From positions 1,138,005-1,202,004 of the forward strand of contig NZ_ATTH01000001.1 of NCBI RefSeq assembly GCF_000419585.1: a stretch of 64,000 bases of DNA, read 5' to 3'. The position numbers and the translations under genes are program-made. The notes under the pieces are model-generated. The model did not search any database. It saw only the letters and a program-made list of their open reading frames with translations, and had not been told where the DNA came from. This DNA comes from Salisaeta longa DSM 21114 (GTDB taxonomy: Bacteria; Bacteroidota; Rhodothermia; Rhodothermales; Salinibacteraceae). Below are positions 1-64,000 of this stretch, piece after piece; position 1 is the first letter of the stretch, and each line of letters begins with the position of its first letter.

Positions 1-1244
1 TGGTGAACAAGATCGACGACGTGCCCGCGTCGGACCGCGAAGACGCGCTGCGGCGGATCGAGTCGATGCTGGCAGAGCACGTGCCCAACCCCACCATCTA
101 CCCCGTGGCCGCCAAGCCCGCGCTCCAAGCAAAGCAGTCGGGCCGCACGGCGGATCTGAAAGGCACCGGTCTGCCCGCGTTCGAGGAGGGACTGCTGGAG
201 TTTCTGGCCAAAGGACGCGGCGGCATGCTCCTTCAAACCAAAGTTCAGAAAGGCCAGCGGCACCTTGGGCACATTCAAGACACCATCCAGCAGCGTCGGG
301 CGGCGCTGGATGAAGAGAAAGGCGTGGTGGAACAGCGCCTCCAAACGGCCCAGAGTCAGTTGGACGCCTTGCAGCAGAAGCGCAACGACCTCGAAGCCGA
401 ACTGGGCACGCGCCAGAAGCAGATTGCCCGGCGGCTCAACGGCGTCATCCGCGAGCGCGCCGACTACCTGAACGGCTCGCTGAAGTCGGCCATTGCCAAC
501 GAAGCAAGCACATCGGCCCTGCGCGAACGGGCGCTGCGGTTTCAGCGCGACAGCGTTTCGGCCCTGCGCGACGCCACGGAGAACGCTTTTGAGGACTTGC
601 TGGATACCTACGACGCCACCTCCGCCGAACTGGCAGGCGAGGTGCGCGACGTGCTGCAGAACCTGAGCCGCGAAGCCGCCAACCGCGCACAAACGCTCCA
701 GGTGGAACAGACGCGGCGTGGGCCGACGCGACAAGAACTGGAAGATCGCCGCGCCGGAGCCGCCGTCGGGGGCGGACTGGGCGCACTCGCAGGCATCGCG
801 GGAGCAACCGGGGGCGTGCTCGGAGCCATCGGCGCAGGAATTCTCACCGGCGGCATTGGCCTCCTCATCGGAGCCGGAGCCGCGGCGCTGCTCAGCGACG
901 GCGGGCGATCAGAACCCGACTCGCGTTACATCGACGCCGGCACGATTGCCAGCAACCGGCAGGCCCTCAACGCCCTGGATGCGTTCGTCGACCGGCTGCG
1001 CTCCACGACCGACTCGGTGAGCCAGGGCATTGTGGCATCGGCAAAGGAAACGATTCTCGCGCCCATCGACCAAAGCATGGCCCAGCAGCGGCAGTTGATC
1101 CGCCAGATCCGCGAGGACCTCCAGCAAACCGCCGCCGATCAGCAGGCCCTCCGCGACACGCTGGCCGAGCAGGACGAACAGGCCGCAGCCCTGCAGTCGC
1201 GATACAAACGTCTAATGGAGGAAATTGAGGCGATGGCAGCATAA
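1..1244 (+). CDS. Dynamin-family GTPase, C-terminal part (cut by window edge)
   Basis: The frame is open from the first base and the visible part is about 413 residues. It opens directly with NKID, which fits the G4 motif (NKxD) of dynamin-like GTPases, followed by a stretch ending PVAAKPA that could be G5. The GTP-binding P-loop must therefore lie before the window. The rest is long, Gln/Arg/Glu-rich and predicted helical or coiled coil (residues about 80-230 and 330-413). Between them lies a Gly/Ala-rich hydrophobic segment (about 255-300) that could insert in membrane as a paddle or hairpin. Bacterial dynamin-like proteins remodel membranes and some act in stress or phage defence. The GTG at position 3 is an internal valine, not a start. 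The next gene follows within 3 bases, so they are probably co-transcribed. Family assignment is from the G4 motif plus architecture. Confidence 0.6.
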   Translation, partial: VNKIDDVPASDREDALRRIESMLAEHVPNPTIYPVAAKPALQAKQSGRTADLKGTGLPAFEEGLLEFLAKGRGGMLLQTKVQKGQRHLGHIQDTIQQRRAALDEEKGVVEQRLQTAQSQLDALQQKRNDLEAELGTRQKQIARRLNGVIRERADYLNGSLKSAIANEASTSALRERALRFQRDSVSALRDATENAFEDLLDTYDATSAELAGEVRDVLQNLSREAANRAQTLQVEQTRRGPTRQELEDRRAGAAVGGGLGALAGIAGATGGVLGAIGAGILTGGIGLLIGAGAAALLSDGGRSEPDSRYIDAGTIASNRQALNALDAFVDRLRSTTDSVSQGIVASAKETILAPIDQSMAQQRQLIRQIREDLQQTAADQQALRDTLAEQDEQAAALQSRYKRLMEEIEAMAA

Positions 1245-1246
1245 GA

Positions 1247-1603
1247 TTGAATATTTTCAAGACATATCAAGACGCATCGCTCAGTACATCTGCGTCTGAA
1301 GATCACATTGGCAGTTCGGCTGGCAGAACGCAAAGCTCGCCAACGTTTTCACGCAGCGACCAATCGCCTGCTGTTCTTCCGAGCATCGAACAGCTTCGAG
1401 AGGTGCTTCAAAACCTCAAAGAAATGCGGGAAAATGGTGTACTTTCAGAGAAACAAATAAAGCGAAGCAAGCAGCGAGCCCTTGCGAACTTTGCAGAGAA
1501 ATCTAACGACGATGATGAAGCAATCATGCAAGGATTGCATCAATTGCAATATGAAGGATATCTAAATGCGACCGATGTACAAACCGCAAAGAGTATTCTC
1601 TGA
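1247..1603 (+). CDS. Small hypothetical protein with SHOCT-like helical segment
   Basis: A 118-residue protein beginning at TTG two bases after the stop of the dynamin-like gene, so the two are probably translated together. The first 45 residues are Ser/Thr-rich and likely disordered. The middle (about 48-75) reads as LREVLQNLKEM..NGVLSEKQI, the pattern of a short SHOCT-like helix-turn-helix oligomerisation motif (leucines, then GxLSEEE/Q, then basic helix). The second half is a similar helical stretch. Base composition is clearly more AT-rich than the GTPase before it and the housekeeping genes after 4.9 kb. A function cannot be assigned; its position suggests an accessory subunit of the GTPase. 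An internal ATG is not available near the start, which supports use of TTG. Confidence 0.45.
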   Translation: MNIFKTYQDASLSTSASEDHIGSSAGRTQSSPTFSRSDQSPAVLPSIEQLREVLQNLKEMRENGVLSEKQIKRSKQRALANFAEKSNDDDEAIMQGLHQLQYEGYLNATDVQTAKSIL

Positions 1604-1865
1604 CCAACTCACACTCGCAACACTAAGCGGCGTCTGAAAACTCGATTTCTCGGAGCCAGCACCGCGCTGTCGATTGGGGATCGATTCAATGTTAAGTTAT
1701 AACACGAACGGACCTGTAGCTGGAGACTGAAAATCGCCGGCATCGATGCCTTCGATACGACAGCCATCCACACGAACACAGGTTGCAGGTCGCACGGTTA
1801 AGGCGTACGTTATCTGTTGAGATTTACGCATACATTCTGTTCTCATCTCCGCTACGAGGGTGCTC
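1604..1865 (+). other. Intergenic region before the AAA ATPase
   Basis: About 260 bases without a credible gene. It is AT-richer than the rest of the window and contains short direct GATCGATTC/TCGATT repeats near 1660-1690, but I see no tRNA, terminator with a T-run, or recognisable promoter. It probably carries the promoter of the following two-gene module. Confidence 0.3.
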
Positions 1866-3665
1866 ATGATTCAAGAGCTCTACTGCAAGAACTTCAAGAT
1901 CTTTCGCACAGCCACAACGGTGCCGCTTCATCGGCTCACGGTGGTGACTGGACCGAACAATTCGGGCAAGAGCACCATCATCGACCTGTTCCGCCTTCTC
2001 GATACCGACGAGGCACATGAGGGCCGTCTTCTGTACAGCCTTAACTTTGGCTCGGGCGACCACCGCCTGCGGACGTTCCCTGAGCTTTTAAACGATCCCG
2101 ATGCGGCGCTGGAGGTTGGCCTCAAGGCTTTCGTGAGGGCATCGCTGGACGATCTTCAATATTGCGATGGACGTGGCGAAACAGACCGTTACTTCAGTTT
2201 TGCGTTGTCCGATGATGTTCAGGTGCGTTCACGGTTTGAGAACGTTGAGGAACGCGCCTTTTTGAAGCATCGAACCATTTCTTTGCACCCGCCTGAGGCT
2301 TCAGCATCACAGCGCGTCTTTCGCGAAACTCATGCGTTGACCGACCCCAATCCTCCTCCCACGAAGCCTACCGGCAACTCTCGGGCTGACCGCAGCGCTA
2401 CGACAGATCCAGAGGCTCCGAGCGACCGTGAATCTGCCGAAGCCATGTCCGACCTTTCCGAACATTTTCCGCCGCCCCCTACGTTTGCTACCGTAAGCTT
2501 TGGCGTCGATCAGGGCGAAGGGTTTATTCGAGAGGGCATGAAACCGCCCGGGCTAAACCGGACCATGGCACGAAAAGCCCATGGTGCAGCGGCGCCCAAC
2601 ATTCTACGAAACCATTATCATCACAAGGACCGCACCACCACCTGGGAGATTGAGCCTGCACTTTTTGAAATGGCCTTGGCGGTTCTCAATCATTGCTCGA
2701 TCATCAAACCAGAAGGCTCTGCGCGCTTCTCAAGCGACGAAATACAAGGCGTTTGCGAACGTCCTTCGAGTATTCCAGCTCCTTTTTACGTTCCCGCACG
2801 CGGCCGCCGTGCCTTCCCGGTGCGTTCTATTCTCCCCTACATTGGCGACGACACGGTAGCGAAGGTTATCGATCGCAATGAAGTGCCTGATTGGGTCTCG
2901 CCTCATCATCGTGACGCATGGGCGAGCGCCTTTGAGGAAGTTATCGGTCCGCTGATCGAGCAAATTGATTTGGGACTGACCTTGAATGCGCTGCATATTC
3001 CCACCTATAGGGGCCGCCCGAAGCGATTTTACGGCCCCAACGATGCCCTAACGCCACTACTGCAACGCTTCCAAACGTTTGAGATCAAGGCAGAGGAAAT
3101 GGAAGGCGATGCGAAAGCGGAATACATCGACAAGTGGCTTGCAGCTTTCGAGCTTGGCTCGTCTTTTCACGTCGATACCGTTGGCCCCGATTTGTATGAA
3201 GCATACGTCATACGCGACGGCGAAAAGCGTTATCTTGCAGACCTTGGCGCTGGATCAGCACAGCTTTTGCCCCTCATCATCAATTTTGCGACTCAACAGG
3301 CGTCGCTCGTCATTGTCGAGGAACCTGAAGCCAACCTCCATCCCAACTTGCAGGCGCAGCTCGCAGACTTCTTCGTCGAAATGGTAGACCGCGGCATTCA
3401 GGTCGTCGTCGAAACCCACAGTGAGTACCTGACACGCCGCCTCCAATACCTTGTGGCACGCGGCGCGTGCCCGCCCGAGCACACAGGCATTCTCTACCTT
3501 CGCGGCGAACAAGATGGAGAAACCGATAACATTGAAGAAACACCGAAGATTAAAGAGATTACCATCGATACCCACGGGCAACTAAGTCAGCCGTTGGGAC
3601 CGGGCTTTTTCGACAAAGCCACCGACTTGATGATGGATCTTTTCAAGTACGGACAAGAAAACTAA
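1866..3665 (+). CDS. AAA/ABC-type ATPase (OLD/RecF-like), candidate defence ATPase
   Basis: A 599-residue SMC/RecF-like ATPase. The N-terminus has a short strand-rich lobe and a Walker A motif GPNNSGKST at residues about 29-37. The C-terminal lobe has the signature-like LGAGSAQLLPL (about 459-470), the Walker B motif VEEPEANLHP (about 483-493), and the H-loop VVETHSEYL (about 514-522). The long middle (about 130-400) is not recognisable and contains a Pro/Ser-rich linker around 150-200. No TOPRIM domain is visible, so it is not a complete OLD nuclease. ATPases of this build are typical of phage-defence pairs where the neighbouring gene is the effector. An upstream in-frame GTG at 1860 exists, but ATG at 1866 fits the first conserved strand better. 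GC is lower than the flanking housekeeping genes, suggesting horizontal transfer. Confidence 0.7.
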   Translation: MIQELYCKNFKIFRTATTVPLHRLTVVTGPNNSGKSTIIDLFRLLDTDEAHEGRLLYSLNFGSGDHRLRTFPELLNDPDAALEVGLKAFVRASLDDLQYCDGRGETDRYFSFALSDDVQVRSRFENVEERAFLKHRTISLHPPEASASQRVFRETHALTDPNPPPTKPTGNSRADRSATTDPEAPSDRESAEAMSDLSEHFPPPPTFATVSFGVDQGEGFIREGMKPPGLNRTMARKAHGAAAPNILRNHYHHKDRTTTWEIEPALFEMALAVLNHCSIIKPEGSARFSSDEIQGVCERPSSIPAPFYVPARGRRAFPVRSILPYIGDDTVAKVIDRNEVPDWVSPHHRDAWASAFEEVIGPLIEQIDLGLTLNALHIPTYRGRPKRFYGPNDALTPLLQRFQTFEIKAEEMEGDAKAEYIDKWLAAFELGSSFHVDTVGPDLYEAYVIRDGEKRYLADLGAGSAQLLPLIINFATQQASLVIVEEPEANLHPNLQAQLADFFVEMVDRGIQVVVETHSEYLTRRLQYLVARGACPPEHTGILYLRGEQDGETDNIEETPKIKEITIDTHGQLSQPLGPGFFDKATDLMMDLFKYGQEN

Positions 3666-3766
3666 ACGCCTCTCGGCTTTTTGCCTCAAGACATCAAACG
3701 CAAACAGCCCGCATTGTCTACAGACGTGCATCGTTCACTGGCCATTCACCACTTCTATCCGTGCAC

Positions 3767-4804
3767 ATGCGTCCCTCTCGCTTTCTAACTGCGTATGTCG
3801 ATCTCCCATTCATCGAGAAGCTGATGCAAAACAAACCCGAGCCCATGGCCGATCCGCTCGATGACGAGCCGGAGGTCTGGCAGAGCGTGTTTCGCTTTCT
3901 TCAGCGCAACGCGCGGCTCGTTGTGGATGTCGATCAAGAGACCTTACAGCGCCGCCCGCCCCTTCAGGGGTTTTTATTTCAAACCGGGCAGGTGCGGCAC
4001 GTCGAGGCACGCCCTGGAGTGACGCAAACATTTACCGATCCTGCGAATCTTCCTGTGGATGATCCATACACGCTCTTTCTGTTCGAAAACCAAGAGATTC
4101 CTGTGGAAGATCTCCGCGAGCAAACGGGGCTCTTGTTTCTTCGGTACGATGATCTGGGACAAAACTGGCTCCGGCTGTTCCAGCATCACAACATCGATGT
4201 TGGGCCAGAAGCTAACAACCGCTTCCAATGGGCCCACCTTCAGCAGCACGGGTGCCCGCTGAATGCACTGGTTGTAGCCGACAAATACGCTTACAGCCAG
4301 TTTACCGACGACACGTTCGAAGAGAACCTTGGGGCGCTACTGCTGGCCCTCTTGCCCGAGCAAATTAGCGATCCTGTTCATATTACGCTCATCACCGACT
4401 TGTGGACTGCGTATGAGCAAAAGAGCATCAGTCCCAATGAGATCTACGACCGCATCGAACACCATCTCCACACCGCCCGCCCGCAGCTCGACGCAAAAGT
4501 GACCGTATCAGGGTATGAGCACGGAACCGGACACAAGGATCGATTCATCATCACCAACTATGCGCTGTTTTCTAGCAACGACTCCTTTGCATTTTTTCGA
4601 AACGGAACCCTCAACAAAGAAACGTTCCTCCACCATCTGCCCTTAAGCGTAAACGGTTCGAAAGCCCAGCGGCGACTGGAGCGTCTTGCAGCCATCAGCA
4701 GTGATCCGCCCCAATATCCGCGGGCCGACCGAGACCAGCCGTTGCTCTTGGGTAGTGGATTTGGAATCAATCGGCTGTTGGATACGGTCGCCTCATCGTC
4801 TTAA
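3767..4804 (+). CDS. Unrecognised partner protein of the AAA ATPase (possible PLD-like effector)
   Basis: A 345-residue protein, 101 bases downstream of the ATPase and on the same strand; together they look like a two-gene cassette. I do not recognise the family. Visible features are a hydrophobic strand NALVVADKYAY (about 166-176) and, near the C-terminus, GHKDRFIITNY (about 255-265) followed by a SSND...FFRNG stretch. A His-x-x-Arg-Phe-Ile-Ile-Thr-Asn pattern after a strand is reminiscent of phospholipase-D-like nuclease or effector domains, but the canonical HxKxxxxD motif is not present, so this is only a suggestion. No signal peptide or membrane segment is seen, so it is probably cytosolic. 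The start was placed at ATG 3767 rather than the GTG at 3761. Composition matches the ATPase and differs from thrB onward. Confidence 0.5.
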   Translation: MRPSRFLTAYVDLPFIEKLMQNKPEPMADPLDDEPEVWQSVFRFLQRNARLVVDVDQETLQRRPPLQGFLFQTGQVRHVEARPGVTQTFTDPANLPVDDPYTLFLFENQEIPVEDLREQTGLLFLRYDDLGQNWLRLFQHHNIDVGPEANNRFQWAHLQQHGCPLNALVVADKYAYSQFTDDTFEENLGALLLALLPEQISDPVHITLITDLWTAYEQKSISPNEIYDRIEHHLHTARPQLDAKVTVSGYEHGTGHKDRFIITNYALFSSNDSFAFFRNGTLNKETFLHHLPLSVNGSKAQRRLERLAAISSDPPQYPRADRDQPLLLGSGFGINRLLDTVASSS

Positions 4805-4849
4805 AAACCGGCAGATGGATGTCATAGACGCCTCATCCACAAGGTTTTT
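4803..4849 (+). terminator. Possible terminator after the ATPase/partner module
   Basis: AAAAACC (4803-4809) can pair with GGTTTTT (4843-4849), and inside it GGATG (4817-4821) pairs with CATCC (4834-4838). The hairpin sits immediately after the stop codon, and the T-run forms its 3' arm. Stem is interrupted, hence moderate confidence. Confidence 0.4.
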
Positions 4850-4898
4850 GAAACAGTAGTCTTAGCGGAACGTCGGCCGGACTGTCGGGTGGGCATTT

Positions 4899-5897
4899 AT
4901 GCTTTCGTCTGCCTGCCCCACCGCCCCCGCCCCGATGCCCGCTCGTGCTCCCACCCGTCCGCTGCAAGCCACCGCCGCCGCGCCGGCGTCCATCGGCAAT
5001 GTGGCGGTGGGCTACGATGTGTTGGGGCAGGTGCTCGCCATTGGCGTGCACGACCGCGTGACCGTCCGGCGCACGGAGCGCCCCGGCGTGCGCATCGAGG
5101 CTATTACCGGCGCCACGGGCCTGCCCACCGATCCAGCACACAACACGGCGACGGCAGGCTTGCTTGATCTCTGCGCGGCCCGCGACCTGCCGCACGGGCT
5201 CGCCGTCTCCATCGATAAAGGCATTCCCCTGAGTGCCGGCCTGGGCGGGTCGGCGGCCTCGGCGGTGGCGGGGGTCTGGGCTGCGGGCGCGCTCCTCGAT
5301 CCGCCGCTGTCTCGCGACGAGGCGTTTCGCTACGCCCTGGCCGGCGAAGCGGTGGCGAGCGGCGACTGGCACCCGGACAACGTGGCGCCGGCGCTCTACG
5401 GCGGCCTCGTCTTGACGCGCGACATGGAGCGTCCTGATGTGCTGCGCTTGCCGGTGCCCGACGGGCTGAGCTGCGTGGTGGCCCATCCCACCCTAACCAT
5501 TAACACCCGCGATGCCCGCGCCTGCGTGCCGCCTACCGTGCCCATTCGCACGGCGACGCAACAAATGGCCGACCTGGGCGGCCTTGTGGCGGGCTGCTAC
5601 ACCAACGATCTACCGCTCGTGGGCCGCGCACTGCGCGACGGGCTCGCCGAACCGCACCGGGAGCGCCTGCTCCCCGGATTTGCCGCCATCAAGCAGGCGG
5701 CGCTACAGGCGGGCGCGCTGGGCGGGTCGTTTGCTGGAGCGGGCCCCACGATGTTTATGTGGTGCCCGGCCGCGGCGGCCGCGGATGTTGCTGCGGCGTT
5801 GCAAGGTGCCATGACGGCCGCAGGCTACGCGGTGTCGACGTGGACCTCAGCGGTGGACGGGCCCGGCGTGCGCTGCGTCGCGTCGCCTGCCGATTGA
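4899..5897 (+). CDS. thrB: Homoserine kinase
   Basis: A 332-residue GHMP kinase that phosphorylates homoserine with ATP, the step before threonine synthase. The N-terminal family motif PASIGNVAVGYDVLG is at about 29-43, the Gly/Ser-rich ATP-binding loop GIPLSAGLGGSAAS at about 108-121, and the third GHMP motif GGSFAGAGPTMF at about 275-286. A short Pro/Ala-rich N-terminal extension of about 25 residues precedes the fold; a later start is possible, although no in-frame ATG lies closer than residue 13. No other threonine or aspartate-pathway genes are adjacent, so it is encoded alone. Its stop is one base from the stop of the convergent ABC ATPase gene. Confidence 0.92.
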   Translation: MLSSACPTAPAPMPARAPTRPLQATAAAPASIGNVAVGYDVLGQVLAIGVHDRVTVRRTERPGVRIEAITGATGLPTDPAHNTATAGLLDLCAARDLPHGLAVSIDKGIPLSAGLGGSAASAVAGVWAAGALLDPPLSRDEAFRYALAGEAVASGDWHPDNVAPALYGGLVLTRDMERPDVLRLPVPDGLSCVVAHPTLTINTRDARACVPPTVPIRTATQQMADLGGLVAGCYTNDLPLVGRALRDGLAEPHRERLLPGFAAIKQAALQAGALGGSFAGAGPTMFMWCPAAAAADVAAALQGAMTAAGYAVSTWTSAVDGPGVRCVASPAD

Positions 5898-5898
5898 T

Positions 5899-6591
5899 CT
5901 ATGCAGCCAGGGCCTCGTTGGAGACCAACGTTCCGCCGCGCAGCTTGAGCGTGCGCTGCGTGCGGGCGGCGAGGTCGAGGTTGTGCGTCACCAGCACGAG
6001 CGTGGTGCCTGCGTTCCGGTTTAGGTCGAACAGCAACCCCTCAATCGTCTCGGCGGTCTCCACGTCGAGGTTGCCGGTGGGCTCGTCGGCAAAGAGAAGC
6101 CGAGGTTCGTTGATGAACGCCCGCGCCATCGACACCCGCTGACGCTCGCCGCCCGACAGCTGGCTGGGGTAGTGATCGAGCCGGTCGCCCAAACCTACCT
6201 GATCGAGCAGCTCCGTGGCCCGCGCCTTGATGCCCGTGGTACCGCGCAGCTCGGCCGGCACCATCACGTTCTCCAGGGCGGTAAGCGTGGGCAACAGCCG
6301 AAACGTTTGGAAGACAAACCCCACGTGCTCGTTGCGCACCGCCGCCCGCTCGTCCTCATCCAGCGGTCCCAGGTCGATGCCGTTGATGGCCACGCGCCCC
6401 GCGGTGGGCGCATCGAGGCCCGCGCACAATCCCAGCAGGGTTGTCTTTCCGCTGCCCGATGGCCCCACGATGGCGCACGTCTCGCCCGCGGCCACATCGA
6501 AGGTTACATCATCAAGCACCGTGAGCGTGCGCCCGGCACTCTGAAACGATTTCGTGAGATGCGCTACGTGAAGGACGGGGGACTCGGCCAT
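5899..6591 (-). CDS. ybbA: ABC transporter ATP-binding protein, YbbA/LolD/MacB type
   Basis: A 230-residue ATPase with all ABC motifs: Walker A GPSGSGKTT (43-51), Q-loop in VFQTFRLLP (about 93-101), signature LSGGERQR (145-152), Walker B RLLFADEPTGNLD (164-176) and H-loop THN near 205. The EPTGNLD form and the length place it in the LolD/MacB/YbbA subfamily, which works with FtsX-like permeases on lipoproteins, macrolides or cell-envelope substrates. The frame extends upstream to 6888, but that extension is antisense to the esterase and has no domain, so the start was placed at ATG 6591. It is divergent from a TesA-like esterase with a 76-base spacer, the same arrangement as ybbA-tesA in enterobacteria, but no permease gene follows. 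Confidence 0.85.
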   Translation of the reverse strand: MAESPVLHVAHLTKSFQSAGRTLTVLDDVTFDVAAGETCAIVGPSGSGKTTLLGLCAGLDAPTAGRVAINGIDLGPLDEDERAAVRNEHVGFVFQTFRLLPTLTALENVMVPAELRGTTGIKARATELLDQVGLGDRLDHYPSQLSGGERQRVSMARAFINEPRLLFADEPTGNLDVETAETIEGLLFDLNRNAGTTLVLVTHNLDLAARTQRTLKLRGGTLVSNEALAA

Positions 6592-6667
6592 GCCGCGTAT
6601 GGGGAAACTTCGGAAAACAATCAGCGGTTGGGCTCCTCTGTGCGTTTTGCTCAAGCAGCCGGTGTCT

Positions 6668-7444
6668 ATGATTCCACGCGCCCTATACCTGTGTATTGCG
6701 GTTACGGTTCTTGCCCTCGCGGGCTGCGGACTGGATCGTTCCAATCCGTCGTCGACTAACGACACAACGACACGCGCAACGGAGGGCGCTCCATCGTCGC
6801 CTAGCACCGCCGCGTCATCCCCTGTGCAACAGCCGCGCCCGCCGGCCGACAGCAGCGCCCTGCAGGTGCTGGTGCTAGGCAACAGCATCGCTGCCGGCTA
6901 CGGCCTTCCGCGCCCCTCCGAGCAGTCCTTTCCGGCACGCCTGCAGCAGCGCGTCGACTCGCTGGGCTGGGACGTCACGATTCGGAACGCGGGCCTCAGC
7001 GGCGAAACCACCGCCGGCGGGCTGCGGCGCATCGGGTGGCTGCTGAAAAAACCTGTGGACGTGCTTCTCCTGGAGCTGGGCGGCAACGACGGCCTCCGCG
7101 GGGTTGACCTAACAAGCACGAAGGAAAACTTGCGGGCCATCATCGACACCACCCGCGCGGCCTACCCCGACGCGCGCGTCCTCCTGGCCGGCATGCAAAT
7201 TCCGCCGAACCTGGGCCCCTCCTACACGCAGCGCTTTAAGGCGCTTTACCCCGAGGTAGCCGCCTCTCGAAAGGGCGTCACGCTCATTCCGTTCATCCTG
7301 AAAGGCGTGGGCGGCGTCGATGCCTACATGCAGCCGGATGGCATCCACCCCAACGCGGCCGGGCACCGCCGCATTGCCAACACCGTGTGGCCCTACCTGC
7401 GCCCCGTGCTGCAAGAGCTGCGTGCCCAACCCACCCCTGCCTAA
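6668..7444 (+). CDS. tesA: SGNH/GDSL hydrolase lipoprotein, TesA-like arylesterase
   Basis: A 258-residue lipoprotein precursor. ATG at 6668 gives a signal peptide ending in the lipobox LALAGC (Cys20), then a Ser/Thr/Pro-rich linker to about residue 62. The hydrolase fold begins with block I LGNSIAAGYG (about 70-79; Ser73 nucleophile), block II NAGLSGETTAGG, block III LGGNDG (about 137-142), and block V DGIHPNAAGH (about 223-232; Asp/His of the triad). In the family block I is usually GDS; here Asp is replaced by Asn while the Ser, GGND and DxxH remain, so activity is expected. The divergent partner ybbA-like ATPase is a conserved neighbour. Predicted to be anchored in the cell envelope, acting as acyl-thioesterase, arylesterase or lysophospholipase; substrate cannot be decided. 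Confidence 0.85.
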   Translation: MIPRALYLCIAVTVLALAGCGLDRSNPSSTNDTTTRATEGAPSSPSTAASSPVQQPRPPADSSALQVLVLGNSIAAGYGLPRPSEQSFPARLQQRVDSLGWDVTIRNAGLSGETTAGGLRRIGWLLKKPVDVLLLELGGNDGLRGVDLTSTKENLRAIIDTTRAAYPDARVLLAGMQIPPNLGPSYTQRFKALYPEVAASRKGVTLIPFILKGVGGVDAYMQPDGIHPNAAGHRRIANTVWPYLRPVLQELRAQPTPA

Positions 7445-7470
7445 CCTTCTGATCTGCTTCTTTCTTGTCC

Positions 7471-8523
7471 ATGATTGATCTTGGCATCTGGCTTCCCATC
7501 TTTGGCGGCTGGCTCCGCAACGTCCCCGACGAAGCCATGGAGCCGACCTTCGCCTACAACCGCCGGGTGGCCGAAGCTGCCGACGCGGCGGGCTTCTCGA
7601 CCATGCTCATCGCCGAGCTGAACCTGAACGACATCAAGGGGATCGACGCGCCGAGCCTGGAGTGCTGGACCACCGCGGCTGCGCTCGCCCCCCTAACCCA
7701 ACGCATCCGCATCATGGCGGCGCTGCGGCCCGGCTTTCGCCAACCGGCCGTGGTCGCCAAGATGGCCGCCAATATCGACCGGATGTCCGGCGGCCGCTTC
7801 GAAATCAACCTCGTCTCGGGCTGGTGGGAGGAGGAGATGAAGATGTACGCCGGACAGTGGCTGGGCCACGACACGCGCTATCAGCGGTCATCCGAGTTTC
7901 TGGAGATCATGAAAGGCGGCTGGACCCGCGACGGCTTCTCCCTTGACGGCGAGTTTTATACGACGGAGGGGCTGGTGCTGGAGCCGAAGCCCGTGCAAAC
8001 CGGAGGCCCGCCGATTTACGCGGGCGGCGGGTCGGAAAAGGGGCGCACTATGATTGCCCAAAACTGCGACCACTACCTCATGCACGGCGGCTCGGTGGAG
8101 AAGATTGCCGCCGCCATCGAAGACATGCGCGCCCGCCGGGCCGACGCGGGCCACGATCCGGACGACATGCGCTTTGGCATGGCGGCCTACATGATTTGCC
8201 GCGACACCGAGGCCGACGCCCGCGCCGAGGTGGAGCGCATCACCACCATCGACCCGGCCGCCGAAGGCTACGACAGCTACGAGGAGTTCATCGCCAACTC
8301 GGAGCTCGACAGCGCGGTCGACCTCAAAGATTACTCGGTGTCCAATCGCGGGCTGCGCCCGGACCTGGTAGGCACGCCGGCGCAAATCGAAGAAAAGCTC
8401 CGCGCGTATGCCGACGTGGGCCTCGATTTGGTGCTGGTGCAGTGCAGCCCCATGCTGGAAGAGGTGCAGCGCATCGGGCGCGACGTCATCCCGCGGCTCC
8501 AGCAGGCGGCGCCCGCCAGTTAA
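7471..8523 (+). CDS. LLM-class flavin-dependent monooxygenase (SsuD/SfnG-like)
   Basis: A 350-residue luciferase-like (bacterial TIM-barrel) flavin monooxygenase. Family features are the N-terminal strand LGIWLPIFGGW, the RIRIMAALRPG...QPAVVAKMAANIDRMSGGR run (about 77-108), the NLVSGWW motif, and the C-terminal NRGLRPDLVGTP followed by a VGLDLVLVQ strand. Relatives such as SsuD and SfnG use FMNH2 and oxygen to desulfonate alkanesulfonates or cleave dimethyl sulfone. The substrate here is inferred only at the level of a small sulfur compound. No reductase or sulfonate ABC transporter is adjacent, so reduced flavin must come from elsewhere. The start was placed at ATG 7471, two codons inside a possible TTG. 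It follows tesA by 26 bases and may be co-transcribed. Confidence 0.8.
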   Translation: MIDLGIWLPIFGGWLRNVPDEAMEPTFAYNRRVAEAADAAGFSTMLIAELNLNDIKGIDAPSLECWTTAAALAPLTQRIRIMAALRPGFRQPAVVAKMAANIDRMSGGRFEINLVSGWWEEEMKMYAGQWLGHDTRYQRSSEFLEIMKGGWTRDGFSLDGEFYTTEGLVLEPKPVQTGGPPIYAGGGSEKGRTMIAQNCDHYLMHGGSVEKIAAAIEDMRARRADAGHDPDDMRFGMAAYMICRDTEADARAEVERITTIDPAAEGYDSYEEFIANSELDSAVDLKDYSVSNRGLRPDLVGTPAQIEEKLRAYADVGLDLVLVQCSPMLEEVQRIGRDVIPRLQQAAPAS

Positions 8524-8575
8524 CGGGCGCCCGCTTAGGGCCTGCGGCATGATGAAATCGCACACCTGCTGGGCG

Positions 8576-10048
8576 TTAGTAGGCCTTCGCAAACAGCACG
8601 CGGCCCTCGGATGGCTTGCCCGTGACCATGTCGGTGCCCGGCGTCTCATCACGGTCGAACGGGATGCAGCGAATGGTCGCCCCCGTCTCGTCCTGAATGC
8701 GGGCCTCGGTTTCGGGCGTGCCATCCCACGGCGCCCACACAAAACCGCCCTCGTCTTCAATAACCGCCTGGAACGTCTCGTAGTCGTCCACGGTCGTCGT
8801 CTGCTCCGCCTGCCGCTCCCGCGCGTCGGCCAGCAGATCGTCCTGGATCGTCTCCAGGAGATCCTTGATGCGCTGCGCCAGGCCGTCCTGCGGCACAATG
8901 TCTTTCGTGCGCGTATCGCGGCGGGCCAGCTCCACGTTGTTGTTTTCCAGGTCGCGCGGCCCAATTCCTAGCCGCACCGGCACGCCCTGCAGCTCGTATT
9001 CGGCAAACTTCCACCCCGGCTTCTGGGCATCGCTGGCATCCAGCTTTACGGAAATGCCCGCGTCGGAGAGCTCCTGCTCGATGCGCTCACAAGCCTCCAG
9101 CACCTTCGCGCGCTGCGCGTCGTTGAAGTAGATAGGCACGATCACGACTTGACGCGGCGCAAGCTTCGGCGGTAGCACGAGGCCCTGGTCGTCGGAGTGC
9201 GTCATGATGAGCCCGCCGATCAGCCGGGTAGAGACGCCCCACGACGTGGCCCACACATATTCCTGCTCGTTGTTTTCGTTGGTGAACGTGCAGTCGAACG
9301 CCCTGGCAAAGTTTTGCCCCAGGAAGTGACTGGTGCCGGCCTGCAGCGCCTTGCCGTCTTGCATGAGCGCCTCGATGCACAGCGTATCCACGGCCCCAGG
9401 AAAGCGCTCGCTCTCCGTCTTGTGCCCGCGGATCACCGGCATCGCCATGTACTCTTCGGCAAACGTGGCATACACATCGAGCATGCGTTCGGCCTCTTCC
9501 ACCGCCTCCTCGCGGGTGGCGTGCGCGGTGTGGCCCTCCTGCCAGAGAAACTCGGCCGTGCGCAAGAACAGACGCGGACGCATCTCCCACCGCACCACGT
9601 TGGCCCACTGGTTGTACAGGAGCGGCAGGTCGCGGTACGACTGAATCCAGTCGCCGTACGTGTCCCAAATGATCGTCTCGGAGGTAGGGCGCACGATATA
9701 GTTTTCGCCGAGCTTCGACGCCGGATCGGGGATCAGATTGCCGTCGTCATCGGTGGTGAGCCGCGAGTGAGTGACCACCGCGCACTCCTTGGCAAAGCCT
9801 TCCACGTGCTCCGCTTCGCGCGCCATGAAGCGCTCGGGGATAAAGATTGGGAAGTAGAAGTTTTCGTGGCCCGTGTCTTTAAACATACCGTCGAGCGCAT
9901 CTCGCATGTTTTCCCACAGCGCCATGCCGTTGGGACGAATAATCATGCAGCCGCGCGCAGGCGAGTTGTCCGCTAGCTTTCCTTTACGAACGACGTCGTT
10001 GTACCATTGCGAGTAGTCATCGGCGCGGGGGGTTACGGCGTTGGCCAT
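8576..10048 (-). CDS. proS: Prolyl-tRNA synthetase, archaeal/eukaryotic-type (short form)
   Basis: A 490-residue class II aminoacyl-tRNA synthetase that charges tRNA-Pro in the cytosol. The N-terminus shows the motif 1 region ([19 protein letters not shown]), motif 2 [17 protein letters not shown] (about 160) and motif 3 [19 protein letters not shown] (about 272). The anticodon-binding domain follows, then a C-terminal domain ending in a Tyr. There is no inserted editing domain, so it belongs to the short prokaryote 3/archaeal-type ProRS common in Bacteroidota and Thermus. A TTG four codons upstream (10060) is possible, but ATG 10048 was chosen. Convergent with the monooxygenase gene and divergent from the Tyr-rich lipoprotein. 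Confidence 0.95.
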
Positions 10049-10190
10049 GCGTTTGAACAAGGTGGGTCATGAGAACGGAGAATGTTACGCTTTGCCGACT
10101 TCTTTCGGCTAAAGACGTGAGCCACCCCAAAGTATAGGGGCGCTGCAGCTACGATTGCAACGGGCACGCGCTCGCCACTCGCGGTGGCCG

Positions 10191-10207
10191 ATGTTCTTTC
10201 CGAACAT
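10191..10207. promoter_or_regulatory. Short dyad in the proS/lipoprotein divergent region
   Basis: ATGTTC-TTTCC-GAACAT is a perfect 6-bp inverted repeat with a 5-base spacer, about 140 bases upstream of proS and 57 upstream of the lipoprotein start. It could be an operator, but such dyads also occur by chance. Confidence 0.25.
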
Positions 10208-10264
10208 TTAGCGAAGCAGCCTGTTATAGCTGCAAAGAATAAATTAATAGACCCGGGGCAAGCC

Positions 10265-11749
10265 ATGACGTCCATGCCGCAGTACCTACGTGTTGTCGCG
10301 TTCCTTGTCGTTTCTGTAGCGCTTACCGGATGCTACACGCAGCTGTCGAGCGTGGATCGGGCGCCGTCGTCGCCTACATACAGCGACCGCAGCGCCGTGC
10401 CTCCGAGCGGTGATAGGGGGGCCACCGATCGCAACAACCAGCGCCCGCGTCAATCTGCTCCGATGACCGACCCGCTCGTCACCGGCGACCCGGCCACGGA
10501 TGCCTACGACGTGTACTTTAGCCGATCGATGGGTGCAATCTCGGAGGCGGAGTATCGCGAACAGATCCGCTTCCTGGGCCGCTACTACTACGCCGACTCG
10601 GAGTTCTTCTACGCGTGGTTTGGAGACCCGTGGTTTGTCGATCCGTACTGGGATCCGTACGTTCCGCGCTCCACGTTCTACATGGCGTTTCACGATGCCC
10701 GCGTTCATAACTTTTGGAACGTGCGCTACGGCATAAGCCTCTACACACGCCCCTTCTCGTTTGGCTTTGCGTATGGATACAGCTCGCCCTGGTACTACGA
10801 CCGGGGCCTGTACGGCATTGGGTATGCCGATGGCTACTACGATGGGTTCTATGACGGCTACTACGGCAACTATTACGACTCCTACTATGGAGGCTACTAC
10901 GCGCCGTATAGCGATCGGTACCGGACGCGCTACTATGCCCGCCGCTCCTACGACGATCGGACGTATCAGCCGCGCACGGACATTGGGCGCCAGAACTTGG
11001 ACGGGCGCCGGGCGACCGACGACCCGGTGCGCCGACCGATTGCAGACCGCGACATTGACCGCCGCATGGATAGTGGGCGCCGCGATGGAGACGATAATCG
11101 GGGCCGCGTGGGCCGTGCGCCGGCGCGCCGCGACGTGCCGCAGCGGTCTCCCGTAGGCCGACGCGACGACAACGACAATCCACGCACCGGCCGGGGCACT
11201 GCGCCGCGTACGGGCCGGGGCGAAGCGCCTGCCCGCCGCAAGCCCCTGGAGCGCCCGCGTCCGCAGCCGCCCACCAATGATGATCCGCGCACGGGCCGCG
11301 ACCGCACCGGGCGCGGGGCCGCCGGCGACACCGGCCACCGCTCCGACGACGACACGCGCACGATTCGCTTGCCCGACCGCGAGCGTACCATCGACTTCTC
11401 ACGAGTCCAGGTACGCGTTCCGGACTTCAACTCCGTCGACGCGGCCGAGCGCTACTACTACCGGCAGTACGACCGGAGGCATTACGATCGCTATGAGCGG
11501 CGACGCCCCTCCTTCTTCCGGCACGCCAACGGCCGCTACCGCGGCTATGACGGCTCCCGAAGCGCACGAACAGATCGCGCGCGGCGCTCGTCTGGACGCG
11601 ATTACGATTACTCTCGCAACCGCTCTTCGCAGCGGTCATCACGCAGCAGCGGACGGCGCACCGTACAGCGTGATGACAATAACGCCTCGCGCGGCGGCAG
11701 CCGACGCGATACGTCCTCACGCGGGCGCACCGGCCGCGATGACGGCTAG
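10265..11749 (+). CDS. Tyr-rich/Arg-rich low-complexity lipoprotein
   Basis: A 494-residue protein of unknown function with very biased composition. ATG 10265 (or 10274) opens a signal peptide with lipobox ALTGC at about residue 22. Residues about 90-220 are aromatic and contain repeated D-G-Y-Y / Y-Y-D-G/S units. From about residue 230 to the end the protein is Arg/Asp/Thr/Gly-rich, with recurrent PRTGR, TGRG and RRD segments and many Ser-Arg pairs in the last 70 residues. It has no recognised enzyme motif. The basic tail is unusual in a genome whose proteins are mostly acidic. Likely a surface or envelope-attached structural or adhesive protein, by inference from lipobox and composition. 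A GC-rich hairpin follows the stop. Function unassigned. Confidence 0.65.
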   Translation: MTSMPQYLRVVAFLVVSVALTGCYTQLSSVDRAPSSPTYSDRSAVPPSGDRGATDRNNQRPRQSAPMTDPLVTGDPATDAYDVYFSRSMGAISEAEYREQIRFLGRYYYADSEFFYAWFGDPWFVDPYWDPYVPRSTFYMAFHDARVHNFWNVRYGISLYTRPFSFGFAYGYSSPWYYDRGLYGIGYADGYYDGFYDGYYGNYYDSYYGGYYAPYSDRYRTRYYARRSYDDRTYQPRTDIGRQNLDGRRATDDPVRRPIADRDIDRRMDSGRRDGDDNRGRVGRAPARRDVPQRSPVGRRDDNDNPRTGRGTAPRTGRGEAPARRKPLERPRPQPPTNDDPRTGRDRTGRGAAGDTGHRSDDDTRTIRLPDRERTIDFSRVQVRVPDFNSVDAAERYYYRQYDRRHYDRYERRRPSFFRHANGRYRGYDGSRSARTDRARRSSGRDYDYSRNRSSQRSSRSSGRRTVQRDDNNASRGGSRRDTSSRGRTGRDDG

Positions 11750-11805
11750 CGCGAATGCGCGCCCAACAACAATGCACGCCTAACAACAACGTCCGTGCAA
11801 CCCGC

Positions 11806-11841
11806 GCGCCCCGGTCGGCCGTTTGGCTTTGACCGGGGCGC
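11806..11841 (+). terminator. GC-rich hairpin after the Tyr-rich lipoprotein gene
   Basis: GCGCCCCGGTC (11806-11816) and GACCGGGGCGC (11831-11841) form a perfect 11-bp stem with a 14-base loop, 57 bases after the stop. There is no T-run, so it may act as a weak terminator or an mRNA stabiliser. Confidence 0.45.
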
Positions 11842-11925
11842 TGCTATGTGGTGCTGGCGTGAACCCTCCACCACTGGCGGCGTTCATGGCTATCCACTGG
11901 CGCTTTGTGAACCGTCCGCTTCCCC

Positions 11926-14163
11926 ATGATCCACGCTTCTTCTATCCTCGAGCGCGACGACCTGGATGTCGACCCGACCTACGAGGATGCGCTCCAAGAT
12001 TTGCTCGTGGCCTGTCGTACGCATCTCCCGGTGGTCGACGAGGATCGCATCCGCCGGGCGTTCGCCATTAGCTACTGGGCCCACCGCAACGACTGGCGGG
12101 CGTCGGGCGAGCGCTACGTCAGCCACCCGCTCGCTGTCGCACGCATCGTGGCCGAAGACATTGGGCTGGACGACATGAGCGTGGCGGCGGCGCTCCTGCA
12201 CGACGTGGTTGAAGACACCGAGGTGTCCCTCGACTTCATCCGCGAGGAGTTTGGCGAGACGATGGAAACCATCATCGACGGGCTCACCAAAATCAGTGGC
12301 GTTTTTTCTAGTCGCGAGCTGGGCCAGGCCGAGAACGTGCGCAAGCTCATGCTGTCGATGGCCGCCGACCTGCGCGTCATCCTTGTGAAGTTTGCCGACC
12401 GCCTGCACAACATGCGCACCATCGAGGCGCTCCCCCGCGAGAAGCAGCTCCGCAAAGCCAGCGAAACCATGGAGCTGTTCGCGCCGCTGGCGCACCGGTT
12501 CGGGCTCTATCCGGTAAAAAGCGAGATGGAAGACCTTTCGCTGAAGGTGCTTGACCCCGATGCGTACCACCACATTACGGCCTACCTGGAGCGCATGGCC
12601 GAGGAACGCGAGGCCTACATCCACCGCTTCATCGAGCCGCTGCGCGACCAACTGACCAGCGACGGCTTCACCGCAGAAATCTACGGGCGGGTGAAAAACA
12701 TCACGTCCATCCATCGCAAGATGAAGCGGCAAAACAAGCCGCTCGACGAAATCTACGACATCTTTGCCATCCGCATCGTGCTCGACGGCGACGCCGGCAA
12801 GGAAGACTGCTGGCGGGTGTACTCCATCGTAACGGACCTGTACAAGCCGCTGCCGGAGCGCTTTCGCGACTTCATCTCGGTGCCCAAGGGCAACGGCTAC
12901 CAGAGCCTGCACACGACCGTGCTGGGGCCCGGCGGACGACGCGTGGAGGTTCAAATTCGAACCCGCGAGATGCACGAGGTTGCCGAGAAGGGCGTGGCGG
13001 CCCACTGGAAGTACAAGGAGGGCAAAAAGAATGTGGATGAGGAGATGGAGCAATTCCTGGAATGGGTGCGCGACCTCCTCGAAAATCCGAAGCCGGAGCA
13101 AGCCACCGAGTTTGTAAAGGAATTTCGGCTCAACCTCTACGACGAGGAAATTTACGTCTTTACCCCAAAGGGCGACCTCATGACGCTGCCGCGCGGCGCG
13201 ACGCCCGTCGATTTTGCCTTTAAGGTGCATACCGAAGTGGGCATGCAGTGCATTGGGGCCAAGGTGAATGGCAAGATGGTGCCCCTCTCGCACGAGCTGC
13301 AAAGCGGCGATCAGGTGGAGGTCATCACATCGAAGAAGCAGCGGCCCAACCCCGACTGGATCAACTTCGTGGTGACGCACAAGGCGCGCAGCCAGGTGCG
13401 GCACTGGGCCAACGAGGAGCGCCGCAAAACCGCCGACCTGGGCCGCGAGATCTGGGAGAAAAAGGCCAGCCGCGCGCGCATCGAAATTAGCGACCAAGAC
13501 CTGCAGGACGTGGCCCACGAACTCAAATTTCCGGACCTGCAGCAGCTCTTCTACGAAATTGGAAGCGGCCTCTACGATCCCGAGGAGCTCATCGACCGCA
13601 TCAAAAACGGTCCGGGCGGCGAGACGCCCACCGATGATGGCATCCCCGACGAGCAATCGCTGCGCGAGCGCTACGAGAAATTTCTGGATGCTGCCAAAAC
13701 CACCGGCCAGCAGGCGTTGCTCATCGATGGGGAGCTGCAGACCGACATCGCCGTCAATTATGCGTCGTGCTGCAACCCCATTCCCGGCGACGAGGTGTTC
13801 GGCTTTGTGAGCAAAAGCGGCACCATCAACATCCATCGGTCCAACTGTGGCAACGCGCCCGACCTGCTCTCCAACCACCCCGACCGCATCCTGGATGTGG
13901 ATTGGAGCCGCCAAAAGGATGTGCAGTTCATCTCTGCGCTGCGCATCATGGGCGAGGATCGGGTGGCGATGGTGAACGACATCACCACCGTCATCTCCAA
14001 GAACTTGAAGACGAACATCCGTTCCATCACGATCGACTCGGAGGATGGCATCTTCTCGGGTACGGTGGTGCTGCACGTGAGCGACCTGGAGCACCTGCGC
14101 CGCTTGATGGAGCGCCTAAAGCGCATCGACGGCATCCACGGCGTGTACCGGTTTGAAGAATAA
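11926..14163 (+). CDS. rsh: Bifunctional (p)ppGpp synthetase/hydrolase, RelA/SpoT family
   Basis: A 745-residue long RSH protein, the usual full length. It has the hydrolase HD domain with HDVVEDTE (about 93-100). The synthetase domain shows YGRVKNITSIHRKM (about 252-266) and DIFAIRI. A TGS domain starts about 410 (FTPKGDLMTLPRGATPVDFAF), then a conserved Cys-Cys zinc-finger/helical region (ASCCNPIPGD, about 612) and a C-terminal ACT domain (about 670-745). Because the HD motif is intact, it is expected to both make and destroy (p)ppGpp, the stringent-response alarmone, while bound to ribosomes or free in the cytosol. No other RSH is visible in the window. Start ATG 11926 precedes the conserved helical N-terminus. 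It runs towards a small membrane protein gene 118 bases downstream. Confidence 0.95.
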   Translation: MIHASSILERDDLDVDPTYEDALQDLLVACRTHLPVVDEDRIRRAFAISYWAHRNDWRASGERYVSHPLAVARIVAEDIGLDDMSVAAALLHDVVEDTEVSLDFIREEFGETMETIIDGLTKISGVFSSRELGQAENVRKLMLSMAADLRVILVKFADRLHNMRTIEALPREKQLRKASETMELFAPLAHRFGLYPVKSEMEDLSLKVLDPDAYHHITAYLERMAEEREAYIHRFIEPLRDQLTSDGFTAEIYGRVKNITSIHRKMKRQNKPLDEIYDIFAIRIVLDGDAGKEDCWRVYSIVTDLYKPLPERFRDFISVPKGNGYQSLHTTVLGPGGRRVEVQIRTREMHEVAEKGVAAHWKYKEGKKNVDEEMEQFLEWVRDLLENPKPEQATEFVKEFRLNLYDEEIYVFTPKGDLMTLPRGATPVDFAFKVHTEVGMQCIGAKVNGKMVPLSHELQSGDQVEVITSKKQRPNPDWINFVVTHKARSQVRHWANEERRKTADLGREIWEKKASRARIEISDQDLQDVAHELKFPDLQQLFYEIGSGLYDPEELIDRIKNGPGGETPTDDGIPDEQSLRERYEKFLDAAKTTGQQALLIDGELQTDIAVNYASCCNPIPGDEVFGFVSKSGTINIHRSNCGNAPDLLSNHPDRILDVDWSRQKDVQFISALRIMGEDRVAMVNDITTVISKNLKTNIRSITIDSEDGIFSGTVVLHVSDLEHLRRLMERLKRIDGIHGVYRFEE

Positions 14164-14281
14164 TGGAGCCCCGCGGCGGCCGCGGCTGGCGCGGGATCTA
14201 TTGGGGCTTGTGAACGGTGTTATTGAGGCCTGAGCGGTGCGCTACAGGCTTCGGGGTTTGTTCGAAAAACGAAGACGCTTC

Positions 14282-14548
14282 ATGTCGGAAGAAGCCACAG
14301 GCAACGTCGACCGCTCGTGGCGCCGCTGGGTATTCGGCGCGGCGCTCGTCATCTTTCTCGCGCTCTTGCTGAGCCAGGTCGTCAATCCGTTCCCCAACCA
14401 GCCGTACACCGAGGTGCCACACGGCGGCCACACGCACTACGTGCCAAAGGATCGTGATCCGGCCATCCCGCTCGGCGACTTTCCCACCAGCCCGCCCGGC
14501 CCCAACGAGCAAATCACGCCGCAAGGGCAGGTGGTGCCCAAACGGTAA
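14282..14548 (+). CDS. Small single-pass membrane protein, unknown
   Basis: An 88-residue protein from ATG 14282. It has a short charged N-terminus, one transmembrane segment (about 18-36, VFGAALVIFLALLLSQVV), then a Pro/His/Gly-rich tail with HGGHTHYVP and a Pro-rich end. The His cluster could bind metal, but this is speculative. An upstream GTG at 14237 in the same frame would add 15 basic residues; ATG was preferred. The gene follows rsh and is convergent with the SirB1-like gene. I do not recognise the family. Confidence 0.55.
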   Translation: MSEEATGNVDRSWRRWVFGAALVIFLALLLSQVVNPFPNQPYTEVPHGGHTHYVPKDRDPAIPLGDFPTSPPGPNEQITPQGQVVPKR

Positions 14549-14598
14549 CCCATCGGGTGCTGAAGGGCCCGGCGTGGATCACAGATGTGCCGCGAGCG

Positions 14599-15450
14599 CT
14601 ATTCCAGCCGCGCCACATCCGGATCGTACGGCGCCATCAGCGCCCGCAGGTCGCGCGTCATCCGCGGCTGATCGTTCTCTTGCGCGATGATCAGCAGGTT
14701 GCGCGCCATCCGCAGCACAATAGCCTGCGGATCGGCCGCTTGGAAGTGCTCGGCCGTAGGCTCGACGCCGGCTTGCACCAAAAAGCGCATGCACGCCTGC
14801 TGCGTGACGCGCTCGCCCTCGCTGAAGGGGTCGAAAAACGCATCGCCGCCCGGCCCCATGTACTTCACGAGGAAGTGCGCCGGGAGGTTGACGCCGTACA
14901 CCGGTACGTTGAGCCGCTGCGCCACGAGCAAGAAGAGCACCGACAGGCTGATGGGGATGCCGAGCTGGCGGTCGAGCACCCGGTTGATGTAGCTGTTGTT
15001 GGCGTCGAAGTAGTGGCGCCGGTTGCCCTGAAAGCCTTGCTCGTCAAACAGAAACCGTGCGATGATCGCGGCCCGCCGCACGCCCTGCGCCTGCTCGACC
15101 CGCGGCCGCACCGCCTCGGCGAGACGGTCGAGGCGCTGCTGATACGCGCCGATGTCGAGGTCGGGAAAGCGATAGAGCGCGAGCAAAAACGTCGCCCGCT
15201 CCAGGTCCACCGGCGCCTGCTCCATCACCGCGTGCCAGGCGTCGCGCACCGACTGCCAGTGCAGCCGCCGGGCCAGCGCCTCCACCCGATCGGCCAACCC
15301 GGCATCGACACGCTCGCGGGCGGCGCGCAGGGCCGGCAGCGCCGCGCGGCCCAGCTCGTTGAACCGCGCCTCTACGGCCTCCTGCACGGCCCGGTCGCTG
15401 TCGTCGAGGAGGGCGATGAGGGCTTCAAGTTCGGAGGAGGAAACAGACAT
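14599..15450 (-). CDS. SirB1/transglutaminase-like family protein
   Basis: A 283-residue protein of the SirB1 (Transglut_core2) type. The conserved core includes RRHYFDANNSYINRVLDR, then LGIPISLSVLFLLVAQRL, VYGVNLPAHFLVKY and FFDPFSEG (about 145-225), the classical SirB1 string with the NSYIN, GIPISLS and NLPGHFLV elements; here the last reads NLPAHFLV. The N-terminal 110 residues are helical, HEAT-like. Family members resemble transglutaminases but lack proof of activity; a Cys nucleophile is not obvious in the core here, so it is probably non-enzymatic. ATG 15450 was chosen; the open frame further upstream overlaps no conserved domain. It lies downstream of pruA on the same strand, 38 bases away. 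Confidence 0.75.
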   Translation of the reverse strand: MSVSSSELEALIALLDDSDRAVQEAVEARFNELGRAALPALRAARERVDAGLADRVEALARRLHWQSVRDAWHAVMEQAPVDLERATFLLALYRFPDLDIGAYQQRLDRLAEAVRPRVEQAQGVRRAAIIARFLFDEQGFQGNRRHYFDANNSYINRVLDRQLGIPISLSVLFLLVAQRLNVPVYGVNLPAHFLVKYMGPGGDAFFDPFSEGERVTQQACMRFLVQAGVEPTAEHFQAADPQAIVLRMARNLLIIAQENDQPRMTRDLRALMAPYDPDVARLE

Positions 15451-15488
15451 AGCCGCCTGTGGGGGCTGTCGAATGATGCCGGAAGGGG

Positions 15489-17129
15489 CTACGCAGCGTC
15501 CGGTGCGTTCCACGGATAGCTGTAGTGCGTAGCCGGCGTAAACGTCTCTTTGATCGCGCGCGGCGAGACCCAGCGGACCAGGTTGAGCCACGAGCCGGCC
15601 TTGTCGTTGGTGCCCGAGCGGCGCGCCCCGCCAAAGGGCTGCTGCCCGACCACGGCGCCCGTGGGCTTGTCGTTGATGTAGAAGTTGCCCGCGGCCTGTT
15701 CCAGGCGGTCCATCGCCTGACGAATGACCGCGCGGTCGCGTGCAAAAATGGCCCCCGTGAGTGCATACGGCGACGTCTCGTCCACAAGATCAAGCGTTCC
15801 CGCAAAATCGTCGTCCGGGTACACGTAGACGGTCGTCACCGGACCGAAGATTTCTTCTTCCATCGTGGCGTAGTGCGGATCGTGCGCCTGAATGACGGTG
15901 GGTTCGATGAAGTAGCCGTCACTGTCGTCGTACGCGCCGCCCATGATAATCTCGGCATCGTCGCTGGCCGCCGCCGCATCGATGTACGCCGTGATCTCGT
16001 CGAACGCGCGCTGATCAATCACGGCGTTCACGAAGTTCGTGAAGTCCTCTGGCGGCCCGGTGGTGATGGTGTCGAGCTGCGCGGCCACCTCCGCACGAAT
16101 CTCCGGCCAGATGGACGCCGGCATGTACAGCCGCGACGAGGCGGAGCACTTTTGGCCCTGGTATTCAAAGCTGCCCCGCACGATGGCCGTGGCCACCGCA
16201 TCCACATCGGCGCTTGCATGCGCCACGATGAAGTCCTTGCCGCCCGTCTCGCCCACAATGGTGGGATAGGTGCGATAGGTGGGAAGGCGCTCCCCGATGG
16301 ACGACCAGAGGTGGTTGAACGTCCCGGCCGACCCCGTAAAGTGAAGCCCCGCGAAGTGCTCCGACGCCAGGGCCGGATCGCCCACATCGGCCCCGTTTTC
16401 GGCCGGCAAAAAGTTAATTACACCGTCCGGCAGGCCCGCTTCCTCCAGCAACTTGTAGAGAAAGTACGCCGCGTAGGTTGCCCGCTCCGAGGGCTTCCAC
16501 AACACCGTGTTGCCCATCAGCGCGGGGGCCGTGGGCAAGTTGCCCTGGATGGAGGTGAAGTTGAACGGCGTAACCGCCAGCACGAAGCCCTCCAGCGGGC
16601 GATACTGCATCTGGTTCCACGCTGCGCCGGGGCTGTTGGGCTGCTCGGCGTAGAGCTGCTCGGCATAGTGCACGTTGAAGCGGAAAAAGTCGATCAGCTC
16701 GCACGCCGCGTCTATCTCGGCCTGATGCGCGTTTTTGCTTTGGCCCAGCATGGTGGCCGCGTTGAGCGTGTCGCGCCACGGACCCGCAAGCAGGTCGGCC
16801 GCGCGCAAAAAGATCGCAGCCCGGTCGGCAAAATCCATCGCCGCCCACTCGCCTTTCGCGGCTTGGGCCGCGTCAATGGCCTGCGCTACCTCATCGGCAC
16901 CGGCGTGGTGAAATTCGCCCAGCACGTGGCTATGCTCATGCGGCACCACCATCTCGGTCGTGGCCCCGGTAAACACCGCCTCGCCGCCAATGATGGCCGG
17001 CACGTCCACGCGTTGGCCGCGCAGTTCGCGGAGGCGCTGCTGTAAGGCGGCGCGCGCATCGCTACCGGGCGCATAGGCGCGCACCGGTTCGTTGGAGGGG
17101 GGCGGCGTGCTGGGGCGGGCGTTGGTCAT
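15489..17129 (-). CDS. pruA: L-glutamate gamma-semialdehyde (1-pyrroline-5-carboxylate) dehydrogenase
   Basis: A 546-residue NAD-dependent aldehyde dehydrogenase that oxidises glutamate semialdehyde to glutamate, the second step of proline catabolism. It has the ALDH signature elements: TPFNFTSIQGNL (cofactor and substrate region), GNTVLWKPSE, HFTGSAGTF, the general-base loop GETGGKDF (about 293) and the nucleophile loop QGQKCSASSR (Cys about 328), plus the C-terminal FGGARRSGTNDKAG found in P5CDHs. Length matches the monofunctional P5CDH family; no fused proline dehydrogenase domain. The gene starts at ATG 17129. No proline dehydrogenase is nearby. In a halophile this route may also help manage proline pools. 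Confidence 0.93.
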   Translation of the reverse strand: MTNARPSTPPPSNEPVRAYAPGSDARAALQQRLRELRGQRVDVPAIIGGEAVFTGATTEMVVPHEHSHVLGEFHHAGADEVAQAIDAAQAAKGEWAAMDFADRAAIFLRAADLLAGPWRDTLNAATMLGQSKNAHQAEIDAACELIDFFRFNVHYAEQLYAEQPNSPGAAWNQMQYRPLEGFVLAVTPFNFTSIQGNLPTAPALMGNTVLWKPSERATYAAYFLYKLLEEAGLPDGVINFLPAENGADVGDPALASEHFAGLHFTGSAGTFNHLWSSIGERLPTYRTYPTIVGETGGKDFIVAHASADVDAVATAIVRGSFEYQGQKCSASSRLYMPASIWPEIRAEVAAQLDTITTGPPEDFTNFVNAVIDQRAFDEITAYIDAAAASDDAEIIMGGAYDDSDGYFIEPTVIQAHDPHYATMEEEIFGPVTTVYVYPDDDFAGTLDLVDETSPYALTGAIFARDRAVIRQAMDRLEQAAGNFYINDKPTGAVVGQQPFGGARRSGTNDKAGSWLNLVRWVSPRAIKETFTPATHYSYPWNAPDAA

Positions 17130-17280
17130 AACAGGGTGGAAGGATAGAAATGAGAACGGATGACGAAACCATTACCGATGTACTTTGGCTGGAAGCGCTT
17201 GTTCGTCGAATACTGTGCACAGCCCCCCAAGGCAATCGCATCAATTTCAACGTCCCGCGCTCACATCGTTCGCTCGCAAT

Positions 17281-17490
17281 GGCACGAATGGTTGGCTGAA
17301 GGCTTAAACGTCGATGGTTCAAATGAGCGTTTGGGTGGAATTGCGCATCTGCACGCTCAACGCACAAAAAAAGCAGTATCCTCCTTGTCATCGCGAGGAA
17401 TGAACGCACGTGAATGACGCGGGGGCCGAAGGTCATGCCACTGGTGGGGCCGGAGGTCATACCCGTGGTACGATCTTCATGTACGAAGAC
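17281..17490 (-). repeat. Dispersed intergenic repeat, single inverted copy
   Basis: This is the reverse complement of the repeat family arrayed at 34.2-34.8 kb. The core GTCATCGCGAGGA lies at 17387-17399. Its flank (17281-17386) matches, inverted, the spacer of the array (for example the poly-A run and CTCAACGCAC next to it). The other side (17400-17490) carries the GGCCGAAGGTCAT segment, which is itself duplicated as two near-identical 25-base steps, and ends in the GATCTTCATGTAC element. Short frames inside it are repeat-derived. Confidence 0.75.
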
Positions 17491-17813
17491 ATACGCACGA
17501 CTGCGGATCTTGGCCCTTCCAAGAGGTACAGGGCCGCTGCATCAAAATTGCTTATTCGTGCTGGCGCCGTTCAGGAGTGATTTGCAAAACGACGACAGCA
17601 TGCCTCAGAAGCAGGAGCCGCCTTCGGAGCGCTCAGGGCGGATTCACGATTGCTCATGCAATTGCCCTGCACAGCCCCCGATTGGAACGGCACCCTTGGA
17701 AGCGGTTTCATAAGAACGCCTTTACAGTATGCCCCGTAGTTCCGATGCTGTAGGTGCACCGATGGCATAACCGCACACTTGTCAGACGCCCCACAGGCGG
17801 AGGGATTTCTTGC
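17491..17813 (+). other. Non-coding region upstream of fbp
   Basis: About 320 bases between the dispersed repeat and fbp. A possible hairpin CCGCC...GGCGG lies near 17620-17645. I see no gene, tRNA or clear promoter; it probably includes the fbp promoter. Confidence 0.3.
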
Positions 17814-18932
17814 ATGGCCGACACCTCATCCACAGATTCGAACAACCGCGCCCCCACAGCGCACGACGTGCACACCGATCAAGACGAATTTCGCACCCTT
17901 GAGCATTTCATCCTGGATCAGCAGGATCGCTTTGCCCATTCCACGGGCGCGTTCTCGCGGCTGCTGCGCGACATTAGCCTTGCCGCAAAGATCGTAAACC
18001 GCGATATGCGCAAGGCGGGGTTGCTCGACATCTACGGCGACACCGGAAAGAAAAACGTGCAGGGCGAGGTACAGCAAAAGATGGATGCCCTGGCCCACCG
18101 CGAGTTTGTACAGGCGCTGCGGCGCGGGGGCGAGTGCTGCCTGATTGGATCGGAGGAGCACGCCGAGGCCATTCCGCTTACCACGCGCGACCCGGCGGGC
18201 GACGAGCCGGGCGACTACATCGTCCTCATGGATCCGCTGGATGGGTCTTCCAACATCGACGTTAACGTCTCCGTGGGCACTATCTTCAGCATCTACCGGC
18301 TCCCGCGCCAAACGAGCCCCTCGGACGTAAGCGTAGACGCGGCCCTGCAGCCGGGCACCGAGCAGGTGGCGGCGGGCTACGTGGTGTATGGCTCTTCGAC
18401 CATGCTGGTGTACACCACGGGCAACGGCGTGAACGGCTTTACACTCGATCCCTCCATCGGCGAGTTTTTGCTGTCGCACCCCAACATCAAAACCCCCAAA
18501 CGCGGACGCATCTTCTCCATCAACGCGGGCTACTACCATTCCTTTGAGGAGGGCCTGCGCCAGTACCTCGACTGGCTGCAAGAGCACGATCCGCAAACCG
18601 GCCGCCCCGCCAAGACGCGCTACATCGGCTCGTTCGTTTCCGACTTCCACCGGAATCTGATGAAGGGCGGCATCTACATGTACCCAGCCACCAAGGGCAG
18701 CCCCGACGGTAAGCTCCGACTCATGTACGAGGCCAACCCGATGGCCATGATTGTGGAGCAGGCCGGCGGCAAGGCGTCGGATGGGCGCCAGCGCATCTTG
18801 GAGAAAACGCCCGAGGCGCTGCACGAGCGCACGCCCCTTTTCATTGGCAGCGCCAACATGGTGGAACGGGCGCAAGCGTTTGTGCAGGGCAGCCCCGATG
18901 CCATCGAGCGGCCCGACCTGGGCGCTGCTTAG
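17814..18932 (+). CDS. fbp: Fructose-1,6-bisphosphatase class I
   Basis: A 372-residue FBPase class I that hydrolyses fructose 1,6-bisphosphate to fructose 6-phosphate in gluconeogenesis. The metal-binding signature DPLDGSSNIDVNVSVG is at about 140-155, preceded by an EEH motif (SEEHAEAI). The substrate-binding region includes RYIGSFVSDFHRNLMKGGIYMYP and the C-terminal KLRLMYEANPMAMIVEQAGG. The N-terminal 25 residues are Ser/Asn/Asp-rich. ATG 17814 was chosen over an upstream in-frame start that would add an unconserved arginine-rich stretch. The gene is encoded alone. Together with acs and the acetate module further on, it is consistent with growth on non-sugar carbon. Confidence 0.95.
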   Translation: MADTSSTDSNNRAPTAHDVHTDQDEFRTLEHFILDQQDRFAHSTGAFSRLLRDISLAAKIVNRDMRKAGLLDIYGDTGKKNVQGEVQQKMDALAHREFVQALRRGGECCLIGSEEHAEAIPLTTRDPAGDEPGDYIVLMDPLDGSSNIDVNVSVGTIFSIYRLPRQTSPSDVSVDAALQPGTEQVAAGYVVYGSSTMLVYTTGNGVNGFTLDPSIGEFLLSHPNIKTPKRGRIFSINAGYYHSFEEGLRQYLDWLQEHDPQTGRPAKTRYIGSFVSDFHRNLMKGGIYMYPATKGSPDGKLRLMYEANPMAMIVEQAGGKASDGRQRILEKTPEALHERTPLFIGSANMVERAQAFVQGSPDAIERPDLGAA

Positions 18933-18999
18933 GCGCTGGTCGCCGCCCTTCGCGGATCGTTCCCGGCAGGGCCGCGGCTACGCACGCCTGGGCCTCTAC

Positions 19000-19521
19000 C
19001 TATTCGGTCGTGGAAGCAACCAGGTCGCTGTATGAAGCGGCCACGAGTTGGTCGTCGGCGATGCCCAGGGCGTCCAGGTGCTGCTGGCACTGTGCCCGCA
19101 GGGTGGCCGGATCGGCCGTGCTCGTCTCGGCGGTTGCTTCGATCTCCACGAAGGTGCCCAGCCCGTGCACGCGATCCAAGTGAAATTTGACGTTGTCGAT
19201 GAAGTAGATGGCCCGCCGCTTATCGACCACCACCCACACGCCCAAAGCAGCGGACAGCACAGCCTTCAGGGCCGCGGGATCTTCCGGCTGCATCCGGTGA
19301 ACATCAGAGGACTTCGGGCCGGCCCGATCGGCGCGCTGGTAGTAAATGAGGTTCGTCTCGATCGTGCCCTCGCGCAGTTTGAGGCGGCCCGTTTCGTTCC
19401 GGAAGTAGGTGTCTACCTGATGATCTTCGCCCACGAAGCGCGCCCCGGCGTGCTCCAGGTAGGCCCGCGGCTGCGCAAGGTCGTTGCAGCGCGCCTTGAT
19501 CTCAACATTTATGTGATGCAT
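19000..19521 (-). CDS. CYTH-domain protein (class IV adenylate cyclase/thiamine triphosphatase fold)
   Basis: A 173-residue CYTH (triphosphate tunnel) protein. It shows the N-terminal VEIKAR (6-11, the ExExK-type strand with the second acidic residue substituted), the D-TYF strand (about 37-41), the RLKLRE strand, IYYQRAD, KRRAIYF and the late HLDRVHGLGTFVEIEA strand typical of CyaB-like members. The fold binds triphosphates with divalent metal; products may be cAMP, or hydrolysis of ThTP or polyphosphate. The exact reaction cannot be read from sequence. ATG 19521. Convergent with fbp and divergent from the small membrane protein gene. Confidence 0.8.
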   Translation of the reverse strand: MHHINVEIKARCNDLAQPRAYLEHAGARFVGEDHQVDTYFRNETGRLKLREGTIETNLIYYQRADRAGPKSSDVHRMQPEDPAALKAVLSAALGVWVVVDKRRAIYFIDNVKFHLDRVHGLGTFVEIEATAETSTADPATLRAQCQQHLDALGIADDQLVAASYSDLVASTTE

Positions 19522-19608
19522 GGGTGCGGGACGTGACTTTTAACGACGGGTGAACGTACATTACCGCATAGTTGATTGACGGTTGTTCAATGCTTGCAGA
19601 GGTTCTCC

Positions 19609-19857
19609 ATGCTGGAGCTTGCTGTTCTGTTCCTGAGTGCGCTGCCGTTTGTGATGGGACTCTACGTGCTGGAGCTCATCAACCGGCGCCGCAACGATCC
19701 GCCCGACGATGACGGCCCGCCACGCCGCGATCCGCCTCCGCCCTTGCCGCGGGTACCGGTATCGCCCGGCCGGCGGCCGCGCCAGCACCGCGACCGGACC
19801 GCACGTCCCCGCGCAACGCCACGCCAACCCACGCGTACACGGCGCACGCGCTCCTAA
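19609..19857 (+). CDS. Small membrane protein with Arg/Pro-rich tail
   Basis: An 82-residue protein from ATG 19609. The first 24 residues form one hydrophobic transmembrane helix. The remainder is strongly basic and proline-rich (repeated Arg-Pro pairs). No family is recognised, and the Arg/Pro tail would also be expected in a GC-rich frame-shadow. The membrane helix with starting Met-Leu-Glu and the position 27 bases before the DUF389 gene support a real gene of low confidence. The basic tail could contact nucleic acid or acidic proteins. Confidence 0.4.
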   Translation: MLELAVLFLSALPFVMGLYVLELINRRRNDPPDDDGPPRRDPPPPLPRVPVSPGRRPRQHRDRTARPRATPRQPTRTRRTRS

Positions 19858-19884
19858 CCAACGTGCCTCCTCCGCTCCGCTGCC

Positions 19885-20880
19885 GTGGCCCTTCGCCTCC
19901 TCGACGTGTACGCCGCACCCGATGCCCTCGACCGCATCACCCGTACCTGGCCCGCGGACGTGGACCTCATCGACCGCCGCACGCTCAACCTAACAGGCGA
20001 CGATCGACAGCTCGCACGGCTCTTGGTCGATGCGCGCTACAGCGAAGCCGCCCTCGACCACCTGGAGCACCACGCGGGTCCCGATGTGCGCGTCGTGGTG
20101 AGCACCGTGAATGCCACGCTGCCGCGTCCGGAGCTAGCGGATGAGGCCCCCGAGGATGAAGACACCGCCACGTCTCGCATCAACCGCGAGGAGCTGTATG
20201 CCGACCTCAGCGAAGCGGTCTCCGTTACGCCGGTGCATTTCGCGCTCGTCGTCCTCTCTACCATCGTTGCCGCCGCGGGCATTTTACGTGACAGCGTAGC
20301 CGTCGTGATCGGCGCGATGGTCATCGCGCCCCTCATCGGTCCCAACATCGCGCTGGCGCTGGGCACCACCCTCGCCGACCGCGAGCTGCTGAAACGGGCG
20401 ACGCAGGTCAACCTGCTGGGCCTTTTGCTTGCGTTCGGGCTGTCGTGGGCGTTGGGCATGGCCATCCCCGTAGATGCTTCCATTGGGGAAATCAGTGCGC
20501 GGACGCAGGTGGGCCTCAGCGATGTGCTCTTGGCCCTGGCGGCGGGCATCGCCGGGGCGCTCTCTACCACGCGCGGCCTCTCGACGGCCCTGGTGGGCGT
20601 GATGGTCGCCGTTGCGCTGATGCCGCCGCTGGTGGTGCTCGGGCTACTGCTGGGCAGCGCGCAATGGACGCTGGCGGGCCACACCGGTCTCCTGCTCACG
20701 ACGAACGTGGTGGGGGTTAACCTTGCCGCGGTAGGCACTTTCTTGGCCCAGGGCATTCGGCCCGGCACGTGGTACGAAGCCCAAAAGGCCCGGCAAGCCA
20801 CGCGGTGGGCGCTGCTGCTGTGGACGACCGCGCTGGCCGTTCTGGTGGTGGCCATCTTGGCGGCCAACGGCTGGCTGTAG
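19885..20880 (+). CDS. DUF389 (TIGR00341-like) integral membrane protein
   Basis: A 331-residue protein. The first 110 residues form a soluble acidic domain, then about six transmembrane segments begin at residue 118. The conserved DUF389 string is visible: SRINREELYADL, then AAAGILRDSVAVVIGAMVIAPLIGP, DVLLALAAGIAGALS and LVGVMVAVALMPPLVV. Members of this family are widespread in bacteria and archaea, and their function is unknown; a transporter or stress-related role is commonly guessed. GTG 19885 was used as start. It follows the small Arg-rich membrane protein gene and ends just before a convergent pair of genes. Confidence 0.75.
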   Translation: MALRLLDVYAAPDALDRITRTWPADVDLIDRRTLNLTGDDRQLARLLVDARYSEAALDHLEHHAGPDVRVVVSTVNATLPRPELADEAPEDEDTATSRINREELYADLSEAVSVTPVHFALVVLSTIVAAAGILRDSVAVVIGAMVIAPLIGPNIALALGTTLADRELLKRATQVNLLGLLLAFGLSWALGMAIPVDASIGEISARTQVGLSDVLLALAAGIAGALSTTRGLSTALVGVMVAVALMPPLVVLGLLLGSAQWTLAGHTGLLLTTNVVGVNLAAVGTFLAQGIRPGTWYEAQKARQATRWALLLWTTALAVLVVAILAANGWL

Positions 20881-20908
20881 CCTCCACAAGCCGCTTGGCC
20901 GCGGGCGC

Positions 20909-21571
20909 TTAGCCGAGGGCACGGAGGGTGGCGTAGCGCATCCGGCCGGTGCCGTGCGCGCTGCGAACCATGACGGGCACCGGGTGGTGAAACGCGGGCC
21001 CGTCGAGCACAAACGTGTGGAAGGCCCCGTCTTCGCCGCACGGATCGACGGTGTCCGGCAGGGCATCGAGCAGGGCCGCATCGTACGGACGTCCGGCAAA
21101 CGACGCATCGAGCTGTATGGTATCGACGCTGGTGATAACCGCGCGATGCGTTTGGACGACGGCCTTGGCCAGCGCTTCCGTGTCGGTGCCCCACAGCGGA
21201 ACGTGGGGCGTCATGCCAAGGCGGGTGAGCAGCGCCTCGCGATAGCGCCGCACATCCTCCAGGTACAAATCGCCAACGGCCACATCTTCAACCCCCGCCG
21301 CCCGCCATTCATCGAGCGCCGCATCAAGGGCCTGTTCGTATTGCGCGTTCGTAGGCGCATCGGGCACGCGCATCACCGTCAGCGGCAGGCCCACAGCCGA
21401 CGCCTGCGCCCGGATGAGCGGCAGCGGCGTACCGTGCGCCTGCACTGCATCGTCCGTCGTTACGGTTACTAGTAATCCCGCGGGGATCCACTCGGAGGCC
21501 GCCCGCAGCGCGCGCAGCATCCAGGCGCTATCCTTGCCGCCGCTCCACAACAATCCGATCGGCTGCGGCAT
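20909..21571 (-). CDS. DUF71-type ATP-pyrophosphatase, diphthine--ammonia ligase-like
   Basis: A 220-residue PP-loop protein. The P-loop SGGKDS (near residue 10-15) is intact, followed by a Rossmann-like ATPase core with VTTDDAVQAHG and the DUF71 pattern VEDVAVGDLYLEDVRRYREALLTRLGM (about 97-123). Archaeal and eukaryotic relatives amidate diphthine on EF2; bacterial relatives of this family are of uncertain role, and no diphthamide pathway is expected here. The GTG/ATG starts near 21571-21577 overlap or abut the stop of the aminopeptidase gene, so the two are translationally coupled on the minus strand. Confidence 0.8.
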   Translation of the reverse strand: MPQPIGLLWSGGKDSAWMLRALRAASEWIPAGLLVTVTTDDAVQAHGTPLPLIRAQASAVGLPLTVMRVPDAPTNAQYEQALDAALDEWRAAGVEDVAVGDLYLEDVRRYREALLTRLGMTPHVPLWGTDTEALAKAVVQTHRAVITSVDTIQLDASFAGRPYDAALLDALPDTVDPCGEDGAFHTFVLDGPAFHHPVPVMVRSAHGTGRMRYATLRALG

Positions 21572-21573
21572 GG

Positions 21574-22983
21574 TCACTCCGTGGCGGGTTCAACGGCGCG
21601 TTCCATTTCCGCCAGCACCTCCTCCGGCGCCTTGGGGATGGGCGGGCCCAGCACGCGGTAGCCGTCAGATGTGATGAGCACGTCGTCCTCGATGCGCACG
21701 CCGCCCAGGGAGCGAAAGGCCTCCACCGCGCCGTAGTTGATGAACGACGTGTGCCGGTCGTCGGCCTTCCAGCGGTCGATGAGCGCCGGGATGAAGTAAC
21801 AGCCGGGCTCCACCGTCACCACAAAACCCTCGGCCAGGGGCCGCGCCAAGCGTAGCGCGCTCAAGCCAAATTGCTCGCTGCGCGTGTACGCCTCGGTGTA
21901 GCCCACGTATGCCTCGCCCAGGCCCTCCATGTCGTGCACGTCGAGGCCCATCATGTGGCCCAATCCGTGCGGAAAGAACAGCGCGTGCGCGCCGGCCTGC
22001 ACCGAGGCCTCTACGTCGCCCATCATGAGACCAATGGATTGGAGGTGTTCGGTGAGCGTGCGGGCCGCAGCCAGGTGTACGTCGCGGAAGGGCACGCCCG
22101 GACGAAGCTGTGCGAGCGCCGTGTGTTGCGCCGCGAGCACCGCCTCGTAGATGGCGCGCTGCTTGGTCGTAAACGCTCCGCTTACGGGCATAGTGCGGGT
22201 GATGTCGCCCGCGTAGTACGACGGCGCAGTGGCGCCCGCATCCACGAGCAGCAGGTCGCCATCGGCCAGCGTGTCCGTCTGGTGATGATTGTGCAGCACC
22301 TCGCCGTGTACCGAGCACGTCATCGAAAACGCCAGGCGTCCGCCCGAAGCGCGCGCGATGCCCTCCAGGCGTCCGGCAATGGTGCGCTCGTGCACGCCGG
22401 GGGCCGCCATGCGCATGGCGGTGGTGTGCATGCGTGCGGTGGTGCGTACGGCGCGCTCAATCTCGGTCACCTCGGCAGCAGACTTCACCGAGCGCTGCGC
22501 GACGACCGCCCGAATGAGTGGCTCGGAGACGTGCTCGTCGACCGCCGCGGGCGCTACGGCCAACAGATTGGCCCACGTCTGGCGGTGGGCGGCGCGGTAG
22601 GGCGGAAGGAGGTGCACGGTTCGTCCGCCGGCCTGTGCCGTTTGCACATCAGCGGCCAGCTGCGCCCACGGCGCCGTCGCCTCGATGCCAGCCCGGGCGG
22701 CGCGGTCCTCCAGCGCGGGCTGCGGCCCCATCCACACCACATCATCCAAGCTCGGATCGTCGCCGTAGAGCGTCACCGCACCGCTCTCCACATCCAGCGC
22801 CACCGCCACCTTGGGCCGATCGACGCCCGCGTAGTACATCACGGTGCTGTCTTGCCAAAAGGGATACAGGTTGTCGGCATAGTTTTGCGGACTTGGGCCG
22901 TTGCCCAACAGCACCACCAGGCCTTCGTCTAGCGTGTCGAGAAGGGTACGGCGGCGGGCGGTGTATTCCGAAGCGTCGAACAT
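21574..22983 (-). CDS. pepP: Xaa-Pro aminopeptidase (aminopeptidase P, M24B)
   Basis: A 469-residue M24 metallopeptidase that removes N-terminal residues preceding proline. The N-terminal AMP_N-like domain (ARRRTLLDTLDEGLVVLLG ... FWQDSTVMYYAG) is followed by a pita-bread catalytic domain with metal ligands VDAGA (Asp) and DITRTMP (Asp). HGLGHMMGLDVHD carries the His ligand, VTVEPGCYF the Glu, and GVRIEDD the second Glu. All five are present, so two metal ions can bind. ATG 22983 was chosen; the frame continues upstream without homology. The stop overlaps the next gene downstream (the ATP-pyrophosphatase), implying an operon. Divergent from the reductase gene. Confidence 0.9.
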   Translation of the reverse strand: MFDASEYTARRRTLLDTLDEGLVVLLGNGPSPQNYADNLYPFWQDSTVMYYAGVDRPKVAVALDVESGAVTLYGDDPSLDDVVWMGPQPALEDRAARAGIEATAPWAQLAADVQTAQAGGRTVHLLPPYRAAHRQTWANLLAVAPAAVDEHVSEPLIRAVVAQRSVKSAAEVTEIERAVRTTARMHTTAMRMAAPGVHERTIAGRLEGIARASGGRLAFSMTCSVHGEVLHNHHQTDTLADGDLLLVDAGATAPSYYAGDITRTMPVSGAFTTKQRAIYEAVLAAQHTALAQLRPGVPFRDVHLAAARTLTEHLQSIGLMMGDVEASVQAGAHALFFPHGLGHMMGLDVHDMEGLGEAYVGYTEAYTRSEQFGLSALRLARPLAEGFVVTVEPGCYFIPALIDRWKADDRHTSFINYGAVEAFRSLGGVRIEDDVLITSDGYRVLGPPIPKAPEEVLAEMERAVEPATE

Positions 22984-23120
22984 AGCAGACGGGCGATAAG
23001 TGCAACATGCAATGACGTGGTAATATACCGGCGCCGATATAGGCGCGCTATGAAATCCGCGGAGCCCGTGAAGCGCTCCGCTCGTTGCCACTTTTTTCTT
23101 TATCGCATAGGGCTTGGGTT

Positions 23121-24158
23121 ATGATTCTTATCTACGGCGCGTACGGCTACACGGGGACACTCATCACAGAACAGGCCGTTGCGGAGGGCCTCCACCCGGT
23201 GCTCGCGGGGCGCAACGCAGCCAAGGTGCAGGCGCTGGCCGGCCGCTGGGACCTCTCGTACCGGGCGGTTGCGCTGGATGACGCTGAAGGGCTGCGGGCC
23301 ATGCTGGAGGATGTGCAGTGCGTCATTCATTGCGCCGGCCCCTTCCAGGATACCTCACCGCCCATGGTGGCCGCGTGCCTCGCCACCGGGACGCATTACC
23401 TCGACATCACCGGCGAGATTCCGGTGCTGGAGGCGTTGGCGGCCGAGGACGACGCGGCCCGCGCGGCAGGGATTGCGTTGCTTCCGGCCGTTGGCTTCGA
23501 TGTGGTACCCACCGACTGCCTCGCGGCGTACGTGTCGGATCAACTGCCCGAGGCCACGGCGCTGGATATTGCATTTGCCGGATTGGGGCGCATCTCGCGC
23601 GGCACCGCACGCACGGCCCTGCGACAGCTCGGGGCGCCGGGGCAGGTCCGCCGCAACGGGGCGCTGATGCCCATTCCCGCCGGGTCGCGCACCCGCACGG
23701 TCGACTTTGGGCGCGGGCCGCGTACGGTCACCACCATTCCGTGGGGCGACCTGGCCACCGCCTACCGTACCACCGGCATCCCCAACATTACCGCCTACAC
23801 CCAACTTCCAGCCCTGGCACGCCGGCTGCTGCAATGGAGCCAGCCACTCGAACCGCTCCTGCAGAGCAGCGCCGTTCAACACCTGCTTGACCGGGCGGTG
23901 CAGGCACTACCCGCGGGGCCCACACCCGACGAGCGCGCCGCGGGGTCGGTGCACGTCTGGGCCCAGGCCACGGCGGGCGAGCGTACCGTTACGGCCCGGC
24001 TCCATGGGCCCGATGGCTACGCCTTTACCGCACGGACGGCCGTTGCCGCTGCGCAACGCGTTGTGGAGGACACGCTGCGAGGATTTCACACGCCCGCCAC
24101 GGCGTTTGGCCCGGACTTCGTCCTTGGCATCGAAGGCGTGACGCGCGAGGACGTGTAG
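23121..24158 (+). CDS. Saccharopine-dehydrogenase-family NAD(P)-binding protein
   Basis: A 345-residue protein starting with a Rossmann nucleotide-binding motif: YGAYGYTGTLITEQ (about 4-17), followed by LAGRNAAKVQALA. The CAGPF and YLDITGEIPVLEAL stretches (about 75-110) and the GIALLPAVGFDVVPTDCL strand (about 124-141) are diagnostic of the saccharopine-dehydrogenase/trans-acting enoyl reductase family. These proteins are reductases of unsaturated lipids or unknown substrates. The frame 12 codons upstream has no conserved signal, so ATG 23121 was used. It is divergent from the pepP gene with 137 bases between them, and is followed by the 350-base region upstream of acs. Confidence 0.75.
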   Translation: MILIYGAYGYTGTLITEQAVAEGLHPVLAGRNAAKVQALAGRWDLSYRAVALDDAEGLRAMLEDVQCVIHCAGPFQDTSPPMVAACLATGTHYLDITGEIPVLEALAAEDDAARAAGIALLPAVGFDVVPTDCLAAYVSDQLPEATALDIAFAGLGRISRGTARTALRQLGAPGQVRRNGALMPIPAGSRTRTVDFGRGPRTVTTIPWGDLATAYRTTGIPNITAYTQLPALARRLLQWSQPLEPLLQSSAVQHLLDRAVQALPAGPTPDERAAGSVHVWAQATAGERTVTARLHGPDGYAFTARTAVAAAQRVVEDTLRGFHTPATAFGPDFVLGIEGVTREDV

Positions 24159-24509
24159 ACGCTACTAGACGCTACTTCAAATGCAGGCATCTGCGCGAAC
24201 CCGGGGCTGAAGCCGCGAGCCTCTTATCAACATCGTGCATTGCGGCAGAGCGCCCGCCCATCGTGTCGGCTGTAACTTGCCTAGGAGGTCAAGATCCGCC
24301 TGCGACGCCCGTCACACATCCACACTTCGTTTATTTTCTGGAAGCGCTTGCATTTCACACCCCTCATTTATTACGTTTTGGTTGACAATTCAAGGCCAAC
24401 TTGCCTTGAGCAGTCCACAGCACGCAAATACAACCACGTACGTGGTGCTTCCTCAGCAAGTATTGCTGAATAGTAATCAATCGATTGTACCGACTGATCC
24501 CCTGACGTT
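24159..24509 (+). other. Regulatory region upstream of acs
   Basis: A 350-base AT-richer region with no credible gene. It contains a 7-bp dyad TCAAGGC/GCCTTGA (24390-24409) and a perfect 14-bp palindrome at 24433-24446. It probably holds the acs promoter and control sites. Confidence 0.45.
24433..24446. promoter_or_regulatory. Perfect 14-bp palindrome upstream of acs (possible operator)
   Basis: ACCACGTACGTGGT is its own reverse complement and lies 64 bases before the acs start. A perfect 14-bp palindrome is unlikely by chance here and has the size of a dimeric regulator site. No regulator can be named from sequence alone. Confidence 0.4.
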
Positions 24510-26510
24510 ATGGCTGATCAAGATGCACAGGTTACCGCGGCCTATTCCGGACGTGACGACCGCTACCCGCCTTCCGACGCATTCCGCGCCGACGCCCACA
24601 TTGGTTCGGAAGCCGAATACGACGCCCTGTACCGCCGCTCGATCGAAGATAACGAGGCATTTTGGGACGAGCAGGCCGACCGCATCGACTGGTTTGAACC
24701 GTACGATACGGTCAAGAATGTGTCGTATGCGCCGGGCGATGTCTCCATTGCGTGGTACGAAGGCGGCGTCACCAATGCGTGCCACAACGCCGTCGACCGC
24801 CACCTGGACGCGCGCGGCGACCAGACCGCACTCATCTTTGAGCCGGACGACCCCGCAACCGATTCCGCCCAGCACATCACCTACAACGACTTGCACCGCG
24901 AGGTGTCGCGCCTGGCCAACGTCCTGAAGGCGCACGGCGTAGAAAAGGGCGACCGCGTCACGCTCTACCTCCCCATGATTCCGGAGGCCGCGTATGCCAT
25001 GCTCGCCTGCGCGCGCATCGGGGCGCCGCACTCGGTCGTGTTTGCGGGCTTCTCGCCCGACGCCCTCGCCGATCGCATCCTCGACTGCGAATCCGACTTC
25101 CTGATTACCGCGGATGAGGGCAAGCGCGGCGGCAAGCGCGTGCCGCTCAAGAAAAACGCCGATAAGGCGCTGGAGCAGTGCCCCAACGTAGACACCGTGC
25201 TCGTCGTCCAAAACTCCGGCGGCGCCATCGACTGGCACGAGGGCCGCGACGTATGGTACCACGACGCCATCGCCGACGCCGACGACACGTGCCCGTGCGA
25301 ACCGATGGACGCCGAAGACCCGCTCTTTATCCTGTACACCTCCGGCTCAACCGGCAAGCCGAAGGGTGTGCTGCACACCACGGGCGGCTACTGCGTGTAC
25401 ACGAGCATGACGCACGAGTACGTGTTCGACCTGCACGAAGACGATGTCTTCTGGTGCACGGCCGACGTGGGATGGATTACCGGCCACAGCTACATCGTGT
25501 ACGGCCCGCTCATCAACGGAAGCACGCAGGTTTTCTTTGAAGGCACGCCCACCTACCCCGATGCCTCGCGCCTGTGGGAGGTGGTGGACAAGCACGACGT
25601 GAGCATCTTCTACACGGCGCCCACGGCCATCCGGGCGCTCATGCGGCAAGGCGACGACTATGTCACCCAAACCGATCGCTCGTCGCTGCGCGTGCTGGGC
25701 ACCGTCGGCGAGCCGATCAATCCGGAGGCCTGGAAATGGTACTACAACGTGGTAGGCGAAGGCCGCTGCCCCATCGTAGACACCTGGTGGCAGACGGAAA
25801 CCGGCGGCATCATGCTCACGGGCCTGCCCGGCGCCGTAGCACAGAAGCCCGGATCGGCCGCCAAGCCGTTCTTTGGCATTCAGCCGGAAGTGGTGGATGC
25901 CGCCGGCACGGTGCAAGAAGGTGCCACCGAAGGCATCCTCACCATCGCCGACTCGTGGCCCGGCCAGATGCGCACCGTCTACAAAAACCACGAGCGCTTC
26001 CAGAATACGTACTTCTCGCAGTACCCCAACAAGTACTACACGGGCGACGGCTGCCGGCGCGACGAAGACGGCTACTACTGGATTACCGGCCGCGTGGACG
26101 ACGTCCTAAACGTGAGCGGGCACCGCATTGGCACGGCCGAGCTTGAAAGCGCCCTCGTATCGCACGACGGCGTGGCCGAAGCCGCCGTGGTGGGCTATCC
26201 GCACAAGGTGAAGGGCCAGGGCATCTTTGCCTACGTGACGCTCATCAAAGACGTCGATGCGTCGGCCGACCTGCGCGAGGAGCTGGTGCAACACGTGCGC
26301 AAGCACATCGGGCCCATCGCCACACCCGACTACATCCAGTTCACCGACGCCCTCCCCAAAACGCGTTCGGGCAAGATCATGCGGCGCATCATCCGCAAGA
26401 TTGCAGCCGGCTCGTACGACGACCTGGGCGACACCTCCACGCTCGCCGATCCGGGAGTGGTGCACAGCCTCATCGACGACCGCAAACAAGTAGAGCTCTC
26501 GGGCACCTAG
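24510..26510 (+). CDS. acs: Acetyl-CoA synthetase
   Basis: A 666-residue AMP-forming acetate:CoA ligase, the usual length. The adenylate motif [11 protein letters not shown] is at about 276-286, the acetate-specific WWQTETGG at about 426-433, the ATP-binding [20 protein letters not shown] at about 510-530 and the C-terminal [11 protein letters not shown] (lysine about 622, the residue acetylated in Acs). The upstream N-terminal acidic region is typical. It makes acetyl-CoA from acetate, ATP and CoA. The following genes encode a porin and a sodium-coupled carboxylate symporter, so the locus forms an acetate-uptake and activation unit. ATG 24510 follows the regulatory region with a palindrome. 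Confidence 0.97.
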
Positions 26511-26568
26511 TGCGCCCCGTGGGGTGGGGGCGTGCTCGTACGACGCGCGCGCCCACCACACACAAAAA

Positions 26569-26607
26569 CGCCCAACCAGACGCAGCGGCAACTGCGTCGA
26601 TCGGGCG
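26569..26607. terminator. Hairpin between acs and the porin gene
   Basis: CGCCC (26569-26573) and GGGCG (26603-26607) bracket an inner perfect stem GACGCAG (26579-26585)/CTGCGTC (26592-26598). A run of five A lies just before the left arm, which would be a T-run on the minus strand. On the plus strand there is no T-run, so termination of acs is only suggested. Confidence 0.35.
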
Positions 26608-26709
26608 CTCATGGTTCACGGCGCGGTGCAGGCCAACGTTGGGAGACGCACGCCCTGCACGCGCCACCACTGACACACACAGGCTATCGCACCAAACGAC
26701 AGACTTGTC

Positions 26710-27897
26710 ATGCATCAGACATACATCCGAACGACCCGGTGGGTCGGCAGTTTCTTTGCGCTGCTGCTCCTCACGGCCGCCCCATCATCCGCGCAAGAAT
26801 TTGATCTCGGCGGCTTCGTGAAGGCCGAGTACCTCTACGACACGCGCCAGGTGGTGGCCGCGCGCGACGCCGAGTTCCATCTCTATCCGGCCCCCGAAAG
26901 CGACGCCACCGGCACCGACAATCTCTCGTCGTTTGCGTTCTTCTCGCGCCTCGGGCTGGGCATCAGCGACCTGCCGCAAGCCCTGGGCGCCGACATTACC
27001 GGCTACGTCGAGGCCGACTTCTTTGGGGCCAGCAACGCCAACGTCAGCACGTTTCGGCTGCGGCGCGCGTTCGTGAAGATGACCTGGGAGAACCGATCGG
27101 TGCTCTTTGGGCAGGAGTGGTCGCCCCTCTTCACGCTGGCCGCGTTTCCACGAACCGTGGCCACCACCACGGGCGTACCGTTTCAGCCCTTCGCCCGGCA
27201 GCCCCAAATCCGCTACACCTACCGCGGCGGTAGCGTGCGTTTCATTGGCATCGCCGCCTGGCAACGCGACGCCTTTCAGGAAACGAGCGACGACGGGCTC
27301 CTCGAACAGCAGTGGGCCGCGCTGCCCATGTGGCACGGGCACCTGCAGTACGTGCAGGGCGGCACCACCATTGGCGTGGGCGGCTACTACAAATGGATTC
27401 GTCCGGAGCTGACCGCCGACCGATTTAGCGCGGGCGCCGTGCAGGCCTATGCCACCTTCCTCGGCGATGCCGCTGAGCTCCGCATCAAGGGCACCTACGG
27501 CGGCGACCTGGGCGACCACCTCATGACCGGCGGCTACGTGCAGCTGCAGGGCGGCGGGTACGAGCCGCTCCAAACCGCCTCGGCCTGGGTCGACATCCAA
27601 CAGCCGGGCACCGTCTCGCCCGGACTGTTTGCCGGCTACCTCGCCAACCTCGGTACCTCCAAAGACAACGTGCAGGTGGTTGACGTCGCCGCGCGCGGCG
27701 CGTCCATCGACTACCTGTGGCGCATCGCCCCGCGGCTCGCGCTGAATTACGGCCCCATGCGCTTCGCTTTCGAGGTGGAAGCCACCTCCGCCCTCTACGC
27801 CAGCGGATTCGACAGCAGCTATGCCCCGGACGCCCAGGACACCGACGACGCCGTCACCAACATCCGCGGCAATTTTTCGGTCTTCCTGTTTTTCTAA
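26710..27897 (+). CDS. Outer-membrane porin (DcaP-like)
   Basis: A 395-residue outer-membrane beta-barrel precursor. A signal peptide of about 27 residues ends at SSA|QEF. The mature protein opens with a barrel strand GGFVKAEYLYDTR and then RLGLGISDLPQ, GYVEADFFGA and RLRRAFVKMTWENRSVLFGQEWSP (about 120-140), a pattern of the DcaP/Opr-like trimeric porins. It ends in Phe-Leu-Phe-Phe, as expected for outer-membrane barrel insertion. It probably passes small carboxylates or nutrients; it sits between acs and the symporter. A porin located at the same locus as acetate genes suggests acetate or dicarboxylate permeation, but selectivity is not visible in sequence. Confidence 0.7.
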   Translation: MHQTYIRTTRWVGSFFALLLLTAAPSSAQEFDLGGFVKAEYLYDTRQVVAARDAEFHLYPAPESDATGTDNLSSFAFFSRLGLGISDLPQALGADITGYVEADFFGASNANVSTFRLRRAFVKMTWENRSVLFGQEWSPLFTLAAFPRTVATTTGVPFQPFARQPQIRYTYRGGSVRFIGIAAWQRDAFQETSDDGLLEQQWAALPMWHGHLQYVQGGTTIGVGGYYKWIRPELTADRFSAGAVQAYATFLGDAAELRIKGTYGGDLGDHLMTGGYVQLQGGGYEPLQTASAWVDIQQPGTVSPGLFAGYLANLGTSKDNVQVVDVAARGASIDYLWRIAPRLALNYGPMRFAFEVEATSALYASGFDSSYAPDAQDTDDAVTNIRGNFSVFLFF

Positions 27898-28005
27898 GGA
27901 CTGCTTCACCCCGCAGCCGGGCCCCGCGCAGGCCGCGCAAGCGCCCAACCAGCGCGTGGTCCTTCCACCGCATCCTATGTTTCTACCCTAAACGCCCAAC
28001 GTCTC

Positions 28006-28305
28006 ATGGCTACCGAACCTAGCATCGACCGCGAAACCTACTGGAAAACACAAATCCGGCGCACGCTCATCCTCCTCAGCGTGTGGTTCATCACCGGATT
28101 CGTTGTGAGCATTCTGCTCGCCGAACCGCTCAACAGCATCAACTTTGGCGGCGTGCCCTTCGGCTTTTGGATGGCGCAGCAAGGCAGCATCTTCGTGTTT
28201 ATCAGCCTAGTTCTCATGTACGCCATCACCGCCGGACAGCTCGACCGCGAGGCGGGCGTCGTCGAAACCGAGGACACCCAGTCCGACCCCGGTGCGGCAC
28301 ACTAG
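28006..28305 (+). CDS. DUF4212 small subunit of sodium:solute symporter
   Basis: A 99-residue membrane protein with two transmembrane segments (about 20-42 and 52-75) and an acidic tail. The pattern TYWKTQIRRTLILLSVWFITGFVVSILL followed by FGGVPFGFWMAQQGSIFVFI is the DUF4212 (sodium/substrate symporter small subunit) signature. Such proteins are encoded directly before the large SSS subunit and are needed for its function or stability; here it ends 51 bases before that gene. ATG 28006. Confidence 0.9.
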   Translation: MATEPSIDRETYWKTQIRRTLILLSVWFITGFVVSILLAEPLNSINFGGVPFGFWMAQQGSIFVFISLVLMYAITAGQLDREAGVVETEDTQSDPGAAH

Positions 28306-28356
28306 CACACCATCCGTCACCCTCTTACTTCTATGCACAACTAACCGCACATCGTT

Positions 28357-30039
28357 ATGGGTATCATTGGCTGGACCTTCGTTTGGGTGGGCATCACCTT
28401 CTCTATTTACATCGGCATTGCGGTGTGGAGCCGCGTCGCCGACACCAAGGGCTTTTACGTCGCCGGGCAAGGCATCCCCGCCATTGCCAACGGCATGGCC
28501 GTGGGGGCCGACTGGATGAGTGCCGCGTCGTTTATCTCGATGGCCGGGCTCATCTCCTTTATGGGCTTCGACGGCTCCATCTACCTGATGGGCTGGACCG
28601 GCGGCTACGTGCTGCTTGCGCTCTTGCTTGCGCCGTACCTTCGCAAGTTTGGGAAGTTTACCGTGCCTGACTTCGTAGGCGCGCGGTACTACTCCAATAC
28701 CGCGCGGGTTGTCGCGGCCATCGCGGCGATCTTTGTGTCATTCACGTACGTGGCCGGACAAATGCGCGGCGTGGGCGTTGTCTTTAGCCGCTTTCTGCAG
28801 GTCGACATCAACCTTGGCATTCTCATTGGCATGACCATCGTGGCGCTCTACGCCACCCTGGGCGGCATGAAAGGCATCACATGGACGCAGGTGGCGCAGT
28901 ACTGCGTGCTCATCGTGGCCTACCTTATCCCGGCCGTGGCCATTGCCTACACGCTTACCGGCAACCCCATTCCGCACATTGCCATTGGGGAAGTGGTGCC
29001 CCGCCTCAACGAGCTCCAAACGCAACTGGGGCTCAACCCCTACACGGGGCCCTTCAGCAACCTGAACATGCTCAATGTGCTGTGCATCACGTTTGTCCTG
29101 ATGACGGGCACCGCGGGGCTTCCGCACGTCATCGTGCGCTTTTACACCGTCAAAACCGTGCGCGATGCCCGGTGGTCGGCGTTTTGGGCGCTCCTTTTCA
29201 TTGGCATCCTGTACACCGTAGCCCCGGCCGTCGCCATGTTCTCGAAGTTGGAAATCCTGCAATCGTTTGCGGACATGGGGGCGAGCGGCATGCAAAACCT
29301 GGGCTGGGTGCAAAACTGGGCCGAAACGGGCCTCATCAAGACGCAGCAGTGGCAGGCCGGCATGGGCGTCGAGCAACTGCTTGGCACCATCGACCGCGAC
29401 ATCATCGTGCTGGCTACGCCCGAGCTAGCCAACCTCTCCGCCTGGGTGGTGGGCCTCGTGGCCGCGGGCGGGCTGGCCGCTGCGCTCTCCACGGCCTCCG
29501 GACTGATGCTCGTCATCAGCTCGTCGCTCGCGCACGACATCTACGGCGAAATTATTAACCCGGAGGCGTCCGAGCAAAAGCGCCTGTTCTGGGGCCGCGT
29601 AGCCATCTTTGGCGGCGTCATCGTGGCCGGACTGTTTGGCATCTATCCGCCCGGCTTTGTGGCCGAGGTGGTGGCGTTTGCCTTTGGCCTTGCGGCGGCA
29701 AGCTTCTTCCCCATCTTGGTGCTCGGCATCTTCTGGAAGCGGTGCAACCAGCAAGGCGCAGTGGCCGGGATGATTGTGGGCCTCGCGTTTACCTTCCTCA
29801 TGATTGTGCTGATGCGCGCCCACGTGGTGGTGCCCGGCGTCGGCGAACCCATCCTGGAGTCGTTCCTTGGCATCCAGGCGCAAGGCATCGGGATGGTGGG
29901 CATGCTGCTCAACTTCATCGTGACGTACGCCGTCACCCTCGCGACGCCCGCGCCGCCCCAGGACGTCCAGGACATCGTGGAACAGATTCGCTATCCACGC
30001 GAACTCACCGACGAAGAACTGCAAGAAGCTGTGGCTTAA
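28357..30039 (+). CDS. Sodium:solute symporter (SSS family, acetate/carboxylate type)
   Basis: A 560-residue polytopic membrane protein with about 13 transmembrane helices. SSS family strings include SAASFISMAGLISFMGFDGSIYLMGWTGGYVLLALLLAPYLR (early helices, Na+ site region), GTAGLPHVIVRFYTVKTVRDAR (about 245-270) and SYLAHDIYG-like SSSLAHDIYGEI (about 390). It groups by layout with the VC_2705-type symporters that always carry a DUF4212 small subunit, and with the ActP-like carboxylate transporters. It imports acetate or related carboxylates with Na+, fitting acs next door. A strong terminator follows 43 bases after the stop. Confidence 0.85.
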   Translation: MGIIGWTFVWVGITFSIYIGIAVWSRVADTKGFYVAGQGIPAIANGMAVGADWMSAASFISMAGLISFMGFDGSIYLMGWTGGYVLLALLLAPYLRKFGKFTVPDFVGARYYSNTARVVAAIAAIFVSFTYVAGQMRGVGVVFSRFLQVDINLGILIGMTIVALYATLGGMKGITWTQVAQYCVLIVAYLIPAVAIAYTLTGNPIPHIAIGEVVPRLNELQTQLGLNPYTGPFSNLNMLNVLCITFVLMTGTAGLPHVIVRFYTVKTVRDARWSAFWALLFIGILYTVAPAVAMFSKLEILQSFADMGASGMQNLGWVQNWAETGLIKTQQWQAGMGVEQLLGTIDRDIIVLATPELANLSAWVVGLVAAGGLAAALSTASGLMLVISSSLAHDIYGEIINPEASEQKRLFWGRVAIFGGVIVAGLFGIYPPGFVAEVVAFAFGLAAASFFPILVLGIFWKRCNQQGAVAGMIVGLAFTFLMIVLMRAHVVVPGVGEPILESFLGIQAQGIGMVGMLLNFIVTYAVTLATPAPPQDVQDIVEQIRYPRELTDEELQEAVA

Positions 30040-30081
30040 TGCGGGACCGGTCCGCTCCATAGGCACTGCTTCCTTGTACCG

Positions 30082-30115
30082 GCGGGATCTGCCACACGGC
30101 AGGTCCCGCTTTTTT
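30082..30115 (+). terminator. Rho-independent terminator after the SSS symporter
   Basis: GCGGGATCTGCC (30082-30093) pairs with GGCAGGTCCCGC (30098-30109) with a single G-U, a 4-base loop ACAC and a following run of six T. Good terminator ending the acetate operon. Confidence 0.9.
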
Positions 30116-30229
30116 GCGCCACCAAACCGTTGCCCCCAGCCATTCACACGGCGACATTCACGTCACCCGTGTTCTTCATGCAGGCTCCACTTGCATCTGT
30201 CCGCCGATATTCACACGTTGGTGGTGTAG

Positions 30230-30252
30230 TTATGCAGATTAAATCTAAATAG
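30230..30252. promoter_or_regulatory. AT-rich imperfect palindrome (Fur-like box candidate) just before the porin gene
   Basis: The 23-base stretch TTATGCAGATT-A-AATCTAAATAG has a perfect inner dyad AGATT/AATCT and matches in 8 of 11 positions across the arms. It lies 5 bases before the start of the iron-related gene cluster, in an otherwise GC-rich region. It resembles Fur/DtxR-type metal boxes by build and AT content; identity of the regulator is inference. Confidence 0.45.
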
Positions 30253-30256
30253 CTGT

Positions 30257-31516
30257 ATGCGCCCCCTGTTGCTCGCTCTCTTGCTTGCCTTACTCACCCC
30301 AGCCGTTGCCCAGGCCGACCCACCATCGGATTCCACCGGGGTGTGGGACCGCCTCGGGTTAGAGGCTTACGGCACGGTCAACTACTTTGCCTACGACTGG
30401 GCCACCGACCCCGCACGCAACAACGCCGTCGACCTGGAGCGCTTCGTGCTCTACCCCAGCTACCAATTCAGCGAGCGGATTTCGATGCTCGGCGAGATTG
30501 AGTTTGAACACGGCGGTACGGGCGTCACCAAAGAAATCGACAAGTTTGAGGAGTTTGGCGAGTTCGAAAACGAGATTGAGTCCGGCGGCGAGGTTGTCCT
30601 GGAGCAACTGAACGTCCGGTTTGCGCTGCACCCGCTCGCCAACATCCGCGTGGGACAGTTCAAAATCCCGATCGGCCTGGCCGCGGTAAACGACGAGCCG
30701 ACGGAATACTTTGCCACGACGCGCGCCGAAACCGAGGCCGCGGTCATTCCCACCAACTGGTACGAGATTGGCGTGCAGGTGGAAGGGCGCACCGGCGCTC
30801 TGGCCTACTCGGCTGCCCTCGTGAACGGATTGAACTCGGCAGAATTCAGCGCGGCCAACTGGATCGTTCGCGGAAACGAATCGAAGTTTGAGACGATAGC
30901 CGCCGACAACTTTGCCTTCACGGCCCGCGCCGACTACTACCTGAACGACGAGAGTTTTATAGGGGCCTCGGTGTACACCGGCGATAGCGCCGACAACCGC
31001 CGCAAGAGCACGCTTTCGGCCAACGGACAACGTGTGAACGCCCGCGTAACCGTTGCCGATGTCCATGCTCAATACCTGAGCGGTCCGGTGACGCTGCGCG
31101 GCCTGGTGCTGTACGGCCGCCTGCAAAACGCCGATGTCGTAACCACGAACAACCGGACCCTTTCCAGCAACCTCAACGCCAAGGGCACCCCTGTAGGCAG
31201 CGCCGCGCTGGGATATCGCATCGAAGCCGGCTACGATCTGCTCTCCTTCACGTCCCTTACCGGACCGCAGCGGCTCGACATCTTTGGGCGCTACAGCTTC
31301 TACGACACCCATTACGAGACCACCGGCTCGGTGACGGACGATCCGCTGTGGGAGCGCACGGTGTACACCGGCGGCCTTAACTTCCGCGCCACCGAAGGGG
31401 TGGTCTTGAAAGCCGAGTACAGCCACCGCACGCGCGGCCGCGGCCGTAGCGTGAGCGGGTCGCTCACCGGCGACACCGAAAACACGTTTTCCCTGGGCCT
31501 GGGCTTCCAGTTCTGA
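30257..31516 (+). CDS. Outer-membrane porin (OprO/OprP-like beta-barrel)
   Basis: A 419-residue outer-membrane precursor. A signal peptide of about 20 residues (LLLALLLALLTPAVAQA) is followed by an amphipathic barrel. The recurring strand pattern of a phosphate-selective porin type includes YPSYQFSERISMLGEIEFEHGG, VLEQLNVRFALHPLANIRVGQFKIPIG (about 115-140) and FAFTARADYYL, and the chain ends in Phe-Gln-Phe, the outer-membrane insertion signature. In this operon it precedes an imelysin lipoprotein and a di-haem protein, so it may help metal or anion entry. Selectivity is not visible. Follows an AT-rich dyad 5 bases away, so expression is likely controlled by that site. Confidence 0.7.
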   Translation: MRPLLLALLLALLTPAVAQADPPSDSTGVWDRLGLEAYGTVNYFAYDWATDPARNNAVDLERFVLYPSYQFSERISMLGEIEFEHGGTGVTKEIDKFEEFGEFENEIESGGEVVLEQLNVRFALHPLANIRVGQFKIPIGLAAVNDEPTEYFATTRAETEAAVIPTNWYEIGVQVEGRTGALAYSAALVNGLNSAEFSAANWIVRGNESKFETIAADNFAFTARADYYLNDESFIGASVYTGDSADNRRKSTLSANGQRVNARVTVADVHAQYLSGPVTLRGLVLYGRLQNADVVTTNNRTLSSNLNAKGTPVGSAALGYRIEAGYDLLSFTSLTGPQRLDIFGRYSFYDTHYETTGSVTDDPLWERTVYTGGLNFRATEGVVLKAEYSHRTRGRGRSVSGSLTGDTENTFSLGLGFQF

Positions 31517-31585
31517 CCGCCTGCCGGCACAGACAAACGCCCAACGGTAATTCCTCTGATGTATCTTGAACCTTTGGTAGTTTTT

Positions 31586-32656
31586 ATGACCACTGCACAA
31601 CGCTTTACAACGCTTCTCACGCTGCTCGTCGTTGCCCTCGTGGGCACCGCATGCGATAGCGGAAGCGCCATCGAAGACACCGTCTCCTTTGACGAAATCG
31701 ACGCGCAGGCCATTCTGCAAAGCGAGGCCGAAGGTGTCATCCTAAGCACCTACACCGACCTCGACCAAAAAGCCGGCCTGCTCGAAGAAGCCGTAAACAC
31801 CCTGGCGACCAACCCCACCGCCGCCAATCTTGAGGCCGCTCGCACCGCCTGGATTGCCACCCGCACGCCGTGGGAGCAGTCCGAGAGCTTCCTGTTTGGC
31901 CCGGTCGCCGAAGATGACATCGACCCCTCGCTCGACTCGTGGCCCGTCGATGTAACCGGCATCAACGATGTGCTGGAGGGCTCGCAGGAGATCACGCCCG
32001 GGGTGGTTGCCAACCTCGCCGCCACGAAGCGCGGCTTTCACACCATCGAGTACTTCTTGTGGGGCGAAGACGGCACCAAGACGGCTGCCGACTTCACCGA
32101 CCGCGGCAAGCAGTACCTGCAAGCGGCCACTGTGGTACTGAAAAACGACACCGAGCGACTGGTGAACGCGTGGAGCCCAGACGGCGACAACTTCGTCGGT
32201 GCTTTCGTCAATGCAGAGGCCTTCCAGAGCCAAAAAGCGGCCGTGCAGGCGCTCGTGAGCGGCATGGAAACCATCGCGAACGAAGTGGGCACCGGCAAAA
32301 TTGGGACGCCCCTGAACGAGAACTCGATCCAGAAGATCGAATCGAAGTATAGCGAGAACTCGTTCACGGACTTCATCAACAACATGGAGAGCATGCGCCA
32401 CATTTACCTGGGCGACTACGGCGACCATGCCGGCCAAGGACTCACCGACGTGGTGCAGCAGATTGATCCTGAGCTCGATGCCCAAATTCGCAGCGAGATT
32501 GAAGCGGCCATCCAGTCGCTGCAGGGCATCGACATGAGCTTCCGTGATGCGGTGGCGAGCGGTCAAACCGCGCCCGTCGAAGATGCGCGAGAAGCCGTGC
32601 TTCAAATCCGCGAGACGCTCCAATCGCAGGTGCGTCCGCTGGTCAGCGATCTGTAG
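31586..32656 (+). CDS. Imelysin-family lipoprotein (iron-regulated, IrpA/EfeO-like)
   Basis: A 356-residue lipoprotein: ATG 31586, hydrophobic signal and lipobox LVGTAC at about Cys22. The M75 imelysin motif GxHxxE is present as KRGFHTIEYFLWGED (about 148-162). The other conserved segment ARTAWIATRTPWEQSESFLFGPV (about 82-105) is also typical. Imelysins bind iron or haem at the cell surface and are usually iron-repressed; proteolysis is doubtful. It is followed by a DUF1111 di-haem protein, the standard partner in bacterial iron-uptake operons, and preceded by a porin. A TTG-like earlier start would add 9 residues without a signal. Confidence 0.85.
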   Translation: MTTAQRFTTLLTLLVVALVGTACDSGSAIEDTVSFDEIDAQAILQSEAEGVILSTYTDLDQKAGLLEEAVNTLATNPTAANLEAARTAWIATRTPWEQSESFLFGPVAEDDIDPSLDSWPVDVTGINDVLEGSQEITPGVVANLAATKRGFHTIEYFLWGEDGTKTAADFTDRGKQYLQAATVVLKNDTERLVNAWSPDGDNFVGAFVNAEAFQSQKAAVQALVSGMETIANEVGTGKIGTPLNENSIQKIESKYSENSFTDFINNMESMRHIYLGDYGDHAGQGLTDVVQQIDPELDAQIRSEIEAAIQSLQGIDMSFRDAVASGQTAPVEDAREAVLQIRETLQSQVRPLVSDL

Positions 32657-32751
32657 CGAAGGGGTTCCTACGATCGCTTGTGTGCGCTGGCAAGGGCGGC
32701 CCATTCCGGGTCGTCCTTGTCGCAGTTTCGGATTAGATAACAGAGACGATC

Positions 32752-34116
32752 ATGCGACAGGATATTAGACACATCGGCCTCCTCTTTTTGGTCTTGAGCC
32801 TTGCGGCGTGCGACGTCCAACAGCCACCCAAACGCAATTCCAATGGCGTTGACGTAGGCGCTCGGCTTGGCGGCGACGCCACCGTGTTTGAAGAAAGCCG
32901 GTTGTCCTTTGCACAGCCCATCCCCGGCCTCTCCCCCGACGCAACGCGGCGTCATGACGCCGGCGACCGCGCGTTTGAGGACGTTTTTGTAACCGCGCCG
33001 GCGGCCGTCAATGGCGGATTGGGACCGGCCTTTGTGCAGCCGTCGTGCGATGCGTGTCATGCCCGTGACGGGCGCACGCCCGGCGAAGTGCTCATGCGCC
33101 TGAGCACGCCCGGCACCGGTCCGCACGGCGGTGCCCGGCCGGCCGACGGGTTTGGGACGCAGCTTCAGACCCGCGCGTTGTACGGCTACCCCGTTGAGGG
33201 CCGCCTGGCGGTGCAGCAACAAACCATCCGGGGCGAGATGGCCGACGGCACCCCCTACACCCTCACCAAGCCGGTGTACACCATCGAATCGCCGTACGGC
33301 CCGTTGCCCGCCAACCTGCTCACGTCGGTGCGCGCGCCGCGGCCCGTCTTTGGCCTGGGCCTGCTCGAAGCCGTGCCCGACGCCACCCTGCGCGAGTTGG
33401 CCGCCACCCAGCAGGCTGCCGCAAACGGCATCAGCGGCGAGGTGAACATGGTGTGGAACATGGAAACCAAAACCAAAGACATCGGCCGCTTCGGGTGGAA
33501 AGCCACGCAGCCTACGCTGCTCCAGCAAAGCGCCGATGCCTACATCCACGACATGGGCGTCACCTCTTCCCTCTTTCCGAACGAGCTCACCGATGACCAG
33601 CCCGGCTTTGACGACGGACTCAGCGACGAGCCCGAGATTACCGATGAGACGCTCGACGACGTCACCTTTTACGTGCAAACGCTGGCCGTGCCGGCGCGTC
33701 GCAACATCGACGATCCTGCCGTACAGCAAGGCGCCCGCCTGTTTGAGCAGATCGGCTGTGCCACCTGCCACCGGCCTACGCTGCGCACCGGCACGCTCGA
33801 AGGGGTGCCCAGCGTCTCCAACCAAACCATTCATCCTTTCACCGACATGCTCTTGCACGACATGGGGCCCGACCTTGCCGATGGCCGCCCGGTCTTCGAT
33901 GCCAGCGGGCAAGAGTGGCGTACCCCGCCGCTGTGGGGCATTGGCCTCACGGACCTCGTTAACGGGCGGGCGGAGTACCTCCACGACGGCCGCGCTGAAA
34001 CCCTCCAAGAAGCCATTCTGTGGCACGGCGGCGAGGCGCGAGCTGCCCAGCAAGCCTACACCCGTCTCAGCAAGGACGAGCGCGACGCAGTGCTTGCCTT
34101 CCTGCGCTCGCTGTAG
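32752..34116 (+). CDS. Di-haem c-type oxidoreductase lipoprotein (DUF1111)
   Basis: A 454-residue lipoprotein precursor with lipobox SLAAC (Cys about 20). It has two c-type haem sites: CDACH (99-103) with the following DGRTPG, and CATCH (336-340). The intervening sequence shows the DUF1111 thiol oxidoreductase-like layout with RRHDAGDRAFEDVF, GLGPAFVQPSC, FGLGLLEAVPDA and the C-terminal TPPLWGIGLTDLVNGRAEYLHDGRA. Such proteins are encoded next to imelysins in iron-uptake loci and are thought to reduce or oxidise iron at the cell surface. Haem attachment needs the cytochrome c maturation system; ccmF is encoded elsewhere in this window (40.3 kb). Confidence 0.85.
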   Translation: MRQDIRHIGLLFLVLSLAACDVQQPPKRNSNGVDVGARLGGDATVFEESRLSFAQPIPGLSPDATRRHDAGDRAFEDVFVTAPAAVNGGLGPAFVQPSCDACHARDGRTPGEVLMRLSTPGTGPHGGARPADGFGTQLQTRALYGYPVEGRLAVQQQTIRGEMADGTPYTLTKPVYTIESPYGPLPANLLTSVRAPRPVFGLGLLEAVPDATLRELAATQQAAANGISGEVNMVWNMETKTKDIGRFGWKATQPTLLQQSADAYIHDMGVTSSLFPNELTDDQPGFDDGLSDEPEITDETLDDVTFYVQTLAVPARRNIDDPAVQQGARLFEQIGCATCHRPTLRTGTLEGVPSVSNQTIHPFTDMLLHDMGPDLADGRPVFDASGQEWRTPPLWGIGLTDLVNGRAEYLHDGRAETLQEAILWHGGEARAAQQAYTRLSKDERDAVLAFLRSL

Positions 34117-34194
34117 CCACTGGAAACAATCGTTTGAACCGGCCCAAACAGCCACCTGAACCATCGACGCTTGGGCCTTCAACCAACCATTCAT

Positions 34195-34351
34195 GTCATT
34201 GCGAAGAGCAGTAGGCGACGCGGGGGCCTTTAGGTCATGCCGTAGGTGAGGCCTTTAGGTCACGACGAAGGTGCAATCTCCGCAATGGGGCGCTCCTGCC
34301 CGTACATGGAGATCGCCGCGTCCTTCGCGTCCGCTCAGTCCTCGCGATGAC
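34195..34351 (+). repeat. Dispersed palindromic repeat, array copy A
   Basis: Starts with GTCATTGCGAAGA and ends with TCCTCGCGATGAC (34339-34351), which are near inverted repeats of each other. Inside is a doubled GGCCTTTAGGTCA segment and the shared CAATCTCCGCAATGGGG core. Followed by a 103-base spacer conserved in the array. Confidence 0.8.
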
Positions 34352-34454
34352 AAGAAGCATGTTGCTTTTTTGTGCGTTGGGCGTGCAGTTGCGCAATTCT
34401 GTCCGAGCAGCCATCTGAACCACTAACATTGCATTTCTATCATCAACCACTGTT

Positions 34455-34585
34455 GTCATTGCGAGGAGCCGTAGGCGACGCGGCAATCTCCGCAATGGGG
34501 CGCTCCTGCCCCTACATGGAGATCGTACCACAGGCACAACCTTCGGCCCCCGCGTCCTTCGCGTGCGTTCATTCCTCGCGATGAC
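34455..34585 (+). repeat. Dispersed palindromic repeat, array copy B
   Basis: Bounded by GTCATTGCGAGGA (34455-34467) and TCCTCGCGATGAC (34573-34585). Carries the same central CGGCAATCTCCGCAATGGGG and CTCCTGCCC segments as copy A, and the GTACCACAGGCAC segment that matches the inverted copy at 17.4 kb. Confidence 0.8.
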
Positions 34586-34686
34586 ACATCGTTTTTGCAT
34601 TTTCGTGCGTTGCGCGTGCAGTTGACCAAACCCGCCGGAACAGCCATCTGAACCATCAACACTTGGACCTTCAACCAACCATTCAT

Positions 34687-34795
34687 GTCATTGCGAGCGA
34701 CTGTGAAAGGAGCGCGGCAATCTCCGCAATAGGGCGCTCCTGCCCGTGAGATCACACCAGTGGCATGACCAAAGCCCCTCAGTCCTCGCAATGAC
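34687..34795 (+). repeat. Dispersed palindromic repeat, array copy C
   Basis: Bounded by GTCATTGCGAG (34687-34697) and TCCTCGCAATGAC (34783-34795). Shorter than copies A and B but with the same CAATCTCCGCAAT and GCGCTCCTGCCCGT segments. A and B are 260 bases apart and B and C 232, giving a tandem array. Confidence 0.8.
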
Positions 34796-35032
34796 AAGGA
34801 GCGTACTGCTTCGTTGTGCGTTGCGCGTGCAGTTGGTCGAACTCGTCCGAACAGCCATCTGAACCATTGACGCGTGGTTCCTCTCCTGTCGCGCGCGCCT
34901 TGCAAGCCGGCAACATGTTGCAACATACGTCCTTGAGGCAACAACCCAGCGGATGGGTGTGGACTTTTGTTGTGCGCTTCCGCACCTTGTAGACTCCGCC
35001 TCGGCTTATCCTCGACCAATCTGCTTGTTGCC
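34796..35032 (+). other. Region between the repeat array and glgB
   Basis: About 235 bases without a gene. The first 85 bases continue the array spacer. A palindromic cluster CAACATGTTG / ATGTTGCAACAT lies at 34911-34926, about 105 bases before glgB, a possible operator. Otherwise nothing recognised. Confidence 0.3.
34911..34926. promoter_or_regulatory. Overlapping palindromes upstream of glgB
   Basis: CAACATGTTG (34911-34920) and ATGTTGCAACAT (34915-34926) are both perfect palindromes and overlap. They could be an operator for glgB or the edge of the repeat array. Low confidence. Confidence 0.3.
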
Positions 35033-36901
35033 ATGCCGCGTCTAACCGACGACGATGCGTACCTCTGGAACGAAGGCACCCACTACACCTGCTACGACCG
35101 CCTCGGCGCCCACCCAAACCAGGCCGGCACGTGGTTTACCGTATGGGCGCCCAACGCCGATTCGGTGACGGTGATGGGCGACTTCAACGACTGGTCGCCC
35201 GACGCCGACGGGCTGCGCCGCATGGAAGGCGGCCTATGGGAAGGCTACCTCCGCAGCGCCCGCCCCGGCGACCGCTACAAGTACCGCCTGAACGTAGACG
35301 GCGACCGGCTGGACCGCACCGATCCGTTTGCCTTCCAGATGGAACCGCCCGCCCCCAACACCTACGAGGGCCTCTCGGCGATCGTCACCGATCTTGACGA
35401 TTACAGCTGGAACGACGACGCCTGGATGGACAACCGCCAGGGCCCCGCGACGCTCAACGGACCGGTCTCCGTCTACGAGGTGCACCTCGGCTCGTGGCGC
35501 CACAAACAACACGGCGAGTCGTTCTCGTATCGAGAAATCGCCGAGCCGCTCGCCGATCACGTGGAGGACATGGGCTTCACACATGTCGAGTTTTTGCCGC
35601 TGGCCGAACATCCCTACTACGGCTCATGGGGCTACCAGGTGCTGGGCTACTATGCACCAACCTTCCGCTACGGGTCGCCACACGACCTCATGTACCTGAT
35701 CGACTACCTGCATCAGCGCGGCATTGGCGTCATCATGGATTGGGTGCCCGGCCACTTTGCCCCCGACCCGCAGGGCCTCACCTACTTCGACGGCACGCAC
35801 CTCTTTGCCTACGACGACCCCAAGATGCGCCACCACCCCGACTGGGGCACGTACGTGTTTGACTATGGACGGGGCGGCGTGCGCAGCTTCCTGATCGCCA
35901 ATGCGCTGTTCTGGATGGAGAAGTACCACGTGGACGGCCTGCGCGTCGATGCGGTGGCTTCCATGCTGTATCGGGATTACTCGCGCGGCGACGACTGGAC
36001 GCCCAACGTACACGGCGGCCGCGAAAATCTGGAGGCGATTAGCTTGCTGCAGGAGACCAACAAGCAGGTGTACGCCCACTTTCCCGAAGCCCTGATGATG
36101 GCCGAAGAGTCGACGGCCTGGCCGGGCGTCTCTACGCCGGTCGACCAGGGCGGGCTGGGCTTCCTCTACAAGTGGAACATGGGCTGGATGCACGACACGC
36201 TCACCTACATGAGCAAAGAACCCGTGCATCGCAAATACCACCACGGCGAGCTGTCGTGGACCCTCAGCTGGGCCTTCTCGGAGCAATACACCCTGCCACT
36301 CTCGCACGACGAGGTGGTGCACGGCAAGGATTCCCTGTGGGGCAAAATGCCCGGCGATGCGTGGCAAAAGGCGGCCAACTTGCGCCTGCTGTATGCCCAC
36401 ATGTTTGGCCATCCCGGCAAAAAACTGCTGTTTATGGGGTCGGAATTTGGGCAACCCAGCGAATGGAGCCACGACGCATCGCTCGATTGGCACCTGACAG
36501 ACGATACGCACCACGCGGGCGTCATGCACTGGCTGCGCGACCTGAACGCGCTCTACCGGCACCACCCCGCCCTGTGGGACGACACGCCCGATGGGTTTGA
36601 ATGGCTCTCGTACGGCGACCGCGAGAACAGCGTACTGGCCTATCGCCGCAAGAGCGACGCGCGCGACCTGCTCTTCATTTTCAACTTCACGCCAATTGTG
36701 CGCGAGCCGTACCGGCTGGGCGTACCGCGCGCCGGCTACTGGGCCGAGCGCCTCAACAGCGACGCCAACGTGTATGGCGGCAGCAACGTGGGCAACGACG
36801 GCGGCGTTACAGCCGATGCCGTGCCCATGCTAGGGCGCACGCACTCGGTAGAGCTCACCCTCCCGCCACTGGGCGCACTGGTTTTGGAGCAACCGCGGTA
36901 G
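35033..36901 (+). CDS. glgB: 1,4-alpha-glucan branching enzyme
   Basis: A 622-residue GH13 branching enzyme. A carbohydrate-binding N-terminal domain ([17 protein letters not shown]) precedes the catalytic barrel. Motifs: the EVHLGSWRH entry, [12 protein letters not shown] (catalytic Asp about 306), [13 protein letters not shown] (catalytic Glu about 359) and [10 protein letters not shown] (about 423-432, Asp transition-state residue). The last part forms the C-terminal all-beta domain. It makes alpha-1,6 branches in glycogen. ATG 35033 was selected over an upstream extension inside the repeat-flanking sequence. No other glg genes lie adjacent; aroA begins 51 bases after the stop. Confidence 0.97.
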
Positions 36902-36952
36902 TACGGGTGTTGCATACCCACAGCGTTTTCTTTGCATCGATCCCCCGTTTTT

Positions 36953-38236
36953 GTGGACCAGACCATTGCACACGCGACCGCCCTGTCCGGCCGCATCGCC
37001 CTCCCCCCCGACAAGTCCATTGCGCACCGTACGGCGCTCCTCTCCGCCATTGCCAGCGGGCCCTCGCGCATCCACAACTACTCCACCGCGGCCGATCCGC
37101 AGTCTACGCTCGACTGCGTGCGGGCGCTGGGCATTCGGGTGGAGGAGACGAACGACGGCCTCGTGGTGCACGGACGCGGCCTGCACGGCCTTACCCCACC
37201 CGATGCGCCGCTCGACTGCGGCAACTCCGGCACCACGATGCGGCTGCTGGCCGGCATCCTGGCGGGGCAGCAGTTTGGCTCGCAACTCACCGGCGACGCC
37301 TCGCTGCGCGCGCGCCCCATGCAGCGCATTGCCGATCCGCTGCAGGCGATGCATGGCCGCGTCACGCTCAGCGAAGGCACCGCGCCCATCCGGGTGCGCC
37401 CGGCGCATGACGGGCTACAGGCCATGGAGTACCGGCTGCCCGTCGCATCGGCGCAGGTGAAGTCGTGCGTGCTGCTGGCCGGGCGCTACGCCCACGGCAC
37501 CACCACCGTCATCGAGACCACGCCTGCCCGCGATCATACCGAGCGCATGCTGGGACTTCCCATCGACCAGGTGGGCGGCGAGCGGCACATTCACGTCACC
37601 GGCGGCACCCCCATTGAAGCACGCACGTGGCACGTGCCGGGCGACTTTTCAGCGGCTGCGTTCTTTCTTGTAGCTGCGAGCCTCGTGCCCGAAAGCGAGC
37701 TGCACCTCACGGGCGTGGGCCTCAACCCGTCGCGCACGGCGCTCCTGGACGTCCTGGAAGGCATGGGGGCCGATATCACCGTGAGCAACGAGCGCGCCGC
37801 GAGCGGCGAGCCCATGGGCGACCTCACCGTGCGCCATGCTCCGCTGCAGGGGGTAGACGTTGGCGGGCGGCTCATCCCCAACCTAATCGACGAGATTCCC
37901 ATTTTGGCCGTTGCCGCCGCGTGCGCAGAAGGCACGACCCGTATCCGCGAGGCCGGCGAGCTTCGCGTAAAGGAGACCGATCGCCTCCACGCCATCACGC
38001 AAAACCTGCGGGCCCTTGGCGCCACCGTCGATGAGCAAGAGGACGGTCTTACCATCCATGGCGAGGGCGCCAATCTCCTGGGAAGCACCGTGCCTAGCTT
38101 CGACGATCATCGCATCGCCATGGCCATGGGCGTAGCGGGCCTCGTAGCGCACGGCACCACCACCGTCACCGATGCCGACTGCGCGGCCGTTTCGTTTCCC
38201 AACTTCTGGGAGGTGTTGGACGCGGCCGCCGCGTGA
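36953..38236 (+). CDS. aroA: 3-phosphoshikimate 1-carboxyvinyltransferase (EPSP synthase)
   Basis: A 427-residue enzyme that transfers enolpyruvyl from PEP to shikimate 3-phosphate in the shikimate pathway. The PEP/S3P motif PPDKSIAHR is at about 18-26, the second motif DCGNSGTTMRLLAG at about 89-102, RPMQRIADPL at about 119-128, KETDRLHAI at about 341-349, and the C-terminal DDHRIAMAMG at about 384-393. The CGNSGTTMRLL form is that of the class II type rather than the class I LGNAGTAMR. No ATG is near; GTG 36953 is preferred over TTG 36932. Encoded downstream of glgB and convergent with the dicarboxylate symporter gene. It feeds the trp operon further along with chorismate precursors. Confidence 0.95.
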   Translation: MDQTIAHATALSGRIALPPDKSIAHRTALLSAIASGPSRIHNYSTAADPQSTLDCVRALGIRVEETNDGLVVHGRGLHGLTPPDAPLDCGNSGTTMRLLAGILAGQQFGSQLTGDASLRARPMQRIADPLQAMHGRVTLSEGTAPIRVRPAHDGLQAMEYRLPVASAQVKSCVLLAGRYAHGTTTVIETTPARDHTERMLGLPIDQVGGERHIHVTGGTPIEARTWHVPGDFSAAAFFLVAASLVPESELHLTGVGLNPSRTALLDVLEGMGADITVSNERAASGEPMGDLTVRHAPLQGVDVGGRLIPNLIDEIPILAVAAACAEGTTRIREAGELRVKETDRLHAITQNLRALGATVDEQEDGLTIHGEGANLLGSTVPSFDDHRIAMAMGVAGLVAHGTTTVTDADCAAVSFPNFWEVLDAAAA

Positions 38237-38302
38237 GCCGCAGCGTCCAGGCCCTGGTGAACGGCGGACGCTGCCAAGCAATCGATCCACGTTGCCCGGA
38301 CA

Positions 38303-39637
38303 TCAGGCCGTTGCCCGTACGTCCGCCGTCAGCACCTGCCCATCGGCGCCCTCAAGATCCAGCTCGTCCTCGCTGCCCGCGATGACCGAAGCCACCATGC
38401 CATCGCCCGTAATGTTGTTGGTGGTACGCAGCATGTCGAGCGGACGGTCGACGCCCAGAATCAGCGCGATGCCTGCACTGGGCACGCCCACCGACTCCAG
38501 AATGACGACTAGCATCACGATGCCCGCGCTGGGGACCGCCGCCGTGCCAATGGACGCCAGCAGCGCGATAAAGATGATGTTGAGCTGCGCCGCCAACGAC
38601 AAATCAATGCCCAGCACCTGTGCAATAAACACCGCCGCCACCGCCTGATAGAGCGCCGTGCCGTCCATGTTCACCGTAGCGCCCAGGGGCAAGACGAACG
38701 AGGAAATCTTCTCCGAGACCCCCAAGTTTTTCTCCGCACACTCCATGGTTACCGGCAGCGTAGCCCCGCTCGACGAACTCGAAAACGCCACCAGCTGCGC
38801 CGGAAACATCCCGCGAAAGAAGGTACCGATGGGCGTGCTGGTAAAGAGCTTCAGGAAAATGGGATACACGATAAACACCATGGTGGCCAGCCCCAGCACC
38901 ACCGTGAGGCAGTACCAGCCCAGTGCATAAAGTAATTCGACCACCTCGCCCGGGTTGTTGCCGGCAATGGACGTGATGGCGTCGGCCAACAGGCCGAAAA
39001 CGCCAATGGGCGCCGTGTACATGATCACCTCCACCAACCGAATGACCAGGTCGTTCAGGCTGTCGAACACGTCAAGCAGGGGCTGCGCCTTCTCCTTCGG
39101 AATGAGAATCAGCCCAATGCCCACAAAGATCGCCACGAACACGACCTGCAGCATGTTGCCGTTGTCCGACGCGGCATTGAAGAAGTTGGCCGGCACCATA
39201 TCCACGATGGGCTGCAGCGGCCCGCGGTCTTTCGCGCCCTGCGCAAACTCTTGCCGCGCCTGCACATCGCTCTCATAAGTTTGGACCAGCCGCTCCTGCA
39301 TCGCATCGGGCACAGCCGCTCCCGGCTGCAACACATTCACGAACGTCAGGCCGATCGTGAGGGCAATGACCGTGGTAAGCATGTACAGCCCCAACGTCTT
39401 GCCGCCAATGCGCGAGAGGTCGCTCAGATCAGACAGCGACGCCACGCCCATCACCAGCGACGCCAGCACCAGCGGTACGGCAATCAGCTTGAGCAAATTC
39501 AGGAAGATTGTGCCGAAGGGCGCAATCCAGTCGCTCGTAAACCCCGTCCAGCCCTGCGCGGCGGCCAGCAGGCCATACAGCAGACCGAGGACGAGACCGA
39601 TGAGAATTTGCCAGTGCAGCTCTTTATACCAGGGCAT
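38303..39637 (-). CDS. Dicarboxylate/amino acid:cation symporter (DAACS/GltP-like)
   Basis: A 444-residue polytopic membrane transporter with about eight helices and two re-entrant loops. The diagnostic strings are present: the serine-rich loop SSSSGATLPVTMECAE (HP1, about 294-309), PLGATVNMDGTALYQAVAAVFIAQ (helix 7, about 318-342) and the late GTAAVPSAGIVMLVVILE (HP2 region). It moves glutamate, aspartate or C4-dicarboxylates with Na+ or H+. Start ATG 39637. The N-terminus (LHWQILIGLVLGLLYGLL) is a good first membrane helix. The C-terminal tail is acidic. Convergent with aroA. The next gene upstream is 227 bases away on the other strand. Confidence 0.93.
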   Translation of the reverse strand: MPWYKELHWQILIGLVLGLLYGLLAAAQGWTGFTSDWIAPFGTIFLNLLKLIAVPLVLASLVMGVASLSDLSDLSRIGGKTLGLYMLTTVIALTIGLTFVNVLQPGAAVPDAMQERLVQTYESDVQARQEFAQGAKDRGPLQPIVDMVPANFFNAASDNGNMLQVVFVAIFVGIGLILIPKEKAQPLLDVFDSLNDLVIRLVEVIMYTAPIGVFGLLADAITSIAGNNPGEVVELLYALGWYCLTVVLGLATMVFIVYPIFLKLFTSTPIGTFFRGMFPAQLVAFSSSSSGATLPVTMECAEKNLGVSEKISSFVLPLGATVNMDGTALYQAVAAVFIAQVLGIDLSLAAQLNIIFIALLASIGTAAVPSAGIVMLVVILESVGVPSAGIALILGVDRPLDMLRTTNNITGDGMVASVIAGSEDELDLEGADGQVLTADVRATA

Positions 39638-39864
39638 AGGACGTCAGTTGGACCGGGTTTTCCATGATGGATATGTTAAGAAAGGGGTTCCATGGATAGG
39701 ACACAAGCGGTTTGAACGAAATTCAGGAAGTTGGCGCGCCGCAAGAGGCTGCAGCATGACTCCATCTGCCTAGTTGGACGTGCGCCAAAGGTGATACCTC
39801 GTCAGCCGCGCACGTTGTACCCTTGGGGTGCGGACATTCGTTTTCGGACTTTTTTCGGCCTGCT

Positions 39865-40254
39865 ATGAGCTTAACATCCCCAAAGCCCCACGTCGCGCGC
39901 TCGCTGCACGAAGTGCTATTTTATCTCCGGCAGGCGGTGCGCAGCATCTACCGGGCCGAGCAGCGGCCGCCGCAGCACGAACCGATGGTTGTGCACTGGA
40001 TTGAGGCATACGTATGGCATGCCCCCGACCGCCCGCTTGGCGAACGCACCACCGCAGATGTGAGCCGCTTCCTCTCGCACCTTGCCGAGCGCCCGGGCAT
40101 CAGCGCGAGCGATCAGGAGCAGGCCCGCGAGGCGCTCCTCTTTCTGTACGACCGCGTGTTGGAGCAGCCGCTGGACGAGCCGCTGCCCACGTACCGAAGC
40201 GTATCGGACGCGCCGCCGTCGCTCTGGGACATAACGGGCAACGCACCGGCTTAA
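39865..40254 (+). CDS. Orphan N-terminal (SAM-like) domain of an integron-type tyrosine recombinase
   Basis: A 129-residue protein resembling only the core-binding N-terminal domain of tyrosine recombinases, closest in pattern to integron-type integrases. SLHEVLFYLRQAVRSIYRAEQ, the YVVHWIEAYVWH helix and LSHLAERPGISASDQEQAREALLFLYDRVLEQPL (about 60-110) correspond to the helices that clamp DNA. The catalytic domain with the R-H-R-Y residues is absent: the frame ends at 40254 and the next gene begins within 55 bases on the other strand. ATG 39865 used. It could be a remnant, a DNA-binding module, or an accessory protein; which is not decidable. Confidence 0.6.
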   Translation: MSLTSPKPHVARSLHEVLFYLRQAVRSIYRAEQRPPQHEPMVVHWIEAYVWHAPDRPLGERTTADVSRFLSHLAERPGISASDQEQAREALLFLYDRVLEQPLDEPLPTYRSVSDAPPSLWDITGNAPA

Positions 40255-40308
40255 CGGGGCACATGGGTTTAACGGGGCAAGGACCTCTGCACCATCGCGT
40301 ACGAGCGC

Positions 40309-42828
40309 TCACGAGGTGCGATTGATGCGCTGCCGCTCGAACACGCGCAGGTCCTGCACGCGCCGTATCATCGCGATGATGAAGCCTATCGTCAGCACAA
40401 TGATGCCAACCCACACCAGGCTGATGGCCGGTTTGGTGTAGGCCTGCACCACCACCCAATCTTCGGGCATCACATCGACGCCCTTGATGGCAAACTGCGC
40501 CTTGCCGTCATTCACGTTCATCTGCGTGAACGCAATCCGGAAGTTCCAGTCCGCCACGCGGTTCTCGATGTAGCGCTGCGAGCGGTCTTGCATGATCACG
40601 TAGATGGGCATGAGCGTCCGGCGCACGCCCGTCTTCAGGTTGGTAACGTGCACCCGAGCCCCCACCGCCATCTGCGCGTTCGCGGGCACCTTCTCCTTGA
40701 GCGCTGCCGGTGCATTGCCTTCCTGCATGGGCAGGCCGCGCGGGGCCTTCAGGATTTCGAACCGTTCGAAGGCCAGCGCAAACTGCCGATCGCCAATGAT
40801 GGTTGAGTCGCCCTGTGCCAGCTGCAACTCGCCGCCCGGTCCTTTTTTCTCCTTATCGACGCCCGTGGCCGCTCGGGGCGTTACGGCGGCAAACAAATCT
40901 TTTTCGACGAACGACTTCACGTCGGGGTGCAAGAACCACTGTCCATCGTCGCTTTCATACGCCACCGGCTTCATGGTGTAGGTGCGGCCCATCGGATCGC
41001 GCACGTCGAGGATGTAGCGGGTGCGGCCCCGCGGTGCAGGCTCGGTGCCTTGGTAGGTGACCTGATAGCCCCCCACCGTGCGGGTGTCGCCCTTGGCCAG
41101 CACAAAGTTCTCGCGGGGCTGATCGCCGCCCGGGCGCACCGTGTCGCCCACGCGCGGCAAGGCCTCGCTAAAGCCGCTGGACGCCACCACGCCCAAGATG
41201 AGCACAGCAAAGCCGACATGCGCCAGCGCGCCCCCCGCCATGCGCGGATTACCCTTGCCCACGCGCCACAGCACCATGCCATTGCCAAAGAGCGCAAAGA
41301 AGCCCGCAAAGATGAGCAGCAGCAGCTGTACCGCTTGTCCATAGCTGGCCCAGAACTGCTCTAATGCAGCCCCAAGCCCGGCTTGCGTCGGGCCCGCAGG
41401 CGCCGCGGCGGGCGGCGCGGCCACGTGCTGCGCAAACGGCGTCAGGATGAGCACGGCGATAGTGCACACCACCGCAAACGCGATGGGCTTTAGCAGGATG
41501 CGATTGAGCGCGTCAACGCGCATCTTATTCCACCAAAACAACTGCCCGAGGCCCGCCAGAAAAACGAAGCCAATCGCCAGCGGAAGCGTCCACTTGTTGT
41601 AGAACTCGATGGGTACCGTAGAGGCATTGTCGCGAAAGATTTGGCCCAGAATGGGTGCGCTGGTGCCCAGGATGATAACCAGTGCCGTAACGGCCAGGAG
41701 CGCGGCCCCCGAGAAGATCATAAACTCACGCGAGAGCATCGTCGGCTCGCGGTCGGGGCGGGGCAGCTGGCGCCACCGGTACGCCAGCAGTCCAAACCCG
41801 AGGCCCCCCAGGGCCGCAATCCAAAGCAGCAGCTGGTTGTACAGGCCCAGGCTCACAAACGAATGCACCGACACATCGCCCAAGATGCCGCTGCGCGTCA
41901 GGAACGTGGAGTAGATGACGAGCAGGTACGCCAGGATGCAAAAGAAGAGTGACGACTTTTGGCTGACGCTGCTCTTTTTTTGAACCAGCATGGTATGAAA
42001 GGCCGATACGCCCACAAGCCACGGCACAAGCGACGAGTTTTCCACCGGATCCCACGCCCAGTAGCCGCCAAAGGAGAGGGTCACGTAGGCCCAGTAGCCG
42101 CCCATGGCAATGCCCACGCCCAGCACCGTCACGCCAAAGAGCGTCCAGGGCAGCGCCGGGCGGACCCATTCGGTGTAGGTACGGCGCCACAGGGCGGCAA
42201 TCGCAAACGCGAACGGCACCACCATCGACGAGAACCCCGCAAACAGCATGGGCGGGTGGATCGTCATCCACGGGTTTTGCAGCAGCTCGTTGAGGCCCTT
42301 CCCGTCGGCCGGCACAAAGCCGGGGTTTTGCTGGAAGATGGGCGCATCCTTGAATTTCTCTGCCAGCGTTAGAAAGGGCGAGGCGCCAATCTCGATCGGC
42401 CCAATTTGCAACCCGACCACCATCGACAGCAAAAAGGCCTGACAAAGCGCGACCACCGCGAGGACGTGCGATGCGTACTCCCGCTGCACATACGCAATAA
42501 GAAGGCCGCCAACGCCACACATCATCAGAATCCAGAGCAGGAACGAGCCCTCCTGTCCGGCCCAAAACGTTGAAAAGAGGTAGTGAAGCGGGAGGTCGTT
42601 CGACGAGTGCTGGTAGACGTACGCGTACTGGTAGGCGTGGCTAAAGAAGAAGTACCACAGCAAGCCCGAGGCAGCAACTACGGCCGCCGACATGCCGGCC
42701 CAGCTCCAGCGCCCCAGGCGCGTCCAGCGGGGATCGTTGTATTGCGCGCCCCAGAAGAAGAGAAGGGCAGATGCGCCACAGGCCACGAATGCAACAAGGA
42801 TCAGAACTTCGCCAAGGGTCCCCAGCAT
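40309..42828 (-). CDS. ccmF: Cytochrome c-type biogenesis protein CcmF (haem lyase)
   Basis: An 839-residue integral membrane protein with about 14 helices. The tryptophan-rich haem-handling motif GYWAWDPVENSSLVPW is at about 249-264, and the large periplasmic region near the C-terminus (about 520-800) is typical of the CcmF/CcsA superfamily. It joins haem to apocytochrome c thiols in the System I pathway. ATG 42828 gives the normal first membrane helix. The other ccm genes are not adjacent, which is unusual as these are often clustered. The di-haem DUF1111 protein at 32.7 kb is a likely substrate. The gene ends 54 bases from the convergent integrase-domain gene. Confidence 0.9.
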   Translation of the reverse strand: MLGTLGEVLILVAFVACGASALLFFWGAQYNDPRWTRLGRWSWAGMSAAVVAASGLLWYFFFSHAYQYAYVYQHSSNDLPLHYLFSTFWAGQEGSFLLWILMMCGVGGLLIAYVQREYASHVLAVVALCQAFLLSMVVGLQIGPIEIGASPFLTLAEKFKDAPIFQQNPGFVPADGKGLNELLQNPWMTIHPPMLFAGFSSMVVPFAFAIAALWRRTYTEWVRPALPWTLFGVTVLGVGIAMGGYWAYVTLSFGGYWAWDPVENSSLVPWLVGVSAFHTMLVQKKSSVSQKSSLFFCILAYLLVIYSTFLTRSGILGDVSVHSFVSLGLYNQLLLWIAALGGLGFGLLAYRWRQLPRPDREPTMLSREFMIFSGAALLAVTALVIILGTSAPILGQIFRDNASTVPIEFYNKWTLPLAIGFVFLAGLGQLFWWNKMRVDALNRILLKPIAFAVVCTIAVLILTPFAQHVAAPPAAAPAGPTQAGLGAALEQFWASYGQAVQLLLLIFAGFFALFGNGMVLWRVGKGNPRMAGGALAHVGFAVLILGVVASSGFSEALPRVGDTVRPGGDQPRENFVLAKGDTRTVGGYQVTYQGTEPAPRGRTRYILDVRDPMGRTYTMKPVAYESDDGQWFLHPDVKSFVEKDLFAAVTPRAATGVDKEKKGPGGELQLAQGDSTIIGDRQFALAFERFEILKAPRGLPMQEGNAPAALKEKVPANAQMAVGARVHVTNLKTGVRRTLMPIYVIMQDRSQRYIENRVADWNFRIAFTQMNVNDGKAQFAIKGVDVMPEDWVVVQAYTKPAISLVWVGIIVLTIGFIIAMIRRVQDLRVFERQRINRTS

Positions 42829-43022
42829 AGCAACAACGGGGTGGTGGGCAGGATGGATCGGTGATGTGTTGGAAATCCCGCAATGCAAGGTTCAGTTCCG
42901 CTGCGGGCAGCTCCCGTGCAGCGCCGCTCACCGGATTCATGTGGAATTGGGACAGCACGCGCCCGCTGACTCTCCCCCGGTAAGTCCTTCGCATTCAACC
43001 GTCTGCCGAATGCACAAACCGA

Positions 43023-43050
43023 AGGGGCCACGCGTTAGGCGCAGCCCCCT
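43023..43050 (-). terminator. Hairpin downstream of the SnoaL-like gene
   Basis: On the minus strand AGGGG pairs with CCCCT around a bulge, giving a GC-rich hairpin followed by TTCGGTTTG. It lies about 30 bases after the stop of the SnoaL-like gene. The T-tract is weak, so confidence is moderate. Confidence 0.4.
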
Positions 43051-43078
43051 CGTTGCACACAAAGCAGTACGCGAGCGG

Positions 43079-43444
43079 TTACCCGCCGATGCTGTAAAAC
43101 TTCTCGTTGACGATTTTGCCATCATCGTTCCACGTGCGCACCGCCACCTGCCGCTGCCGCACGCGGCCCGCGCCTTCCAGGGTGAACTCCATGTCCCACT
43201 CCGAGAAGGTCACATTCTTCTCTTCGTCGATGGCTGCAGCCGTTACTTCGCCCTTGTGAAACTCTTGGAGGGCGCCAACGAATTGCTCTTCGTACTCGCG
43301 GTTGTCATCTTTGCCAACCCGCTTGTCTTCGCCTTCTTCCATTACGACGTCTTCGGCGTAAAAGTCTTCAAACGCGCCGAGGATGTCGCCTTGCAAGATG
43401 CGGTCGTTGAGTTCGCTTTCTAGTTGCTGGAGGGATGCACTCAT
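43079..43444 (-). CDS. SnoaL/NTF2-like domain protein
   Basis: A 121-residue protein with the NTF2-like alpha+beta cone layout: an N-terminal helix LNDRILQGDILGAFEDFYAEDVVMEEGED (about 10-38), EYEEQFVGALQEFHKGEV, and alternating strands to FYSIGG. Members act as small enzymes or ligand-binding domains; no catalytic residue can be identified here. ATG 43444 is preferred because the frame upstream lies outside the fold. Strongly acidic, in line with the genome. It is 101 bases from the MarR gene on the same strand, so possibly regulated with it. Confidence 0.7.
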   Translation of the reverse strand: MSASLQQLESELNDRILQGDILGAFEDFYAEDVVMEEGEDKRVGKDDNREYEEQFVGALQEFHKGEVTAAAIDEEKNVTFSEWDMEFTLEGAGRVRQRQVAVRTWNDDGKIVNEKFYSIGG

Positions 43445-43545
43445 GGTTCGGTAGGGATGTTGATGGATGAATAGTGGAGGCTGTAGGCAGCACGTGCGCC
43501 TCGGCCGTGCAATGCACAAATGCCGTTGCAACACGCGGTTTGCGG

Positions 43546-44046
43546 CTACAGGTCTTCGGTGTAATCGGTGTAGATGCCTTCGCAAATGCGCGAAAGATGC
43601 CGCAAGTCGCGCGGAGAAACGCGGGCCGCGAACCATTCCTGCACCGCCTGAATGTCGGGGTGCATCTCGTCGAGGAGCGCCAGCCCCTCATCGGTGATGG
43701 TGTGGATGGTCATGCGGCGATCGGCTTCGCTTTGAGACCGGCGCACGAGCCCACGGTCCACCAGTTTATCAATCAGCCGCGTCACATCGGGCGATGGGTC
43801 TACCATTCGTTCGCTAATGTCGCAGCGCGCGTGTCCCTGCGGATGCACGCCGCGCAGAATGCGAAGAATGTTGTAGTGACTAAACTGCAAGTCGTAAGAC
43901 CGGCAGACGCGCTCTATCCGCCGACGCGACACGCCAGCGGCCACAAACAGGTTGAGCAGCGCCTCGTGCGCGTCGCTCTCGAACGGTGCCTCCTGCTGAA
44001 TGTGGTCTTTTAGGGTCGTGCCCATGCTGCCCGGTGCCAGATCCAT
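43546..44046 (-). CDS. MarR-family transcriptional regulator
   Basis: A 166-residue winged helix-turn-helix repressor. The helical N-terminus is followed by LQFSHYNILRILRGVHPQG (about 54-72), the recognition helix region ISERMVDPSPDVTRLIDKLVDRGLVRRSQSEADRRMTIHTITDEGLALLDEM (about 77-128), and the wing with DRR motif. MarR dimers sense small ligands and repress nearby genes. The target cannot be read; the 153-base gap to the DUF3177-like gene and the SnoaL-like gene downstream are candidates. ATG 44046 or 44025 could be the start. The upstream frame is not part of the domain. Confidence 0.85.
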   Translation of the reverse strand: MDLAPGSMGTTLKDHIQQEAPFESDAHEALLNLFVAAGVSRRRIERVCRSYDLQFSHYNILRILRGVHPQGHARCDISERMVDPSPDVTRLIDKLVDRGLVRRSQSEADRRMTIHTITDEGLALLDEMHPDIQAVQEWFAARVSPRDLRHLSRICEGIYTDYTEDL

Positions 44047-44199
44047 GAACGTATGTACGCGAGGGCCGCGCTTTTTCGGTGCTTGTGCAAATCTATCCGC
44101 ACGCGCTATAGAGCACATCCACCGATGGAATCCGTTCCATGTTGTCACACCTATTACGAGTTTATCACAGCCTCCCACAGTCCACATACGTGGCTTCCA

Positions 44200-44778
44200 T
44201 CACACACGCTGACGGGCCCGGAGTCGCTGAAATCGCAGGCCCGAGGCCAATAGATACAGCGCGTAGAGGCCCAGGGCAAACCACGCGTAGCGGGCCAGCC
44301 ACATGCTATCAAGCGTCGGGTGCACCCAGGCGGCGTACTGCTGCGCCGGACCGTACCATGCCTGGCACAGCCGCAACCCATCCTCCCCCACAACGCATTG
44401 CCACAGCGGAAGCATGTACACAAGCCCCATGAGGTTGTACACGATGGCGACGTATTGCCATGCCTTAAAAGAACGCACCCGCGCTGTGTCGCCCGTGAGC
44501 GGGCCGTGCATGCGTATCGCGAAAAAGACGTCGCCTCGCCAAAGGGCTAATGGAATGAGCAACCGGGCCAAGTAGCCCGTTGCAAACCCAATCGGCTCGG
44601 CATCGGCCCAGAAGTAAACCGTAATGCCTAGCAGGGCAGATGCCCGCCAGTACACCAGCATGCGGCCTCGAAGGCCCCGCTGGCGGAGCGACAGGCCCAA
44701 CAGTATGAGCGGCGCGATGACCAAAAGCCCAACGGCAAGCACGAAATCGACACGGATGAGCAGTTCGTAAAGCGTCAT
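44200..44778 (-). CDS. DUF3177-like integral membrane protein
   Basis: A 192-residue membrane protein with about five hydrophobic segments. The sequence LVYWRASALLGITVYFW (about 41-57), IGFATGYLARLLIPLALW (about 62-79), the IVYNLMGLVYMLPLWQCVV stretch (about 112-130) and the Cys-Gln-Ala-Trp turn match my memory of the DUF3177 family, first described in cyanobacteria, including the order of Trp and Cys residues. Function is unknown. The family recall should be checked with a domain search. ATG 44778 was used; the frame upstream lacks the conserved first helix. Upstream of it lies a 274-base non-coding stretch. It shares the strand of the MarR gene. Confidence 0.55.
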   Translation of the reverse strand: MTLYELLIRVDFVLAVGLLVIAPLILLGLSLRQRGLRGRMLVYWRASALLGITVYFWADAEPIGFATGYLARLLIPLALWRGDVFFAIRMHGPLTGDTARVRSFKAWQYVAIVYNLMGLVYMLPLWQCVVGEDGLRLCQAWYGPAQQYAAWVHPTLDSMWLARYAWFALGLYALYLLASGLRFQRLRARQRV

Positions 44779-45052
44779 GAGGGGGCATACCAACGGAGGA
44801 AACGGGGGGCATACACAGTCGCGCAAAAGATGCGCCGCATTTTCTTTGTTTTTGGCGCAGTGCGTTTTTATCTATAGCATGATTGCTCACGTAACCTATA
44901 GCAACTGCGTGAGGTATTCTTCTGGATCGTCTGCTTCGTTTCAGGCTCACGGGGAGGAGTCTACGCAGCTATCCCGCGACAGGGTGCGTCTCACGACCCT
45001 ATGCACCCAACACTCTAGCATCCACCAGACGCAATAAACCCAATTGAAGATT
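44779..45052 (+). other. Divergent region between the DUF3177-like and TPR-lipoprotein genes
   Basis: About 270 bases with no gene. An AT-rich patch (around 44835-44895, including TTTTTATCTATAGCA and a nearby CCTATAGCA direct repeat) probably contains promoters for both flanking genes. No tRNA or terminator is seen. Confidence 0.3.
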
Positions 45053-45988
45053 ATGAAATACGTGCTTTCATTACTGCGCCCACACCGCACGCTGGCTGTC
45101 CTTATATGCGCCGCAGCCCTACTTGGCGGCTGCAACCTGTTTGGATCAGGCTCGCTCGACAGCGCCGATACCGTCGATGAGCTCGTTGCCGATGCAAATG
45201 TTGCCATTAGCCAGGGCAACTACGACAAAGCCGTTGAGCTTCTTGAGACCGCCTACGAGCAGGCGCCCGAGAACCCCGAGGTTCGCATCAAGCTTTCAAC
45301 AGCGCTCTACGGCCAGGCAGGCCTGAACGTGATCGACCTCAAGGAGCTTGTCGATTACATTTCGGGACTTGAAGACGACGCCGCCCGCTCGCTGTTTGCA
45401 CCGAAAGCCGGTTTGCAATGCAGCCTCGAAGCCGCCGAGCCCGATCCGGCCGCTCAAGGATACGAACGCATCGCGCTGGAAGGCGTCCCTGCGCTCGCCC
45501 CTTTCATCGACAACGAGGGCGTAATTAACCGCGTCGCCGGAAACATCATCGAAATGGCGTTTGCACAAACGGAAGCCTTTAACGAGCTACCGGCCGATTT
45601 GAAAGCAAGCTGGTACACCATCGCCGCGTTCAGCAACATCGGCGAAGCGGTCTTGCTTGTGTACAATGAGGCGGTGGCCCGCGGCGGCAAGCTCTTCCGC
45701 GATGCAAACGACAGCATTGTCTTCTGCGCGCCCGAGCAAACCGACCTGGACGCGCTGGAATGCGAAGCGTACCGCATTGCCGAGCAGGAAAACCTCATCG
45801 GCTCGGAGAGTGAACTCGCGCTGGCCCTTCGCTTCATCGAGGACAAGAATACGCTCTATGGCTCGAATGATGACACCGGCATCATTCCTGAATCGCTGCA
45901 ACGCATGATCACGGCGATCATCGAGAACATCGACGCGGAAGATCGTCAGGAATGCACCGGCAACACGTCGGCCTTCCGCGTGCGCTGA
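45053..45988 (+). CDS. TPR-containing lipoprotein, unknown
   Basis: A 311-residue lipoprotein: signal peptide with lipobox LLGGC (about Cys24), then a tetratricopeptide-like repeat ADANVAISQGNYDKAVELLETAYEQAPENPEVRIKLSTALYG (about 49-90). The rest is acidic and helical with conserved Cys near 124, 226 and 239, possibly disulfide-forming in the periplasm. Function unassigned. TTG 45044 also lies in frame, but ATG 45053 is a better start before the signal peptide. It is followed 95 bases later by an outer-membrane protein gene on the same strand; the two may be an envelope pair (lipoprotein plus barrel). Confidence 0.6.
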   Translation: MKYVLSLLRPHRTLAVLICAAALLGGCNLFGSGSLDSADTVDELVADANVAISQGNYDKAVELLETAYEQAPENPEVRIKLSTALYGQAGLNVIDLKELVDYISGLEDDAARSLFAPKAGLQCSLEAAEPDPAAQGYERIALEGVPALAPFIDNEGVINRVAGNIIEMAFAQTEAFNELPADLKASWYTIAAFSNIGEAVLLVYNEAVARGGKLFRDANDSIVFCAPEQTDLDALECEAYRIAEQENLIGSESELALALRFIEDKNTLYGSNDDTGIIPESLQRMITAIIENIDAEDRQECTGNTSAFRVR

Positions 45989-46083
45989 CCCGGCGCCCGC
46001 AAGCGCAGGACCGGCGGCGGCCCCACGCGCGCACTGCCGGTCGTGCGGCCCCCTCACCTTGTATCCCTTGCAGCCCCGATCTC

Positions 46084-47322
46084 ATGCGTTTTCTTACGAC
46101 CACGGTCCTTGCGACCTGCCTTTTCCTCCTGAGCGTTGCTCCAGCCCACAGCCAGAATCCGCGCCGCACCGAACGAGCCTTCGTTTCGTCGATCGCGGCC
46201 CTCGGCATGGGCGACGTGGGCGTGGCCTTGCCCCACCCCATGTCCGGATTTTTCTACAACCCGGCCCACCTTCCCCACACCCCGTCGGCCACGCGCGTTC
46301 TGGGCCTGCAAGGCACGCTCAGCGATCAGGTGCGGGAACAGTCCTCGTTTTTTGACGACCGCCTGGAGCCCGCGATAGAACAGGGCCTGGACAACATTCC
46401 CGACGAGCAGCTCGAAACGCTCTACAACGATGCGCTCGCAATCACCGGGACGCCCTCCCAGGGCAGCGTCGGGCTCTTGCTCCCGGCTTTTACGCGCAAT
46501 CTGGGCGGCGTGGTGGGCATTGGCGGCGGCCTGTACGCCCAAACGGATGCGAGCTTTCGCCTCTACAATGCCGGATTGGGCGTTCCACAGGTGAGCCTCA
46601 TCAACCGCAACGACTTTATCGCTGTCGCTTCGGCCGGTGTTCAACTCCCTGCAGGAATCTCGGGCGGCGCCACCGTCAAATACACCAAGCGATACCTCTC
46701 GTTCAAAGACAAACCGCTTGACACCTTTACGTCCGATGAACAGGTCGTGCTCTTAGAGGGCACCAACCTGGGCATTGATGTAGGCGGGCTGTACGAGGTC
46801 AACTTCCTCCCGCTGCCGGGCCGCCTCACCGTTGGCATGACCGTGTACGACCTCCTGCACACCGGCTACAACTACGACGTCTATGGTACGCCGGCCGACA
46901 TTCCCATCGTGGGAAGCTTCATCGACGCCTCCGGCAGCATCAGCGCGGAACGCGTTGCGGCCGAGGTAGCGCTCGCACAGGCGCGCTTCAACCTGGAACA
47001 GTCATACCGCATCGGGGCGGGCTATCAGCTGGATCGGCTGGGGCCCTTTTCCGACATTGCCTTTGGCGCCGACTACATCGGGTACGGAAGCCCGCAGGTC
47101 GATCAAACCTTCCTGGCGCACCTCCACCTCGGCGCCCGCGCCCATCTGACCCGCTTCTTGGCCCTGCGCACGGGTATCAGCCAGGGCTACCCCTCCGTGG
47201 GCGCCGGGCTGCACCTCGGCGTCTTTCACGTCAACTATGCGTTGCACGCCGTGGAGCAAGGCCGCACCCCCGGGCAGGTGAGCAGCTACATTCACGCGCT
47301 GCGGTTTGCCTTCGAGTTGTAG
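46084..47322 (+). CDS. Outer-membrane beta-barrel protein (FadL/UPF0164-like)
   Basis: A 412-residue precursor. A signal peptide of about 23 residues (VLATCLFLLSVAPAHS) is followed by a motif SSIAALGMGDVGVALPHPMSGFFYNPA (about 34-60), typical of FadL-like, PorV-like and UPF0164 barrels where early residues form the hatch. Later strands alternate aromatic residues, and the chain ends in Phe-Glu-Leu. It may take up hydrophobic molecules or act as an envelope component; not decidable. ATG 46084 chosen as signal start. Strong hairpins follow its stop. Confidence 0.6.
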   Translation: MRFLTTTVLATCLFLLSVAPAHSQNPRRTERAFVSSIAALGMGDVGVALPHPMSGFFYNPAHLPHTPSATRVLGLQGTLSDQVREQSSFFDDRLEPAIEQGLDNIPDEQLETLYNDALAITGTPSQGSVGLLLPAFTRNLGGVVGIGGGLYAQTDASFRLYNAGLGVPQVSLINRNDFIAVASAGVQLPAGISGGATVKYTKRYLSFKDKPLDTFTSDEQVVLLEGTNLGIDVGGLYEVNFLPLPGRLTVGMTVYDLLHTGYNYDVYGTPADIPIVGSFIDASGSISAERVAAEVALAQARFNLEQSYRIGAGYQLDRLGPFSDIAFGADYIGYGSPQVDQTFLAHLHLGARAHLTRFLALRTGISQGYPSVGAGLHLGVFHVNYALHAVEQGRTPGQVSSYIHALRFAFEL

Positions 47323-47324
47323 CT

Positions 47325-47343
47325 TGTGGGGAAAGGCCCCACA
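47325..47343 (+). terminator. First of two hairpins after the barrel gene
   Basis: TGTGGGG (47325-47331) pairs perfectly with CCCCACA (47337-47343) with a 5-base loop, right after the stop codon. No T-run follows; the next hairpin is the better terminator. Confidence 0.5.
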
Positions 47344-47364
47344 CCATGATGCGCATTTTCCGCG

Positions 47365-47404
47365 AGGGGCCGGCCTGTGCTTGATGGCACACGCCGGCCC
47401 CTTT
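47365..47404 (+). terminator. Strong hairpin terminator before the Usp gene
   Basis: AGGGGCCGGC (47365-47374) and GCCGGCCCCT (47393-47402) form a perfect 10-bp stem, with an inner TGTGC/GCACA stem, then TT. A very stable hairpin with a short T tract between the barrel gene and the Usp gene. Confidence 0.75.
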
Positions 47405-47457
47405 CGTCATTAAACTGGTGGTGTTCGCAGCCTACGTTCCTCAACCCGTCATGCGTT

Positions 47458-48432
47458 ATGCCGTCCATCCATCGCGTTCTCTTTGCCACCGACTTCTCCA
47501 CTACGGCCAATCGTGCATTGCCGTATGCGCTGGATATTGCCCAGCGCTTCGAGGCCACCCTGCACGTGTTGTATGCCGAGGTGCTCTACGAGGACCCATT
47601 CTCCAGCCAAAACCAGCCGCATCCGGCGGCAACAGTCGAACAAGTACGCACGGAGTTGCAGAAGCGCACCGATGGCACCTCCCTTGGCGAGCGGCTGGCC
47701 GCGCTAGAGGTTGTGGAAGCCGTGGAACGTGACGTGGCCGCCGGGCCCGCCATCCTTCGGTATGCGGATGCCCAGAACATGGATCTGATTGTGATGGGTA
47801 CCCACGGGCGCCGGGGCCTCCGCCACGTTCTGCTGGGGAGCGTTGCGGAAGAAGTGGTGCGGCGCGCACCGTGCGAGACGTTAACCGTACGGGCCACCGA
47901 TACCGATGAGCCGCCGCACGCACTGCCGTCCGTTCAGCGGCTGCTCGTTCCGGTCGACTTCTCCGAGCACGCGCGCGCAGCCCTCACCGCGGCCCGCCAC
48001 TGGGCCGACACCTACGGCGCCACGCTCGATGTGCTTTTTGTGATGGAGGAACCGTTGCACCCCGCCTTTTATGTGGGCGGCGTGAGCTCGGTGTACGACA
48101 TCGATCCGCATCTGGACGACAAGGCCGATGCACAACTTGAGACGTTTATCACGGAGACGAAGGGGCCGCGCGTTCCCGTAAAGGCCCACGTGCGCACCGG
48201 ACGCGCCGCGAAGGGCATCGCCGAGGCCGCCAACGAATTTGGCAGCGACCTCGTGGTGATGTCAACCCACGGCCTAACCGGACTGGAGCACCTGCTGCTT
48301 GGCAGCGTGACCGAACAGGTGGTGCGCACCGTAGAAGCGCCCGTCCTCACGGTGCCCGCGTTCCCCGAACGCTACCTGCCCGATGCAGCGCCCGCGGAAG
48401 ATGAGGACGCACAGCAAGCACCCGAAGCTTGA
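47458..48432 (+). CDS. Tandem universal stress protein
   Basis: A 324-residue protein with two universal stress protein domains. The first has the start VLFATDFSTTANRALPYALDIAQ (about 7-29) and the ATP-binding turn GTHGRRGLRHVLLGS (about 117-131). The second has LVPVDFSEHARAALTAAR (about 163-180) and STHGLTGLEHLLLGS (about 268-282). Both G-2x-G-9x-G(S/T) signatures are present, so both domains probably bind ATP. The tail is acidic and Gln-rich. ATG 47458 was chosen; a nearby ATG at 47451 is in another frame. Usps help stress and energy-limited survival. It is 66 bases before porD and may be co-expressed. Confidence 0.9.
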   Translation: MPSIHRVLFATDFSTTANRALPYALDIAQRFEATLHVLYAEVLYEDPFSSQNQPHPAATVEQVRTELQKRTDGTSLGERLAALEVVEAVERDVAAGPAILRYADAQNMDLIVMGTHGRRGLRHVLLGSVAEEVVRRAPCETLTVRATDTDEPPHALPSVQRLLVPVDFSEHARAALTAARHWADTYGATLDVLFVMEEPLHPAFYVGGVSSVYDIDPHLDDKADAQLETFITETKGPRVPVKAHVRTGRAAKGIAEAANEFGSDLVVMSTHGLTGLEHLLLGSVTEQVVRTVEAPVLTVPAFPERYLPDAAPAEDEDAQQAPEA

Positions 48433-48498
48433 GAAACATGCGTCTGCGTGTGGCGGTTGGCAACCTCTGAGCTTCACTCCACCAGAGACGCCACCGCC

Positions 48499-49419
48499 AT
48501 GCGCGTCCGCTTGCCCGACACGCTCGCTTTCCTACCGGCCGTCCTGCTCCTCCTGTGGAGTTTTTGGGATACGGCCCCCGCGGCGGCCCAGGAGCTGAAC
48601 TGCTCGGTGAGCATTAACTACTCGCAGCTCGACGGCTCGCAGTACACGTACCTCGACAACCTGGAGCGCCGGGTGCAGCGCTTTCTTAACGAACGCAGCT
48701 GGACGGAGGATACTTTTCAGCCCTTTGAGCGCATCGACTGCAGCTTCCAGATTCTGATGCAGGAGGCCGTGAGCTTGACCGAGTTTCGGGCGCGGCTCAC
48801 CGTCGCTTCTACCCGGCCCATCTACAACACCGCCCAGCGGACGCCGGTGTTGCGCGTGAGCGATACGCAGTGGACCTTCGAGTACACGCGCGGCACGCCG
48901 CTCATTGACACGCCCGGGCAGTACGACCCCATCACGTCCATCTTGAGCTTCTACGCGTACATCGTGCTGGGCTACGACTACGACACGTTCAGCGCCCTCG
49001 GCGGCACGCGATTTTTCGAGAAGGCCCGCGATATTGGCGAGGAGGCACGGTCGGCCGGGGCGTCGGGCTGGTCGTCTCTTGCAGGCGCCCAGAGCCGCAT
49101 GGAGCTCATCGACGAGCTGCTGAGTGCGCGCTTCGAGCCGCTGCGCCAGGCGCTGTTCCGCTACCACCTGCAGGGCCTCGACCGCTTTGTGACCGATACG
49201 CAGCAGGCCCGCACCGACATCCTGAACGCGCTGCGCGCCATCGAGCAGGTCAGCCAGCAAACCTCCAGGGCGTATGCACTCGATCTCTTTTTTGCCGCCA
49301 AGTACGACGAGCTAACCGCCGTCTTTCGAGACTCGGGGCTCGCGCAATCGGCGTACGGCATCCTCACACAGATCGACCCGGCCCATACCTCCACCTACAG
49401 CGCACTGGTTGGTGGCTAA
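48499..49419 (+). CDS. porD: PorD/DUF4835-family protein (type IX secretion associated)
   Basis: A 306-residue precursor with signal peptide (LAFLPAVLLLLWSFWDTAPAAA, about 30 residues). The mature start QELNCSVSINYSQLDGSQYTYLDNLERRVQRFLNERSWTEDTF and the ISSILSFYAYIVLGYDYDTFSALGG element (about 150-175) are typical of DUF4835, whose founder PorD is encoded by type IX secretion loci of Bacteroidota. The protein is thought to sit in the envelope; it is not proof that the whole system is present. ATG 48499 was chosen at the start of the signal peptide. Convergent with trpC. Confidence 0.75.
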   Translation: MRVRLPDTLAFLPAVLLLLWSFWDTAPAAAQELNCSVSINYSQLDGSQYTYLDNLERRVQRFLNERSWTEDTFQPFERIDCSFQILMQEAVSLTEFRARLTVASTRPIYNTAQRTPVLRVSDTQWTFEYTRGTPLIDTPGQYDPITSILSFYAYIVLGYDYDTFSALGGTRFFEKARDIGEEARSAGASGWSSLAGAQSRMELIDELLSARFEPLRQALFRYHLQGLDRFVTDTQQARTDILNALRAIEQVSQQTSRAYALDLFFAAKYDELTAVFRDSGLAQSAYGILTQIDPAHTSTYSALVGG

Positions 49420-49446
49420 CCGCGGCCCGATGGTGCCGACGGCCCA

Positions 49447-50259
49447 TCAGGTGCGCTGCGCCATTGCAATGGCGCGGGCTTCGTCTCGCAGGTCGCTTAG
49501 TGCCTCGCCCGGATGCGCCGCCCGCATGAAGTGCTCGCCGATGAGCACCGCGTTGATGCCCGCCTGGCGCAAGCGCACCAGCGTCTCGGGGTCGCTCAGC
49601 CCGCTCTCTGACACGCGGCCCACGTGGCGCGGCACCTCTGCAAACATGCGCAGCGAGTGGTCGATGTCGACGTCAAAAGTCTTCAGGTCGCGGTTATTAA
49701 TCCCAAGCAGCTGTATCTGATCAAAGTCGATGCGCGCGAGATCATCGAACGTATACGCCTCCACGAGGCATTGCAGGCCCAGCTCGGTAGCCTCTGCATG
49801 CAGGTCGTAGAGCTGCCCGGCGCTGAGAGCCGTAGCGATGAGGAGCACCGCATCGGCCCCAACGGCGCGGGCCTCGTGAAGCTGGTACCGGTCGACGATA
49901 AAGTCCTTGCGCAGAAGCGGTACATCGGTGACGTGCGCACGAATCCAGGCCATGTTTTGCAGCGAGCCCTGAAAGTGCGTCGGCTCGGTGAGCACGCTGA
50001 TGGCATGCGCGTCGTGCGCGGCGTACTGCTGCGCGATCTGGGCCGGACGGAAATCGGACCGGATGACGCCCTTCGAGGGCGATGCTTTTTTCACCTCGGC
50101 AATGAACGACATGCCCGACTGCTGCAGGGCCTCCACAAGCGAGAGCGGCTCCCGGTCGGCATACAGCGGGCGCTGCTTTAGCGCCTCGATGGGCGTGTCT
50201 TTCTTGCGCTGCGCGATGAGCGTGCGCGTGTCGTCAAGGATTTGGTCGAGGATGCTCAT
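49447..50259 (-). CDS. trpC: Indole-3-glycerol phosphate synthase
   Basis: A 270-residue TIM barrel that makes indole-3-glycerol phosphate from CdRP. Motifs: FIAEVKKASPSKG (catalytic Lys, about 52-64), VLTEPTHFQGS, LLRKDFIVDRYQ (catalytic Lys, about 114-125), LGINNRDLKTF and VSESGLSD, all present. It is the last gene of the minus-strand trp operon and lies 47 bases after trpD. There is no fused TrpF domain, so phosphoribosylanthranilate isomerase must be encoded elsewhere. ATG 50259. Confidence 0.97.
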   Translation of the reverse strand: MSILDQILDDTRTLIAQRKKDTPIEALKQRPLYADREPLSLVEALQQSGMSFIAEVKKASPSKGVIRSDFRPAQIAQQYAAHDAHAISVLTEPTHFQGSLQNMAWIRAHVTDVPLLRKDFIVDRYQLHEARAVGADAVLLIATALSAGQLYDLHAEATELGLQCLVEAYTFDDLARIDFDQIQLLGINNRDLKTFDVDIDHSLRMFAEVPRHVGRVSESGLSDPETLVRLRQAGINAVLIGEHFMRAAHPGEALSDLRDEARAIAMAQRT

Positions 50260-50306
50260 AGGGAGCGGTCACAAAAGAAAACAGATGGATGCGCTTGGCG
50301 CGCCGG

Positions 50307-51341
50307 CTACGCGGAGGGCGCCGCCTGTGAGGCGTCGATGAGCGTGTGCAGGGTTTGGAGGGCCGCTCCGCTGTCGATGCTTTCGCGGGCGGCGGCGAGG
50401 GCCTCGTCAAGCGTATCAAACCGGTCGCTTACGTGCAGCGCATAGCCGGCGTTGAGCACGGCGATGTCGCGGCGCGCGCTCTGGTCCTCACCCGCTAGGA
50501 TGGCCCGCAGGATTTTTGCATTTGTCTGGGCATCGCCGCCCTTCAGCTCCTGCAGCGGCGCCCGCTTCAGGTCGTGCGTTTCGGGGGTTACCTGGCGGCT
50601 GCGGGCCACCGGGGCCTCCTCGGCCGCATCGTACTCGTAGAGCGTCGTGGCATCGGCAATGGACAGCTCGTCGAGGCCGTCGCGGCTGTGCAGCGTCACC
50701 ACGTGCTCGGCATCAAGCTGCCCCAAAATCCGCACCATGCGCTGGGCGGTCTCGTCGTTAAACGCCCCCACCAACTGACGCGTCACGCCGGCCGGGTTGC
50801 ACAGCGGCCCCAAAATGTTGAAGAACGTCCGCAGGCCCAGCGCCTTTCGCACCGGCATCACGTGCTTCATGGCCGGGTGGAAGTAGGGGGCAAACAGAAA
50901 GGCAATGCCCGCTTCGCGCAAGCAGTGCTCGACGCCCGCTTTCCCCAGGGCAATGTTAACCCCCAGGACTTCGAGCACGTCGGCCGAGCCCGATTTTGAG
51001 GAGACGGAGCGGTTGCCGTGCTTCGCCACGGTCACCCCAGCGCCTGCAGCAATGAGCGAGGCGGTGGTGGAGATGTTGAAGGTGCTCGGCCCGTCGCCGC
51101 CCGTGCCGCAGAGGTCCACCGCGTGCGGGTCGTCGCAGTCAACCGACACGGCAAACGCGCGCATCACCGACGTGAAGCCAACCAGCTCGTCCAGCGTCTC
51201 GCCGCGCGTGCGCAGCCCCATGAGGAGCGCCGCGCTGTGCTCGGGCAACGCCTCGCCCGTCATCATCTGCCGCATCACATCCTCGGCTTCGGCGCGGGTG
51301 AGCGCTTGGCCGCTGGCAATCGTTTCGAGGTACTCAGTCAC
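50307..51341 (-). CDS. trpD: Anthranilate phosphoribosyltransferase
   Basis: A 344-residue enzyme that attaches PRPP to anthranilate. The glycine-rich PRPP site DLCGTGGDGPSTFNIST (about 77-93) and KHGNRSVSSKSGSADVLE (about 106-123) are intact, as is the HPAMKHVMPVRKALGLRTFFNILGPLCNPA stretch (about 155-185). The start is GTG 51341. It is encoded between trpG and trpC with short spacers (24 and 47 bases), consistent with one transcript driven from the attenuator before trpE. No fusion to TrpG is seen. Confidence 0.97.
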   Translation of the reverse strand: MTEYLETIASGQALTRAEAEDVMRQMMTGEALPEHSAALLMGLRTRGETLDELVGFTSVMRAFAVSVDCDDPHAVDLCGTGGDGPSTFNISTTASLIAAGAGVTVAKHGNRSVSSKSGSADVLEVLGVNIALGKAGVEHCLREAGIAFLFAPYFHPAMKHVMPVRKALGLRTFFNILGPLCNPAGVTRQLVGAFNDETAQRMVRILGQLDAEHVVTLHSRDGLDELSIADATTLYEYDAAEEAPVARSRQVTPETHDLKRAPLQELKGGDAQTNAKILRAILAGEDQSARRDIAVLNAGYALHVSDRFDTLDEALAAARESIDSGAALQTLHTLIDASQAAPSA

Positions 51342-51365
51342 AACGGAAGGGAAAAATCGGTAGAA

Positions 51366-52073
51366 CTACGAAGGGGAGCCGGGCTCAAAGATGAGCGTCG
51401 CGGGCCCCGAGTCTTTGGTATCGGACGCGGCGGCGGGCGTTGTATCAGACGCGGGCGACGGCTCGGGCAGTGCAATGTCGTCGAGCGCATGATCGCCCAG
51501 GGGCTTGAGCTGTTCCAGCCAGTTGCCAATCATCTGGCGGCCCACCTTGGTCATCACGCTTTCGGGATGAAACTGCACCCCTTCCACCAAAAACGCGCGG
51601 TGGCGAATGCCCATGATGGTGCCTTCATCACTGCGCGCGGTGACCTCCAGGTGGGCCTGCGGGATGGTGTCCGGGTCGAGCGCCAACGAGTGGTAGCGGG
51701 TGGCCTCAAACGGTTGCGGCAGGCCCGCAAACACGCTTTGGTTGTCGTGATGTACCATGCAGGTTTTGCCGTGCATCAGCTCGGGCGCCTGCGTGACGGT
51801 GGCGCCGTACACCTCGCCAATGGCCTGGTGGCCCAGGCACACGCCCAAAATGGGAATGGCCGCGCCAAACGTTTCGATGACCGGCTCCGAGAGCCCCGCA
51901 TCGGCCGGGCGGCCGGGCCCTGGCGAAATCAGGATGCCGCGGGGCGCCAGGTCGCGGACGTCGGCCAGCGTAAAGGCGTCGTTGCGCACCACCGTTACCT
52001 CGTCGGTGTGCTCACCCACCAGGTGCACCAGATTGTACGTAAACGAGTCGTAATTGTCGATGACCAGAATCAT
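51366..52073 (-). CDS. trpG: Anthranilate synthase component II (glutamine amidotransferase)
   Basis: A 235-residue class I amidotransferase that supplies ammonia to TrpE. The N-terminal DNYDSFTYNLV, the nucleophile ILGVCLGHQAIGEVYG (Cys about 80) and the GVQFHPESVMTKVG (His-Glu, about 170-178) are intact. The last 40 residues are a Ser/Asp/Pro-rich extension without known role. Such proteins can also serve para-aminobenzoate synthase, but the operon with trpE, trpD and trpC points to tryptophan. ATG 52073. It is 50 bases after trpS and 24 bases before trpD. Confidence 0.95.
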   Translation of the reverse strand: MILVIDNYDSFTYNLVHLVGEHTDEVTVVRNDAFTLADVRDLAPRGILISPGPGRPADAGLSEPVIETFGAAIPILGVCLGHQAIGEVYGATVTQAPELMHGKTCMVHHDNQSVFAGLPQPFEATRYHSLALDPDTIPQAHLEVTARSDEGTIMGIRHRAFLVEGVQFHPESVMTKVGRQMIGNWLEQLKPLGDHALDDIALPEPSPASDTTPAAASDTKDSGPATLIFEPGSPS

Positions 52074-52123
52074 AGCACATGCGCGGCTTAGGGGAAGACG
52101 TCCGTGGGAAGGGGTTTTGTCTG

Positions 52124-53170
52124 TTAGGACCCATCGTACGCAATGCCGGTGAGGGCACGGGCGCGGGCCATGATGGGCGCGATTTGCGCGCGGGCCTTGC
52201 GGGCGCCGTCGCGCAGCACATCCATCACGTAATCGGGACGCTGCGCCAGTTCCTTCCGGCGGGCGCGCGCCTCCGCGAAGTAGTCGTCAATGAGCGTCAG
52301 CAATTCGCCCTTGGCGTGGCCATAGCCGTAGCCGCCGGCCCGGTACTTCTGGGCAATGCTCGCCGCCGTTTCCGGATCGGCCACATGCTTGATGAGGGCA
52401 AAGACGTTACACGTGGTCGGATCTTTCGGTTCGTCGAGCGGCGTCGAGTCGGTTACGATGCTGTACACCTTGTCCTTTAGCGTTGCGCCCTCGTCAAAAA
52501 TGCCGATGGTGTTGCCGTAGCTCTTCGACATCTTTTGGCCATCGGTGCCGGGAATGACCGCCACGTCGTCCAAAATGTGGGCCTCGGGCTCCGGAAAGAG
52601 CGGATCGTCGGCCGGGGCGTAGGTGGTGTTAAACCAGCGCGCAATGTCGCGGGTCACTTCAATGTGCTGCTTCTGATCGGCCCCCACCGGCACGAGCGTA
52701 CCGCCGTAGATGAGGATATCGGCCGCCTGCAGCACCGGATAGTTGAACAAGCCCGCATTAGGCGTTAGGCCCTGCGCCACTTTGTCTTTGTACGCCACGC
52801 CCTTCTCCAGCCGGCTGGTGGGGATCAGGTTGAAGAACATCCACATCAGCTCGGTCACCTCCGGCACGTCGCTCTGCACAAAAAGGGCCGCCTCCTCCGG
52901 ATCGAAGCCGAGGGCCAGGTAATCGAGCGCCACATCGAACGTGTTGTGGCGCAGCGCCTCGGCATCCTGCACCGAGGTCATGGCGTGGTAGTTCACGATG
53001 AAGTAGAACGCATCGTGCCGCGTGTGCAGATCGATGTGTTGGCGGATGGCGCCGAAGTAGTTGCCCAGGTGGAGCTTGCCCGAGGGCTGAATGCCCGAGA
53101 CGACCACGGGCGGAAATGCCGGGGCGTCGTCAGCAGCGGCAGCGGAAGCAGCGGGGGAGGCGTCAGACAT
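52124..53170 (-). CDS. trpS: Tryptophanyl-tRNA synthetase
   Basis: A 348-residue class I synthetase that charges tRNA-Trp. It has the HIGH-like motif GIQPSGKLHLGNYFGAI (about 26-42) and the KMSKS loop GTDGQKMSKSYGNTI (about 205-219), plus the VGADQKQHIEVTRDIA stretch that recognises tryptophan. It is unusual to find trpS inside a tryptophan biosynthesis operon; here it lies between trpE and trpG, so its amount should follow the same attenuation as the biosynthetic enzymes. ATG 53170 was chosen before the Ala/Asp-rich N-terminus. Confidence 0.96.
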   Translation of the reverse strand: MSDASPAASAAAADDAPAFPPVVVSGIQPSGKLHLGNYFGAIRQHIDLHTRHDAFYFIVNYHAMTSVQDAEALRHNTFDVALDYLALGFDPEEAALFVQSDVPEVTELMWMFFNLIPTSRLEKGVAYKDKVAQGLTPNAGLFNYPVLQAADILIYGGTLVPVGADQKQHIEVTRDIARWFNTTYAPADDPLFPEPEAHILDDVAVIPGTDGQKMSKSYGNTIGIFDEGATLKDKVYSIVTDSTPLDEPKDPTTCNVFALIKHVADPETAASIAQKYRAGGYGYGHAKGELLTLIDDYFAEARARRKELAQRPDYVMDVLRDGARKARAQIAPIMARARALTGIAYDGS

Positions 53171-53211
53171 ACAAACAGGGGAATGCAACGAATGAATGGA
53201 AAACGAGGCGG

Positions 53212-53679
53212 TTAGCGGCTCGTCATTTTACGCAGCACCTGCAGGCGTTCGGCGCTGTTGCGCTTTACGACCTCCAGGATGGCGCGGGTGCGAATTTGAT
53301 GGTTGATGTCGTCGAGCTCGTCGCGCAGCCGCTCCTGAAACGCCTGCTCTTGGTCTTTGAGCTGCAAGAGCATGTCGGCCGGATCGTCGCCCAGCGAGAT
53401 GCTGCCCCGCGGAATGTCGGTGCCGTTGTACGCCACGCCGCCGCAGCTTAGCACCGTCTCCGAGAGCTTGCCCACATCGGCGCGCGCGGTCTTTTGCAGC
53501 GCCCCGAGGCCGTCGGTCACGTGCTCGTTGGGGTGCTCCGCCACCACGTAGCCGTAGGCCCGGTTGAGGCGGATGTGGGCCTCGATGATCGGATTCAGCC
53601 GCTCCACCGTCTCCTCGCGGGTGATGGTTTTGCCAGCCCATCCGCGGTTTAGCAGAACACTCTTGATAGGATTCGCCAT
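53212..53679 (-). CDS. Unknown helical protein inside the trp operon
   Basis: A 155-residue protein between trpE and trpS. It looks all-helical, with four likely helices: LNPIIEAHIRLNRAYGYVVAEH (about 27-48), ADVGKLSETVLSCGG (about 67-81), DPADMLLQLKDQEQAFQERL (about 99-118) and RTRAILEVVKRNSAERLQVL (about 130-149). This resembles a ferritin-like four-helix bundle in length, but no obvious metal-ligand set is seen. I do not recognise the family. The position (90 bases after trpE, 41 before trpS) suggests co-expression with the tryptophan genes. ATG 53679 was chosen; another frame on the same strand is a shadow. Confidence 0.6.
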   Translation of the reverse strand: MANPIKSVLLNRGWAGKTITREETVERLNPIIEAHIRLNRAYGYVVAEHPNEHVTDGLGALQKTARADVGKLSETVLSCGGVAYNGTDIPRGSISLGDDPADMLLQLKDQEQAFQERLRDELDDINHQIRTRAILEVVKRNSAERLQVLRKMTSR

Positions 53680-53769
53680 AACAGAAGCAGGTTGAAAAGG
53701 GTGCATGCACGAAGGTGTGACGAGCAGGGGGCGCGATTGTGCCTCACGCCGGGGCGGGGCGGCAGCGGC

Positions 53770-55278
53770 CTACAGGAGTCCTTCGGCCGCCACGTGCAGC
53801 GCCTTACGCAGCGCCGCGGCCTTGTTGCGGGTTTCTTCGTACTCGGCCGTGGGCTCGCTATCGGCCACGATGCCCGCGCCGGCCTGAATGTACGCCGTCT
53901 GGTTGTGGGTGAGCATCGTGCGGATGGCAATGCACGTGTCGAGCGATCCATCGAAGTTGATATAGCCCACCGCACCGGCGTAGATGCCCCGCTTGGTCGG
54001 CTCCATCGCGTCAATGATTTCCATGGCGCGCACCTTGGGCGCACCGCTTACGGTACCGGCCGGAAAGCATGCCGCCAGCACATCCAGCGCGCCGTGCGCC
54101 GCGTCAACCTGCCCCACCACCGACGACACAATGTGCATGACGTGCGAGTACTGCTCGATGTAGGCGTAGCGGTCCACCTCCACCGACCCAAACCGGCTCA
54201 CGCGCCCCAGGTCGTTGCGGCCCAGGTCCACAAGCATCAGGTGCTCGGCCCGCTCTTTGGGATCGTTCAGGAGCTCCTCTGCCAGGGCAACGTCTTCTTC
54301 CGACGTCTCGCCGCGCGGGCGCGTCCCCGCAATGGGCAGCACCTCGGCCTGCCCGTCCTCGACGCGCACAAGCACTTCGGGCGACGAGCCGACCAGCGCG
54401 AACGGCCCAAATTCCATGTAGAACAGGTACGGCGACGGGTTGACCTGCCGCAGCGCGCGGTACAGGTTGATGCGGTCGCCCGAGAACGACGTTTTAAACC
54501 GCTGCGAAAGAACCACCTGAAAGATGTCGCCATCGGTGATGTGCTGCTTGGCCGCGCGCACCGCCGACTCAAAATCGTCTTGCGCAAAGGTCGACGAGAG
54601 ATCTTCGGCGGGCAGATCGACCGGTGCCGGGGGCGGCGGGGTGCGCTTGAGGTCGGCTTCCAGTTGCTCGAGGCGCGCGTGGGCATCGTCGTAAGCCGCG
54701 CGCAGGTCGCTCTCGGGCGTGAGGAACGTCTGCGCCACAAGCATCAACTGGTTGCGCACATGATCGAACGCAGCCACGGTGTCGTAGAACGCCCAGGTGG
54801 CATCCGGAAGCTTCAGGTCGTCGGTGGGCACGTCGGGCAGGTGCTCAATGCAGCGCACCGTGTCGTAGCCCATGTAGCCCACGGCGCCGCCCGTAAGGCG
54901 CGGCAGCTCGGCAACCGCCACTTCGTGGTACCGGTCGATAAGGCGCTGCATGACGGCAAAGATGGTACCGTCGGTCGCGTCCTCGGGCAGGGGCGCGTCG
55001 GGCGTGCGGTATTCCTTAACGTGCACGTCGTGGCCGTTGTCGGTGGCCCACACGAGGCGGTACGGGTTGCGCCCCAAGAAGGAGTAGCGCGCCAGCTTTT
55101 TGCCGCCCTCCACGCTTTCCAGTAGAAAGGTGTGCGAGGCGTCCTCACGAAGCGCCAGCACGGCGGTTACAGGCGTAAGCAAGTCGGCGCTGCGGCGTAC
55201 GTGCACCGGCACGATGCACCGCTCATGGCCCTGTTCGAAGGCGCGCGTCGCGTGGTCTCGGAAGTCGTCAAACGTCAT
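53770..55278 (-). CDS. trpE: Anthranilate synthase component I
   Basis: A 502-residue chorismate-using enzyme making anthranilate. It has the tryptophan-feedback motif LLESVEGGKKLARYSFLG near residue 50, the catalytic domain strings SSPEVLVRVEDG, PIAGTRPRGET (about 320), LMLVDLGRNDLGRVS, HVMHIVSSV, and FPAGTVSGAPKVRAMEIID (about 415-433), and the terminal GAGIVADSEPTAEYEET. All residues expected for the Mg-dependent active site are present, and the LLES region predicts allosteric inhibition by tryptophan, adding to the leader attenuation. ATG 55278 was chosen; it lies 12 bases after the T-tract of the attenuator. First gene of the operon after the leader. Confidence 0.97.
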   Translation of the reverse strand: MTFDDFRDHATRAFEQGHERCIVPVHVRRSADLLTPVTAVLALREDASHTFLLESVEGGKKLARYSFLGRNPYRLVWATDNGHDVHVKEYRTPDAPLPEDATDGTIFAVMQRLIDRYHEVAVAELPRLTGGAVGYMGYDTVRCIEHLPDVPTDDLKLPDATWAFYDTVAAFDHVRNQLMLVAQTFLTPESDLRAAYDDAHARLEQLEADLKRTPPPPAPVDLPAEDLSSTFAQDDFESAVRAAKQHITDGDIFQVVLSQRFKTSFSGDRINLYRALRQVNPSPYLFYMEFGPFALVGSSPEVLVRVEDGQAEVLPIAGTRPRGETSEEDVALAEELLNDPKERAEHLMLVDLGRNDLGRVSRFGSVEVDRYAYIEQYSHVMHIVSSVVGQVDAAHGALDVLAACFPAGTVSGAPKVRAMEIIDAMEPTKRGIYAGAVGYINFDGSLDTCIAIRTMLTHNQTAYIQAGAGIVADSEPTAEYEETRNKAAALRKALHVAAEGLL

Positions 55279-55290
55279 AGGCGTGGAGGA

Positions 55291-55327
55291 AAAATAAAAA
55301 CCCACTGCGTCGGCGGGAGGCAGCGGG
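55291..55327 (-). terminator. trp attenuator terminator
   Basis: Read on the minus strand, CCCGCTGC (55327-55320) pairs with GCAGTGGG (55308-55301) with one G-U and an 11-base loop, then TTTTTATTTT (55300-55291). It is a textbook intrinsic terminator sitting between the leader ORF and trpE, 12 bases before trpE's start, so it can stop transcription before the operon. Confidence 0.85.
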
Positions 55328-55407
55328 CAGGCGGTAGACGATATGCGCGAAATTGCTCAACGAAACGTCGCAAATGCGCAGCAGCGGCTGCCCCTCAGGG
55401 ATGAGGG
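55315..55407 (-). promoter_or_regulatory. trpL: trp attenuator antiterminator/pause segments
   Basis: Three mutually exclusive pairings can be drawn on the minus strand. Segment 1 CCCTCA (55407-55402) with TGAGGG (55397-55392) forms a pause hairpin directly after the Trp codons. Segment 2 GAGGGGCAGC (55396-55387) with segment 3 GCTGCCTCCC (55324-55315) forms the antiterminator in 9 of 10 positions. Segment 3 with the next bases forms the terminator. Stalling at Trp codons would free segment 2. Confidence 0.7.
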
Positions 55408-55443
55408 CCGCCAACGCCACCATGTCGCAAATTGAGGACGCAT
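55357..55443 (-). CDS. trpL: trp operon leader peptide
   Basis: A 28-codon frame on the minus strand (ATG 55443, TGA 55359-55357). Codons 8, 9 and 11 are Trp (TGG at 55422-55420, 55419-55417, 55413-55411), so the peptide reads MRPQFATWWRWR followed by a Ser/Arg/Cys-rich end. Three Trp in four codons is far above expectation in a protein of this size. It is followed by the alternative hairpins and a terminator before trpE, the classical ribosome-mediated attenuation layout: at low charged tRNA-Trp the ribosome stalls on these codons, exposing the antiterminator. A possible TTGCGC/TAGCAT promoter with 17-base spacing lies at 55481-55453, but it would make a very short leader before the ATG, so its role is unsure. 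Confidence 0.75.
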   Translation of the reverse strand: MRPQFATWWRWRPSSLRGSRCCAFATFR

Positions 55444-55578
55444 AACAGGTGTATGCTACGCACCACAGCGAAAAGGCGCAAGACGCTCGCCCTTGAAAAG
55501 CCTGTAGAGACTGCATGCGCTACGGCACGATGCAACCCATTGGCAACGCAGAATCACCATGACAGCCCAGAGGTTGGG
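55444..55578 (-). other. Region upstream of trpL
   Basis: About 135 bases before the leader and next to the MITE-like element. It presumably contains the trp promoter on the minus strand; only the weak TTGCGC/TAGCAT candidate (55481-55453) was seen. Confidence 0.3.
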
Positions 55579-55741
55579 TAGGCTGTGTTTGAAAAATCAA
55601 CGTGAGCCCGAGCCCGTGGGGGAAGCCGTAGCTGCACGGCGTTCGAAGCAGGGGTAGCGGGCCTACAACGATGCAGCACCACGCAGCGGCAGCGGCTACC
55701 CAACCGGGCGCAGTCCGCGAGGGGTTTTCAAATACAGCCTA
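55579..55741. mobile_element. MITE-like element with 17-bp terminal inverted repeats
   Basis: Left end TAGGCTGTGTTTGAAAA (55579-55595) and right end TTTTCAAATACAGCCTA (55725-55741) are inverted repeats matching in 16 of 17 positions, 163 bases apart in all. The ends would fit a TA target duplication. A further 10-bp dyad GGTTGGGTAG (55572-55581) / CTACCCAACC (55696-55705) straddles the left end and the interior. No transposase is present, so it would be non-autonomous. Its right end is 34 bases from the TonB receptor gene start. Confidence 0.6.
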
Positions 55742-55775
55742 AACAGCGGTTTATTCTTTTCGACACGATGTGAGC

Positions 55776-57830
55776 ATGAGACCTTTCGTTTTTGCGCTTT
55801 GCTTCTTGGGCCTTTGCGCTGCCAATGCCTCCGCACAGCAGGGTACCGCCCCGGCGCCCGTCGACACACAGACGGTGCGGCTCCGTCCGGTGATTGTACG
55901 CAGCACGCCGTTTGCCCTTACGACGCGGGCCGCGCCGTTTGCGGTGAGCGTGGTGGAGCGCTCGGCGGCCGACCTCAACACGCGGGCCGCGCTGGCATTG
56001 GAGGATTTTGCATATGGCGTACCGGGCGTGTGGATCAGCAGCCGCGAGCACTATGCCCTTGGCTATCGCATCACCATGCGGGGCATGGGCTGGCGCTCGC
56101 AGTTTGGTGTGCGTGGGGTGCAAATCGTCATGGACGGCATCCCCCTCACCACGGCCGATGGCCAGTCGGTGCTCAACATCGTCGATCCGTCGTTCATCCG
56201 GCGCATGGAGGTGATCCGCGGACCGGCCTCTACCTTTTGGGGAAATAGCAGCGGCGGGGTCGTCTATCTCTCCACCCAGCCGCCGGCCGATGCGGCGCCC
56301 CTTCGCTTCCGGCAGGTCGTAGGATCGTACGGCCTGTCCAAGACCGACGTGCAGCTCACGCCCGATGTGGGGCCGCACACGCTCTCGGCGTACGGCTCCT
56401 ATCTGACGCAAGACGGCTACCGTTCCCACAGCTCGGCCCGTTTGGCCCGCGCGGGCGCTACCGGGCGCTTCGTGTTGGGTCCGCAGCAGTCGCTTCGCGT
56501 GATGGGCGCTTTTTCAAGCATGCCGGAGGCCGAGTCGCCCGGATCGATTGGCCAACAAGCCGTGCGCGCAAATCCGCAGCAAGCGCGTGACGCGTTTACG
56601 GCGGTGGACGCCGGCAAGACGTCGATGCAAGGCCAGGTGGGCGCCACGTACACGCATCATGCGGCCCTAGGCACGGTGCGCGCTACCGGCTACGGCCTCT
56701 TTCGGGACCTCGAAAACCCGCTGCCGTTTGCTTACATTACGGTCGACCGCCGCGGCGGCGGAGGCCGCCTCACCTGGGAGCGCGACCTGGGCGCGGTGGG
56801 CTGGGGACTGGGCGCGGCGGTTAAGCTCCAGCGCGACGACCGCGTGGAGTACGGCATTGGTGATGATGGACAGCGGCTGCGGGATGTGCGCTTGGTGGAC
56901 CAGCTGGAGACGGTGCGCACCCTTGCGGCCTTTGGGCGGGGCACCTACGCCATGGGGCGCTTGCAATGGAGCGCGGGCGTGCGCTACGATCGCCTCCGCT
57001 TTGCTGCCACCGACCGCACCGCGGGCCGCGCAGATACCGGCGCGCGCACTTTTCAGGCGCTTAGCCCTTCGGTAGGCGTGCAGCTGATGCTGCCTCAAAC
57101 GCGGCTGTATGCGAGCGTGAGCACGGCGCTTGAGACGCCCACCACCACCGAGCTGGGCAACCGGCCCGATGGCGGCGGCGGATTTAACCCGACGCTTCAG
57201 CCGGCCCGCACGGTTGGACTGGAAGTGGGCGCCCAGGGGCGGGCCGCCCCCCAACGCCTGCGCTACGATCTTACCCTGTTTGGCATGCAGGTGCGCAACC
57301 TCTTGCTGCCGTTTCAAAACGCAAACGATGAGACGTTTTTCCGCAACGCGGGCCGCGCGCGGCACCTGGGCGTGGAAGCAGCCGTGCGGTGGCGCCTGCC
57401 GCACAACGTCCGCTGGCGCACCAGCTACACGTACGTGCGGGCGCGCCTCACATCGGGCACGCTAGCCGACGGAACGTCGATCACCGGAAACGAGGTGCCC
57501 GGCGTACCGCCGCATCGCTGGAGCGGCGCCCTGGCGTGGACGCCCCCTCGCCCGCTGCATCTCAGCATCAACTACCGGCTGGTACACCGCTATGCCGTAA
57601 ACAGCGCCAACACCGCAGCTAACGACGGATACACCGTCTTCGACGTGCGCGCCAGTCATCCCGGCCTGCCGCTCACCGATGCCCTGCTGCTCCAGCCCTT
57701 TGTGGAAGTCAACAACGTGCTCGGCGCCACCTACACCGACGCCGTGGTCGTGAACGCCTTTGGCGGACGGTACTACGAACCGGCGGCCGGACGACACTGG
57801 CGCGCAGGCCTCAGCCTGCAGCTTCAATGA
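55776..57830 (+). CDS. TonB-dependent outer-membrane receptor
   Basis: A 684-residue TonB-dependent receptor. A signal peptide of about 20 residues (VFALCFLGLCAANASA) precedes the plug domain: VSVVERSAADLNTRAALALEDFAYGVPGV (about 57-85), ITMRGMGWRSQFGVRGVQIVMDGIPLTTADGQS and VIRGPASTFWGNSSGGVVYLST (about 147-168). The remaining ~500 residues alternate as barrel strands, ending in Leu-Gln-Leu-Gln. Such receptors import siderophores, cobalamin, sugars or metals with energy from TonB; substrate is not visible. ATG 55776 was chosen over GTG 55770. It follows the MITE-like element and a convergent hairpin closes its transcript. Confidence 0.9.
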   Translation: MRPFVFALCFLGLCAANASAQQGTAPAPVDTQTVRLRPVIVRSTPFALTTRAAPFAVSVVERSAADLNTRAALALEDFAYGVPGVWISSREHYALGYRITMRGMGWRSQFGVRGVQIVMDGIPLTTADGQSVLNIVDPSFIRRMEVIRGPASTFWGNSSGGVVYLSTQPPADAAPLRFRQVVGSYGLSKTDVQLTPDVGPHTLSAYGSYLTQDGYRSHSSARLARAGATGRFVLGPQQSLRVMGAFSSMPEAESPGSIGQQAVRANPQQARDAFTAVDAGKTSMQGQVGATYTHHAALGTVRATGYGLFRDLENPLPFAYITVDRRGGGGRLTWERDLGAVGWGLGAAVKLQRDDRVEYGIGDDGQRLRDVRLVDQLETVRTLAAFGRGTYAMGRLQWSAGVRYDRLRFAATDRTAGRADTGARTFQALSPSVGVQLMLPQTRLYASVSTALETPTTTELGNRPDGGGGFNPTLQPARTVGLEVGAQGRAAPQRLRYDLTLFGMQVRNLLLPFQNANDETFFRNAGRARHLGVEAAVRWRLPHNVRWRTSYTYVRARLTSGTLADGTSITGNEVPGVPPHRWSGALAWTPPRPLHLSINYRLVHRYAVNSANTAANDGYTVFDVRASHPGLPLTDALLLQPFVEVNNVLGATYTDAVVVNAFGGRYYEPAAGRHWRAGLSLQLQ

Positions 57831-57844
57831 CCCCCAAACGGCAC

Positions 57845-57874
57845 GCGGCCGACGCCCGGAGAGGCATCGGCCGC
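57845..57874. terminator. Bidirectional hairpin between TonB receptor and small Cys-rich gene
   Basis: GCGGCCGACGCC (57845-57856) pairs with GGCATCGGCCGC (57863-57874) with one G-U and a 6-base loop, between convergent genes. No T-run, but the position suits bidirectional termination. Confidence 0.55.
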
Positions 57875-57907
57875 TGCATGGCACCGACAGACCGAGAACG
57901 TCAGACG

Positions 57908-58117
57908 TTACGCGGACACCGTCTGCTCTTTCGTCTCGGGGACCGGCGCAATCTCAAAGCGCACGCCCTGGTCGCCCGGGTACGGCTCATGGTGGTCGTG
58001 ATGGTTCTTCCAGATGTCCTCCGGAATGCCTTCGGGAAACGCCTCGCACGACGGCTCGTCCACGTTCCGGTTCAGGTGCTTGCACGCCGTGCACATCGAT
58101 TGAATCGCGTGGGCCAT
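57908..58117 (-). CDS. Small Cys/His-rich protein, unknown
   Basis: A 69-residue protein. It has CTACKHLN (8-15) and a third Cys in [16 protein letters not shown] (about 21-36), then [18 protein letters not shown] (about 38-55). The Cys-x2-Cys and the His cluster suggest a small metal-binding (zinc) protein. The C-x-AFP-x-GIP pattern followed by a His/PGD/RFE stretch recalls a widespread uncharacterised family, but I cannot name it with certainty. ATG 58117; the upstream frame has no relation. Convergent with the TonB receptor gene. Confidence 0.6.
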
Positions 58118-58394
58118 AACAATTCTTTGGGTTGCTAAGGATCTATGAATGCTGTGGGTACACAACCTGCCGACTACCCATCAGATCCACTTGCGTGCAA
58201 GTTTATAGGCGGTCTAAATCACGCGGAATGCCCGTAAACGGCACCATACCACGATTTTGCACGTGGACAACTCGCATGCACGCATCAGCGCCTGAGTGAT
58301 TACAGCGCCGTCGCATTTCATCAATCGTTCGTGGACCAAAACCTACGCCCCCCTTAGTTTAGATCCTGTCTACTTAAGGAACCAACATCACATC
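58118..58394 (+). other. Divergent region between two small genes
   Basis: About 275 bases without a gene. A perfect 6-bp dyad ACTTGC-GT-GCAAGT lies at 58189-58202, followed by an AT-rich TTTATAGG patch; it may be an operator. No terminator or tRNA found. Confidence 0.35.
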
Positions 58395-58679
58395 ATGTGT
58401 ACCCTCGAAACGTTTCGCAAGGAAGCACCGGCCGGCTTCACGTTCAACAAGCGCCCGGGCCAGCACGCATACAAGTACGTGCTGCACGGCAAAAATTGTC
58501 AGCTCGGTGTGCTGTTTGAAACCTCCACCGACGTGTACTTCGAGTGGTTGTCGGAGGATGATGCATCGGTTGTGTACCCGCCGCGGCTGCGGTACCGTGC
58601 CTGGCCCAAGCACGAAGTTGCACGTCTGCTCAATGCGGGCGTTTGGGAGCCGCTGCAGCGACCGAAGACCTTCGCTTAG
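58395..58679 (+). CDS. Small conserved-looking protein, unknown
   Basis: A 94-residue protein from ATG 58395, acidic in the middle. It contains GKNCQLGVLFETSTDVYFEWLSEDDASVVYPPRLRYRAW (about 34-72), a beta-rich stretch of aromatic residues. There is no membrane segment. I do not recognise the family and no partner gene lies on the same strand. The upstream frame from 58296 is not supported by a domain, so the internal ATG was used. Confidence 0.5.
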   Translation: MCTLETFRKEAPAGFTFNKRPGQHAYKYVLHGKNCQLGVLFETSTDVYFEWLSEDDASVVYPPRLRYRAWPKHEVARLLNAGVWEPLQRPKTFA

Positions 58680-58704
58680 GAGCCGCCTCAACAGCCCTGT
58701 GGGC

Positions 58705-60450
58705 TCACGATCGCGGCAGCGCGATGGTAACCGTTGTGCCCACCCCAGGCGTGCTCTCGATGTCCACCGTGCCGCCGGCCCGCTCGGCCAGCAGGTGGCA
58801 GAGCGCCAGCCCTAGCCCTGTGCCGTGCTCGCCAGACGTGCCCCGGGCCGAGGCGTACGCAGGCGCACGTTCGGTGGCTGTTGTCAGCGCTTCGAGCCGT
58901 TTCGGTGCAATGCCCACGCCGGTATCTTCTACGCATATCCGAACACACGCTTCGGTCGATTCCGCCGTGAGCAAGATGTCGCCCCCCGGCGGCGTGTACT
59001 TCACCGCATTCGACAGGATGTTGCGCAGTATGGTGCTTACCACGAACTGATCGCCACGCACGCGCACGTCGGCTGCAATGCGGTTGGTGAGGGTCAGTTG
59101 CTTCGTCGACGCCTGGCTCTCTAGCAACCCAATTGTACGTGTCGCCACGCTACGCATGTTGAGCACCTCGGGGGTAAGCTGTAGGGGCCCCGTTTGCAGG
59201 CGGGCCCACGCCAATAAATTGTCGATGAGCGCGAGGGCTTGCTGCGACGACTGGTGCATCAGCGATAGCGTTCGCAGCTCGTCATCCCGCGGCATGTCGT
59301 CATCGATCAGCACCTCCGTAAGCCCACTAATGCCGATGAGAGGGTTTTTGAGGTCGTGTGACAGCACCGAGAGGAGCCGGTCTTTTTCGACGTTGGCCTC
59401 TTGCAGTGCCTGCCCCGCCTCCATCACCTGTTCATTGAGCGCCACGAGCCGCTCGGCCTCCCGGATGACCGTGCTCTTGTGGCGCTCAACATCTGGCGCA
59501 AACGATGGGCTGACCCGCTGGCGCAGCGCGTCTACCGCCCGGCGTAGCGCACGGGATGCACGCGTGCGCTCAGAAATGACGGCGCCGAGGATGAGCATCG
59601 TCCCCGAGACGGCCACCATAAACAGTTGCACCGACATCATCTGATCGATGGCCTGCTGGTAATGCAGCACAAGCGCCGCGCTCGTATTCAACACACACAG
59701 GGCCGCGATGGTATGCATTAAGCCGTGCCGTACGGCGATCCAAAGCATCGGGAGCACGCACCAAAAGAGCACAAACCGCCCTGTAGCGACCGAAAAGAAC
59801 GCAAGGTAGATACCCACGCCCAGAGCTGCAGCCTCGGCTATGCCAAATACGGTGGCTCGAAGGGATGGCACCCGCAGGCGGACACGGCGTGTGGGCCGCC
59901 AAAGGGTAGCCGCGGCTCCTAGCACGGCAAGCGGCATAAACGTGAGGATGGCGGCGGCGTCCCCCAGCCACCAGTGCACAAACGTTTCGTTGAGCGTGGC
60001 CGCCGTGTAGCCCGGCACGCCGGCCGCAAAATATCCAGCAATGGCGCCCCCACCGGCCAGCACCGGAAGGACAACCGCCACCAGACACAACCACTGAACG
60101 CCGCGCACCGACAACAGATCAGCGCCCGGCGCCGTGCGCTGCAGCCATGCGCCGGCCGCCCCGTAGCACAGCGCAATCCACGCGTCGGGCGCCAGCAGCA
60201 CCGGTAGCGGCAACCCCGGCTCCATGATAAAGAGCCCACTGCCAAGCAGAGCCAAAAAGAGAACAGGCACGGCCGTCCACCCCAGCAAGAAAGCCAGCGC
60301 CAAGTTCCACCCGGCCGAAGGGTACCATGTACCAACACCAGGAGCCACTTCAAACAAAAACGCCAGCGTATCTGATGCTGCAAACAGCACCAGATAAAGT
60401 CCTATAATGGCAGCCTGCCGACTGCGCGAATGGCCGGTCGCATCTCTCAA
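58705..60450 (-). CDS. MASE1-type membrane sensor histidine kinase
   Basis: A 581-residue sensor kinase. The first ~300 residues contain about eight hydrophobic helices of the MASE1 kind (LYLVLFAASDTLAFLFEVAPGVGTWYPSAGWNLALAFLLGW near the start). A HisKA dimerisation helix follows with LSHDLKNPL (His about 362), then the HATPase domain with NILSNAVKYTPPGG (N-box, about 480-493), VEDTGVGI (G1) and GTGLGLAL (G2). It is therefore a complete kinase. The start is a TTG at 60450, since no in-frame ATG exists there. No response regulator is next to it, so its partner is unknown. Convergent with the small protein gene. Confidence 0.85.
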   Translation of the reverse strand: MRDATGHSRSRQAAIIGLYLVLFAASDTLAFLFEVAPGVGTWYPSAGWNLALAFLLGWTAVPVLFLALLGSGLFIMEPGLPLPVLLAPDAWIALCYGAAGAWLQRTAPGADLLSVRGVQWLCLVAVVLPVLAGGGAIAGYFAAGVPGYTAATLNETFVHWWLGDAAAILTFMPLAVLGAAATLWRPTRRVRLRVPSLRATVFGIAEAAALGVGIYLAFFSVATGRFVLFWCVLPMLWIAVRHGLMHTIAALCVLNTSAALVLHYQQAIDQMMSVQLFMVAVSGTMLILGAVISERTRASRALRRAVDALRQRVSPSFAPDVERHKSTVIREAERLVALNEQVMEAGQALQEANVEKDRLLSVLSHDLKNPLIGISGLTEVLIDDDMPRDDELRTLSLMHQSSQQALALIDNLLAWARLQTGPLQLTPEVLNMRSVATRTIGLLESQASTKQLTLTNRIAADVRVRGDQFVVSTILRNILSNAVKYTPPGGDILLTAESTEACVRICVEDTGVGIAPKRLEALTTATERAPAYASARGTSGEHGTGLGLALCHLLAERAGGTVDIESTPGVGTTVTIALPRS

Positions 60451-60489
60451 GGCAGTATCTAACGAGTTATGAAACGCGGCGGGTGTCTT

Positions 60490-60783
60490 TTACAGCGCAA
60501 TAACGCCTTCAATTGCTCCTGCTTCTTGATACACAGTAACGACCTCATCGCTGGATGTCACGCGCAAATGCGCGGTTACGCTCAAATAATTTCCCTTGCT
60601 CGACGCCCGCACTTTCAACGAGTGGTCGCCAAAGACCGACTTCAGCTCGTCGACGTGGGCCGCCGGCGCAATAAACTTAAACGTGTACCGCGTGGGCCAT
60701 TCATTCTCCTCATCCAAAAGTTCACGAAAGCGGTCCCACCACTCGTCGGGATTGTCCGCATTTTCTCGTTCGATAATTTGCAT
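60490..60783 (-). CDS. DUF493 (YbeD-like) family protein
   Basis: A 97-residue small protein with the DUF493 ferredoxin-like alpha+beta layout: WWDRFRELLDEENEWPTRYTFKFIAPAAHVDELKSVF (about 15-51), then KVRASSKGNYLSVTAHLRVTSSDEVVTVYQEAGAIEGVIAL. The length and the KGNYLSVTxxxxV pattern are characteristic. Function is unknown; E. coli YbeD is a structural homolog of ACT-like regulatory domains. ATG 60783 was chosen; the extra upstream frame is unrelated. Encoded 39 bases before the sensor kinase on the same strand. Confidence 0.8.
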   Translation of the reverse strand: MQIIERENADNPDEWWDRFRELLDEENEWPTRYTFKFIAPAAHVDELKSVFGDHSLKVRASSKGNYLSVTAHLRVTSSDEVVTVYQEAGAIEGVIAL

Positions 60784-60962
60784 AACAGTGGAGAATCCTT
60801 CATTATTAGGGGAAAACGTAACACTTTGGCGGCCAGCACCGTCTCGTATGCGTGATAGCACACACGGCAACCGGTGTACCAGTGTCCGTGTGTTACGTGC
60901 GGCATGCTGCATAGGTACCGCGAACCGCTTGGTTTCTTTCTCGTCAACCGCCCTCTACACAT

Positions 60963-62498
60963 ATGCTCTCTCGTTTTTCAAAGATGGCTCGCTGTTGCGG
61001 GCTGCTCCTGCTGATCCTTTGCCTCGCGCCCGCGGCCCACGCGCAGTCGATGATGGATCAGTTCGCAGACGATGTCACCACCTTCACCTTAGACAACGGC
61101 CTCACGTTTGTCGTCATCGAGCGGCACGACGCGCCGGTGGTCTCCTTCCATACCTACGCCGACGTGGGCTCGGTCAATGAGCCGCAGGGGCAAACCGGCA
61201 TTGCGCACATGTTTGAGCACATGGCGTTTAAGGGGACAACGTCGATTGGGTCGAAGAATATCCAGAAGGAGATGGCCGCCCTGCAGCGCCAGGCCGACAT
61301 CTACCAGGAGCTGATGGCTGAGCGCGCGAAGGGCCGCCTGGCCGACTCGACGCGTTTGCGCAACCTGGAGGAGAAATTCAAAGCGGCCCGCGAGGAGGCG
61401 CAGAGCTACGTGGCAGGCGGCGCGTACGAGAACCTCCTGGAGCGCAATGGCGTGGCGGGCCTCAACGCGTACACCAGCGCCGACGCCACCGGCTACATCT
61501 ACAGCCTGCCCGCCAACAAGCTCGAACTCTTTTTTGCCCTGGAGGCCGATCGGTTTCGGAATCCGGTGCTGCGTGAGTTTTACACCGAGCGCAATGTCGT
61601 TATGGAGGAGCGCCGCCAGCGCACCGAATCGAATCCTATCGGGCGGCTCCTCGAAGAAACGCTCGCAGCGGCCTTCAAGGCGCATCCGTATGGCGCGCCC
61701 ACCATTGGACACATGTCGGACCTGCAAACGATTTCCCGGACGCAGGCGAAGCAGTTTTACGAGACGTACTACGTGGCCAGCAACCTCACCATTGGCATTG
61801 CCGGCGACGTGAATCCGGAGCAGGTGAAAGCGCTGGCGCAGGAATACTTTGGCCCCATGGCCGACAAAAAGCCGCCCCTGCCGGTAACCACCGAAGAGCC
61901 AAAGCAACTTGGCGAACGCCGCGTTATCATCCGCGAGTCGACGCAGCCGTTCATCATCATGGGCTATCATCGCGGCAGCATGTTTAGCCCCGACGACCCG
62001 GTGTACGACATCCTCGCCTCGGTGCTTTCCAACGGACGCACAAGCCGCTTGTACAAGCAACTCGTAGAAACCGGGAAAGCCCTGAACGCTCAGGCTATCT
62101 CCAGCTTCCCCGGCGATAAGTATCCGTCGCTGTTTGCGCTCTTTGCAGTGCCCAACCGCGGCGTATCACCCGATAGCGTAGAGCAGATGGTGTACGACGT
62201 GCTGGAGCGCATCAAGACGGAAGGCATTACGCAGGAAGAGCTTGAACGCGCCAAGACAAAGGCGCGCGCCAACCTGATCCAGGGCCTCGACTCCAACAGC
62301 GGCCTCGCCCGTGCCTTCTCGCGCATGGAAGCCCTCACCGGCGACTGGCGCAACGTCTTCCGCCGGCTCGACGCCCTGCAAGCCGTTACCGCAGCGGATG
62401 TACAGCGCGTCGCGCAGGATACCTTTGTGCGCAGCAACCGCACGGTGGGCATGATTAAATCGGCCGATGACGCCGCGCCCACGGCGAGCGCCCAGTAA
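60963..62498 (+). CDS. M16-family zinc peptidase, active subunit
   Basis: A 511-residue secreted or periplasmic peptidase precursor with signal peptide (LLLLILCLAPAAHA). The inverted zinc motif HxxEH is present as HMFEH (82-86) in IAHMFEHMAFKG, with the downstream Glu in FYTERNVVMEERRQR (about 206-220). Family features NAYTSADATGYIYSLP and LFFALEADRFRNP are seen. Members degrade peptides and are usually paired with an inactive paralogue, which is exactly what follows here. ATG 60963; the first 8 residues precede a second Met. Divergent from DUF493 with 179 bases between. Confidence 0.9.
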   Translation: MLSRFSKMARCCGLLLLILCLAPAAHAQSMMDQFADDVTTFTLDNGLTFVVIERHDAPVVSFHTYADVGSVNEPQGQTGIAHMFEHMAFKGTTSIGSKNIQKEMAALQRQADIYQELMAERAKGRLADSTRLRNLEEKFKAAREEAQSYVAGGAYENLLERNGVAGLNAYTSADATGYIYSLPANKLELFFALEADRFRNPVLREFYTERNVVMEERRQRTESNPIGRLLEETLAAAFKAHPYGAPTIGHMSDLQTISRTQAKQFYETYYVASNLTIGIAGDVNPEQVKALAQEYFGPMADKKPPLPVTTEEPKQLGERRVIIRESTQPFIIMGYHRGSMFSPDDPVYDILASVLSNGRTSRLYKQLVETGKALNAQAISSFPGDKYPSLFALFAVPNRGVSPDSVEQMVYDVLERIKTEGITQEELERAKTKARANLIQGLDSNSGLARAFSRMEALTGDWRNVFRRLDALQAVTAADVQRVAQDTFVRSNRTVGMIKSADDAAPTASAQ

Positions 62499-62551
62499 GC
62501 CGCCGCGCCATGCACCCCGCGCAACTCTTTCCATCTGACTTTTTGGATCCT

Positions 62552-64000
62552 ATGAAACGCTTCGTTCTTGTTTGTCTTGCGCTGTTGCTGCCTGCCGTGG
62601 CAACGGCCCAAGATCAACCCATTGAAACGGTTGACTACGATGTTCGCGACCTTGAATTTCCAGCGCTCCGCGACTTTCAAGCGCCCGAGCCTACCCGTGT
62701 AACGCTCGATAACGGCCTCACGGTGCTGCTGCTCGAAGATCACGAGTTGCCCACGATTAGTGCCGCCGCGCGCATTGCCACCGGGAGCGTGTACGCGCCG
62801 GCCGACCATGCCGGGCTCGCCTCCATCACGGGCACCGTGCTGCGTACCGGCGGCACGCAAACGATCTCGCCCGATTCCCTGAACCTGTTGCTTGAAAATG
62901 TGGGCGCCGCGGTAGAGACGGGCATCGGTCAAACCTCCGGATCTGCATTCATGTCGACCCTCAGCGAGCATATAGACACTGTGCTGCCGCTGTTTGCCAG
63001 CGTGCTCATCGATCCGGCCTTTGCGGAGGAGAAGGTATCACTGGCCAAGAGACAGCAAAAGTCGGCGATCTCGCGCCGCAACGACAACGCGCAGCAGCTG
63101 GCTTTCCGCGTGTTCGATAAGATTGTGTACGGCGAAGACAGTCCGTACGCCCGCACGCCGGAGTACTACACCATCGACCGCATCAGCCGCGCGGATGTCA
63201 TCGATTTCTACAACACGTACTTCCACCCCAATAACGTCATTTTGAGCGTGTGGGGCGACTTTGAAACCGAAGCGATGGTGGCCAAGCTACGTGAGCACTT
63301 TGGCGATTGGCCCACAAAGGCAGGCTTCGAGCAGCCCACCCCACCGACGCCCACGGCCAACCGCAAGGCCTCGGTGAGTGTCGTGCCGCGATCTGATGTC
63401 AACCAAAGCACGGTGCTCATTGGGCACGTAGGGGAACTGCAGCGCGACGACGCCGACTACCCCGCCACCATCATCATGAATGAGGTGCTGAGCGGCGGCT
63501 TCTCGGGACGGCTGTTCCAGAATGTGCGGAAGGACAAAGGACTGGCCTATTCCGTCTTTGGCGCCTACACTGCCGGGTACAACCGGCCCGGGCGCTTTTA
63601 CGCGGGCGTGTTTACCAAAAGCGGAACGACCGTGCAGGCCGCCAATGCCGTCTTGGAGGAGGTGAAGGGCATGCGCACAGACAAGCCCACGCCCGAGGAG
63701 ATTAGCTTGGCGAAAGACAGCTACCTCAACTCGTTCGTGTTCAACTTCGACACCGAGCGCGAGGTGCTGTCCCGTCTCATGACGTATGCATACTATGACT
63801 ACCCGGCCGACTTCCTCCAGCAGACCAAGAACAAGCTGGATGCGGTAACGGCCGACGACGTGCAACGCGTGGCGCAGAAGTACCTGTACCCGGGGCAGAG
63901 CCACATCCTTGTGGTGGGCAATACGGCCGACTTCTCGCAAGACCTGTCGACGCTCGCTCCCGATGGAGCGGTGGACACCGTAGACGTGTCGATCCCCACC
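62552..64000 (+). CDS. M16-family peptidase-like subunit lacking the zinc motif (cut by window edge)
   Basis: The frame runs from ATG 62552 without a stop to the right edge (483 codons seen). A signal peptide (MKRFVLVCLALLLPAVATA) is followed by RVTLDNGLTVLLLEDHELPTISA. At the place of the HxxEH motif it reads PADHAGLASITGTVLRTGG, so the zinc-binding His and Glu are missing, as in inactive M16 partners. It pairs with the active subunit upstream, 53 bases away, as in two-subunit M16 complexes. The gene end is not in the window. Confidence 0.85.
   Translation, partial: MKRFVLVCLALLLPAVATAQDQPIETVDYDVRDLEFPALRDFQAPEPTRVTLDNGLTVLLLEDHELPTISAAARIATGSVYAPADHAGLASITGTVLRTGGTQTISPDSLNLLLENVGAAVETGIGQTSGSAFMSTLSEHIDTVLPLFASVLIDPAFAEEKVSLAKRQQKSAISRRNDNAQQLAFRVFDKIVYGEDSPYARTPEYYTIDRISRADVIDFYNTYFHPNNVILSVWGDFETEAMVAKLREHFGDWPTKAGFEQPTPPTPTANRKASVSVVPRSDVNQSTVLIGHVGELQRDDADYPATIIMNEVLSGGFSGRLFQNVRKDKGLAYSVFGAYTAGYNRPGRFYAGVFTKSGTTVQAANAVLEEVKGMRTDKPTPEEISLAKDSYLNSFVFNFDTEREVLSRLMTYAYYDYPADFLQQTKNKLDAVTADDVQRVAQKYLYPGQSHILVVGNTADFSQDLSTLAPDGAVDTVDVSIPT

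Follow-up and report, generated by a model that had tools for sequence, protein, structure and literature searches.

A probable ribosome-mediated trp attenuator with a predicted leaderless start in Salisaeta longa and related bacteria

How a trp gene cluster is regulated when a short, tryptophan-rich open reading frame and a terminator-like hairpin precede its first gene is the question raised by this locus. In the window (the whole 64,000-nucleotide stretch of Salisaeta longa DNA that was analysed) the minus strand carries trpE (anthranilate synthase component I, 53770..55278, TIGR00564 over cut-off), followed by orfX (53212..53706), trpS (tryptophanyl-tRNA synthetase, 52124..53188, TIGR00233 over cut-off), trpG (anthranilate synthase component II, 51366..52073), trpD (anthranilate phosphoribosyltransferase, 50307..51341) and trpC (indole-3-glycerol-phosphate synthase, 49447..50259), the last four confirmed by both Pfam and NCBIfam. 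These genes are separated by gaps of 23-63 nt, and the order trpE-X-trpS-trpG-trpD-trpC is conserved in relatives. The original prediction had included trpS in the cluster, and it does lie between trpE and trpG; the conserved order suggests that trpS may be co-transcribed and co-regulated with the trp genes. The product of orfX (164 aa) is a conserved protein of the cluster, and almost every relative has it between trpE and trpS, with 33-55% identity and an HQMRTRAIL motif. The window copy has no Pfam family match over the cut-off and only weak DUF2383/ferritin matches, and AlphaFold (pLDDT 92) models it as a Dps/ferritin-like four-helix bundle.

The leader open reading frame, trpL (55357..55443, minus strand), runs from an ATG at 55443-55441 to a TGA at 55359-55357, 78 nt upstream of trpE. 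It comprises 28 codons (MRPQFATWWRWRPSSLRGSRCCAFATFR) and has homologous leaders in relatives, in which its tryptophan codons Trp8-Trp9 (55417..55422) and Trp11 (55411..55413) are kept. A short reading frame with clustered Trp codons is thus found ahead of the first trp gene, as expected of a ribosome-mediated trp attenuator. The sequence TGGTGGNNNTGG occurs at 148 sites in the 3.4 Mb genome, which by simple arithmetic gives a chance of about 0.4% per 200-nt stretch of one strand, and block-shuffling the region upstream of trpE in the window yields a short Trp-pair reading frame in 4% of cases.

The leader RNA contains the further elements of an attenuator. The 1:2 (pause) hairpin has the core CCCUCA-UCCC-UGAGGG (55392..55407, minus strand), with arms CCCUCA at 55407-55402 and UGAGGG at 55397-55392, and is lengthened by outer pairs on folding. 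The intrinsic terminator (3:4; 55290..55328, minus strand), recognised from sequence, folding and conservation, consists of a strong stem-loop, GCCCGCTGC..GCAGTGGGT (55328-55301, -16.7 kcal/mol), and the U-tract TTTTTATTTTT (55300-55290); the trpE ATG at 55278 begins 11 nt beyond, so that an intrinsic terminator separates the leader from the first gene, as in known attenuators. With a ribosome on Trp11, the folding model pairs region 2, the 5' strand of the antiterminator (GGGGCAGC, 55394-55387), with region 3, its 3' strand (GCUGCCUC, 55324-55317), which overlaps both stem and loop of the terminator. The 28-codon leader with its Trp codons, the pause hairpin and a terminator shortly before trpE had all been described in the original prediction, and sequence and coordinates agree with our reading. 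The antiterminator alternative that it proposed fared less evenly: folding predicts the same pairing, but in this genome alone dinucleotide shuffles pair regions 2 and 3 as well as the real sequence does (p = 0.36), a consequence of the high GC content of the region. The homologous antiterminator register is degenerate in the window and pairs poorly, the shifted register given above being predicted instead, and the window sequence has drifted. The whole-leader fold is modestly better than shuffles (z = -1.85). With a weak overall fold and a chance-level duplex in this genome, the case therefore rests on relatives.

A trpE-like match was present in all 114 genomes of the order, and about 88 upstream regions were read. 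Of 87 regions upstream of trpE, 57 contain a short reading frame with paired Trp codons, where block shuffles would give 2.2, and a terminator nearly always lies between this reading frame and trpE. Leaders with a Trp cluster and a strong terminator upstream of trpE occur in 11 families of the order, for example MKAATLNTSQNWWLWWPSSRVWSPCCV (L005), MRHVAYHSAHYFGWWWFSPAAVGRARA (L027) and MTNTNAHTTSRNNWWWHLSDG (L046), and the Trp codons are the most conserved feature of the leader. Wider sampling found Trp-cluster leaders in 20 of 20 further regions of the class (L170-L189) and in about 13 of 20 of the phylum (L190-L209), MHNNWWWHGQTNLAVESL and MKNRNHWWWWRSVIPVISVIT being examples from these samples. 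We set aside the automatic leader calls that were missing or doubtful (L022, L024, L026, L048, L079, L089 and L092).

Some genera of the order have lost the leader, often with trpE right behind another gene or away from the cluster. Regions without a Trp leader were observed in family f3 (L028-L030, L035, L038, L044, L045, L047, L053 and L056), in f13 (L034, L043, L063, L069, L075 and L083), where several genomes have trpE immediately behind another coding sequence, and in f14 (L072, L076 and L081), where trpE has no trpS-G-D-C cluster nearby.

In an alignment of 18 leaders from the window's own family, pairing amounts to 99.4% in the terminator stem, with 5 covarying pairs, and to 79.2% in the antiterminator, with 7; none of 500 shuffles reached the observed pairing, double-change or covariation values. 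In this family region 2 reads CGGGUC..GAGCCC and region 3 GGGCUC..GACCCG, a mutually exclusive antiterminator at the family level. Of 52 leaders across families, 33 have a region 2/region 3 duplex that outperforms shuffles at p<0.05 (Fisher on family medians 5e-10), per-species statistics not being independent since the species share ancestry. The alignment with relatives that had been proposed as a check on conserved Trp codons and stems thus supports the original prediction, with 11 families and covarying stems. A covariance model of the family leader finds one strong site per genome, at trp, and recovers the leader (MNRSTLRTWRFWWWPG...) of a genome left out of model building (G052, E 6.5e-14). 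Elsewhere in the genome it yields only weak, partial and mostly terminator-like matches, and we saw no further attenuator there ahead of trpF-trpB-trpA, hisG or the aspartokinase/homoserine dehydrogenase gene. As a separate observation, the only IlvB-type (TIGR00118) match in this genome (G000:C1:3170470-3170946; L211) falls far below the cut-off, and this assembly may lack acetolactate synthase or carry a divergent one.

The relationship between ribosome position and hairpin choice was modelled by hiding the RNA to 12 nt past the A-site codon, folding the remainder to the terminator loop and reading out how often region 3 pairs upstream. In this folding model upstream pairing of region 3 is high as long as the ribosome has not moved beyond the Trp codons and declines directly afterwards; in 39 of 52 leaders the steepest drop comes no more than 3 codons from the last Trp, whereas the null gave a mean of 17.3 and a maximum of 29 in 5000 draws. 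With the ribosome on the three Trp codons of the window itself, the modelled values are 0.65, 0.63 and 0.81, and six to ten codons past the last of them they are below 0.2; over a few later codons pairing recovers to 0.5-0.6, and at the stop codon it is low. In several family leaders there is overlap between region 1 and the Trp codons (GGCUCUGG), and region 1 is similar to region 3; a ribosome on the Trp codons would therefore mask region 1. In many leaders antiterminator pairing is also high in the ribosome-free state, and the equilibrium folding used here therefore fails to explain the untranslated state. As modelled, the position of the ribosome on the Trp codons would decide which hairpin forms.

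Taken with the conserved Trp codons and covarying stems, this supports the classical plan put forward in the original prediction, and the element in the window is almost certainly a ribosome-mediated transcription attenuator of the trp operon that senses charged tRNA-Trp. Transcription would begin with the leader ATG or a few nucleotides ahead of it, and the ribosome would initiate at this ATG without a Shine-Dalgarno (SD) sequence. When charged tRNA-Trp is scarce the ribosome would stall on Trp8, Trp9 or Trp11 and cover region 1, leaving region 2 (55394-55387) to pair with region 3 (55324-55317); the terminator would be blocked and the polymerase would continue into trpE-X-trpS-trpG-trpD-trpC. 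When Trp-tRNA is plentiful the ribosome would translate across region 2 and reach the stop codon, leaving region 3 free; the terminator (55328-55290) would form and transcription would end 11 nt before trpE.

The leaderless start is predicted from the promoter, whose position, together with the likely leaderless start, the original prediction had missed. A scan of the 60 nt upstream of 83 leaders detected sigma-70-like promoters of the TTGNNN-17-TANNNT type (mean score 9.5, against 4.9 in shuffles), with a -35/-10 spacing of mostly 17 nt. In the window a -35-like hexamer TTGCGC (55476..55481, minus strand), at the position of TTGACN/TTGCNN in relatives, is followed after 17 nt by a -10-like hexamer TAGCAT (55453..55458, minus strand), 9 nt before the leader ATG; the promoter score of 7.0 is among the weaker ones. 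When the 5'-most in-frame start codon is taken as the leader start, the -10 ends 6-10 nt before it in 75 of 83 leaders, which by the usual distance from -10 to transcription start implies a 5' UTR of 0-4 nt, and a promoter scoring at least 7 is so placed at only 1 of 179 other gene starts in the same sequences. An SD-like motif was found in none of the 83 leaders. Given this promoter position and the lack of SD motifs, we predict that the leader is leaderless or nearly so, with transcription starting at or just before the leader ATG and a 5' UTR of about 0-3 nt in the window; this is likely to be the most interesting property of the attenuator. Leaderless mRNAs are rare in the Bacteroidetes that have been studied, with about 3.7% of 5' UTRs under 10 nt in B. 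thetaiotaomicron (PMC7366714) and 5.5% leaderless mRNAs in F. psychrophilum (PMC9723704), which would favour a real attenuator served by a promoter farther upstream and a conventional 5' UTR. Against this stand the promoter placement, the control gene starts and the absence of SD motifs just described, and we regard a conventional 5' UTR as unlikely. Lack of SD sequences is already known in Bacteroidetes, Rhodothermus and Salinibacter included (PMC3155529). An AT-rich conserved stretch lies upstream of the -35 in L004-L016 (AATTTCAAACC in the window's family; about 55500-55490 in the window), and may represent an UP element or protein site.

Such a site would suit control mainly at initiation by a TrpR-like repressor, with the leader adding little, and attenuation and repression do coexist in E. 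coli. However, the Trp_repressor family has no match in 27 family genomes, the E. coli control being positive, and no operator was identified, so that this explanation is quite improbable. It is highly unlikely that the leader works mainly by translation coupling or reinitiation into trpE rather than by transcription termination. The window terminator is only 11 nt from trpE, which has no obvious SD; however, the stem and U-tract form a full intrinsic terminator whose pairing is conserved, the distance from U-tract to trpE ranges from about 7 to >100 nt among relatives, and the leader stop codon in the window lies well upstream of trpE. A constitutive terminator or an unrelated RNA switch (T-box, TRAP-type or riboswitch) beside a coincidental Trp-rich reading frame, to which the chance-level antiterminator of the window and the strong divergence of leader sequences between families might point, is least credible of all in view of the conserved Trp codons, their excess over shuffles, the covarying family antiterminator, the lack of any Rfam match (T-box included) at the gathering cut-off or down to E 10, and the lack of a TRAP gene (mtrB) in 27 family genomes.

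In E. coli the trpL reading frame ends between regions 1 and 2, is preceded by a 5' UTR and an SD sequence, and is accompanied by a TrpR operator. The attenuator favoured here resembles that of E. coli trpL-trpEDCBA (Yanofsky) in its leader peptide with clustered Trp codons, its 1:2, 2:3 and 3:4 hairpins and its terminator before trpE. It differs in that the window reading frame runs through region 2, lacks an SD and has a start predicted at the 5' end of the RNA; in addition, trpR was not found in 27 family genomes, and trpS is part of the gene cluster. A leaderless start like the one predicted here is known for trpL of Sinorhizobium meliloti (rnTrpL/peTrpL), where the attenuator RNA begins with the trpL ATG and there is no repression of transcription (PMC7298713); however, that system precedes an alphaproteobacterial trpE(G), and its 14-aa peptide has functions in trans. 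Within the Bacteroidetes in the broad sense, there are clues for leader-peptide attenuation upstream of amino-acid operons in Flavobacterium psychrophilum (PMC9723704), although the passages found name neither trp, nor this order, nor leaderless leaders. The Corynebacterium glutamicum ilvBNC leader, to judge from a title cited in PMC10272879, is likewise an attenuation leader translated without a ribosome binding site, but concerns branched-chain amino acids in the Actinobacteria. According to Naville and Gautheret 2010 (PMC2965389), leader-peptide systems were known only in Proteobacteria and Actinobacteria before their own Firmicutes case, and a literature search of incomplete coverage found no paper on trp attenuation in this order.

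The principle is textbook knowledge, and what is added is its conservation across a little-studied bacterial group: the mechanism is extended to a whole order, and probably to the phylum, where translation rarely uses SD sequences. On balance we lean towards an old, leaderless or nearly leaderless trp attenuator across much of the Bacteroidota that in this order would also control synthesis of TrpS. Tryptophanyl-tRNA synthetase would then be controlled by the charging state that it sets, a feedback. If the leader is indeed leaderless, the attenuation decision would depend on initiation at the very 5' end of the RNA, and the locus would offer a natural system for how ribosomes keep step with the polymerase without SD sequences.

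A variation in the leader peptide is observed in families f5, f10 and f11 (L020, L025, L027, L031, L036, L042 and L050), whereby Phe/Tyr and His codons occur just ahead of the Trp run (HYFGWWWF, FFGFWWWSS). It is possible that these codons confer a secondary sensitivity to other amino acids.
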